From the NCBI RefSeq assembly GCF_018446385.1, contig NC_056003.1, forward strand, positions 20,705,198 to 20,769,197: a DNA stretch of 64,000 nucleotides, in the 5' to 3' direction. A program made the translations under genes and the position numbers. The notes under the pieces were generated by a model. The model was not told the origin of the DNA and ran no database searches. It saw nothing but the letters and a program-made list of their open reading frames with translations. The DNA is from Zingiber officinale. Lineage: Eukaryota; Streptophyta; Magnoliopsida; Zingiberales; Zingiberaceae. Of the stretch, positions 1-64,000 are shown piece after piece (within the stretch, counting starts at the first letter, position 1; each line of letters opens with the position of its first letter).

Positions 1-156
1 GTGGAGATATGTAGAGATCTTTTGGGTATAACACTAGTTATGGTGAATTTGTAGAAATTTTTCTTTTAAATAAGATGCACAATTAAAGAATGCTGAGTTT
101 TTTTATTGCCTACCTGAGCGCTTTTTGATTTATCTGATAGTTAGTAAGAAAATTTA

Positions 157-1253
157 GGCGGCGTTTGGTTCTCTCCTAGGAATCGGAATGAGAATGAGTA
201 TTATAGAATGAGAATGAGTATGAACTTGAGTTTCATTCTTAAAAATAATATTTGGTTAGTTGAATATTTTCAATTGGAATGAACCTAAATTTCTTTTTTT
301 ACCCTTAGAGGAGAATAAGAGAAAAAATTAAATGGGAGTGAAAGTTGAATGTGAGAGAAACATATGATGAGAGAGAAAGTGTGATGAGAGAGAAAGTATA
401 ATGGAAAAAAATGAAGAGAGGGAAACTATGATGAGAGAAAATGAGGAGAGAGTACTTGATAGGAGAGAGAGAAGAAAAAAGTACGATGAGAGAGAAAGAG
501 TGATGAGAAAAAATTAAGAGAGAGAAAATATGATGAGAGAAAATGAAAGATTGAGGAAAGTGAAAGTATGATGAGAGAGAAAGAGTGGTGGGAAAAATGA
601 AGAGAGAGAAAGTGTGATGAAAGAAAATGAGAGATTGAGGAGAGAGAAAGTGTGTTGAGAGAGAATGTATGATTAGAGAAAATGAGGAGAGAGAGTGTGA
701 TGGGATAGAATGAAGAGAGAGAGAGATGGGAGAGAATGAAGAGAGAGAATGAAGAGAAAGAAAGTGTGATGAGAGAAAATCAAGAGAGAATGGTAAGAGA
801 GATTGAGAAAAGAGAGAAAGTATGATGAAAAAATGAGAAGAGAATATGTAATGGGAGAGAAGTGTAACAGAAAAGAATGAAGAGAGAGAAAATAAGGAGA
901 GAGTGTGTGATGAGAGAAAATGATAGAGAATGTGTGATGAGAGAGAATGAGGAGAGAGAAAGTATGTTGAGAGAGAAAGTGTGATGATAGAATAAGGAGA
1001 GAGAAAATATGATAAGAGAGAACAAGGAGAGAGAGTGAATGAAAGAAAAATTGAACAAATATGCTAAAGGTATTTTTGTCTAAAACTTAATTCATATTCC
1101 TATTCATCAAAACTTAAGGGAGGGGACGAGTTTTATCCATATCTAAGTTTTTGGGTTTCATTCCGAAATCTTGATTCCATTCCCGTCAACCAAACACAAG
1201 ATTTAGGAATGAATCGATTCCCTCATTCCTAAACCCCTAAATCAAACGTCATT
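157..1253. mobile_element. Non-autonomous PIF/Harbinger-like element, purine-rich interior
   Basis: The two ends are inverted and related. The left end carries GGCGGCGTTTGGTT, and the right end, read on the minus strand, carries AATGACGTTTGATT; both are followed by GGAATGAG-type sequence. A TTA lies immediately outside each end (154-156 and 1254-1256), as expected for the 3-bp target duplication of Harbinger elements. No transposase is present. The superfamily call rests on the TTA and on the GTTTGGTT-type end, and the terminal match is imperfect (9 of 14). Confidence 0.5.
300..1060 (+). repeat. Degenerate GA-rich tandem repeat
   Basis: This is the interior of the Harbinger-like element. It is about 760 bp of nearly pure purine on the + strand, built from variants of GAGAGAGAAAGTGTGATGAG with irregular spacing. 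Reading frames here encode only Ser/Leu/Phe-rich low-complexity peptides on the minus strand and are not genes. Confidence 0.85.
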
Positions 1254-1574
1254 TTAACATGACAAGGGGCCACCAATGAGGTGGGAGTCTAAAGGTATAA
1301 TCGTTGTTGATAAGCAAAGTTTTGAGAGTAATAATCGAAGACAAATTACCTTATTTGTCTTAGCAATGGCATTATATTTAGCAACGATAGTAGAGCAAGG
1401 TGTCATTGAACTATCAATCCTTTGATGACTTTCAAGGAGATTAAACTTTTTCCAAAAAAAAAAAAAATCATCAACCATTAGAGGACAACTTTGGCCAAAA
1501 AGACATGACATGTACGCGTGTCGAATATTGAACTAGTCGAGGTCAAAATCTATCTAAGATGTTACTTGAATTAT

Positions 1575-3605
1575 TTTTCAAAAGTTTACTAATGGATACA
1601 TGTAAATTTAAAAAATTTTCAAATCACACAACATATTTTGAGAATGATCTAAGGGCACACTAATTTGGATGATGTTCTTGTTCTACCTCTCCTACCAACA
1701 TTAATTTTTCATACGTCAATTTTTAATACATCCAAGTCATATTGAAACATTTAAATTTTAAAATAAGGTTCGGATGCATGCAACCTCAACAACTCTTTCT
1801 CTCTCTACTCATGTAAAGTAAATTTCTATTACCTGTCGATTTATATAACTTGATTTTTTAAAATTTAATTACTAAAATCAAAACTAAGATCTGACATCAA
1901 ATTTATCTTCTCAAAATTTTACTCGTTTATATGGTTGTAAATTCACAAAAATCTAAATAGTGTAGGTCTATTAATGGATTTTGATCAAAATTTATTAATC
2001 GACCTAGAACAGTTCAATTGCATTCATTCCAAGTTTGTGAGTTTCTGAAGTGCCTTGAAGTCTAAATGTGTCATCCATTGCTATTTTTATGCTTCCTTAA
2101 TAGTGCCAAGGAGAAAAAAAGTGTTCATCTAGAATGCTTGGGCCTGGTCTCTTGGAGACTACTAAAGCATTCTACTTGGAAATTAGTATAATATTAGATC
2201 ACCTCTAGGGAGCCCAAAATAAGTAATTGATGACACCTTTGAACTCCTTGCAACCTATAAACTCACAAGACTTGAAATTGATGCAATTTGATCTATGTAA
2301 ATCGATCAGTGAGTTTTGGTCAGTAAATTTTGATCGCAACTCACTAATAGATCTATGCTAGATTTCTATAAACTTGCATCCATCTAGTAGGGTTGAGTGA
2401 GAGGAAGATAGATATAGTGTCAAACTTTGGTTCTGATTAAGGAACACTTTGGGCTTGTTGTGGGGGAGATTAGACCCAACTTGGTCCTAGTATATTCTCA
2501 TATCAGGCCCAATGTGATCTTGGTCTCTAAAAGCAGACCGTGATCAAGTTGGGTCTGGTCTCCACACACCAGACTTATAGTGTTCCTTGATCAGAACCAA
2601 GGTTTGACATCATATATATATATATATATATATATATTTCTCTCATTCAACCATATCGGATGGGTGCAAGTTTGAATTTCGGGTGCAAGTTTGTAGAAAT
2701 TCAAATAGTCGAAGTTCATTAGGATTCAGTCAAAATCCACTAATTGACTTATAAAGCTTAGATTGTACTCATTCAGGTTCTGTGGATGTTTGAGATCACA
2801 AGGAGTCCAAAAGTACCCTCCATTACTTATTTTGAGCTCTCAGAAGTACTCTAGTATTATGCTAACTTTTAGTTAAAACGCTTGAGTCGGGTCTCTTGGA
2901 GATCAGAACCATGTTGGGCTTGATCTTAGAGTAGACTAGGACTAAGTTGGGCCTAGTTCCTGGTCTGCTCTCAAGTTAGGCCCACTGTGGTTCCAGGAGA
3001 CTAGGCCCAAGCGTTCTAGTTGAAAACTTTTTTCTCCTTGGTACTAATAAGGAAGTCTGAAAACGGTAAAGGATGACACATTTGGACTCCATGGAACTTT
3101 AAAAACTTACAAGACTTAGAATGGGTGCGATCAAATCTCGTTAGGTTGATTAGTATATTTTGATTGAAATCCACTAATGGACTTAGATATTTGGATTTTT
3201 ATGAATTTATGACCACATGAAAGACTAAAGTATGGAGAAGGTAGATTTGAGGTCAAATTTTGGTTTTGATTTTAATAGTTAAATAAAAAAAAATAGAGTT
3301 GTATAAATTGACAGGTGAGAGCAAGGTAGAGAGAGATTTGGTTTTCACAAGTAGAGATAGGGAAAGAAAAAGTAGAGAGAGTGAGGGAAATATTGAGGTT
3401 GCATGCATCAAACTATAAAATATTTTTTATATTTAATTTTTTTGAAGATGGCTCGGATGCTTTGGAAGTAGGAATTGAAATTTGTGGTTAACAGAAAGAG
3501 TAGAATGAGAAAACCATTCAAATCAGTATGCCCTTTTGTCATTCTCAAAGTTGCGTGATTTAAGAATTTTCTAAATCTGTGTGCGCCCTTGATAAATTCT
3601 CAATT
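1575..3605. mobile_element. Giant foldback (long inverted-repeat) element
   Basis: The left half (about 1575-2490) reappears as an imperfect reverse complement in the right half (about 2540-3605). Matching landmarks are GATGCATGCAACCTCAA near 1772 against its complement near 3400; TGCTTGGGCCTGGTCTC near 2137 against its complement near 3000; and GGAACACT at 2441 against AGTGTTCC at about 2578. The centre drifts from about 2513 to 2591, so the arms carry indels, and an extra small inverted segment lies at 2875-2985. There is no protein coding. It resembles foldback or long-TIR non-autonomous DNA elements. Exact ends and target duplication were not resolved. Confidence 0.7.
2612..2637. repeat. 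(AT)n microsatellite
   Basis: An uninterrupted AT dinucleotide run lies just right of the centre of the foldback element. Confidence 0.95.
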
Positions 3606-5520
3606 ATCACATTAATGACCGAATCAAAATAGATAACTACCAATCATGCCACTGCGGACATTTCGATCTAACCTATAGAGGCAAATAATGGTTGAGTAAT
3701 GACCATTAAGTGGAGTTAATGATTATCAAGGGTTTGAGCTTATAAATTGAGTATCTTCTCGGGTAATTTATCATCGATCCATCCATTAGCAAATAACTTT
3801 TCCTTCACGATCTTTTACTCTCCACCTTTTTTTTAGCTCACTTTCCTCATGATAGCATTTGAGTATTGATACGAAATATTATGAGTAGACCCAAAAGTGG
3901 CATGGAAGTCAAAGCTAAGGTGAGGTGGCAGCTAGGGCGTCACCCTCATTAGGGCTTAGCTCCTCATTCGGTGCCAAGGCCTTAGGTATTAGGATAGTTG
4001 GCCTAAAAGTCAATCGTACTTGAAGGATTCAGTGCTCCACTTGTGAATAACCGGTTGGCACAAAGACCAGTCAAAATTATGACCCGCACAACATAACTTT
4101 GTTATATAACCGTCCAACTCAAAGGTCGGTCGGATGTATCTAAGTTGGGTGTTCGCTCTCAATATATGACTGAACGTCCTAGAGAGGGTGGGCTTAATAA
4201 ACCTATCTCTTCATTTAGTGTCAAGATATATAGACTAAACCCGAACTACCCTGGAGTCGATTGAGCATATGACGTTCAGTTCCCCATTTCTGCAATGTTA
4301 CTTTCAGCTTACAGATTCAGTCTTACAGTGTTGTACAACCTTCACTATAAATCAGACCGTCACAAGGCCGGTCGTATTTAAGAATCCAAGCGCCTTGTTA
4401 TCCAATAGTTATTCTCCTATCATACGTTCGGTCGGTTCTAGAGTTGACCGGACTTGCGCAACTTGGCTCCTCATTACTTATCAAATCTTCAGTATGAGCC
4501 TACGAGCATATTGTTGACAGGATTTATGTCGAGTCGGACTTATGTGATTCAACTCTGAGCATAAGATAATTCTCATTACAAATCCGGTCAGACATAGAGA
4601 CGATTGGGATACCCCGTCTGTCCAAGTATTTGGCTAGGTTATATTCCAAAAGACAACATTGTCAGGGAATTGTAATAGATTGTCAGAATGATAGCTATTT
4701 ATCAAAGAATATTGTTCGGTTACAATATATGCATTCAATGGAACATTCTTACGAAAGTGACTATACAACTTCTATCATTATTGTAGAGGTTACACCGGAC
4801 TGTTCATATACATGTAAAAGAAGATTTCTCGAAAGATAATTATATAAATGTCAGACTATATGTCTTCTATTATCCGACATCTTCTAACACCGAATATTAC
4901 TTATCACCTCATTATTAATTACATAATTATGAAATGTGATATAAAAAGGACATTCTCTCAGCTGAGGAGGTACGTTTTTGACGGACTTGCACAACATTAC
5001 TCTTTGCTACGCTTACTCAATTTTATTGTAGTTTTTCTCCATATTTTGTTTGGCCATCTACTGATTTGAGTGTTGAAGGGCGTACGTTAGGGACTCCTTC
5101 CCTGATCTTTGTCCTAATGTTCCGTTGGCTCTTTCGAGTATGGGCGAAAAGGAGTACCAAGCGTCATCGTTTCTCCCTAGCAAAGTCTTCTCCAAATTAA
5201 TGTCAAAGTGACTTGTCCAATGCGCTATCTCCACAACTTTCAAAGAGAATCATATACTATTTAATTTGCTATGAAGAATCATGTTTAGTTACAAAGTGGT
5301 TGGGTCGTTGTATCTTAAAAAAAACGTCCTTTAAGACTTCTAAGCATTATCTGAGAGGGAACAACCTATTTTATAAAAAATTGTGTTAAATACGGCCTCG
5401 AGAATTCAATTTCCCGACCTTCCAGCTATAAGCCGCTTGACTTATCTTTTTTTCTCAGCTGTCAAGTACTATGATTCAACTGAGTGTCCCAAGCTCACCT
5501 ACTCAGCATTGTCTCCTACA
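3606..5520. other. Gene-free, repeat-derived spacer
   Basis: No supportable gene is present. Motifs such as GGTCGGTCGGAT and ACCGGTTGGCAC recur through 4030-4600, and the sequence has the mixed composition of a decayed LTR element, but I could not define termini. Short open frames at 4269-5069 lack any recognisable domain. Confidence 0.35.
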
Positions 5521-5521
5521 G

Positions 5522-5628
5522 GCAGGATCCTCTGGTCCTCGGACTAGGGGCAGTGATAGGTGGATTCCACCTATCACTATAGTGGACTAGGACCCTAGTC
5601 AGCTAAATGCGGACCAGAGTATCCCTGC
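5522..5628. repeat. Hairpin-forming inverted repeat
   Basis: A perfect 12-bp inverted repeat, AGTGATAGGTGG (5552-5563) and CCACCTATCACT (5567-5578), is separated by three bases. Both sides continue into an outer imperfect stem in which CTCTGGTCC and GACTAGGG on the left pair with CCCTAGTC and GGACCAGAG on the right. It could be a small foldback element or an RNA hairpin. Confidence 0.7.
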
Positions 5629-5750
5629 TCGTCTCCTAAGCCACTCGACTTAGCTGTCTCTCAAGCCGCGCGACTTAGATGTCTCTCAAGTCGTCCGACT
5701 TAACTCTATCTTTCAAGCCGTTTGACTCGATCGTCTCTTGAGTCACCATT
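5628..5750. repeat. Short degenerate tandem repeat
   Basis: Four or five diverged copies of a roughly 30-bp unit of the form TCTCTCAAGCCGCGCGACTT follow the hairpin directly. Confidence 0.6.
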
Positions 5751-5775
5751 TAGCTTTACAAGGCATCCAACAGCT

Positions 5776-6428
5776 CAGGGCCGACCCTAGATTTTAAAGG
5801 GTTCAGTGAAAAAAAACTCTTTATATTTATATAATAATAATAATAAAATCGATACTATAAAAATAATTTTATTAACAGAATAAGAATTTACCATAATAAA
5901 AAGAGATCAAACAAACTAATTGAGTAATCTAAAATTATTTTTCATTTAATCATCCGCCAAGCTAAATCAACATGGATCAAATAAAAAAACTCCACCTAAA
6001 TTGAAGCCTCAAAGAGTCTAAGCGCGTGTGTAGTGTCAATGAGCATCGGTGGTGATGCAACGACGATGACATTGGAAATCACAGTGTAGGAACTAGGAAG
6101 GTGGGTATCAGTGGCGGTCAAAGTGGGCGAAAGCGAAGAGTTTGAGTGTGAGACAAGGAACAAAAGTGAATTTAGGGTTTAGGAAGAAATAGGAAAAAAC
6201 AGAGGAAGCAAAGATATGATTGAACTCCCTCCCGTAGGTATTTCTCTCTTTTATTATTATCACTTTTATAAAAAAAATCTACAATCATTTTAGATTTTAT
6301 AATTAGATCTTTTTAAATTAATTTTTTATTCAATAAATATTAACATTTTTTTACTAATAGAAGTGGGGCCTGCCCAAGGTGGGGCCCTGTGCGCCAGCCC
6401 CACCTTGACCACCCTAGGGCCGGTCCTG
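5776..6428. mobile_element. hAT-type non-autonomous element
   Basis: The left end is CAGGGCCGACCCTAG. The right end, read on the minus strand, is CAGGACCGGCCCTAG, giving a 15-bp terminal inverted repeat with two differences. The flanking 8-mers CAACAGCT (5768-5775) and CAACAACT (6429-6436) differ at one base and fit the 8-bp target duplication of hAT elements. The 653-bp body encodes no transposase. Confidence 0.75.
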
Positions 6429-6507
6429 CAACAACTCATCCTCCTAAATCAGCCTTCTGTTTGGGCGTCAACGAGTACTCTGACTTGACTAAGTTTCTTG
6501 AGCCCTC

Positions 6508-6757
6508 CAAAAAAATTAAAAAATGATAAACTCAGTTAGCTTTAATGAGTATCCTTGGGATGATCAGCCTAGCTCTATTATCGGTCACCAGAATAAATCA
6601 GAAAGCGTGTGATGCGGTCAGCCCAGAAACCCGACATCCTTTGGTTGTGTTTCCATTTGGAGGAAAATTTTTTACAAATACGTCATAGCTAGGGATTGAA
6701 CCGCGAGTGTCTGGGTGATAATCTAGATGTCCTATCACGAACCATAGCCCCGGGGAA
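6508..6757 (-). mobile_element. tRNA-derived SINE (family A)
   Basis: Read on the minus strand the element begins CCCCGGGGCTATGGTTCGTG, carries a box-B-like GCGGTTCAATCCC, and ends in a T/A-rich tail (TTTATCATTTTTTAA). A second copy is at 13047-13292. It is flanked by the 13-bp direct repeat TTCTTGAGCCCTC at 6495-6507 and 6758-6770, as expected for LINE-assisted integration. Confidence 0.8.
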
Positions 6758-6770
6758 TTCTTGAGCCCTC

Positions 6771-6979
6771 TTATGTGGGAAAAGACGATACGCTTGCTCC
6801 AGTATCCCTGTCAATCTTGTCTAGATCAATACAGAAGAGGTAAATCAAGAATGACTATTAGTTATTAATATAAATGCATGGTTAAAATATAAAAGAGGAC
6901 ATGCTCTCAGACGTGTCAAGTTTTAACTCTAATCTTATATGATAATTAAGGTCCATGTCTTAACCACTGTACGGAGAGA
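6771..6979 (-). mobile_element. tRNA-like SINE (family B) at the same target site
   Basis: On the minus strand this starts CTCCGTACAGTGGTTAAGAC, with a box-A-like GTGGTTAAGACATGG and a decayed box-B-like AGAGTTAAAACTTG. A third copy of the 13-mer TTCTTGAGCCCTC follows at 6980-6992, so this element and the family-A SINE lie in series between three copies of one target sequence. A related copy is at about 35585. Confidence 0.6.
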
Positions 6980-6992
6980 TTCTTGAGCCCTC

Positions 6993-7950
6993 CTAACTCG
7001 TCGACTCGGTTGTCTGTCTTCCGATCACCTCAATTCATCTCGTATGCCCGCTCAACTTGACTTTCTCAGCATCCCAGTCTTCTAGAGCACGTTTTCTCCA
7101 TATCTGTGATATTCAAAGTGACTACATAAGTTAGTCGTTTGAATTTAATATTTTTATTTATAATTTTGTATCAATATTAAAAATGGAGGAATTTAGTCCT
7201 TGGGCATGGAGGATCTTATCCAAGTTCGCATAAGACAATAAGTCGGTGGCCACCTTAACTAGACTTTGCTGTTTAATATCACTCCCCATTTGTGATAGTA
7301 CCTTTCAAAAGCAGATCTTGTACCTTAACCAAATACAAATATATGCAGGGAGCAAACAACTCCAAAAGCAGTGGGGCAGGTTGAAGGAAGCCATTAGAAG
7401 AGCAAAGTGAATTCGTCTCCTGCCTCCTCCTCCTCCTCCTTGCAGTTGCCAGAGAGATAGAGATGATGCATATTGATGGCTTGAGATGGGAGCATAATGA
7501 TGAGGGAATGGAGGGGAAGGCATGAGCTGCCGCCATTAATGATGCTGCCAAGGTATGGATATTCATGCTCCGAGCAGCTTGCTCTCTCTCTCTCTCTCTC
7601 ACTTCTTTTGCCTTCTAAAGGTGCAGCAACTCTCTGTGGCAGATCATGGTCTGATCAGTAAGATCAAATCCTTCACTTTTGCTCAGACTTCATCTTTCAA
7701 TGCTTCATCAAACAAATGCTAGCAAAACATCAAGTCCTAACTAATTTATCAATACCCTTTCTCTTTCTGGATAGATATATCAGTCAGTTTTATTTAAAAT
7801 TATCGATAAATCTTGAGAAAACTCTTTTAATGTATTTATGCCTCTGGATCTAAATTCGATAACATAAATTAAGAACGGTGAATTAAATTGAGAGCACATC
7901 TCTAAATTTTTACTTTACTAGTTTAAGAATTCATTGTTTTCAATTTACGC
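6993..7950. other. Gene-free spacer
   Basis: No supportable gene. There is a CT run at 7583-7601 and a CCT-repeat at 7422-7440. A minus-strand open frame at 7279-7602 begins in the low-complexity CT run, has Arg-rich and Leu-rich stretches and no domain, so it is not called. Confidence 0.5.
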
Positions 7951-8839
7951 TGATCCGGTGATAAGGAGGGGTTCTGGTCAGTAGGGTGGTTAATGACATG
8001 GTGGAGGTCAAAGTCAAGCTAGTCAACTTCCCGGTATTATTGTCCGATCGGACAACCCCCTTTTCCAATTTTGAGGAAGAACTGCCGAGCCTACATGAAG
8101 CAGACGTTAGCACAGCTCGGCCAAGTACCAAGCTTTCGGCGCTCAGACAAACAAGGTATGCGTCGAGCGGCTAGTCCGCTCGGACTCACACCGGCAAAAT
8201 AGTGACGACCGAGCAGACTACATTCAAACATAGCTTCTCCGTTCTATATAGCAGCGGAGCCTGGACAGCGGATGCTTGCCGAGCGGCCATTCCGCTCGGC
8301 CCGAGGACAAGATCGCCCGGACGGTCGATAGTTGGTCGAGCGGCTCTTCCGCTCGGCTTGTAACAGACAAAAGGAGGATAAGAGGATATCTTTCTGGGAA
8401 TCTGTGCCGCCGACAGACGGCATGCTTGGTGGCATGGTCAGGTAGAAGATCGTACGATGGAAGCTTCCGCTATCTTGTCAAAGATATGCTCGGGTCGTTA
8501 AGGTATGATGTTAGAGATACTTTTCTGTCACGTCTCTTCAGGGTATGCATCGGGGAGCGTGCACGCGCTCCCAGAGAGTCCTATATAAAGACCCCCAAGA
8601 TTTGACGGAGGTATGCATAATCTCTACTGTAGCCACAGTTACTCTGTCATTTTGCTTCCTCGTTTCTTCTACATTGTTGGTGTTTGACTTGAGCGTCGGA
8701 GGGTCATCGTCGGGGAACCCCTCCCCGGCTCGGCACTGACGTTGCTGTGGTTACAGACTTCATTGACGAAGAGTCCACCACTAATCATCAGGAGTGCTGC
8801 GCCCTCAGTATCCATTGTCTCAACTCTTGGATAGGATCA
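7951..8839 (+). mobile_element. Solo LTR (TGATCC...GGATCA family)
   Basis: This 889-bp segment begins TGATCC and ends GGATCA. Its flanks are TACGC (7946-7950) and TATGC (8840-8844), a 5-bp target duplication with one transition. A TATA box (TATATAAAG at 8582-8590) sets the transcriptional direction as +. No internal retrotransposon sequence adjoins, so it is a solo LTR. A related LTR 3' end lies inverted at 17337-17512. GC-rich sequence gives spurious open frames. Confidence 0.8.
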
Positions 8840-9800
8840 TATGCTGTCAAATTTAAACTTGAGAGCATAGATATTTCAAGATGGTTTTCAAAAATACATT
8901 AATTTTTGTTTAAAATGATTCAGAATTTTGAATGACTTAACACCATTTGAAAATTTAAAAGTGTGTTATTTTTCAAATTAGGAAAAGTTTTAGGAACAAA
9001 TTGATAGTGTTGTTAATTAGTATCATTAACTTAGGCTTTATAATGAATTTATGATAAATTTTATCAAGTATTTACAAGCTTAATAATTTACTATTCTTAA
9101 TTTATGTTGTAAATTTCGATCCGATTGGATAAATATAATAAGAAGGCTTTCAAAATTACATTTGTTTTAATTTGAAATGATTTGAAGTTTTCTAGTGTTA
9201 CCCATCAATTTTAAACGAAACTCCCTGATGAACTTATAGAGAAAGAAGAAGGGTATTTCGAAAATATAATATGTGATTTAGATATTATAAAAATTGATTA
9301 CGTGATTTAAATAATATCAAATTTTACTTACCCAATCCGTAAAATGCCGATAGGAAAGGATTTCTCCAAGATGAAATCTTGGAGAGACAAATGGAGTGTT
9401 CAATGCACACCCACCAAACCTGTTGGCTCAAACCAAGGCTCCTCCATGGCAATGCGTATTGGATACTTTGAATGGTGCCACAAATAACAACACAAAACAA
9501 AGCCAAAGATTCGACAGGATACTAATGAACTGCCCTCACAAAGAATCCAATGCTCTTCTCTCTCTCTCTCTCTCAAACGCATGCCACTTTAAGTTCTATT
9601 CTGTTCTGCTTCTTCTCTCCTCTTCCTTTTGTTCATGATTTTTATTTTTATGTTTCTTTCTTTCTATTAACTATTTACCGAGCTCTGCAGTAATCAGGGC
9701 TTGTGGGGGTCCTCCATTCCAAAAGCCTCCAAAATGTTTAAGATCACGTTGGCAATTGCAGATAGCACAGTCTGCAGATCAGAAGGAAGCAAGGAATAAC
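8840..9800 (+). promoter_or_regulatory. Upstream region of the SMR gene
   Basis: AT-rich to about 9350, then more complex sequence. A pyrimidine-rich stretch (9557-9640, including a CT run) looks like promoter-proximal or 5'-leader sequence for the gene starting at 9801. No TATA box could be assigned with confidence. A short open frame at 9396-9638 shows no domain. Confidence 0.35.
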
Positions 9801-10262
9801 ATGGATCTCAGAAGACATGGTGCAAGCTCCAAGCTTTTGATCGCTTCTCCTTCTGTTTCCTGTGGAGAGAGTAAAAACGAGGAGGGAGGCAGTGTAGGGA
9901 CAGAGAAGGTGGCAGAACCAGACCAGCTGGATCGAGAAGTGGACCGTTGCTACGCGGACGAGGACGGCGGCGATGGCTACCGCACGCCGACGTCGCCGAG
10001 CCGTAGAATTCCGGAGCCTCTCTCCTGCCCGCCGGCGCCCAGGAAGTCTAAGCCTTCTTCTTCTTCTTCTTCGCTGAGGTTGAAGAGGAGGAAGAGGAGC
10101 AGAGGAACGGAGGCGGAGGGGAGCGGGAGCTTTGCCAGCTCTAGCCCGGAGCTGGAGGACTTGCCTCCGGAGAGCAAGAAGGCTAGGAAGATGCTGCAGT
10201 GGAAGAGTGTGATTGAAGAAGATGCTGCTGCTGCTGCTCCTCTGTTTGAGCTGCATAAATGA
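9801..10262 (+). CDS. SMR: SIAMESE-related (SMR) cyclin-dependent kinase inhibitor
   Basis: A single-exon gene for 153 residues. The plant SMR signature is clear: RTPTS at residues 61-65, then RRIPE and CPPAPRK (76-82). This block is shared by SIAMESE/EL2-type inhibitors, which bind CDK-cyclin complexes in the nucleus, restrain mitosis and promote endoreduplication. A basic LKRRKR stretch and a Ser run follow, and the tail is KKARK, an Ala run and PLFELHK. The start is the first in-frame ATG; frame upstream is open only to a TTG, which plants would not normally use. Lack of introns and short length suit the family. Which SMR subtype it is cannot be told here. Confidence 0.85.
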   Translation: MDLRRHGASSKLLIASPSVSCGESKNEEGGSVGTEKVAEPDQLDREVDRCYADEDGGDGYRTPTSPSRRIPEPLSCPPAPRKSKPSSSSSSLRLKRRKRSRGTEAEGSGSFASSSPELEDLPPESKKARKMLQWKSVIEEDAAAAAPLFELHK

Positions 10263-11062
10263 TCAGAACTTTTCTTTAATTTCTTTTTATTTATTTATTT
10301 GTTTTCATTTGTTGATCTTTTGATTGGAACTTGGATTTTGATCGCGACGCTGGCTGTGGAAGTGATCGGATTTGGGTGTGTTTATAGATTGAATTTCTCA
10401 TTCGTATTGTTTGATCGTTCCTCCGGAATTTTGGCGACTGTGGAAGACGAAGACGCCATCAGTCACGGAGGACTTTTATATACATATATATATATATATT
10501 ATTTATCCTCGTATCTTAGATAATTTTTATATTAATATTTTTTTTATTCCACCTAATTATTATCATTCAACTAAAATATATTAAATTAATATTATATTAA
10601 AAAATATAATTAAAAAAGGGCTAGAAAGAATATATATATATATATGCACACCTACTAATAAAAAAATCTTTAATATCCTCTATTTCGTATCCTCCTCTAT
10701 TAAGTTGGATATCTAATTAGGTTCGGAGAGAATTGACATTTGGATAGAGTAGGCTAAGTTAGCTAACTTAGTTGGTTTGGTCTTGATGGGATGGGTGGTT
10801 TGGTCAGACTAGTAGGTCGGTCCAAACAAGTTAGGTGAATTCGTCGATCAATCAATTCAGACAAGTAAGTTAGGCTGTTTTGTGTTTTGTAGGGTAATTG
10901 GATTTGGATTGGTTGATGTGACCGATTTAGTTGACTTGATTGGTTCAAATAGTTTACTTAATCTGGTTTATCCATGGTCTGATCAAATTGATTGATTTCG
11001 TTGAGATAAGTTTAGTTATTTATATAATTTGGAAAAAAATACATCCTTTATTTTAATTGACG
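10263..11062. other. 3' flank and gene-free spacer
   Basis: The first ~200 bases probably include the SMR 3' UTR. An AT microsatellite is at 10485-10499 and another at 10631-10645. From 10740 to 11000 there is a degenerate GGTTGGTTTGG-type simple repeat with no gene. Confidence 0.5.
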
Positions 11063-11098
11063 GGGGTAGGGGTAGGGGTAGGGGTAGGGGTAGGGGCA
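11063..11098 (+). repeat. (GGGGTA)n hexamer repeat
   Basis: Five perfect GGGGTA units followed by GGGGCA. Runs of four G at 6-base spacing could fold as a G-quadruplex. It is not the standard plant telomere repeat TTTAGGG. Confidence 0.9.
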
Positions 11099-11194
11099 GG
11101 GGAGGACTAAGAGGGCGTGGGGCTTCCCCGTCTTGACGTGTGGCCAGGCGCGAGAAGCACCTCATGGATGACACGACAAGGTCAAGGGCGAGGA

Positions 11195-11940
11195 CTCGGC
11201 GCGGAGGAGCGTGTGAGGGAGGAGGAAGTAGACACTATCAGGAGCGAGACGGTTGTTCGGGCGAAGGCGGGCAGAGGCAAGGTGAGCGGCGGAGACGAGC
11301 ACTGGCGAGGAGGTTGGGCCGCCTAGTGAGCTCCCCATAGTCACTAGCACCCATAGATTCCCCATGTTGCTGGTGAGGCAGACAATGTAGGAGTTACGAA
11401 GATGAAAGGGTGTCTCTTCTCCTTCATCTTCCTCCTTTATGAATGACCCTTCATCTTCCTCCTTTATATATGAGTGATATTCATTTGCCTTTATATACTA
11501 GGTGTCCAAGAAATTGAAAGGAAGAGGTGGTGAGCAAGTAATCAACGAAGAAGAACATCCGACTCGGCGCGGAGGAGTGCATGAGGGAGGAGGAAGTAGA
11601 TACTACAAGGGGCAAGATGGTTGTTCGAGCGAAGGCGGGCAGAGGCAAGGTCAGCGAGGTGAGCGGCGGAGACGAGCACTGGCGAAGGGGCTGAGCCGCC
11701 CAGTGAGCTCCCCGCAGTCACTGGCACCCGCAGATTCCCCATGTTGTCGGTGAGGCAGACAATGTAGGAGTTACGAAGATGAAAGGGTGTCTCTTCTCCT
11801 TCATCTTCCTCCTTTATGAGCGGCCCTTCATCTTCCTCCTTTATGAGTAATATTCACTTGCCTTTATATATGAGGTGTCCAAGAAATTGAAAGGATGAGG
11901 TAGTGAGCAAGTAATCAATGAAGAAGAACATCCCTTTGTG
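11195..11940 (+). repeat. Tandem duplication of a ~375-bp unit
   Basis: Two head-to-tail copies of about 370-376 bp: TGAGGGAGGAGGAAGTAGA recurs near 11213 and 11582, and AATGTAGGAGTTACGAAG near 11384 and 11760. Each copy joins a GC-rich segment to the first part of the small LTR described at 11763. Confidence 0.85.
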
Positions 11941-12080
11941 GAATTTGGTTTGTGAATCTTGAAAAGCTTTCTAATTCATTCATGATTATTCTTTCGACAA
12001 CAAGCGAAGATCAAGATCTACTACGAGAGATCATTATGAGTTTTTTTGCTCTGTACGAATCTTCTTCTTATGAAGCAACA
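11763..12080 (+). mobile_element. Small LTR, 5' end of a truncated LTR element
   Basis: The segment begins TGTAGGAGTTACGAAG and ends GAAGCAACA, one base before a tRNA primer-binding site. At ~318 bp it is short for a plant LTR. A related copy lies at 32759-33077, and a partial one at 11386-11565 inside the tandem duplication. The internal region can be followed only to about 12330, so the element is truncated. Confidence 0.65.
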
Positions 12081-12081
12081 A

Positions 12082-12093
12082 TGGTATCAGAGC
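12082..12093 (+). other. Retrotransposon primer-binding site (tRNA-Met type)
   Basis: TGGTATCAGAGC, the classic plant primer-binding site complementary to initiator tRNA-Met, lies one base after the LTR end. It fixes the + orientation of the element. Confidence 0.85.
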
Positions 12094-12900
12094 ATATTAC
12101 TCGGGAGAGGAGAAATCCCTTCGACGATCGGTGATCACATCGCCGCTTCTGCCGCGTAGTTGTGCCGGGAGATTTTCTCTGTCGCCGGGACTGACACAAG
12201 CGTTGATGAGGGGGTTGGCAACCGGTGTCCATAGCCGGCGAGTGTCTGCTACGGCTTTGAAAGGGCGGTGGTCGGTTGCCAGCACGTTCATCGCATTTGA
12301 GATGAGGCGTGCTATAGTAACTTAACGAAGCATAGTATTTTGAGTAAATATTTGATTTTTAAAAATAAAAAAGAAAATAAAAAAATAAAAATGTTTCTAT
12401 GAAACAGAAAGATTTTTTTTCAATGAAATTAATTAAAATTAAACTTTATGTTTTAATTTTTAAATTAATTATACTTATTTTTGTTTGGATTTACAAGATT
12501 AGATATGATTGATTCAATTCAAACCGGTCTAGTTCATTTGAACTAGACTATATCAAATTAGGTTGGTCTAAACTGAACTCTGATTTGATTTAAACCATTG
12601 GTTGGTTTAACCGGATCAATAATGATAGTTTAATTAAATGAGCTTAGATTAAATAAAAACAACTAAATATCTCAATTAGATTAGTTCTAATGCTAACAAG
12701 GGACTAAGCTAATACTTAGGGTCCGATTTCTCAATCGACCTGTCCAGTGTGTCAATTAATTGGAGCTCCTCAAAATAAAGAAAAAATATATTTTTTTATT
12801 TACTTATAGATTCTGTATATTTTTCTATGCATATCTGTGAATTGAAATGAACCGATTTTGTTAATGGTTTGTCGATTTTGTACTGACATTATTATTTTCA
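12094..12900. other. Truncated element interior and AT-rich spacer
   Basis: Sequence to about 12330 is GC-rich element interior without an intact gag frame. After that it is AT-rich, with GGTTGGTTTAACCGG-like simple sequence at 12500-12640. No gene seen. Confidence 0.45.
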
Positions 12901-13046
12901 AATTCAAACCAGATGCCACGAATGATATGCAAGATGACCCATCGCGACATATAACAGAATGAGCTGCAGGAAGAGATTCAGGATATCGAATATGATCCAG
13001 TTTATGGACTCAGAGGACACATTAGATGACTCGATCGACTATTCTA

Positions 13047-13292
13047 AAACATGATAATCCCAGTTAGCCTCATTGATTATCTCTGGAGTGACCGGTCCGA
13101 CCCCACAGAAGTTTTCCACCGGCAATCAGGGTAAATTGGGAAGCGCACGCGGTAGCCAACCCAGACGCCCAGCATCCTTTGATTGCGCTCCCAATTTGGA
13201 GGAAAATTTCTGCAAATACGCCGTAGCTAGGGATCGAACCGCGGGTGCCTGGGTGACAACCTGGATGTCCTACCGTGGCACCATGCCCCGGG
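13047..13292 (-). mobile_element. tRNA-derived SINE (family A), second copy
   Basis: Read on the minus strand it starts CCCCGGGGCATGGTGCCACG, has box-B GCGGTTCGATCCC, and ends GGGATTATCATGTTTT. It matches the copy at 6508-6757 over its whole length, including CAAAGGATG and the terminal GCTAACT. Its tail end adjoins the left copy of an 18-bp direct repeat (13029-13046), and its head end adjoins the tandem array that follows. Confidence 0.8.
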
Positions 13293-13297
13293 GATAA

Positions 13298-15441
13298 AAC
13301 TAAGGTAGGGTAAATTTTTTAACGTGACTGGGCCCACCGCTCCGCGGCCCCATACCCCAGAAACCCCCGAAGGGATTTTTTGGGGAGCCTCAGTACCACG
13401 TATCCAACGGATAAAAAGTTGATAAGAGGACTCAAACGCGGCACCTCAGTCAACAGTGCCCAAAATAGGGACTTAAATTGATAAGAGCATGCACAAGTGG
13501 GGGCTCAAACCTGGCACGACAGTCAATGGGTAACAACATCATAACCAGAGCACCCTAGTTCGGTTGTTTAAAACTAAGATAGGGTAAACTTTTTAACGTG
13601 ACTGGGCCCATCGCTCCACAGCCCCATACCTTAGAAACCCCCGAAGGGATTTTTTGGGGAGCCTCGGTACCACGTATCCGACGGATAAAGAGTTGATAAG
13701 AGGGCTCGAACACGGAACCTCAGTCAACAGTGCCCAAAATAGGGACTTAAATTGATAAGAGCATGCGCAGATGGGGGCTCGAACTTGGCACCTCGGTTAA
13801 TGGGTAACAACGTCATAACCAGAGCACCCCTAGTTCGGTTGTTAAAAACTCAGGTAGGGTAAACTTTTTAACGTGACTGAGCCCACCGCTCCGCGACCCC
13901 ATACCCTAGAAACCCCCGAAGGGATTGTTTGGGGAGCCTCAGTACCATGTATCCGACGGATAAAGAGCTGATAAGAGGGCTCGAACGCGGCACCTCAGTC
14001 AACAGTGACCAAAATAGGGACTTAAATTGATAAGAGTATGCGCAGATGGGGGCTCGAACCTGGCACCTCAGTCCATGGGTAACAATGTCATAACCAGAGC
14101 ACCCTTACTTCGGTTGTTAAAATAAGGTAGGGTAAACTTTTTAACGTGACTGGGCCCACCGCTCCGCAGCCCCATATCCCAGAAACCCCCAAAGGGATTT
14201 TTTTGGGAGCCTCAATACCACGTATTCGACGGATAAAGAGTTGATAAGAGGGCTTGAATGCGGCACCTCAATCAACAATACCCAAAATAGGGACTTAAAT
14301 TGATAAGAGCATGCGCAGATGGGGGCTCGAACCTGGCACCTCAGTCAATGGATAACAACGTCAAAACTAAACTAAGGTAGGGTAAACTTTTTAACGTGAC
14401 TGGGCCCATCGCTCCGCGGCCCCATACCCCAGAAACCCCCGAAGGGATTTTTTGGGGAGCCTCAGTACCACGTATCCGACAGATAAATAGTTGATAAGAG
14501 GGCTCGAACGTGGCACCTCAGTCAACAGTGCCCAAAATAGGGACTTAAATTGATAAGAGCATGCACAGGTGGGGGCTCGAACCTGACACCTCAGTCAATG
14601 TGTAACAACATCATAACCAGAGCACCCCTAGTTCGGTTGTTTAAAAACTAAGGTAGGGTAAACTTTTTAACGTGACTGGGCCCATCGCTCCGCAGCCCCA
14701 TACCTTAGAAACCCCCGAAGGGATTTTTTTGGGGAGCCTCGGTACCACGTATCCGACGGATAAAGAGTTGATAAGAGGGCTCGAACGCGGAACCTCAGTC
14801 AACAGTGCCCAAAATAGGGACTTAAATTGATAAGAGCATGCGCAGATGGGGGCTCGAACCTGGCACCTCAGTCAATAGATAACAACGTCATAACTAGAGC
14901 ACCCTAGTTCGATTGTTAAAACTAAGGTAGGGTAAACTTTTTAAGGTGACTGGGCCCACCGCTCCGCGACCCCATACCCTAGAAACCCCCGAAGGGATTT
15001 TTTGGGGAGCATCAGTACCACATATCCGATGGATAAAGAGTTGATAAGAGGGCTCGAACGCGGCACCTCAGTCAACAGTGCCCAAAATATGGACTTAAAT
15101 TGATAAGAGCATGCACAGGTGGGGGCTCGAACCTGGCACCTCAGTTAATGAGTAACAACGTCATAACCAGAGCACCCCTAGTTCGGTTGTTTAAAAACTA
15201 AGGTAGGGTAAACTTTTTAACATGACTGGGCCCACCGCTCCGCAGCCCCATACCCCAGAAACCCCCAAAGGAATTTTTTTGGGAGCCTCAGTACCACGTA
15301 TCCGACGGATAAAGAGTTGATAAGAGGGCTCAAACGCGGCACCTCAGTCAACAGTGCCCAAAATAGAGACTTAAATTGATAAGAGCATGCGCAAGTGGGG
15401 GCTTGAACCTGGCACCTTAGTCAATGGATAACAACGTCATA
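13298..15441 (-). repeat. Tandem array of eight tRNA-headed SINE-like units
   Basis: Eight head-to-tail copies, with the marker AAGGTAGGGTAAA at about 13302, 13576, 13851, 14124, 14384, 14650, 14924 and 15200 (spacing 260-276 bp). Read on the minus strand each unit starts GGGGTGCTCTGGTTATGACG, then has box-B GGTTCGAGCCCC, and about 65 bp later a second box-B-like GCGTTCGAGCCC after a repeated GACTGAGGTGCC. The body ends TAAAAAGTTTACCCTACC. Thus the unit looks like a dimeric tRNA-derived SINE. Unit 5 is shorter at its right end, and the last unit lacks its first ~12 bases. Copies differ by scattered substitutions. Confidence 0.85.
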
Positions 15442-16318
15442 ACTCGATTGACTATTCTAGAAGCTTGAGCAGGAAGAGTTTCCCATCCTCGACAATTACA
15501 TGATTTGGGCTTTGATCCATTCGCTGCTAGGGAATCCAAAGATGGTAGCACATCATATATGGGGGCGCTTTGAAAAGAGTATCTCATATGCAGAATTATG
15601 TGTGAAAATGGTACACCATGAGTTCCTAGAAGAGAATCCTATAGAGTCTAAGGAGGATCTTAAAGATTCTGAAGAGGATCTTGGAGAGTTTGAGGAGAAT
15701 CTCAAAGAGTCTAAGGAGGATCCAGAGGAGGATTGGACCAAGCTGAGATTACCAATTTGCCTAAGATTGCTTGAGCTGAACTTTGAAAGATAGGACTTTT
15801 GACAATTACTATTGTGTTGGTATCTTTCTTAGTGGGGGTAGTAATGTCCTATCAAATATAACCACTAGCGTTAGTCCTAGTGGGAGTAAGGTTAACTTAT
15901 TTTGTAAAGTAGAGTTTAGTTTTATTACTGTCACTATATATGGACAATATTAAACTCATATTAATAAAATCAGGCAATAGAAACTGTTGTTATGTACAAA
16001 TAGTGATATTTTAATGAAAAGTTATGTTATACGTTAACGAACTTGAAAAATAATATTATGTGTTGACTGTCTTAACAGAATGATTAGTTCATTTAATGAC
16101 ATGTTCATTGTATGATTATTCCATTTAATGATTAGTTCATTTGATTGGATGTATGTGATGGAATTAATCAATGTTGATTAGATTGGATCATATAAATGAT
16201 GAGCGTAAATATATTTATCACTTGATTTTGTAAACCAACTCAATTACATTGAGTCAATTGCTAATTACATACATATAAATTACACTGAATAAATAAATAA
16301 TATATTTATTTATAGATT

Positions 16319-17336
16319 ATGACAACTAAGAATATCATAGTTAAACTTAATAAGGGAGAGAAATTATATGGGGATAACTACAAAATCTAGCACCTCAAGA
16401 TACAATACGTTCTTAAGGAACAAGAAGTTCTAGAGGTTGTACATTAGTTCATGGAAGAATCAGCTGATGGTTCTATAGCACAACATAGATGTGACATTGA
16501 TGCCTATAAGGCATGGAAAAGGAAGGACTCCACTGCTAAGAGAATATTGATTAATTCAATGGTGGATGACCTAATATCTGAGTATGAGCTACTACTGTCG
16601 GCTCATGCTGTCTAGAAAGCCCTTAGAGAGAAGTACAGTAGAGTAAGTCTTAGTAAGCTACGTCAGCTGACAATTAAGTCTGACAGTTACACAAAACGCT
16701 CAAATATCACCATGACCCAACATCTGAGGAAAATGATGAATATAATCCGAGAGCTAAAAATCGTTGGTCATAAGTTGACTGATAAAAAATAGGTTCAAGT
16801 AGTAATCCGTTCCTATCCTGATTCTTGGGAAACAATGGAACAGAATTTAACATACAGTGAAAGTATCAAAACTTTTACTAATATTTCACACCATGTTAAA
16901 CTTGAGGTGGAGAAAATAGAATTCACAAGGATTACTGGACAAGTTTTTGTAATTAAAGGTTCTAGTTCTAAGAATAAGAAAAGATGATTTAAGAGAGGAA
17001 AGGGAAAAGGAAAGGAAGTTGGTGTTGTTGCCGGGCAAGACTAAATCAAGAAGAAAGAAAAGAAATATGGGTAAAACCTAAGAGCAAGCTGACTTGTTAT
17101 AACTATGGCAAGAATGATCATTTTGCTCAGGATTGTATTAAGACGAAAAAGGTAGATCCATCTTTATCTTCTTTCCATGAACATTATGTTACAAGTTCAA
17201 TATTGTTAACTGATTCTTATTTTTTTATGGATTATAGATTTAGGAGCAACGAATCATGTAGCTCATGATTGAGCTATATACGTGGAGTACTATCAAGTAC
17301 CAGCTGGCAACAAATAAATATATGTGGAAAACAATG
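16319..17336 (+). pseudogene. Copia gag-protease remnant
   Basis: The frame starts at ATG 16319 and encodes a Copia Gag: GEKLYGDNYKIWHLKIQYVL near the N terminus, a central LREKY and SLSKLRQL region, then a zinc-knuckle block reading CYNYGKNDHFAQDC (second Cys replaced by Tyr). The protease active site follows as DLGATNHV, where the usual Ser is Leu. Several in-frame stops show it is dead. The frame is cut at 17336, where a different LTR begins. The RT and RNase H parts resume at 28925. Confidence 0.85.
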
Positions 17337-17512
17337 TGATCCTGTCCGAACGCTGAATCGATGGACGCTGGGCACGTGGCGCTCTCCAAATCGATGACGT
17401 AGACCTCTGACCGGTTGTACGGAGCTCCGACGAACTTGCAAAGAAGTCGGGCCGGGAAGGGGTTCCCGGCGACGATCCTCCGACGCTCAAGTCAGGCAAG
17501 AAGAAACTAAGG
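17337..17512 (-). mobile_element. Inverted LTR fragment, TGATCC family
   Basis: On the minus strand this is the 3' part of an LTR ending GGACAGGATCA. It shares GACTTGAGCGTCGGAGG with the solo LTR at 7951-8839, on the opposite strand. Its clean TGATCC terminus abuts the Copia protease frame at 17336/17337. Its other side is cut by the gag-only element. Confidence 0.65.
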
Positions 17513-19299
17513 AAGTGGCTTCGAAGATCCAAGAGGGGGGATGAATAGCTTGCTTTGCTTCGATGATGATGATGTTGCAGCGGAATAGACTCAAAGCTAA
17601 GCTCTCCAATGCTAATAATATGGATTTACTTGGTATCCACCTCAACTTAGGTGACTAATCTAAGGATCCGTCTCTCTCTCACACATCTACAATGAAAGAA
17701 CTCCTTCTTGGAAACACTCCAGAGGTGGAGAAACCTCGTACAAGTCACACAACAAGATACAACTCTAAAACCAGAAGTAAATACAAGATTACAAGTGAAA
17801 CACCTCTTCTTGCTTAGTCTCTTATTGATGTAGAAGCCTCTTGTAGCTTGGAAATGTAGCAGCACTTCAACTTTAAGCTCCCAAGAACTAGTGGTGAGAA
17901 TCGGGAAGAAGATGTGAGAAGAGATCTACGCGTTTTAACTTGTTGTCGCCATTATATCTGTGCTTCTAGGGTTCCCAATTGATTAAGCCTGATCCTAATC
18001 GATTGACCAATTAGATCCGTGCAATTCAAGCCATCTAAAGCTCACAACCTGCGTAACGGTCATATCCCAATCGATTGGGAAGGCTTCAACCAATCAACTG
18101 ATCGATTCAAATTGCCTTTGTGCTCTCACAGAAGACCCCGAGATCGATTGACTAATCAATTTCGATTTCCTCGCATTAGTGAGAGAAAACCTGCTCCAAT
18201 TGATCGGTTGATTGATTGGAGTGTCCCAATCGATCGACTGATCGATTGGGAAGCCTTCTGTGCTTACAAGATTTCCTCTCAATTGATCACCTGATCGATT
18301 GAGCTCTTCGAGTCAAACAATACTACCTAATCGATCCATTGATTAATTGGGCTCTAGTTCAATCGATCACCGATCGATTGAACAACTTAAACTTACTTAA
18401 ACTCAAGCTTAGGGTTCCTACATCCAGCATCCGATCAAACGTGACCCGTTGGAACTCCTCATACCTAGCATCCAGTCAATCTTAACTTGCTGGGACATCG
18501 TCATCAAGTGTCTGGTCAATCCTTTAACCCACTTGGACTCTTCTCCTCGTGCAAAGTGTCTAGTCAACCTTGACCTACTTGGACTTTTCTCCCCATGCTA
18601 AGTGTTCGGTCTTCCGTGATCCACTTGGACTTCTAAACACCAGGTGTCCGATCAGCCTTGACCCACCTAGATTTCCACCTGTCTGGCTTCACTCACAAGG
18701 ATTTTCCTTCTACTTAGCTTCAGTCACTAGGGCTTTTCACCCGACTTCACTTAACCATATTTTCTCACTACTTAGCTTCACTTACTAGGACTTTTTTAAC
18801 TGTCTGACTTTACTCACCGGGACTTCCATCTATCTAGTGTCACTCGCTAAAACTCTCACATTGTCTGGCTTCACTCACCAGGACTTTTGAACTACCTGGC
18901 TTCACTCACCAGGACTTTTCACCATCTAGCTTCACTCACTAGAACTTTTCAACTACATGACTTCATTCAATAGGGCTTCACACCAAGCGTCAGATTAACA
19001 TTGACTCACTTAGATTTTCTTCATCAGCCAACCTTCTTGTTGGTCTTGCCCTTGCCTAACCTCTAGTTAGGACTTCCCGGACAAATATCTAGTCAACCTT
19101 GACCTACTTGACTCTTCTTCATATTAACCTGGTCAAATTTTGACCAGAGGGGAATGTCTCCACAGTCTCCCCAAACAGACAATTGTACCTGCAATCTCCA
19201 TATATTATTAAACATCAAAACTCAAACATCAAGACTCAAGCTTAAGCCAACTCAAGCTTAATCAACCTGGTCAATCTTGACCAAGATATTGCACCAACA
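17513..19299 (-). mobile_element. 3' LTR of a minus-strand gag-only LTR retrotransposon
   Basis: The right edge, read on the minus strand, is TGTTGGTGCAATATCTTGG, immediately preceded by a polypurine tract. The left edge is cut at about 17513. The sequence matches the right LTR (23234-26691) over the distal part and the solo LTR at 33433-35140 over most of its length. It holds many AATCGATT-type palindromes at 18000-18380 and a CTTCACTCACCAGGACTTTT-type tandem repeat at 18650-18970. Confidence 0.8.
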
Positions 19300-19312
19300 A
19301 TCTTCCCCTTTT
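19300..19312 (-). other. Polypurine tract of the gag-only element
   Basis: On the minus strand AAAAGGGGAAGAT lies directly before the LTR terminus TGTTGG. This is the expected plus-strand priming site and identifies the left LTR as the 3' LTR. Confidence 0.8.
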
Positions 19313-21385
19313 GATGTTTGATAATATGTTTAAGTTAGGTTAATCTCATAAACTCAACTTCTTCTTCATGCTAAAGCATGAATGAGGTTTTTTTTTTCAT
19401 TCTCCCTCTTAACATAAGGGTTTCACAATCTCCTCTTGTGAACATAGAGAATTTTTTAACTTAAATCCTATATTTCTCCCCCTTTGGTACATATCAAAAA
19501 CTCTCCTAAAGAGTTACCTATACGTTATTCATAACCTCACTTATTGTTCACAATATCACCATGAAGGTCTCATACCCTTCATCATGCCCACTGCTCACCC
19601 TTGAGCATTAATCATTTATGATAATAAAGATTTCCCATCTTCCATTATCTCCCATGCTCAACCTTGAACATTAACAACAATGAAGGCTTCCCACTTTCCA
19701 TTGTTTCATTGTTCATAAATAAGATGAAATCATGCTTTTAAGGAGTAACTCTCCCTTAAAACATGCTCTAAAATTATGTTATTGCACCAGCAATGATTTG
19801 GAGTTTCTAAATCTTTAGAAAATCTAAAATTTGAAGTTTTAAGGTTCAAAATTTAACTTTGAAACTAAACATTATCCTAAACTTTAACTTAGTCTTTTTT
19901 TAACCAATCATTTCTTGTTTCAATAAGAAAACTACATTTAAATATTTATAAATGAGTTTCATAGGATTAGGGATGGTTAATGCAACTAAATATGACTTAA
20001 AGTGTTGAAATTAGACCACTTAAGCCAAAATCAACTTTTCCAATCGATTGAAGTTGGGACTCAATCGATTGAAATCATTCAATCGATCGATTCTACAAGC
20101 TTCTTTTCGTGGGAATGTACCTGAATTGATCAACTGATCAATCAAGGCAAGGTTGAATCGATCAACTAATCGATTCCGTGAGCTTCTGCTCACGAAAAAA
20201 CCCATTTCAATCGATCGATTGATTAATTGAACTCTCCAATCAATCAACTAATCGATTAGAGTTTCTGATTTCTCTGAAATCAATTTCAGCCGAATTTCAG
20301 AAATACATATATAATTCTATAAACTTTCAAAAATCATAAAAATTCATGTATACATTATTTATATCATATACTATCATGAAAAAAAAGTTTTCTAAGAAAA
20401 TAACCCCTATTTTTAAAGATTAATACAAAACTCGAAACCATTGAAAACTTTAATATTTCTTCCTAGTTTGTGTCTAACTATATAATGGTGAACACTATCA
20501 AAAGATAACATTTACCAAGGTTTTCCAAAAGCATTTTGAAATATTTTTCAAAACCAATTTTTAACCATGTTCCTTGGGTGAAATATACATGACTTGTGCA
20601 CTAGCTTTTCCAATAATTGGATAATACATAACTATGTGTTTTAATAAAACTAAAACTTAAAAAGATACACTAACTCAACATTTTGAGTTTTGTTCACCAT
20701 CCTAACATCTCACTTGTATCTATTGTGTATTAAAGCACATACAAGTCAACTTATAGTCCTTGTGAGATGTAAACTCTGGTTTTGCCCTAAACTAAGGGAT
20801 CATGCATATCTATCTAGGCATTTTAAAATTAATCATCTACTGAGGATGTCACTTGTTGATTAATGAAATTGTCCTAAATTACAAGAAATTAAAATAATGT
20901 ATGAAAATGATCTTGACATATATGACATGCATATTTTCCAAAATAAACTCTAGATCTATATCATGGATAATATGATGTATGTATGAATGTATCATGATAT
21001 CATGGCAACATGCATGTGTGAAATGATGACATGACATGTGATAGGGTAAATAATCATGACAATTTAGTATAAATAATATACCTAGATTTTCTATCTAAGT
21101 ATCCTTAATTATTTGCTAAATTAAAATTAATCCTAGATTGCCCTCATTGCCCTAAGAAAATGTCAAAATCTCAACTTGGCATTTCTTTGGCTTTTCCTAT
21201 TTGTGTAAATTTTAATTAAGCCTAATTTCTCAAATTTTGACATATTTTACTCTTCAAAAGGATAAACATTTAATCTTTTTCATTTTCAAGGAGTACAATT
21301 ACCTTGAAAATACCCTTCAAGTATCAACTTCTTCAAAGTTGGGTTAAATACTCTTCTAATTAGAGTTAACACTTTCTAAATCCAT
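19313..21385 (-). mobile_element. Non-coding interior of the gag-only element
   Basis: About 2 kb between the Gag remnant and the polypurine tract, AT-rich and without any protease, integrase, reverse transcriptase or RNase H motif. A patch at 20035-20270 again contains several AATCGATT-type palindromes like those in the LTR. Confidence 0.65.
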
Positions 21386-23220
21386 TTAGGATATAGAGAA
21401 TATACTCTTAGGAACCCAAAATCTATTAGTTCTCCTTGAGTGTTCTAGGTACTCGCTAAGGATAACTTCCCTAGTTATCTTCCTAATGACCTTCCTAGGC
21501 TTCTTAGAAGCCTTGGCCACACTCATCTCCTCTAGGTCAACTCTAGGGATAACTTTCCTTGTGACCTTCCTAGTAATTTTCTTAGGTTTCTTTGAAGCCT
21601 TAGTCACATTGATCTTTGCAAGGTTAGTTCTAGGGATGACCTCCCTTGTAACCTTGACCTGACCACTTGACCTAGGATTAGTTTCATAACTATATGGAAC
21701 TCTATGATAAGAAGGGGCATCCTTCTTGGCTTTGAGTTTGTATCCCAAAGCTCTATGACCATTGAATGATTCTTACTTTCCTAAACCTAGATTTTTGTTC
21801 TTGGACCCTTGTTCTTCATTTGTGATTTTTCTAACGGTCCTCTCTAATTTATTAAGTCTTAACCTCAAGACTTAATTTTCCTTCCATAAATCCTCAACGC
21901 TAGATTTTTCATTAAAATCTTGATTTTAGGCATATATCTAATTTCTTTAGAGTTATTGTCTAATTTGTTATCTACCTTTCTAGCCTTAAGTTAAGTTGTT
22001 TTAGCATGATATGCTACATAGTTTTCCTTAATTCTATTATACTTTCTATTTTTATAATAAATAGCATCAAAATGATATAAATTTGAACTAGCATGCTTTT
22101 TATCATTTCTTAAAGGAATTGCATTAATAAAAGATACCTTAGATTTGCTCTTAAAAGCTCCCCCTTGATTTGTGATTCCTCTATGGCTCTTCTTGGCCAG
22201 ATTCTTTTCCTTAGGACATTGACTCCGATAATGTTCTCTTTGATTGCAAGAGAAGCACACAATATGCTCCTTACCTTTGCATACCACGAGATCGATCTTC
22301 TTGGACTTCTCCTTGCCCTTTGGTGCTTGTTGCCCCTTCTTCTTGGTTAATTTAGGGCACTTACTCTTGTAATGCTCGTTCTCCCTACACTCAAAATAAA
22401 TAATATGATTTTTATTACTGATAATTAAAATTTTTATACCTTCATTTGTAGGGTTGACATTTTCTTCTCTTGATCCGGATGAAGAGGCCTCTTCTTGATC
22501 CGACATTGATATATACTCCCCCTCAATCCTTGAGGTGGATGCCTCTTCATCTTTGGATGTTGAGCATCTCTCAACTTCCGAATTCTCATGTACATGAAAT
22601 AAAGAGTATGCTCCTTCTTTGCCTTTATCGTTGCACTCGATTGAGGATGGATCTTCTAGAATCTCCTCCTCGGATGTTGAGCACCTCTCAACCTTTGAAT
22701 CCTCTTTCTCTTTATCTTGATTCAATGAGTTGTCGTCTTTGGATTTTTCTTGATTTGGTACAGTAGAGGGATCTTCATGATACCAATCTTCTCCAAATCT
22801 CCTTGGTATCTTCATAGTCTCCAATCTTGCTCAAGATGTTACTAGACAATAAATTGACCAATAGTTTGGTCACTTTATCATTGATCTTACATCTTTGAGT
22901 TTGCTCTATGCTCCATTTGCTTCTATTGAGAATTTTGCCTTTTAAATCCTTTGGAGCTTCAAAGCCTTCCATTAGAGTAAACCATTGCTCTATCTCTATC
23001 ATCAAGAAATTTTTTATCCTTGATTTTCAAGGATCGAAGCTCGTCATTATGAATGGTAGAAGCACCCTTGTATCGAATCAGAGTCCATCTTAGAAATCCA
23101 ACTTCAAGTTGATCTCCCTTAATGATAATCTTTGACTTATTAAAATTTGGGGATTTAACTTCTTCTTCTTCCTCTAGTTTATTGCCCTTCCGACGATGAG
23201 TCTAGTGAAGAACATCCTCG
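21386..23220 (-). pseudogene. Gag (UBN2-type) of the minus-strand element, frameshifted
   Basis: Three minus-strand pieces form one Gag. The first (23005-22775) has WSIEQTQRCKINDKVTKLL, typical of the UBN2/Copia Gag core. The second (22824-21991) has a Ser/Glu-rich linker with two VERCSTS repeats and two zinc knuckles: the distal CFSCNQREHYRSQC is a complete CCHC, while the proximal ECRENEHYKSKC has lost its first Cys. The third (21748-21386) has two repeats of the form VTKASKKPKK and ends NRFWVPKSIFS. No pol follows, suggesting a TR-GAG-like non-autonomous element moved by enzymes from another element. Confidence 0.75.
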
Positions 23221-23231
23221 TTGTAATACCA
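23220..23231 (-). other. Primer-binding site of the gag-only element (decayed)
   Basis: Two bases inside the right LTR terminus the minus strand reads TGGTATTACAAC. The first six bases fit the tRNA-Met site TGGTATCAGAGC and the rest has diverged. Together with the polypurine tract at 19300-19312 it fixes the element's orientation. Confidence 0.6.
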
Positions 23232-23233
23232 CT

Positions 23234-26200
23234 TGTTAGAACACTTCGGAGCTATAGGGGGATGAATAGCTCGTTTCGCTTCGATGATGATGATGTTGCA
23301 ACAGAATAGACTCGAAGGTAAGCTCTTTAATACTAATAATATGGATTTACTTGTTATTCACGTCAATCGAGGTGACTAATCCAAGTATCCGACCCTTTCT
23401 CACACATCCACCATAAAAGAACTCCTTCTCAGAACACTCTAGAGGTGGAGAAACCTCATACAACTCACTGTTAGAGTGTATACTAAAAGTCTAGTTCTTT
23501 GTAAACATTTATAAGAATCACATTGGTCAAATGTCTATATTTATGCTAAGTGTAGTTGCCTATTTAATTTATATTATAGATAACATGGTGTGAGGAGACA
23601 CACAGAAGTTCATGTTATCAGTTCCTTATAAATTATAAACAGTTGCTCACAACCAAGATGGAATGGGATAAACCATTGGAGTGGCTATAGTGTAATTAGG
23701 TATTAGTTTATCTTGACTAATAAATTGCACTAGTACACTATGAGTGTATTGAGCATGACCATTTGAGGTAGTTTCTTTTTATACTGACTATATAAAAGAA
23801 CAATACCTCTGTTATTATGGAAGTATGCACTCTTAATCATGATATAATAACAAACACATATACTTAATATTTATTTCTTTAATTTATCAAAGGGTGTGAT
23901 TTAGCTCGTTAAATCAATAGGCCCGATAAGTTAGAAAATGATATTATTTATATGGTGTGTTACTAATTATAGAATGAAACTGTGTCCTAGTAATCTAGGT
24001 TGATGATGTCCCCGTGAGGAGCTCATAAGGATTGTCATGTAAACCCTGCGGGTAGACTTAGTCTGACATGATGATAAGGTTGAGTGGTACTACTCTTGGA
24101 GCTAGATATTAATTAAGTGAGTTTTCAGTAACTCATTTAATTAGTGGACATTCAATATCTTAAACACAGGGAGACTAACACACTCATGATAAGAAGGAGC
24201 CCATATTGTAATATGGGATTGGTGCGGTAGTGCAATAATAACTCTTTAGTTGTATGAGTTATTATTGATGAACTTGAGTTGAGTGTTCGGGGCGAACACG
24301 GGAAGCTTAAGCTTATCGGGAGACCAAAACCAATTCCTCCTCTTTGTCCCTATTGTACCCTCTTATATAAAGCCTTATATTCACCCAAAGCCTAGCTTCT
24401 TATAAGGCCCAAGCTAGGGCCGGCCTAGCCTTGCTTGGTGACCAAGCAAGGGGCCGACCAAGCTAAGCTTGGAGCTCAAGCTAGGGCCGGCCAAGCCTTG
24501 CTTGGTGCCCAAGCAAGGGGCCGACCACACCATGATTAAGAAGGAAGTTTTATTTTTTGTAAAATATTTCCTTTTATATAGATCCATAAAAAGGATTTAA
24601 AGTGATGATTTTAATATAAAACTTTCCTTATTTAGATTGGTCATAAAAGGAAATAAAAGGGAGTTTTTATTTTGTTAAAAACTTTCCTTTTATGTTGGTT
24701 TTTAAAGAGAGTTTTAAATTTTAAAATCTTTCCTTTTATAAATTTCTACAAAGGAATAAAAGAGATATTTGAAATATTTCCTTATTTGTAGTTATCTATA
24801 ATATGAAAGAAAGATTTTAATTTTTGTTATAAAACTTTCCTTTATGAAACTATGTTTTTATTTTAAATCTTATCTTTTATAGATATCCATAAAAGGATTT
24901 AAAAGAGAGAGATTTTAATTTATAAAACATTCCTTTTATAACTATCCACAAAAGGGATTTTAAAAGAGAGATTTTAATTTTATTTAAAATCTTTCCTTGC
25001 TTGGAGAATAAGCATGTGGCCGGCCATGTCATAGATAAGAAAGGAAGTTTTATTTTTTGTTACAAAACTTACCTTTTTTGCCAGGACCAAGGAATATAAA
25101 AGAGAAGGAGGAGGTGCCTCACCCAAAAAAAATATACATCTTCTATTCCTCTCCTCTCTTCCTTGGTGGTGGCCGACCCTACTCTTTCTCTCTTCTCCTT
25201 TGTTTTCCCTCTTGGTGGCCGGCGATATATTGGTGTGGAGATCCATTGATGGTCGATTGCTTGAAGGAGAAGAATAAGAGAAGGAGGTTCTCTTGTTTAG
25301 CATCCCTTAGAGGAAAGTTGGTGGTCGAACTTCATCATCTCTTGGAGAAAGTTGGTGGCCAAAACTTGGAAGGAAGAAGAAGGCTTGGGTGGATTCTTGT
25401 CTTGGTAGATTGTCGTTCACACGACGTCCGAGATAAGAAGATGAATACAATAGAAGATCAAGAGGTCTATAAGATACAAGAGGTATAACTAGTTTAAGTT
25501 TCCGCATCATAACTAGTGCATCCTTTTGTATAGATCTTGTAAAACCAAACACAAGAGGCTATTGATTTTAATTATCATTTTTATTTTCGATATTTATTTT
25601 GATTTCATGTTTCGATAATGTGTTTCTATTGATGTCTCTATTGTTAAACCTAGTTTACTATGAGAAGTTTAAATATTCGATTTCTTTGAAAGGCTTTGTC
25701 TAGGCAGTGGTGGATTATCCCATACCCAAGAAGGCCTAGTGTCTCGCTACGTTTGACCTGGAAGTTGATCCTTGAAATAGATATTTGATCAACTTTTGTA
25801 ATGTGGTTTAACTTAGGAAGATCACATCGGTTGAACTTGAAGTAAGAATGCTAAGTTTCGTTCCCAATTCAAGTTTAACTTCTAAAGGAAAAATTTGGAT
25901 TAATAATGTTAAGCATTATTTGTAATCCAAATTTAACTTTAGTAGAACACATGGGTAGCTAGGATAGTTCTATGCTTGTACAAATTTTTTGTACAGGGGA
26001 ACTAGGACGGTATTCCGAGTAGCAACAATCACTCACAACAAGATATAATGCTAAAACAATAAGTAAATACAATATTACAAGTGAAACACCTCTTTTTGCT
26101 TAGTCTCTTGTTGATGTAGAAGCCTCTTGTAGCTTGGAAATGCAGTAGTACTTCAACTGTAAGCTTCGAAGAACCGACGGTGAGAATCGGGAAGAAGACG

Positions 26201-26691
26201 TGAGAAGAGATCTACGCGTTTTAACTTGCCATCACCTTTATATCTGCGCTTCTAGGGTTCCCAATTGATTAGGCTTGCTCCCAATTGATTGACCAATTAG
26301 ATCCGTGCAATCCCAGTCATCCAAACTCACAGTTTGCATAACGATCATATCCTAATTGATTGACCAATCGATTAGGGAGACTTTAATCAACCAAATGATC
26401 GATTCAGAATGTCTCTGTGCTCTCGCAGAAAATCCTGGGATCGATTGACCAATCGATTCCGACTTCCCCGCGTTAGTGTGAGAAACCTCGCTCCAATCGA
26501 TCGATTGGGAAAAGACTTCTATGCTTACGTGATTTCCTCTTAATCGATCACCTGATTGATTGAGCTCTTTGCGTCAAACAATACTAGCCAATCAATCCAC
26601 TGATCGATTGGACTCTGGTTCAATCGATCATCTAATTTATTGAACAACCTAAACTTGCTTAAACTTAAGTTTAGGGTTTATATATCCAACA
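23234..26691 (-). mobile_element. 5' LTR of the gag-only element, interrupted by a solo LTR
   Basis: LTR sequence is present at 23234-23463 and again at 26037-26691, matching 17520-18430 in order. The 2.56-kb gap is an inserted solo LTR. Homology to the other LTR copies stops at about 26691, so the outer part of this LTR is lost or replaced. Confidence 0.75.
23469..26031 (+). mobile_element. Solo LTR, 2563 bp, with perfect 5-bp duplication
   Basis: Begins TGTTAGAGTGTATACTAAAAG-like sequence and ends AACAATCA. The direct repeat CTCAC flanks it at 23464-23468 and 26032-26036, and removing it restores the host LTR. A TATA-like AATATAAAAGAG near 25092 suggests + orientation. It carries repeated CTTTCCTTTTATA units at 24540-25010 and two copies of a palindromic segment at 24408-24530. 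Frames around 24980-25550 are LTR noise. An alternative end at 26027 would give a one-mismatch duplication. Confidence 0.8.
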
Positions 26692-28924
26692 ACTATGGGA
26701 AGACCTAGTGGACCAAAGTAGAGCAAGCGATTATGCATGGTAAGTAAGGTAAGCCACTAAAGGAGAGTGTTCTAATGAGGACGAGTCTTAATTAGGGACT
26801 TTAGGCGCAGGTCTATTTTGGATTCTTGAACTAAGATATTGATTAGATCCTGGTCTTGGAAAGACATGATCTAATTAATAATATTATTTTTTTATTATGC
26901 TAACTTTGTTTTGTATGTTACACTTTATTTTTGAACTAACATGTTTTGCAGAAATAAAAATGCATAAGAAACATTTGGGTGAACAATGCTCGAGGCCCCT
27001 CCTTTGCGATTAGAGGTGCCTTGACTGCCTTAGCCGAAGACCTGCATGGAACGGAGTGAAGACACCTTCTATGTCATTGAAGGCGCCCTGGGGCATGGTG
27101 CAAAGGTGCTTGGAAGGCACCCTTAAGTGGATCAAAGCAGCAGTCTGCGCAGCTTGGCAATTCCAAGGATAAGGGGATCGGTTTTGAGATTGGAGGTGCC
27201 TTTAAAGGGATTGGAGCGCCCTCAACACTACTTAAAAGGAGAGTTTGGCCAGCCATTGAAGAACGACACTTCTATGTGATCCTTTGTACATTTTGGCTGC
27301 TCCAACTTGTAGGATCGAAAAGCGCTAGAGGGGGGTGAATAACGCTCGTGGTTATTTCGTTCATTTTAAGTAAATATGCAACGGAATAACGAAAGAAATG
27401 AAAACATAGCAATGCTAACAAGTCCAAGATTTTACTTGGTTCGGAGCCTGTGGTGATTCCTACTCCAAGGCCCGCATGTAAGAGTACTTTCTATGGACAA
27501 TCACTAATCAATCTGAAACAATACAAAATGATTACAGTTATAGTACAAGTAACTTTTAAATAAAATAATATCAACAATTTCATATCAGGAAATCTCTAGA
27601 AGAATCATCGTCGGAGCTTTTGGGCATCGTGGAAGCGTTTTCTGAGCAGCTCGAAGAAGCGAAAGTCGTTCGTTGTGTTCTTTTGAAGCTCCTGGTCGAA
27701 GCTACTTTTATAGGCTGTTCCGAGCGCCCAAAACCCCTCCGGGCGCTTGGACCACGTGGCTCGGCCACTCCACGCGTGCCACATCAGCTTGGCGATAACT
27801 TTTGAGTTTCGGGCGCCTGGACCGACTTCGGACCAGCTCGGGGAGCCCGGATCAGTTCCAGGCGCCCGAACCAGCTTGGGGTGCTCGGACCAATTTCAGG
27901 TGCCCAGACTAGCTATTTTCAGCCCCTTATTTTCTATAAAATAAAGTTAGGTCAGACATAAAATAATATATATAAACTGAAATTTGACAGCCTCTGACTA
28001 TCCGGTTCTGACTTTGAGTTTCGTTGAAACTCTAGCTCGAACCGACGCTTACTGTTCCCTCTTCGGGGAACACGTCCTCACCTACTCCTCTCAGGAGAAG
28101 TTACTTGTTACCAGATTGATCCTCTAGACTAACTGGATTTTTGCTTAATGTCTGAAGCTTCCGGTCTTCATGCTGGACGCCCACTCCATGATCCGCCCAG
28201 ACTTCCACCCGGTTCGCAACACTAGGATTTCAACCTAGAGTCCCCGACTCTAGGATTTTGCCTGAAGCTCTCGATCCGTCAAGACTTTCCGCCTAGGGTT
28301 ACAACCCCTAGAGGTTTTCACCTGCCTAGAATCTACTAAGACTTATGCCTAAGAGCACTTAGGACTTTTTCTGCAATCTCATTCAAAGTTGTCAAATAAC
28401 AAGACAACTTAACTTTGGACTCTTTGACATAATTAATCAGGTTTGATTGTCGGATGCTTCTCGCACCAACACAACTTCGTCCTCCTGCTGTAGTGTGACT
28501 CTGCTGACTTCGACTACTGCTAAGAAGTCATCCAACACTGAGCTCGATCCGATTTTCTTCAAAGTGTTGGGTAACGAAAGTTTTAATTAAAGTACTTAAT
28601 TACTGCATAAAGAAAAAGTGTAGGTTGTTACACTTGTCCTTGTTTTATTATTGTACTTGATTCCTTCTTTTGGTAGTTCCGAAGAGGATTATAGTAGATT
28701 TTCTGTCGATATGGTCCGAGGGATCGTAGGTCTTGGAGTAGGAGTTGTCAAAGGCTCTGAACCAAGTAAATTCTCAAGTTATTGTGTTGGTTCTTTTTCT
28801 TTTTTTTTCTATCTCTTTTGTTGCGTACTATTTTTGAAAAAGATATATTTTTAAAACTAGGCAATTCACCCCCCCTCCGAAGGCCCTAAACCAAGTAACT
28901 TATCAAGTGCATAACCATCCTACA
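26692..28924 (+). mobile_element. LTR (plus orientation) split by another solo LTR
   Basis: Parts at 26692-27302 and 28477-28924 belong together. The 3' portion has the style of a Gypsy LTR: GGAGTAGGAGTTGTCAAAGG, AACCAAGTAAATTCTC, a T-rich stretch, then CAATTCACCCCCCC and the end CATCCTACA. The 5' part contains GGCGCC-type repeats at 27080-27240. The left edge is uncertain. Confidence 0.55.
27308..28471 (-). mobile_element. Solo LTR, 1164 bp, with perfect 5-bp duplication
   Basis: Read on the minus strand it starts TGTTGGTGCGAGAAGC and ends GGGGGTGAAT-rich region then CGATCCTACA. CAACT lies on both sides (27303-27307 and 28472-28476). It is inserted in opposite orientation into the LTR at 26692-28924; both share the CACCCCCC...CCTACA type of 3' end, so they are related families. 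Confidence 0.85.
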
Positions 28925-31640
28925 ATGAGATACTATTTTTCTTGAAACTAAGTACACAACATGAGGTGTGGTTGATAAAATGATTCCTCTATTTGTAATA
29001 AAAGAGGAGGATAATGTTCCTTTATCAACAAATCATGTATCACGAGAGATGTCTGAATCTAGTCTACCTAGTGGGAGTGATTTATTTATGGATAAGTCAG
29101 TTTCTCAACCGTCTAACCTACGAAAAAGTAGTCATCATATTATTCCTCTGAGAAAGTTTGACATTGAGAATGAAATGATTCTTCCAGTTGACGATGAGGA
29201 ACCTCAAATGGTTGAGGAAGCTTTGAGAAGCTTAATTAGATAAGAATGGAAAATTGCTATGGATGAGGAAATGAAGTCAATGAGAAAGAATCAAATTTGA
29301 GATTTAGTCAATCTTCCTTCAGGCTGAAGGGTCATTGAAAATAAATGGATTCTCAAAATTAAGAGGAAAACAGATGGATCGATTAATCGATACAAAGCTT
29401 GATTAGTTGCAAAAGGATATACCCAAATGAAGGGTATATTCAGATTGAAGAGACATTCTCCCTAGTTGTTAAATTTATGCCAATACATGTCATTCTAGCT
29501 ATAGTAGCACAATTTGACCTGAAATTACATCAGATAGATGTAAAAATGATTTCCTTAATGGCAATCTCGACGAGAAAATTTATGACAGAGCCAGAAGGTT
29601 ACATTGTTGAAGGCTAAAAGAATAGAGTATATAGACTTAAGAAGTTTATATTTGAGCTAAAGCAAGCGTTGAGACAATGAAACATAAGATTTAATGAAAT
29701 TATTTTATCTTATAGTTTTGAAATAATCGATGAGGATTATTGTGTTTACCTAAGAAAGGAAAAAAAGAAAGTTTATCATCTTATTATTATATGTTGATAA
29801 TATGCTAATAGCTAGAAGTGACATAAAGTGTGTGATAGAAATCAAATCGTGACTTTCATCACAATTTGACATAATAGATATAGGAGAAGCTGAGTACATC
29901 TAAGGAGTGAAAGTCATTAGAGATCGATCAAAAATACTTTTGAGTTTGTCTCAAGAGGCTTATATCACTAAGATGTTACCATACTTCAATATGTTAGATT
30001 GTAACATTGAACAAACACCTATAGTGAAAAATACTGTTTTGAGCAAAAGTATGTATCCCAAGACTTTTGAAAAAAATAGCAGAACTAAAGAAAAAAAACA
30101 TATACCAGTGCTATTGGTAATTTAATATATACTATGTTGTATGCTTATCCTGATAAAAGGTATGATGTTGGCTTAATTAGTCGTTTCCAATCAAACCTAA
30201 AATTGAAACACTGAAAGTGGTGGAAAGGATATTCAAATTAGAGTTGGAAAAAATCCCAGAAATCCCAACCTTTCCCGAATCCCATCCTATTTCCGATCCG
30301 AAAATATCCTGACCCGACATTTTCCCAACCCGAAAGTTCGGGATTTTTCCCGTCCCGGTCACTATCGCGAATTTTTTTTCTCCCGACGGGATCCCGTCCC
30401 GACCCGATTATATTATAATATTATTTTTTATATTAAAAATATTATTTTTTATATTATTTTTTTATATTTTAAGCATCTAACCATTATGTTTATTTTTTTT
30501 GTCTCTCCATTTTTCTTATACTTCATCATAATTTTGTTTCTAAATAATTTATTGGTAATGTGTGAAGAAGATAGTTAGTTAGTTTATTTTAGTATATGAA
30601 AACTGATAAAATGATATAAAGAATAATTTTTGTGATTTTTTTTTGTAGGTTGAATCCAAGCATTTCTAAGGACTAAGGTCACCATATCATCAATTCATTA
30701 TTGATACAATGACTGACATGACAATTTTTATTTTTGGATTTTCTTGTATTAGGTATAAATTATAAACTAAGTAGTAGTTTTAGTTTTTTTTATTAGTTTT
30801 AATATATTTATGATGTCCTAGGAAGATATTTTAGTTTTTAATGGTTATGTACCACGAAATCATTTTAATTTATTTGTATTATACTAAAAAATTGTTTGAG
30901 TCTCCATAGATTTTTTTTTTTAGAAAATATTTTTCGGGGTATTCTTATGGGTCCCTACCCAATCCCGAATATTCGGGATCCCGAATATTCAGGTCCTGAC
31001 ACTTTTCGGGTACAGGATCGGGAGAAAAAAAAATCATAATTCTTATCGGGACGGGTATTAGGTAAGGGGGTTACGGGACGGGTCCCGACCCGATCCCACC
31101 CCTAATTCAAATATCTCAAAGAGACAGCGGATTATTATCTCTGTTTCCAAGAATCAAATATGAACATGAGTGGCTACACAAATATAGATTAGGTGGGGGA
31201 CCTTGATGACAGAAAATCCACATCTGACTATACTTTCTTACTAATTGGTGGCACCATATCATGGAATAGCAAAAACATGCTTGTGTAGCACCGTTAACAA
31301 TGGAAGCTGAGTATGTGCTTGTGACGTGGCTATGCAAGAGGTTGTCTGGTTAAGAAAATTCCTGAACCATCTGAAGATTACTGAGAATAGTAGAAATCCT
31401 GTTACAGTGTACTGTGACAGTCAAGATTCTATAGTTTTTTTTTCTAAAAAAAATCCAAATATCATAGCAAAGACAAGTATATAGAAATTAAGTATAATTT
31501 TACAAGAGATATTATTGATAAGAAACAGATAGTTCTTGAGTACACCTCTATACATGATATGCTTGCAGACCCTTTTATTAAGTCATTGACTAAAGAGTCA
31601 TTTCAAGGACATGTGAAGTCTTTGGGACTCCGAAGAATGT
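28925..31640 (+). pseudogene. Copia reverse transcriptase and RNase H remnant
   Basis: Continuation of the element begun at 16319. The reverse transcriptase shows EWKIAMDEEMKSMRKNQI, ENKWILKIKRKTDGSINRYK and LVAKGYTQ, then TFSLVVKFMP and HQIDVK. RNase H follows after an inserted element with ADYYLCFQESNMNMSGYTN and GDLDDRKSTSDYTFLL, and the end has ADPFIKSLTKE in a shifted frame. Many stops and frameshifts are present. The integrase is missing between protease and RT, apparently lost where the nested elements lie. Confidence 0.85.
30239..31104. mobile_element. hAT-type MITE-like element inside Copia RNase H
   Basis: Ends are TAGAGTTGG on the left and, on the minus strand, TAGGGGTGGGATCGGG on the right. 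The exact 8-bp duplication ATTCAAAT lies at 30231-30238 and 31105-31112. The outer parts are rich in CCCGAATCCC, CGGGACGGG and similar. Removal joins the RNase H frame around YLKETADYY. No transposase. Confidence 0.85.
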
Positions 31641-32758
31641 AACATATTGTAAGGATAATTATATATATATAAATGCCATGATCTATTAAGTGTATATGTC
31701 TTTGTTACATTTGAATAAAGTCTCGATAAGAATGTTGGCAGGTTGAGATTAGTCAACTCACATGGACAATCATATCTATTTGTTAAGTGTAAATTGAGGT
31801 AAAACCGTTATTTATGAGACATCTTATGTAGTTGTGAATAGAGGCATACCCATAATTTAAGTTTGCCTTGATAATTGTATCAAAATGAGATAATTTATGT
31901 AATGATCGGAGTAAATGAACCAACCATTTACTAAATTTACTTAAGGGCAGATTTGAATTCATATACTGAATTTAGAATTAGACATTAGGTATGTTTAAAT
32001 CAAAATTTGTACGATGTTAAATTTTGAGAAAAACATGCGCTCTTTTTAAGAAAGAGAAAAATATCATAGCATGTGATTCATACCACATGTGTTATGACGA
32101 CAATAAGGATAGGAGGAGAATAGATCCTTGTTTCTCTACTATCTGAGACCTTTGAGATTATAAATTAATCTAAATTTTATTCTAAGTGACTATTTAGCCG
32201 TCTACTTGAAGTTCTGATCAGTGTCTGCTTCTTTAGCATATTTTATATTGGCTATGGGTGATTCGATCTATAAAGCATAACTAGGAAATAAACTGATTAA
32301 AATGAATAGATTCTAATTAAAAAGGAAAATTAAATAGATTTATATTTTTTGATATTATTCACTAGTCGACTCATTTTTGTTATGTATAGAAATGATTGTG
32401 AATATTTGAATATAGAACATGCTCTTGACATAATAGTCATTATAAGATATTAGAGATGTTTATATTGATGTAAATGAAAATAATTTATCTAGGATAAAGG
32501 CAAGTTATTGATATTTCTGATCCGTTCTATAGAGTAGCTATGTAAGGTGTAACAATCTTCTTAGCAATAATTGCTCGATGTGTTTGCTGTCGCACGAATC
32601 ATTTTTTCTAAAGTATGGATTTGATGTTCTTATTTGGTCTTTGTGACTAATTAATATTTTTCTCTAATCTTTGTGGCCTGATTATAATATAGTTTATGTG
32701 ACTTATATGATCTTTATGACTAGTTAACCTTTACGGATTGACTTAGATGAGTGGTAGA
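31641..32758. other. Copia 3' flank and gene-free spacer
   Basis: The 3' LTR of the Copia element should begin near here, but no match to sequence left of 16319 was seen by eye. AT-rich and without a gene. Confidence 0.35.
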
Positions 32759-33077
32759 TGTTATAGTTACAAAGATGAAAGGGTGTCTCTTCCCCTTCAT
32801 CTTCCTCCTTTATGAGGAACCCTTCATCTTCCTCCTTTATGAGCGATATTATTGTCGCTTGCTTTTATATGAGGCGTCCAAGAAATTGAAAGGAAGAGGT
32901 GGTGAGCAAGTAATCGGCGAAGGAGAACATACCTCTGTGGGATTTGATTTGTGAATCTTGAAAAGCTTTCCGATTCGTTTGTGATCGTTCTTCTGATGAC
33001 AAGCGAATATCAAGATCTACTATAGGAGATCATTATGAATTTTTCATTTTGTACGAATCTTCTTCTTATGAAATAAT
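32759..33077 (+). mobile_element. Copy of the small 318-bp LTR
   Basis: Matches 11763-12080 almost end to end: GATGAAAGGGTGTCTCTTC, two CTTCATCTTCCTCCTTTATG units, AAGAAATTGAAAGGAAGAGG and TACGAATCTTCTTCTTATGAA. The start is TGTTATAGTTAC and the end has decayed (AATAATA for GCAACA). No primer-binding site or duplication is evident, so it may be a solo or truncated copy. Confidence 0.7.
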
Positions 33078-33239
33078 AGTCAATCCGAACACATCCAGGT
33101 GGTGGCGCCGCTAGCTGGCATGAAGTAGAGCAACCCATATGCAGAAAAATCTCTAAAAAGGAGAAATTCAAGAGATTTCGGATGGGAGATGGGGCAAATG
33201 TGGGCTTTTTTAACTTCAATTCCTTGAATTATTATTGTT

Positions 33240-33432
33240 TTGAATTGGGGGCATAGTAAAGGAGATTGAAGACGTGAAAGTAAGGATCAAAGTAGAAAAA
33301 TAAATAGATGGTACCAAAAGGTGATTACAAGGGAGGTAAATATTCATGAGATAAGTTTATAGTCGATCATTAAGTAGCTAGAAGGTGGAAGAAGTTTTTT
33401 TCTCCGAGGGTATATACTCATCGAGAATTGAT
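33240..33432. repeat. Dispersed repeat, left part (split by solo LTR)
   Basis: AAAAGGTGATTAC, GGAGGTAAAT and TTCTCCGAGGG..GAGAATTGAT match the copy at 45070-45310 in the same order. The repeat resumes at 35141 (TTGATC...CTAGCTAACTGG), so an LTR inserted into it. Confidence 0.6.
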
Positions 33433-35140
33433 TGTTGGGTCACTTCGGAGCTAGGGGGTGAATAGCTTCTCATGCTTCGATAATGATGATTTGTAGCGGA
33501 ATAGACTCGAATCAAGCTCTCAATACTAATACAAGGATTTACTTGGTATCCACCTCAACAAGAGGTGGTTAATCCAATGATCTACACAGCACACTCTTCA
33601 CTAAGAAAGAAATTCCTTCTTGGAACAACTGGAGGTGGAGAATCTTCTTACAACACTCACATAAGCATACAACTCAATGCAAGAAATAAATACAAGAATA
33701 CAAGGGAAAACCTCCTTCTTACTTGAACTCGTGTAGCTTGTAGATGCCCCTTGACCTTAGAAGTACAATAACACTTATCTCCAAGATGCTTCAAGAAGCG
33801 ACGATGAGTAGTCGTAAGCTCGGTGAAGAGAACGAGAGAACTTCTACGCGTTTGAACCTCGCCAATGGCTTTATCCCGTCGCGATCTAGGACTCCCAATC
33901 GATTGGGCTTGCTTCCAATCGATTACCACATCATATCCACACAATCCCAGTCGTCCAAAGCCTGTATCCTGGCAACAGTTATATCCCAATTGATTGACCA
34001 ATCGATTGGGGAGACTTTGATCAATCAACCGATCGATTTAGAGTGCCTCTGTGCTCTCGCAGATAAACCCAGAATCAATTCAGGCTGCCTCGCAATCTTG
34101 TGAGAAACTAAGCCCTAATTGATTGATCGATTAGAGTATCCCAATCGATCGGCTGATCGATTGGGGAGCACACTATGCTCTTCGCGCGAGTGGCCTCCAA
34201 TCGATCGTCTGATCGATTGGCGTACCCCCAATAGATCGACTGATCGATTGGGCTGTCCTTGCTCACGAAGCTCTCCCAATCAATCAACTGATCGATTGAG
34301 TTCTGGTTCAATCGATCGGCTGATTGATTGACCAACCCTAACTTGACTAACTCAAGTCTAGGGTCCTAAACCCAATATCTTTCAATCGTAACCTATTGGG
34401 ACTTGTTCATGCCTAGCATTTGGTCAACATTGATCTGCTGGGATTTCGTTACCAAGTGTCCGGTCAATCCTTTGAGCCACTTGGACTTTTCTAGCTGTGC
34501 CAAGTATCCAATCAACCTTAATCCACTTGGACTTACCGTCTCGTGCTAAGTGTTTGGTCCTCCATGACCCACTTGGACTTCCAAACACCAAGTGTTTGGT
34601 CTCCCTAGATCCACCTGGATTTCCATATGTTTGACTTTACTCACTAGGACTTTCACCTGGCTTCACTCACCAAGATTTTCTCACTGTCTAGCTTCACTCA
34701 CTAGGTCTTTTACTTGACTTCACTCACCAGGATTTCCCATTTGCTTAGCTTTACTCACTAGATTTTTCACCTGGCTTCACTCACTAGAATTTTTCAACTG
34801 TCTAGCTTCACTCACCAGGACTTTCCAACTACCCGACTTCCCTCACCAGGACTTTCCAACTTCCTAGCTTCACTCATTAGGACTTTTTCTTGCCTAACTT
34901 CCAGTTAAGACTTCCCAGTCAAGTATCCGGTCAATCTTGACCTATTTAACTCTTCTTCACATCAAACTGGTCAACTATTGACCAGAGGAGAATTGCTTGA
35001 ATAATCTCTCCAAATGGACGGTTGTACCTGTAATCTCTATACTTTGTCAAATATCAAAACTTAAATATCAAGACTCACACTTGAGCAAATTCAAGTTTAG
35101 TCAACATGACCAACTTTGACTTAGAAAAATTGTACCAACA
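33433..35140 (-). mobile_element. Solo LTR, 1708 bp, with perfect 5-bp duplication
   Basis: Same family as the LTRs at 17513-19299 and 23234-26691. Its plus-strand left edge is TGTTGGGTCACTTCGGAGCT and its right edge is TGTACCAACA. TTGAT flanks it on both sides (33428-33432 and 35141-35145). It carries the AATCGATT-type palindrome cluster at 33895-34340 and the CTTCACTCACCAGGACTTT tandem repeat at 34620-34890. No internal domain is present. Confidence 0.9.
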
Positions 35141-35584
35141 TTGATCTTTTGCTCTATTATAACTTAGTTATCACCTTCTAGCTAACTGGAGCATCATGTG
35201 AGAATGGAAAAATAAATAGATTAAACTATAAAAATTGAAAGAGAAGAAGAAGAGAGATAGTATCTAAGTTGATAATTATTTATTATATATATTATCAACT
35301 TATGATTATCATTAATATTATTGATATTAATATTATTAATTTAATTTAAGTTAAAATAATAGTTAAATATTAAATTTATTTAGGTGTAAAAGCATTTAGG
35401 ATGAAATCAAAGTTATATAGTAAATATTAAATTAGATTATAACAGTATGTAGGATTGAATAAAGTAATATTAAATTATATTTTATTTTTGATAATTGGGT
35501 TGTATGATTATTTGATAGTCACATATTTAAAATTATACATGATAATTTGAATCTATTTATCATATTATTTTTAAAAAAATCATA

Positions 35585-35760
35585 TCCTCTCGAAATGGTG
35601 TGACGGTTAAGACATAAAATATTACCATATTAAGTTATGAGATCGAACTTAACACGTAGTATAATTGACCTAAGGACGAATTAATGGGGCACAAATATTA
35701 TATCAATGATCTTATTAGAATTAAACTAAACTAATGCTGTATTAATGATCTTATTATTTA
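35585..35760 (+). mobile_element. SINE-like repeat related to family B
   Basis: GTGTGACGGTTAAGACATAAA followed by ATTAAGTTATGAGATCGAACTT and AACACGTA resembles, in order, the minus-strand element at 6771-6979. It is diverged, and no duplication was found. Confidence 0.4.
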
Positions 35761-36609
35761 AATGCATAATCCTTTTCATTCATGTGTATTCATTTTTATT
35801 TAAAATAATTAATTTTAATTTTATAATAATAATATTTAATGTATTTTATAAAAACAATTAAATTGAAATTTTTAGAGTAGATTTATTTTACCTAAAATGA
35901 ATCAATTTATTGAAATGGTTTGTTTAAATTTGACTTAAGTTTTTTTTAATGAACTTCCGTTGTCATGAGCTTGATTTGAGATGTCTCTCAATTTGAGTTT
36001 TTTTTTTATATTTTAATTTTTATTAGTGATAAAAATTATATAGGGTGATGGAATTGATGTTCGTGGATGACATAGTCTAGAAGTCTAGACTCATTCAGTA
36101 ATTTTTTAAATTTTATTTTAAGGTATATTATATATATTTAGAGTTTAAAATTTTAGAATTTAGGAGTTGGGTCATAATGAATTGAGTTTGAGTTAATAAG
36201 ATTTTTCCTCTAACATTTATACTTCCTTTTGGATTATAATATTTAAAATTAAAAATTTTAGATGTTATATTATATGTATTTAAGGTTTAAGATTTTAGAA
36301 TTTAGGGTTTGATTATAATAAATTTAAGCTAATAAAATTTTCTTCTAGAATTCCTATTTTTCTCTTAGATTATAGTGTTTAAAATAAATAATTTTAAGTG
36401 TTAATATATGTATTCAGAAGGTTTCAAGTCTAAGATTTAAAGAATTTTTTATTTTTTTAAAAAATAAAGAATAAAATAATTGAGGCGCTGGATTAAATCC
36501 TGACAGCTCGACTAAATATTTAAAAAAAATAAAAAGACGAATCGCAGCGCCTAAAATTATTTAGGCACCCTTCAAAATTTATTGTGGATCGTTCTATAGT
36601 GAACCATTC

Positions 36610-36643
<34 letters not shown>

Positions 36644-37585
36644 TTATTATCCTGCGTGATGCTACATTGCACGACTATACGCGTCGCACAAGATAACAAC
36701 TGTTTTTATTTGTTTATTTTATTTTTTTTTAATTTATGAATTAAAAAATAATTGAAAAAAAATAAAAAATAAAATATTTTTTTAAAAGTTTTTTTCTAGG
36801 GTTCAGGCTTTAGTTGTAGTATTAAAGTTATTTTTTTTTAGATTTTACCTATAGGATTTAGGCTTTCCAATTAGATTATAGTGTTTGGTTTAAAAAAAAT
36901 ATTAAAATAAAATTAATTTAAGTATTTATTGAGTATTGTAATATGTTAAGGGATATATTAATGTATTAGAAATTTATATAAGGAAATGTGAAATTTTTTA
37001 ATTAAAAAATTAATAAAAAAATAAAAAAATAATGATTGATATGCTGCGTGTGTACAATTGATTGATATATGTTGTAATATTTATTGAGTATTGTAATATG
37101 CTGCACGCCGATTGATATATATATATATATATACGATTAATTTATGTAACTGAGATGACTCTGGAATCTAAATCACTCAAGAGTATCAGTCACATAAATT
37201 AAACACAGAAATGAGTCGGTTCCTATATATATTTTGAAGATTATTAATTTAATTTAATGAGTTTATATATATATATTTAAATTATTATCAAGTTCAACAT
37301 TAAATTTACTTAATATTTAATTTGTTTAAGGCTATAGCCTTAATTTATTTATAACCGCCTTCTAAAGAAAAATAACATTCTCTTAAGTTTTACCCTTAAA
37401 TATTAACATAATAAGAAAAACCCTTGATTATTCCCATAATTTGCCGACTGCCCATTCTCCGCTGGTTAAAGGTTTGTATAAATCGGGGAAGTCTCCACAT
37501 CCCTACCTTCTTCCAGTGTCGTCTTTGCTTCTCTCTCCTTCCGTCGCGCCGACTCAACGCTATCGGAGGATTAACCGGAGTTTCC
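35761..37585. other. AT-rich spacer and UBC7 upstream region
   Basis: No gene. An AT run lies at 36613-36641 and another near 37117-37131. Sequence from about 37490, with CTTCTCTCTCC, is the likely 5' leader of the E2 gene. No confident TATA box. Confidence 0.4.
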
Positions 37586-40500
37586 ATGGCGGCATCTAGC
37601 CCGGCGAGCCTCCTGCTACAGAAGCAGCTCAGAGGTATAGATCGGTTCGCCTCTTGGATGGATTATCCCACTTAGGGTTTCGATCGATGTTTGCTATATC
37701 AATGATACTGATACTGATTAAATATGTGGTTCTGAGATCAGATCTCATGAAGAATCCGGTGGATGGCTTCTCTGCTGGGTTAGTGGATGATAGCAATGTC
37801 TTTGAGTGGAACGTGACCATCATCGGGCCGCCTGATACGCTGTAGTGAGTGATTGGCACTTGAATTGGGCGATCCTGGTTCTTCTTCTTCTTCTTTTAAA
37901 ATTTTTTATTTGTGATTGTTAACCTGACGGATTTTTTTTTTCAGAATTTTATCTATGACTGGATGGGTTTTTTTGCTGCACCATTCACTAGGTTTTATTT
38001 CATTGGCTAGTATTACTGGAGCTTTGCAGCGATCTTGATTAAAAAAATTTGTTTTTTTTTTGTTTTTTCTCAGGAACACAAAAGATGATTGATTCAAATC
38101 TAGGTTTTTTAATTTGATTCAAAAGGAATAATTGAATAGCTCAAATCCATAGAATTGATAATACTTAAAGGACGTGCTACATTTCTGTGAAATAGTATGT
38201 TTAGGATGTGCAAAGGCCATGCAGGAGGGAGTAAAATTTTCATTTAAGGTCCTCAGTTGTTTGCTAAGAATTTTTTTTTTTTTCGCAACTGGTGCAAGGA
38301 ATGTTTAAACAAAAAATAACTCACACGGGCATGTTTTGATTGAACTAGTATTTTAGGTGAACCAGGGATGGATTTAATAATCTACCGTTTCTTGCATCAC
38401 TATATTCTGTATATTATATATAGTCTTCTTTTTTTTTCCCTGCTGGTGAAGACTAATCAGGGCAATTGAATTCACACCACATACACATCTGCCAAAAAAA
38501 TTATTGGGTTTGCACCAACTCTTGTGTGATTTCATTCTTACAAAATATGATGGGATTAAATCTCATTGCAGTGATGGTGGGTTCTTCAATGCAGTTATGA
38601 GTTTCCCGCCCAATTATCCCAACAGTCCTCCAACTGTGCGGTTCACATCAGAAATGTGGCACCCGAATGGTTGATACTTTATTGAAATTGTTCCATTTCT
38701 TCCAGCTATGTGGTTTAACAATGAATTTCTTTTCAGTTTATCCAGATGGGCGTGTATGCATATCAATTCTACATCCACCTGGTGAAGATCCAAATGGCTA
38801 TGAACTTCCAAGTGAGCGCTGGACCCCAATACACACTGTATGACCCCCTTCTTGGCTAGTGTTTTATATCTGTTTTTGGTTAAAATTGTATCACTTTAAC
38901 ATTCAATTGAAAGTAACAAAAAAACATAAATCTAGCCTATCATTTGCATGATTTCTCAAATCTAGTCAAATTTATAAAAAAAAATTGAATCTAGCCTATC
39001 TTTTTTAAAGTGTGTTGAAATCCATAGTTCATCATAATTTCGTCTATTCCCTGTTAAAAATCTAATTGTAGCACCAACGTGGCATTTTGCCAACTCGGCA
39101 AAGGCCACATGAGGAATGCTGACCAGATACAACTTTGAGGATGGGAATGAGAAGGATCAAAGTTGTGAGGCGGAAGAGGTGCTTATTGAGCCCAGTTACA
39201 TTAGTTTTCACCGCATTGCCTCTCTAGCCCTACCTGCTTCATTGGGCTCATTGAGAAAGTTGCCTTCACTAAGTTAGTAACTCCAAGTCCTTTGCGTTGA
39301 GGAAGTGCTACGGAAGTTTGCAGGACACCTGCAAAGGTAGCTTGATAGTGGCCTTGAAGCCTCATGTTGTTGGCATTTATGATCTTCATCTATGACTCTT
39401 GTCCTCTCGTCGTGCATGAAGCAGCAGAGCACATGGTTGTCATCCTCACTGACTGCGTCCTCCCTTGGCACATAGAATGATTTGTGTCTTACTGGTTGTT
39501 ACTGAAGATGAACTCCATGACCTTTGTTAATGAAGAGGAGCCTTGGTGAAGTTGGAGATTGTTGGTGGGTGTGACACATGTGGTACAACATGTTCTTGGA
39601 CATGTTGAGGAGAAAATAGATGAAGTAGCTGAGGCAAATGTTGGTGACACCTATTCTGTGCTTGCTGTGGATGAGGCTGAAGAGGTTGAGTGTAGAAGAG
39701 TAGCAACCATGCAATGCCAGAGTGGCCATGGAGCTAACAAATGGTCTTAGGGAACACTGGCTGCCCTATGATGCATTCCTGTCGAAGCTACTCTGTCAAT
39801 GTGAACCAGTAGCCATTGCAGAGGTGAATCACATGCACTATCCCATCAAAAATATTATGCCCAATGATGGGCTCGAACTGGCTGCGCTATTGTGAATGTA
39901 GACTCCATTAAGCAACTCTGGAATGTGTCATTTGACTGGGAGGCTGTGGCAGGGGGTGCACTCGATGACAGGGGTGTGTTACCAATGATCTAGACAGTAA
40001 GGTCAGTTGTCTTTGGCAGTTGCTTCTCAAGCACGTTTGTCACAAAGGCCTCTTGAACCACATTGAGCTGTGGCCGCATAATACTGGAGCTGCTTCTTTT
40101 GGTAAGGAACAGGCAAATATGCCAGCAAGGAAAAGTTGACGAGGGAATTGGAGGAAGCAAAGCAGTGAATTCTAGCACTTGCCATCTTTAATGTTGACAT
40201 GCTTGCTACCTTCATCCAGATGTAGTGCTCAATTGAGGATTTCATTGGAAGGGTTCATGGTCGTGGTGCTCTTGGTGGAGTTGGAAGAGGTCGAGCCACT
40301 GCCGACAATCTATCTCCTCAATTTTGGCTGCAGTAAAGGAGAACATGTTGGAGGGATCCAATGGAGCAGGGAATGACGGAGGAGGGGCAAGGAGGCAGCA
40401 GAGATTCATGTACTTGAGCTCGACAAAACCTCTCGGCTTCAATCCCTCTGTTCATTTCCATCTCCAAAAGTTTTTATCGGTGTGGCATCTTTATGTGAGT

Positions 40501-40680
40501 GCTACATCAGTTTTTTAATGGGGAATAGACAGAAAAAATTATGGAGAAGGATATATTTTAACATACTTTAAAAAATTGTCTTGATTTGAAATTTTTTAAA
40601 ATATTGGCTAGATATGTGAAAACGTATAAACAGTAGGCTAGATTTACGTATAACCCAGAGGAGTATTATCTCCCATCTCA

Positions 40681-40712
<32 letters not shown>

Positions 40713-43700
40713 GCTATTTTCTTGGATGATTTTTTTAAAATAAAAATGGTCACATCGAACGTATAATAATCCTATATCATTTTTTCTTTAGCTTAAACAA
40801 TAGAAACATGTACACAGGCAATAGGTTTGTCCAAATATTTTGGTTGATAGTTTTGTTCAGTTGTCAACTGTGCTCTCGAACAAAGACTTGTTTGGTTCAC
40901 AGCCAAGTCTGACTATCAGAGGTCTTAGGTTCATTAGTCTTAAATGGAAAGTTGCTTGTGGTTTTATATAATATTAGGAAATACAAAATGACAGTTGAAG
41001 ATCATACATAGTTAAAACATCTTTTTGGCTCCTGCACTGACTAGTGTCACACTATTTTACATATCAATGCTATAACAAAGAATCATTGACTGGTCGGTTA
41101 GTTCAAGCTTTAGTCAGTGGACTGAAATTTTGCACAGTTTGTGCTAAATTTAAACTGTGACCATGATTTTCCCAGATAATCTCAAGTTTTTTTGGGCTAA
41201 ACCTAGCAGGCTCTAGGTTGTTCCGAGATAATGGTTGCTTGAAAAGGTTGTGAATTCAGATAAAAGCATTTTCCAATGACTTAACAATATAAGAATTTGG
41301 AAAATTGAATCATTTCACCATTTAACTTTTATTGCTGCATAGAAACCTGATTCTAACTGATTGTAAATGATTCTAAAATAACATAGAAACCTGATTGATA
41401 TATAAATTTAGTGAATTAAGGTAAATCTAACTGCTAGAAAATTAAATTAAATCAATATTATTATAAATTAAACTCAATTTATAATAAAAGAGAGGGATGA
41501 TGAATTTTATAGTCATATAACTATAGAGAATTACAAAGTGAAATCTTGAAGTTATCAATGACATTGATCTTGTCAAGTGGAGCCGCAAAGTTGAAGATAG
41601 TCAATATAACTTGATACCTAACAATAATTAAAAATAAATCAGGCCACATTAATACATAAATGTAACATTATTAGTGACTTAGGAGTCATATCATGTTGAA
41701 GTTGAAATCAATTCGATGATAATAATATCTCTATATCAAAAGAAATTGACAAGGAAAGTTCCTATTGTTCATGTCATTTTAATTCTTAATGGAGAGAATT
41801 AAACAATCTACAAAGGTATGAATTTATATATTTTTATTATGAATCAACAACTTACTCTATATTGTGCCACCTAATCTAACATAAAATATTACTTAGATTG
41901 TGGAATTTTGGCATGTTTGAAGAATCCTCATTTCAAGAATTTGGTACTAAGGAGCAGAGGGTTTCTGCTTCCCATATCCTACTTTCTTCATATCTATTGT
42001 ATTATATGATGTTTTTATAATTATAACATTTTTACATATTATAATTATTCTAAATAAAGTAAAAATATATATATTTAAAATTATTTTATATTTTTAATCT
42101 GAATCTTATGATTCGGTTCATTGAATTATTCAATAATTCATCAAAGCAATTTACAATACGAGTCACGATTTGACAGCATTGATGTGAAGTAGTATGTAAG
42201 AAAATTAGCTCTTTAAGTTTGCAAGCTTTGAAGACTCTCTACAAAGGAGAGTATTATATCAATGCAAATCTTAATTCATTTGTTAATTGTCAATTAGATG
42301 CCTTGCATTCTTATTTCATTATTCTTAGTGTTCGATTTCCTCTTTGGGTATCTTAGGGTAGCATAAATGTGTCTTTATCATCTAAGCCATATTTAATGGT
42401 AGGTTGAATGGTCTCTAAACTAACTGAATCATAAGGGATTTTTCTAAGTTTATGTCTTGTGGTTTAGTCAAATGTACTTTCTTATCAAAGAGAAAAGTCA
42501 ATCGGTGAGGTAATAACATTGGTGGTCTTATGGTTAGAAGGGACTAAATCATCTCATGATGTTGGAGTTAAGTCACGTGATTCAATGAAAGGTTTGTTAA
42601 TTTTTAGTGAAGTTAGTTTTTTCAAAAAAAAGATACTTGTTTTTGAATAATCTACTTTTCAATTTGAGTTTGTGTGTGTTTGGTTTTGAAATTTTATGTG
42701 TAGGCGGTATTCATTCTCTACCAATTTGTAATAAGTTGATTCATTCTCTAAATCATCTCTTTATTGCTTTGTGGTAGATTTCGTCTATTGAATTAGAAAA
42801 ACATATTGCCTTCTAGTTGAACTTTTAACCTAAGTTTGCTCATGAATTTTGAGATAATAGAAAATATATATTTTTTTCTAATACCACAACATGTGTGTTA
42901 CTTTTTAAATTGATATTGGCAACCCTTAATAAAGGTTGATTTAGATTTACTAATTTACTATACAATCAATCTTTGAAGTATGTAGGAACCTATGTTTTAG
43001 TTAATCTACTTTTCATATTGGGCCATAGTGTAACAGGTTCTACTCTTGCACTTGAACTATGCTAAAATTTCATATTGACTCCAATGAGTTTCATTTTTGC
43101 AAGGTGTGCCCATTTGATACTGACCATGTCCTTTCTAAGTCGTAGATGGCTTTATGATCTTCACTTTTAAAATTCTCTCATGTGTTTTGTAACAGTCGCT
43201 GTGTATCTTTGTATCATATTTAGCTAAGCATATCGAAAGCTAATGATCCTTATAAAGTAAAGTCGTATGATGGATGATAATTTATTCTATGAACTATAAT
43301 ATGATAAATGATGAACAAAATAAGGTACAAATAAAGAAGAATATGCATATGATGTGTACGTGTTATCTTCTTTTGTCTGTTTGTTTTTGATGAATAAGGT
43401 ATATAATGAATTAATGATATACAGGGTTTTTATGAGAATAACTAAAAAAGAAAAAGGACAGCCCGGTGCACGAAGCTCCCGCCATGCGGAGTCCCGGGGA
43501 AGGATCCATTGTACACAGCCTTACCCTGCTTTTTGCAAGAGGTTATTTCCAAGATTCGAACCCATGACCTTTTGGTCATTTTATGAGAATAACTATTAAG
43601 GAAAAATTAACCAACAAACAAACTAAATATAAATAGTTATCAAAAGAGAAAATGTGATTATACCAAAATAGTGTAAGTTGATTCACTGATTAAGTTTCTA

Positions 43701-46376
43701 TGTGGTTGTATCTTGATCAGTTAATGGGGATCTTCTATCTTGTGAGTTCAATTTGAAATGCGTTGCTCCTGATCTCAACCAATTCTACATTAGCCTGTAC
43801 TAGATCCCAATCTAATTTGTAAGGTATAGTTTGCATTTCATATTTGATCAAACCATATATTTGAATGGACTCCAAAAGATGTGGACCCAACAAATTTTTT
43901 GTTAGTCTGAAGCCTGTCCTGGTTACAGTAGGCCTACTAGATGTGGTTTTTTGTTCTTTGGATTTGTCGCAGCAAGTGATCAGATTCTGCCAGATTGCGG
44001 AGAAGGTGTGGGGGGGATATAGCTAAAGCCAGGAGGTTTCTTGTGGATTGAGTTTACTAGCGCTTGGTGGTCCTCTTGCATGGGAGAAGAGGATATGGTA
44101 TAGCCGTGACGGGTCTCTTTGCTAGATTGGAATGAAGCATCAATGGAGAGGATGCCTTCTCTTGGTTTGAATCCTTCACTAGGGTTCATGTTAGAACATG
44201 GGCCAACGCTTGCGGTAATTGGCATGAGGGCTCTGCTGACCTATAGGAGGAGGGCCACACTGGAAGGTCTGTTGGATTGCAGCAAAAGAGAGTTTTAAGC
44301 AGATAATGATCTATAGAATAAACACTGGGTTCAGGGTTCTTGCAGAGGATAAGTCAGTTCATCCATGCTAGTCTAGTGACTGAAGTAAGGGTGTTAGGTT
44401 CTTTGGCAATGACAATGATTGTTGCATTAGTAGGGTGTGGAGGAGGAGGTGCTAGTAAGAGTCTCTCGTGGTTCACTTAAGATGGCACGTGGTTGAAGTC
44501 ATCAGACCTGTTAACATGGAACTCCGCAAAAAGGCAGAGGTGAGTTCCCATAGCTACACGGTTTTGTTAAGGTAGATTGTTTGAGTAGTGTGTGTTTTCC
44601 TTTCAAACATATGAAGGTCAACGTGGGCCTTGCTGAGTGTTGCATTGGTTTTGCTATGGGTGAATAGCACACACTCCCGTCCATAGGTTAGTGGAGTTGG
44701 GATATTATATTAGATTTAGAGGCAAGGGAGAGCTCTCGATTGACCAACCTTTGGAGTAGAGGATGGTGTGGATGGAGGTCAACGAAGTCCTGGTGGTGTG
44801 TGGTACTGGTTCCTCACATTGTTGGTGGGCATCTGTGATATTAGTGGAAAGAAAGAGAATCAGGATTATGGTGATGGTTGTGTGGGATGTTTGAGGGGTT
44901 AAATGAAACTCTTCTACTGGCAGATCACAATGTGATGGAATGTGAATACGGGACCACAGGACAATCTTAAGCTGAATTGGGAATTTGTCTTGGGATGAAA
45001 AATCAAACACATGAAGAGAACTCAAGATTTATTAATTGCAAGATCTAACAAAAGAGACTGGTCTCTTTTTATTGTAGCAAAAGGTGATTACGCTCATCCC
45101 AGGCACCCCTCACAGCCTGTCCTCAGGTTATGTAAATGGAGGTAAATCACTAGGTTAGCTTATAGCCAATTGGGGCTATAAGCGAACTGGCTAGGGGGTG
45201 AGAGGAGTTGGTTCTCCGAGGGCATGCATCCATTGGGAATTGATCTCCCCCAAGCAAATCTGCCACCCTTTAGCTAACTAGCCATCCCGTGGGCTCTCTC
45301 TTTAAAACACAGGAAAATTATCCCAGTTCTAAAGTTTAATCAAATTTAGACCTATTTTATAAATAATTTATTTATGAAAATAATGATTAAAAAATACTTG
45401 ATGTAGTATGATTTAACCAAAATAAATCTTACTATCCTTAACAAGATTTTGAAATATTATCCAAATCAAGCCAACTAATATTATCACACCACGCCTGCAT
45501 TTGGCTTTTAATTGCTTATTTGCACATGTATTTTTATTCCTCGACTATCAATGCAAATCAAATTGTAGTTGCATTACTATGTGCATTACGAATTTGTATT
45601 CTTATTTGCCTTTCCCAAATCCCAACCATGTGATATCCGAATGCAGTTTTAAGAATTGTTGATCATCCAGACTACTTGTACGAGTCAATTACTTATCTGA
45701 TATATTATTGTCACATGGCAACCACATTCTTGTATCCATTTTGAATGTGTGCCATGTGATAATTTGATACCATGTTTGCAGAAATTTTGAAAACCTCGAC
45801 TGCCAATGCAGTGCTGCACTCTTTATTCCAAAAAATATCGTCAATTAGATTTAGCATGGCATTTTATTTTTTATTCATCCATCCAATTTTTACTTGCACC
45901 ATTAAACACCTAGATTTGAACTTTGCACAGCAGTGCACTAACCAATTACAATGTTTTCATATGGGCAGGTTGAGAGTATAGTTCTGAGTATTATTTCCAT
46001 GCTCTCTGGTCCTAATGATGAATCTCCTGCAAATGTGGAAGCCGCTGTAAGCCAAACCATGAAAACTTGCAATAATTTTTTGCTAAATGTTGTAACAACT
46101 TTAAAATGAATTTTTTTGGGTAGGGTAATTCAAACTGATTGAATAATTATACCAACTTCGACTCATAACATTCTTACAGTTCTATTTCATACAAGTATTA
46201 AATTGCGACATTTCATTGTGGATTTTAAATCTCAGCAAAATCTCTTGACGTCGTAGACTCATCTTTGCAGTGCTCTTCATTGGCTGTGTAAATTGCAGAA
46301 GGAATGGAGAGATAACAGGGACACATTCAAAAAGAAGGTGGGCCGCATCGTTAGACGATCTCAAGAAATGATGTGA
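37586..46376 (+). CDS. UBC7: UBC7-type E2 ubiquitin-conjugating enzyme
   Basis: Six exons (37586-37634, 37742-37844, 38572-38669, 38737-38837, 45969-46046, 46299-46376) join in frame with GT-AG introns to give 168 residues, the usual length for plant UBC7/13/14 (human UBE2G class). HPN is at residues 81-83 and the catalytic Cys at 91 in GRVCISIL, followed by the acidic insertion [17 protein letters not shown] that marks this class. The enzyme accepts ubiquitin from E1 and, with ER-associated RING ligases, builds chains on proteins for ER-associated degradation. The N terminus has no membrane anchor. Intron 4 is 7.1 kb and full of transposons; all splice sites and active residues remain intact. 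Confidence 0.93.
38927..40646. mobile_element. MULE-like long-TIR element in UBC7 intron 4
   Basis: About 150-170 bp at each end are inverted copies: TAAATCTAGCCTA..., TTTTTTAAAGT.TGTT, CATAATTT, GTCTATTCCC and TTAAAAA occur in the same order from both termini. The interior (39070-40500) is less AT-rich than the intron and resembles decayed coding DNA on the minus strand, as in Pack-MULEs that carry gene fragments. I could not identify the source gene or a target duplication. Confidence 0.6.
40682..40711. repeat. (ATT)n microsatellite
   Basis: Ten uninterrupted ATT-type trinucleotides just outside the long-TIR element. Confidence 0.95.
43445..43578 (-). mobile_element. Au SINE, 5'-truncated
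   Basis: Sequence CAGCCCGGTGCACGAAGCTC, CCCGGGGAAGGATCCATTGT, CCTTACCCTGC and GATTCGAACCCATGACCTTT is the reverse complement of the widespread angiosperm Au SINE. The tRNA-like 5' head beyond the box-B region is missing. A 17-bp duplication TTTTATGAGAATAACTA lies at 43428-43444 and 43579-43595. It sits in UBC7 intron 4 in antisense orientation. Confidence 0.93.
43880..45060 (-). other. Unidentified coding-like block in UBC7 intron 4
   Basis: Balanced base composition and two minus-strand open frames (45025-44705, 106 residues; 44225-43980, 81 residues) contrast with the AT-rich intron around them. The second ends [16 protein letters not shown]. No known domain is recognisable. It may be a decayed transposon or a captured gene fragment. 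Confidence 0.3.
45070..45310. repeat. Dispersed repeat, intact copy in UBC7 intron 4
   Basis: Contains AAAAGGTGATTACGCTCATC, GGGGCTATAAGCGAACTGGC, TTCTCCGAGGGCATGCATCC and GGGAATTGATC. The same repeat at 33240-33432 plus 35141-35200 is split by a solo LTR. On the minus strand TGGCTAGTTAG and GGGAGATCAATTCCC vaguely suggest tRNA boxes, so it could be a SINE. Confidence 0.5.
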
Positions 46377-47077
46377 GATTTGCGCAGGCGGCCAACCAAG
46401 GGGAGTTTTCTGCGAGCTTTATGTTTCTTTTGGAGCTACAATGGCGTCTGCAAATCTATACACTTTCGCTAGATCTGATTGGAGTGCAGGTGCATTTCTC
46501 CAGATAAAATGGTCTCGCGGATAAGGTTTCGAGGTCGTTCTAGTTAAGAGTCGAGATGCTAAGTCTTGGGTCTGTTTTCATTGTTTCGGAGGACATATTT
46601 TTGCTATCATTTCTCTACTTTCATCATGTAATGGTAAAAACACAGGGTCGCGTTGAGTATCGCGTGGATATTTATCACTGTCGTTTTATATTAACGGTAT
46701 ATTCGATCATATTTGTCTTAGTGAGTAACTGTTACTTAAAGGTGGTAAGGAAGCTTCCTAATTACCTTGCAAATGCAATATCGAGCAATTGTCTGCCAGT
46801 CAATGGGGTAGTGTTTCATTATATTAACACGCTTTTGATAGTTTCACAAGTATATCTTTCCATTGTAGACCAGCGTTTAGAGTCATGGGGACCTGGTCGA
46901 TGGCATGAACCATGATAGATATATTTTTTTCAGTTGAATTGATCTAACTGTATAAATCTTCTATTGAACAGATCAGCTTTAAAGACTGAATTTAATACTG
47001 TGGGCAAACAAATGAAACAAATATAAGGAACAAGAATTTTTTTTAGTTTCTATGATTGGTGGAAAATTTCTATCTTG

Positions 47078-47131
<54 letters not shown>

Positions 47132-47882
47132 GTCTTTGCTTTCGCTTTCAAATCTAAAATATTTTAATAAGTTTTATTGCACAAACACAGTAGGAAAAGT
47201 GTTTCTTTCAGCCAAATTGTCAAAGTTTATTTTCTGAAGCCATGGCTATGCAATCAACAAACTTATCATTAGGGATGGATGACATAGATAATTTTTCTTA
47301 TTTTGTATTTAACTCATTGATATTCTTTTAATTAAATGAATGAGTCAAACAATTCTATTATCATTTCTAATTGCTCTTAACATTACTTAACTATGGGCAT
47401 TTTTATATTTGAGAAAAAAAAATTATAGGCTAATTCATTTATGAAGTTGGTTAAAATTCTTTTTAGAAGAGAAATATATATATTTTTTATTTAAAATGAT
47501 TTTTTTTCTTTCTGAAAAATTAGAATAAATATAGGAATAACTAAAAGTATTTCGGTGTGATCTTTCTTCTCTCTCTATTCATTTCCTTCTCTTCCCCCTT
47601 CGCCTATTCCGACGGCGGATCCCACGGCCAGAACAGCGACACCGCTGCTCGCCTCCTCCTCCCCTTCATATCTCCAGCTCTTGACATCAAGCCCTTCTTC
47701 CTTCTATTGGTGGATCGAGGAGTCTCGTAAGCTTTTACTGGCCATCCTTTTTGTCCCATTTGGTTTCCTCGATTTACGGTCTTATGGTTTTTGATCTGCT
47801 TCCTTGGGAGGGAGGGGAGAGATCTGCTGCGGAGGCGACTTGAAAGAGGAGATTCTTGACTCCTCCGCCGTTGGTTATCGCC
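46377..47882 (+). promoter_or_regulatory. UBC7 3' flank and RabE upstream region
   Basis: Holds the UBC7 3' UTR, an AT microsatellite at 47081-47127, and from about 47570 a pyrimidine-rich stretch that is likely the RabE 5' leader. An open frame at 46556-46915 has no domain. No TATA box could be assigned with confidence. Confidence 0.4.
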
Positions 47883-50795
<2,913 letters not shown>

Positions 50796-52260
50796 GTGAA
50801 CGATTCGAAGAGGCGGAGATGGACTCAAATGTGGTTGATAACTAATTTGCATGTCATAGGCCACAAAGGTTATCAATACAATGGACTCATGGGTGCTTGT
50901 AATTTCAATCCTTTTCTCCGTTCTGGTGCATTTGTCTCTGTGACTGCTTTACTTTATCCGACACTTTTTGTTTTCTCTCTCTTTCATTTGGTATTGCAAA
51001 CTTGCAATTCCTGTTCTATTATCTTTGTAAAATTTGTGTGGAAAATGTATGCTTTATCACTTTCATGCCACTGGAAAATATCACTAGCAATTGTGGAGTT
51101 TCTCATAAATTCTCGAAATTATAAATAGGCTAGTGTCTTATCACTTCATTTGTGATATAGCTATGACTAACATGATTATATGTGTAAAATTAAAAGGGTA
51201 TCCTAATTAATTGGATTATTAAAACTATATTTAAAAAATTTAAATTAAAAGGGTATCCCAATTAATTGGATTATTAAAACTATATTTAAAAATTTAAATT
51301 AAAAGGGTGTCTTGTTGTATATTTTTATATCAAAAATATCGAAAGTGATTGTTACCATAATAATTAAGTTAGGTGTGCACGATTTGATAAGAATTTATTT
51401 ATGTTCGTTTAATATACACAAGATTTTGTTAAATAAAATATACAAAATTTGTTAAATAAAATAAATAAATTTGAATGTGTATGTATTCGGCTTGTTAAGA
51501 TTTGTAAATAATATTTATGAATCCGATAAAGAGGATGATGAAAGAAAAAAAAGATGAGGAGGTGGAGATGGAGATGGAGATGGAGTTTGATAATTATTTA
51601 CTTTGCATGTCATAGGCAACAAATCAAGTGATAGGGTGATTTCGCTCAACCCAAACGTCTCTTCACCGGCTCTACAGCGAGATGAAGCAGTTGCAGACTA
51701 CCCAATCCAGGTCCGTTGACCTTGACATGTTCTGGCACTCCTTCGTCTAAGCATGTGGCAGACTACTTTTACCCATTGTGATTTGGACCATAACAAATTG
51801 GCATTGGCAATTATTTTGAGCATTTAGTCGAGTAAGATCCATTGTTTGTTAATAAATGAGTAAGATCCCTCGTAGGCTCGTATGGTGTTTTTTGCGTGAC
51901 TCGGTCACTCAAAACTGAGTGATTGAAATTAAAAGTCGTCTGTCTGATCATGCAATACTGCAGATTCCCAATTTATTACACCATTTCTTATGCTAATTGG
52001 ATATTCTTTTTTGATTTCTATCAATTGTTTAAACATTTGCTATATTATTTATTAGTTGGTTAGGTGGAAGAAGACTAGATCAAAATCAAATAGGTCGCTG
52101 GCAGAAAAAGAAAAGAAAAAAAGAAGATGAATAATCCTTTGACTTGGAATTTGGGATGCCATTTATTCCCTAAACTCTAATTCCTGCCTCAAACATAAAA
52201 AAAGAAAGCAGAGGAGATCTAATCGATCAAGCAGAAACTAAAAAAAATAAAAATTCAGAA
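50796..52260. other. RabE 3' flank and spacer to the C2 gene
   Basis: The first ~330 bases likely contain the RabE 3' UTR. A ~59-bp tandem repeat lies at 51189-51308 and a GGAGATGGAGATGGAGATGG run at about 51560. No further gene. Confidence 0.5.
51189..51308 (+). repeat. ~59-bp tandem repeat, two copies plus a partial
   Basis: Unit of the form TTAAAAGGGTATCCTAATTA followed by ATTGGATTATTAAAACTATA; the second copy differs by about one substitution and one deletion, and a third begins and then stops. Confidence 0.9.
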
Positions 52261-53440
52261 ATGGGGAAGGGAGTTCTGGAGCTGCAGCTGGTCGATGCCA
52301 AGGGACTTCAGAACACCGACCTAATCGGTATCTTTATCTCTTCTTTTTCTTTTGGACGATATATATAATTGGCTCCAGAATTCAAGGATCCTGGTAATTT
52401 GGTAGCAGGAAAGGTAGATCCTTACGTGGTGATCCAGTACAGAGGCCAAGAACACAAGAGCAAGATTGCTCGAGGTCAGTCAACCCGTCGCAGGATTTTA
52501 AGTTTGACTTTTGTGCTCTCCTCTCGGATCGCCTTCTGATCTTCTTATAATTGAGTTTCAGGTCAGGGAAGTAATCCTACGTGGAACGAGACGTTCCGGT
52601 TCCTGGTTCGCTCGCCGGCGGCGGCGGCTGCAGACCACCAGAACCAGCAGCACAAGGTCACGTTGAGGGTCATGGACCACGACACCTTCACCGCCGACGA
52701 CTTCCTCGGCGAGGCCACGTACGTACAGAAGATTTTTTATGGCATTTTTGGCGGAATAGAATTGATGATTGTCTAGCTCTTCGACGACTATTTGATGGCG
52801 CAGGATCTACGTGGGAGATGTGATTGCTCGAGGGGTGGAGGAGGGGGCGGCGGAGCTGCAGACTACCAAGTACAGGGTGGTGCTTGCCGACCGGAGATAC
52901 GGCGGAGAGATCCGAGCTAGTGTTACCTTCACTAACAAGGAGGTAATTCATTAATTAGCGAAAGCCAACATATTTTTTCATCCTAAAAATATCTTTATTT
53001 ATTCTAATATTGTTATAGTAATTACGGTTTTAGTTGCTATAACAAATAGCAAAATTTGATCAAATTATTATACATAAAAAAAATACTCTTTAAATTAATT
53101 TTAACCAAGTTTAAATGATTTTGATCACATTTGAACAATTTTAACTAGATTAGTAAAGAGTCTTTTGACATAATGTTTTATGTATAGTAATTTGGATTAA
53201 GTCGTGTTATTTTACTTTAATAGATTGTCTCAGTTATAGTCATATAGGTGTCTGTTAGCACAATTTAAAAATTAGAGTATTTTCAAAATAAGAAATATAT
53301 TGGGGTCACAACTTTAATGCGTTTCTTTGCTAATTATGCATGGGTTTTATGTATTGACAACTTTGTTATATTTTGATTAGACGGAAGAAGAGGAAACAGG
53401 AGAAGAGTTTGGTGGATGGAAACACAGCTTTCGCTCCTAA
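52261..53440 (+). CDS. Small single-C2-domain protein (elicitor-responsive/16-kDa phloem protein type)
   Basis: Five exons (52261-52327, 52409-52474, 52562-52718, 52804-52942, 53381-53440) give 162 residues consisting almost entirely of one C2 domain. Calcium-loop acids are in place: Asp20, Asp26 (KVDPYV), and Asp83, Asp85, Asp91 ([14 protein letters not shown]). NPTWNETF (49-56) is the typical C2 strand. The tail is acidic and ends GGWKHS, as in plant ERG3-like proteins. Such proteins bind phospholipid in a calcium-dependent way and occur in defence responses and phloem sap; that role is inferred from the family. An Ala run and Gln/His-rich insert at 64-75 interrupts one loop. Converges with the FtsH gene. 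Confidence 0.9.
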
Positions 53441-54326
53441 GATTTGTTTAAGCACTTGTTTGCTATGAATGTTATGAATGCTGTTTGTTTTGTTAGAGTT
53501 TGTTTATGGAGATTGTCAATGTGAATTGTTATGAAAGATTAGCGACTTTTATTGTTTTGGTCAGACACTTTGTTATTAGTTTTGTATTAGAGCAAGTTTA
53601 TCATTTTAATAAAAGACTAGTCATATTAGCAGAGTGGTTGGCTACAGATAAATTGTGTTAAATAGGTTTTGAATAAAATTGTGAATGCTAAATCATGCTA
53701 GCAAATTTTAAAATTATTCTTAAAATTTTTAATATATTATCATAATACCCCACGTTTCCATTAGGATTAATGGAGATTTTAATATATAGGGTGTCAGTTT
53801 TCTAGATCAAAACTGTATTTGTTTGTGAATTTTTAGCTATTTAAGTTCATGAAATAATTTTATTCAAAATTGTTAATGATTTTAAATTGATCAAAATTGA
53901 AAAAAGAAGCCATAGTATAACAAAGTTTATTAATCTAGAGTAGTTCAAGTCATATAAAAAATTATTATATACTCATAAATTGTTCTAAATTTAAAAAATT
54001 AAGACATATATAGGCTTTGAAAGGAATATTTAAAAGAATACAAGGTGTCCCTCTAACAATTCTAGTAAAAATGAACATACTTCTAATTTTTATCCTAAGA
54101 CTTTATAATCCTCTTCTAAGCATAGAACAGAATTTCAAATACAAATTTGTCGAAGAGATCTTTACAAGGACAGGGAACCAGCGAGGATGGGCAAACAATC
54201 TTACAACTCATCCGATTCACGTGGATTAATAGATAGATTGTTGAGCTATACAGATTTTCTCTTAACCTCAAAGTCTACTACACTCCATAATATGAGATTG
54301 TTACTTACTATGAATAGCCATCTTAC
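53441..54326. other. Convergent intergenic region (C2 gene / FtsH gene)
   Basis: 886 bases between the two stop codons, AT-rich, presumably holding both 3' UTRs and polyadenylation signals. No gene. Confidence 0.6.
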
Positions 54327-62397
<8,071 letters not shown>

Positions 62398-63880
62398 CGA
62401 GCGTGAACTGGAGGAGCAGGAGATCGGGATCGGGGAGATGGCGAGGCGGTGGACGAGGAGAAGGGGCGGAGTGGGAAGATGAGACGTCGTCCACGGTTTT
62501 TATTACGACTGGGGCGGCCGCCAGTGCCGGAGCAGCTTCGGGCCGCTGGTTTGAGGACGAGAGAGTGTGAAATACAATTGGCTGCCGGGTTGAGGACTTG
62601 AAAGCTGAATTGGAGATCCGAATCCGAGCATGCGGATATTTTTGCTCAAAAGTCTTTCTTGGAAGTTTTTCATGTTCCATGCTAGGGATGACAATGGGTC
62701 GAATTCGGGTCGAATTATATATTCTCCGTACTTATATTCATCGGGTATAGGATATCTAATGGGTATACCCATACCCATTAAAGAGAACTATATTTTTTTA
62801 TATAAAATAATCAGAGAAAATTAATGATGAGAAAAATTCATAATAATATGTCGCAGCTGAGTTTCGAAATCTAGATCACTGATTGTTTCGCTTGTGGAAT
62901 TATTAATAAATCTTAAAATTATTTTTAGTATGAATAGAAAAAAGATATTAACGTAAATTTATTTTAGGCTTCACCAAAGTTAGTTAGTAAAGGGGGAAGA
63001 TTTTTAATAAAATAGTAAGATATATATATATAAATTAAAAAAAACGTAAAAAACATTTTAAAAAGTAAAAAAGGAAAAAAAACGTAAAATAATAAATAAA
63101 AAAATAAAAATAAATAAAAAAGTAAAAAATATCTGATTAATTATTTAAAGAATTTAACCGTTACATTATAATCCGGAGCATGAATAAATGAATCTTATAA
63201 TCCTAATGTCGTTGATTGCTGGCTATTAATACCTATCAAGTTTGTAAAAGATTTTAAAAATTAGGTTTTTTTTATAGAAATATAGATGAGTTGTTTTCTT
63301 AAAGTAAAAGATGATATCCTTCCTCTCAAGCGGTCCAATAATGATCTCAAGATAAAATATATATAAACAAATTATGAAAATATTTAATCCTATAATAATA
63401 GTCCAATACATGGGAGATCAGACATGCCTTTTATATCTACTAAGAAATTGATTCCAGATCAACTAAATAACCATGAACATATCAACAAATGAACTATTTT
63501 ATGAATACATTTAGATGAATAAAAAATTAATATCTAAAATATTCGAGAAATAAGTCTAACTTAATTGGATGGTGACATCAACCACAAGCATGAATACACG
63601 AATACGTTAAGCTCAATTAAAAAAAAAAAAATATGCACAGAAAAAAATCTTAGAAAAATGTTAAGGATAGGCCTATAAAATGAAGGTATCTATTTAGACC
63701 ATCCCAATATTCTCATTCAAAATCTAAAATTTAGGGTAAAAGAACTACTTTATTAAATTTAGATATCCATTTTTCACTATATGATACATCAGCTTCCCTA
63801 TAATTTATCATGTATTTATTTTTTTATTATTTTTTCTCTTTCCTTCGTATTTTTTATTATTAGATGGAGGAAAGAGATAG

Positions 63881-63960
63881 AGGAGAGAGAAATTTTTTAT
63901 TATTAGAGAAAGGAGAGAGAAATTTTTTATTATTAGAGGGAGGAGAGAGAAATAGTATTT
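63881..63960 (+). repeat. 30-bp tandem repeat
   Basis: AGGAGAGAGAAATTTTTTAT recurs at 63881 and 63911, with a partial third copy (AGGAGAGAGAAAT) at 63941. Confidence 0.9.
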
Positions 63961-63965
63961 TAATG

Positions 63966-63992
63966 TTTAGGGAATGGAATCCATTCCCTAAA
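63966..63992. repeat. Perfect 13-bp palindrome
   Basis: TTTAGGGAATGGA and TCCATTCCCTAAA are separated by a single A. It resembles the terminal motif of a MITE whose remainder would lie beyond the window. Confidence 0.85.
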
Positions 63993-64000
63993 TTTAAAGA

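Follow-up and report, generated by a model that had tools for sequence, protein, structure and literature searches.

Work on heterodimeric plant SINEs exists, and composite retroposons of related kinds have been described in other organisms. The MINE/WEIRD system of Magnaporthe comprises 33 bipartite elements and one tripartite element in which the partner is 5'-truncated, for which template switching by a LINE was invoked, and the sections of that report drawn on here record no solo WEIRD (PMC2104539). For B2 dimers, the sections likewise used of a report on jerboa SINEs leave the origin open between insertion of one SINE into another and ready-made dimeric templates, and hold no bounded case with an empty site (PMC8466645). 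Template switching was also proposed, in the relevant part of the account, for an insect chimera of 5S and tRNA SINEs (PMC3272025). Such chains may be overlooked in plant annotation, because AnnoSINE, according to the portion of its description used here, drops candidates with a substantial tandem-repeat fraction (70% in length; PMC8825457).

Here we describe a block of this general kind in ginger, found in a stretch of 64,000 nucleotides which we refer to as the window. The block is a real, well-bounded multipartite retroposon and a member of a sizeable family, and the mechanism that produced it is most likely LINE template switching together with one segmental doubling. The genome has been assembled with its haplotypes resolved (2n = 22; 1.53 Gb and 1.51 Gb in the two haplotypes; heterozygosity 3.78%, as given in the part of the report consulted; PMC8342499), and the assembly searched here comprises 3.09 Gb in 211 contigs. 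A survey of titles and the openings of abstracts found no plant report of this arrangement; as subscription journals mostly lay outside its scope, this is not proof of novelty.

Results

The block lies at 13029–15459 on the minus strand and, read from 15459 to 13029, runs in the order 18-bp repeat, eight units of about 273 bp, one SINE of family A (SINE-A) and 18-bp repeat, so that eight related short repeats and one ordinary SINE make up an insertion of 2.4 kb. The direct repeats that the sequence-only reading had placed here are present as it gave them: the left copy of the target-site duplication (13029–13046; ACTCGATCGACTATTCTA) and the right copy (15442–15459; ACTCGATTGACTATTCTA) are identical at 17 of 18 positions. 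The pattern ACTCGATYGACTATTCTA, which covers both, has just two matches in the whole assembly with no mismatches allowed, both at this locus, and a match as good as that between the two repeats was absent from some 200,000 random pairs of windows. With one mismatch in 18, the duplication is too short for dating.

The minus-strand SINE and units reported between these repeats were confirmed by BLAST, which finds the unit eight times and a complete SINE-A once, and by Tandem Repeats Finder, which gives a 273-bp unit in 7.9 copies at 13295–15443. In the direction of reading, unit 1 (15192–15441) lies with its 5'-truncated head against the right repeat, starting at unit position 21–27, an inexact figure as its first bases overlap the duplication. 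There follow unit 2 (14919–15191), unit 3 (14642–14918), unit 4 (14369–14641), unit 5 (about 14120–14368), unit 6 (13845–14119), unit 7 (13570–13844) and unit 8 (13296–13568), which has the 3' end CCTTAGTTTT and adjoins the SINE-A. Unit lengths range from 249 to 277 bp. The SINE-A (13047–13294) is full length (positions 1–248; 248 bp), carries its B box at 13230–13240, and has its T-rich tail against the left repeat. The truncated head that had been ascribed to the last unit is found in unit 1, but it is not the sole case, as unit 5 also starts without its head, at about unit position 23, and both units lack roughly the first 20–27 positions.

A second order of repetition is evident within the array. 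The units pair 1–5, 2–6, 3–7 and 4–8 (18 informative columns), which is the best of all 105 possible pairings, and mean divergence is 6.1% for these lag-4 pairs as against 8.4% for other pairs, a difference that holds in all 2000 bootstraps. Nearly the same truncated head is common to units 1 and 5. This pattern suggests that a four-unit segment was probably duplicated, such that units 1–4 correspond to units 5–8, and that it was duplicated whole, because exchange in register would not yield the two headless units. We infer that the duplication may have taken place after integration, which we prefer, or during cDNA synthesis. The later expansion by unequal exchange envisaged from the letters alone is thus partly supported, in that the lag-4 pattern and the repeated truncated head point to a four-unit duplication. 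At L051, the sole other octamer-like locus, the lag-4 arrangement ranks only 7 of 105.

The homologous contig, C17, provides the empty site. It runs from the left flank through one target copy to the right flank with no match to any of the modules, the flanks aligning at 88.9% and 86.7% identity over 1051 and 746 columns respectively, and the right-flank counterpart was located on C17 at 89% identity. Because this empty site retains one target copy, we conclude that a single bounded insertion brought in the block, which the other haplotype lacks; the outer direct repeats together with C17 support integration of all of it at a single target. Two marks of a LINE-mobilised insertion are found here, namely a duplication of about 10–20 bp with a clean empty site (18 bp, 17/18, on C17), and 5' truncation in some copies (in unit 1, and at varied points at other loci). 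The surrounding host is itself a repeat with 1555 first-look candidate places, and none of the eight paralogous copies fetched carries the block. A reading frame downstream of the target gave one Pfam match, which is below the cut-off and not meaningful. Allelic pairs of loci are also seen on C7 and C8 (L036 and L039, 94.8% identity over 3384 columns) and, judged by their flanks, on C9 and C10 (L074 and L075).

The nature of the unit is indicated by short motifs. A perfect B box (GGTTCGAGCCC) is present in five of the eight window units, and the single unit copy scanned for an A box has an A-box-like site with one mismatch alongside a perfect B box. ARAGORN and Rfam found no tRNA; Rfam gave nothing at gathering level on the window, and its two matches at E up to 1, within 12800–15800, score far below the gathering thresholds. 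We therefore set aside the unit as a tRNA or other known RNA recognised by these tools, and the earlier description of the units as tRNA-headed would stand on the A- and B-box motifs. Because of these A- and B-box-like motifs and the TTTT end, we infer that the unit RNA may be a Pol III transcript. There is an inner TTTT inside every unit, which is awkward for such a transcript and counts against the explanation that we prefer below.

To place the block in a wider setting we used a search that returned 79 unit matches from 40 scored places (403 candidates in all), and the sample consists of 40 unit loci, that is the window and all 39 scored places outside it. One SINE-A trimer was additionally fetched, and the duplication table has 41 rows. 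A SINE partner follows the units at 34 of the 40 loci: family A at 6, B at 26, C at 1 and D at 1, with none recognised at 6, where C is defined from L034 alone and D was identified by eye in L064. The loci are partly non-independent, as L036 and L039 are alleles and L060 and L071 may form another such pair. The number of units in a chain is 1, 2, 3 or 8–9. The remark that long arrays of tandem SINEs are out of the ordinary is only half right, as two-unit chains are common (unit-unit-B makes up 10 of 41) and chains of eight units have been published for the jerboa, in the part of the report drawn on here (PMC8466645).

Outer duplications, 16–20 bp long, score 14–20 in 16 of the 41 rows, whereas the highest score among cross-locus control pairings is 12 (n = 1640), below all 16 positive rows. 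Fifteen of the 16 bracket units plus partner; the other, at L071, brackets three units and 24 further bases, with no recognised partner, between repeats identical at 20/20. The duplication at L063 is itself repetitive. Against the explanation that we prefer, 24 of the 40 unit loci failed the duplication test, and L051 has no convincing duplication; its 3' flank is itself a repeat, and among the 40 places scored in looking for its allele on C19 none lies on that contig. In the failing rows, none of which counts as positive, the ends have decayed or are not recognised, or the flanks are short in the piece that was fetched; one of these loci, L044, carries a repeat identical at 20/20 at a greater distance. 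The sequence-only reading took a lack of flanking duplications at other copies to speak against integration in a single event; these 24 loci do not pass the test, but such a lack is not general, as 15 other loci and the window beat all controls. A plain satellite can be set aside in view of the outer duplications in 16 rows and of the chains at 34 of 40 loci, which end in a different SINE. Nor do the chains have the form of a SINE-derived satellite, in which part of one SINE is repeated with its own ends outside; whole units are repeated here and a different SINE closes them. Head-to-tail SINE units, as in multimeric SINEs of the Dip type, are found.

The junctions between modules are precise. 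Unit 3' ends read TTAGTTTT or one T more, and the next module begins with its own first base or close to it. Neighbours within 60 bases include 37 unit-to-unit and 34 unit-to-A/B/C junctions; the gap is 0–3 bases in 33 of these 34, nearly all of them passing from TTAGTTTT to the partner's first bases, and most unit-to-B junctions are identical, with TTTT joined to GTCCCC. In the opposite order, a direct A-to-unit junction occurs only once, in truncated form (L050), and two B-to-unit neighbours are separated by 16–21 bases resembling a target copy.

These junctions bear on whether the units and SINEs were inserted successively at one spot. Such serial insertion does occur in this genome: at 6495–6992 of the window, three copies of GAGGGCTCAAGAA lie between and on either side of two SINE-like copies, and L047 and L048 show the same arrangement. 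However, these known cases retain a target copy between the elements, and none was seen at the 34 unit-to-A/B/C junctions, which were inspected visually with no formal test. For the block at 13029–15459, serial insertion is contradicted by the missing inner duplications, and we regard it as extremely improbable.

The partners also occur without units. Twenty SINE-A loci were picked by likeness to the A of the window and 20 SINE-B loci by likeness to the B of L037; a unit within about 80 bases upstream was found at 0/20 A and 0/20 B loci, and the SINE has its own duplication, scoring at least 13, at 14/20 and 17/20 respectively. Seventeen of the 20 B copies start with GTCCCC. Because solo A and B loci have their own duplications and no upstream unit, we regard the partner as an ordinary SINE to whose front the unit is added.

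At some loci the partner is entered internally. A full unit passes from its exact end into B at position 36 in L125, which has a duplication of 19/19; the exact unit end is followed by the inside of B from about position 173 in L124, and by the inside of A from about 89, with gaps, in L122. L128 consists of a unit and a D that is only partly aligned, with a duplication of 19/19. A census of the unit-tail pattern gave 138 matches, as against 375 for the reversed control pattern. Hand classification of the 100 that were listed, some of which are already in the locus sample, gave unit 11, B 8, A-like 15, D 5, C-like 1 and other or chance 60; most of the last may be chance, because the control count is so high. 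Among seven census loci fetched, two have perfect 19-bp repeats and L127 has one of 19/20, and four have none, which counts against the preferred explanation. The arrangement expected of template switching is seen in the chains: the parts are joined directly, in one orientation and within one pair of duplications, and an exact 3' end of the 5' part is combined with varied departure points on the first template. The switch falls at the partner's 5' end in most loci, unlike in MINE.

Trees of the partners bear on the number of fusion events, and hence on a different explanation, in which fused source genes were transcribed through the inner TTTT as one long RNA that was retroposed whole, like dimeric Alu. 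A single fused master for the A partners is rejected, as the six do not form one clade (AU p = 2.4e-7). The A tree requires 6 changes, of which starred branches force at least 3, some possibly losses; its solo set is biased towards the A of the window, its bootstrap is unsettled and partial A copies below 180 bp were left out. The B partners tell a somewhat different story, as the data do not reject a single origin for the fusion of unit and B (p = 0.17), and, because the B junctions are mostly identical as well, it is possible that some loci spread as ready-made unit-B fusions. The commonness of the unit-unit-B form points the same way, and exact outer duplications fit a fused master equally well. 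On the other hand, the composite label is placed on the B tree as if at random (16 changes, shuffled mean about 16, for 23 composite and 24 other B copies, composites below 160 bp being dropped so that 23/26 were kept), partners A, B, C and D and internally entered B and A all occur, and the two units of L053, a locus with a 16/16 duplication, lie in different branches of the unit tree (support 80–87, not starred; 73 pieces kept, those below 200 bp dropped). We consider a fused master unlikely.

The unit tree bears on another alternative, that one unit plus A was inserted and then grew locally in the manner of a young satellite, through slippage or unequal exchange. The window units do cluster (4 changes, shuffled mean 7.6, 0/500 as low), which counts against template switching, although perhaps the tetramer pairs account for part of this. 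The units of L051 cluster as well (5 changes, shuffled mean 7.5, 4/500 as low), and all eight have their nearest relative within L051. A one-clade constraint is not rejected for the window (p = 0.77) or for L051 (p = 0.71), the likelihood being better than in the free quick search, and the window test is hence not decisive. The tetramer doubling is also what local growth would lead one to expect. However, among 36 units from multi-unit loci other than these two, only 2 are most closely related to a unit of their own locus; clean duplications also bracket multi-unit chains at six other loci and at L044, and the truncated unit 5 is unexpected from exchange in register. No strong locus-specific derived letters unite the window units (one column, 4/8), which are hardly closer to each other (0.88) than to outside units (0.91), though an early expansion from near-consensus units would look alike. 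We judge local growth as the origin of the chain to be a decidedly improbable alternative.

Within loci of 2–3 units, the units are closer to each other than random pairs are (ratio 0.775 versus 0.865, 0/5000 draws as low), a slight likeness that fits co-expressed sources and also some local copying. At eight multi-unit loci whose units differ by 5–14%, the duplications carry 2 mismatches in 145 bases, where the divergence of the units would predict 12.7 (p = 0.0003; the value rises to 0.035 if detection was limited to loci with no more than 1 mismatch), with faster mutation at methylated sites uncorrected. This favours chains that were already formed when they were inserted. Two further mappings on the unit tree, first versus later position (11 changes, 34 units) and partner A versus B (6 changes, 6 A and 25 B), had no control and are unused as evidence.

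Discussion

We propose that the block is a multipartite retroposon formed when target-primed reverse transcription switched templates repeatedly, with a later doubling of a tetramer, and consider this account probably correct. According to this model a LINE reverse transcriptase would have begun on SINE-A RNA at a nicked target and, having read this RNA through to the 5' end, would have moved to the U-rich 3' terminus of a unit RNA; after copying that, it would have passed on to further unit RNAs, until copying halted within the unit 1 head. A single insertion of this product would have given rise to the 18-bp duplication, after which the four-unit segment would have been duplicated to give eight units. 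The jumps between RNAs and the involvement of a LINE are deduced from the structure of the products and are to be read as likely steps of the model. The suggestion that the block was inserted as one long RNA fares well as regards a single integration event but less well as regards a single RNA: serial switching is likelier, because the partners vary, the A partners are not one clade, and partners are entered internally behind an exact unit end (in three cases).

The unit may have gone further than occasional capture. Tentatively, it could be an obligate hitch-hiker, an RNA that does not prime its own insertion and spreads only as a second or later template, with the enzyme chaining four to eight templates per insertion, but we hold this with rather little confidence. 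Among the 6 of 40 unit loci at which no partner was recognised, only L069 has a repeat, of 11 bp, immediately behind the unit; the upstream part of L069 is similar to L064, whose partner is D. Were the hitch-hiker reading true, processive template switching would be this repeat family's way of life and not an accident.

The family holds much of what is needed to decide how SINE multimers originate, namely one acceptor unit, several partners and measurable switch points, together with clean duplications and an assembly that contains two diverged haplotypes, and it offers a concrete route for the birth of composite SINE families in plants.

Support for template switching as the preferred reading includes, by analogy, the likeness to Magnaporthe WEIRD and to mammalian U6 cases. 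U6 is a U-tailed Pol III product. In mammalian chimeras, as the part of the report used here describes them, U6 snRNA is a short RNA preferred by the LINE reverse transcriptase as second template and placed 5' of the first, as the unit is here; however, U6 is the RNA of a host gene and its first template is L1 RNA or a cellular mRNA, whereas in ginger an anonymous repeated unit is joined to a SINE (PMC4476161). WEIRD resembles the unit, within the sections of that account drawn on, as a full-length non-coding RNA on the 5' side, in the same orientation as the LINE or SINE, in a block between repeats of 10–20 bp (PMC2104539). By comparison with those sections, most ginger partners are entered at the 5' end, as many as eight units stand in front of the partner, and the partners are at least two well-sampled SINE families (A and B) and two known from few loci (C and D).

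The Dip and B1 chains of the Gobi jerboa are similar in that SINEs of one or two families are joined head to tail in up to eight units, in the part of the report considered here, and compared with this the ginger chains have duplications, an empty allele, switch points and a polar order, with the unit first and the partner last (PMC8466645). The SINE-derived satellites of squamates, in the portion of their description available for comparison, are likewise tandem repeats born from a SINE, for which unequal exchange was considered, but they repeat part of one SINE and usually have its own end at one flank, whereas in ginger a different SINE follows units that are repeated whole, from head to tail (PMC10702118). 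Taken together, these comparisons suggest that the block extends a known kind of template-switch chimera and SINE multimer, and that switching here goes unusually far.

Repeated insertion into one target

Two SINE-like copies, one B-like and the other SINE-A, lie on the minus strand at window 6495-6992, and the sequence GAGGGCTCAAGAA occurs three times there, on both sides of the pair and between its two members. The SINE-A copy (window 6519-6756) is 72% identical to the library copy, and the B-like copy was assigned by eye, having no match in the module library search. This pair is one target hit repeatedly by insertion, and such repeated same-target insertion is another route to tandem SINEs. 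At locus L048 (C14:109171000-109176500), a unit and its B partner are followed by several further B copies, some full and some truncated, which are set apart from one another, each by variants of one target of about 16 bp, ATGTATCTATAAAGTC. L048 is a serial-insertion hot spot.

Units and SINEs in other arrangements

At L072 (C5:104315500-104316600) three head-to-tail SINE-A copies have no partner units, and L084 and L085 each hold a pair of SINE-A copies, spaced by 3 bp and 17 bp respectively. At L071 (C10:136505440-136506600) there are three units, the final one 3'-truncated and followed by 24 bases and then a perfect 20-bp repeat, and no known SINE partner was recognised after them. Loci L064 and L069 have similar upstream sequence and the GAGCTCTCAGT repeat in common, although L064 is a unit with partner D whereas L069 is a unit alone; possibly the partner was lost, or there were two insertions into copies of one repeat.

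Reading frame

An exon-like reading frame on the minus strand at window 56154-56990 has a strong AAA ATPase match, and is presumably FtsH-like.
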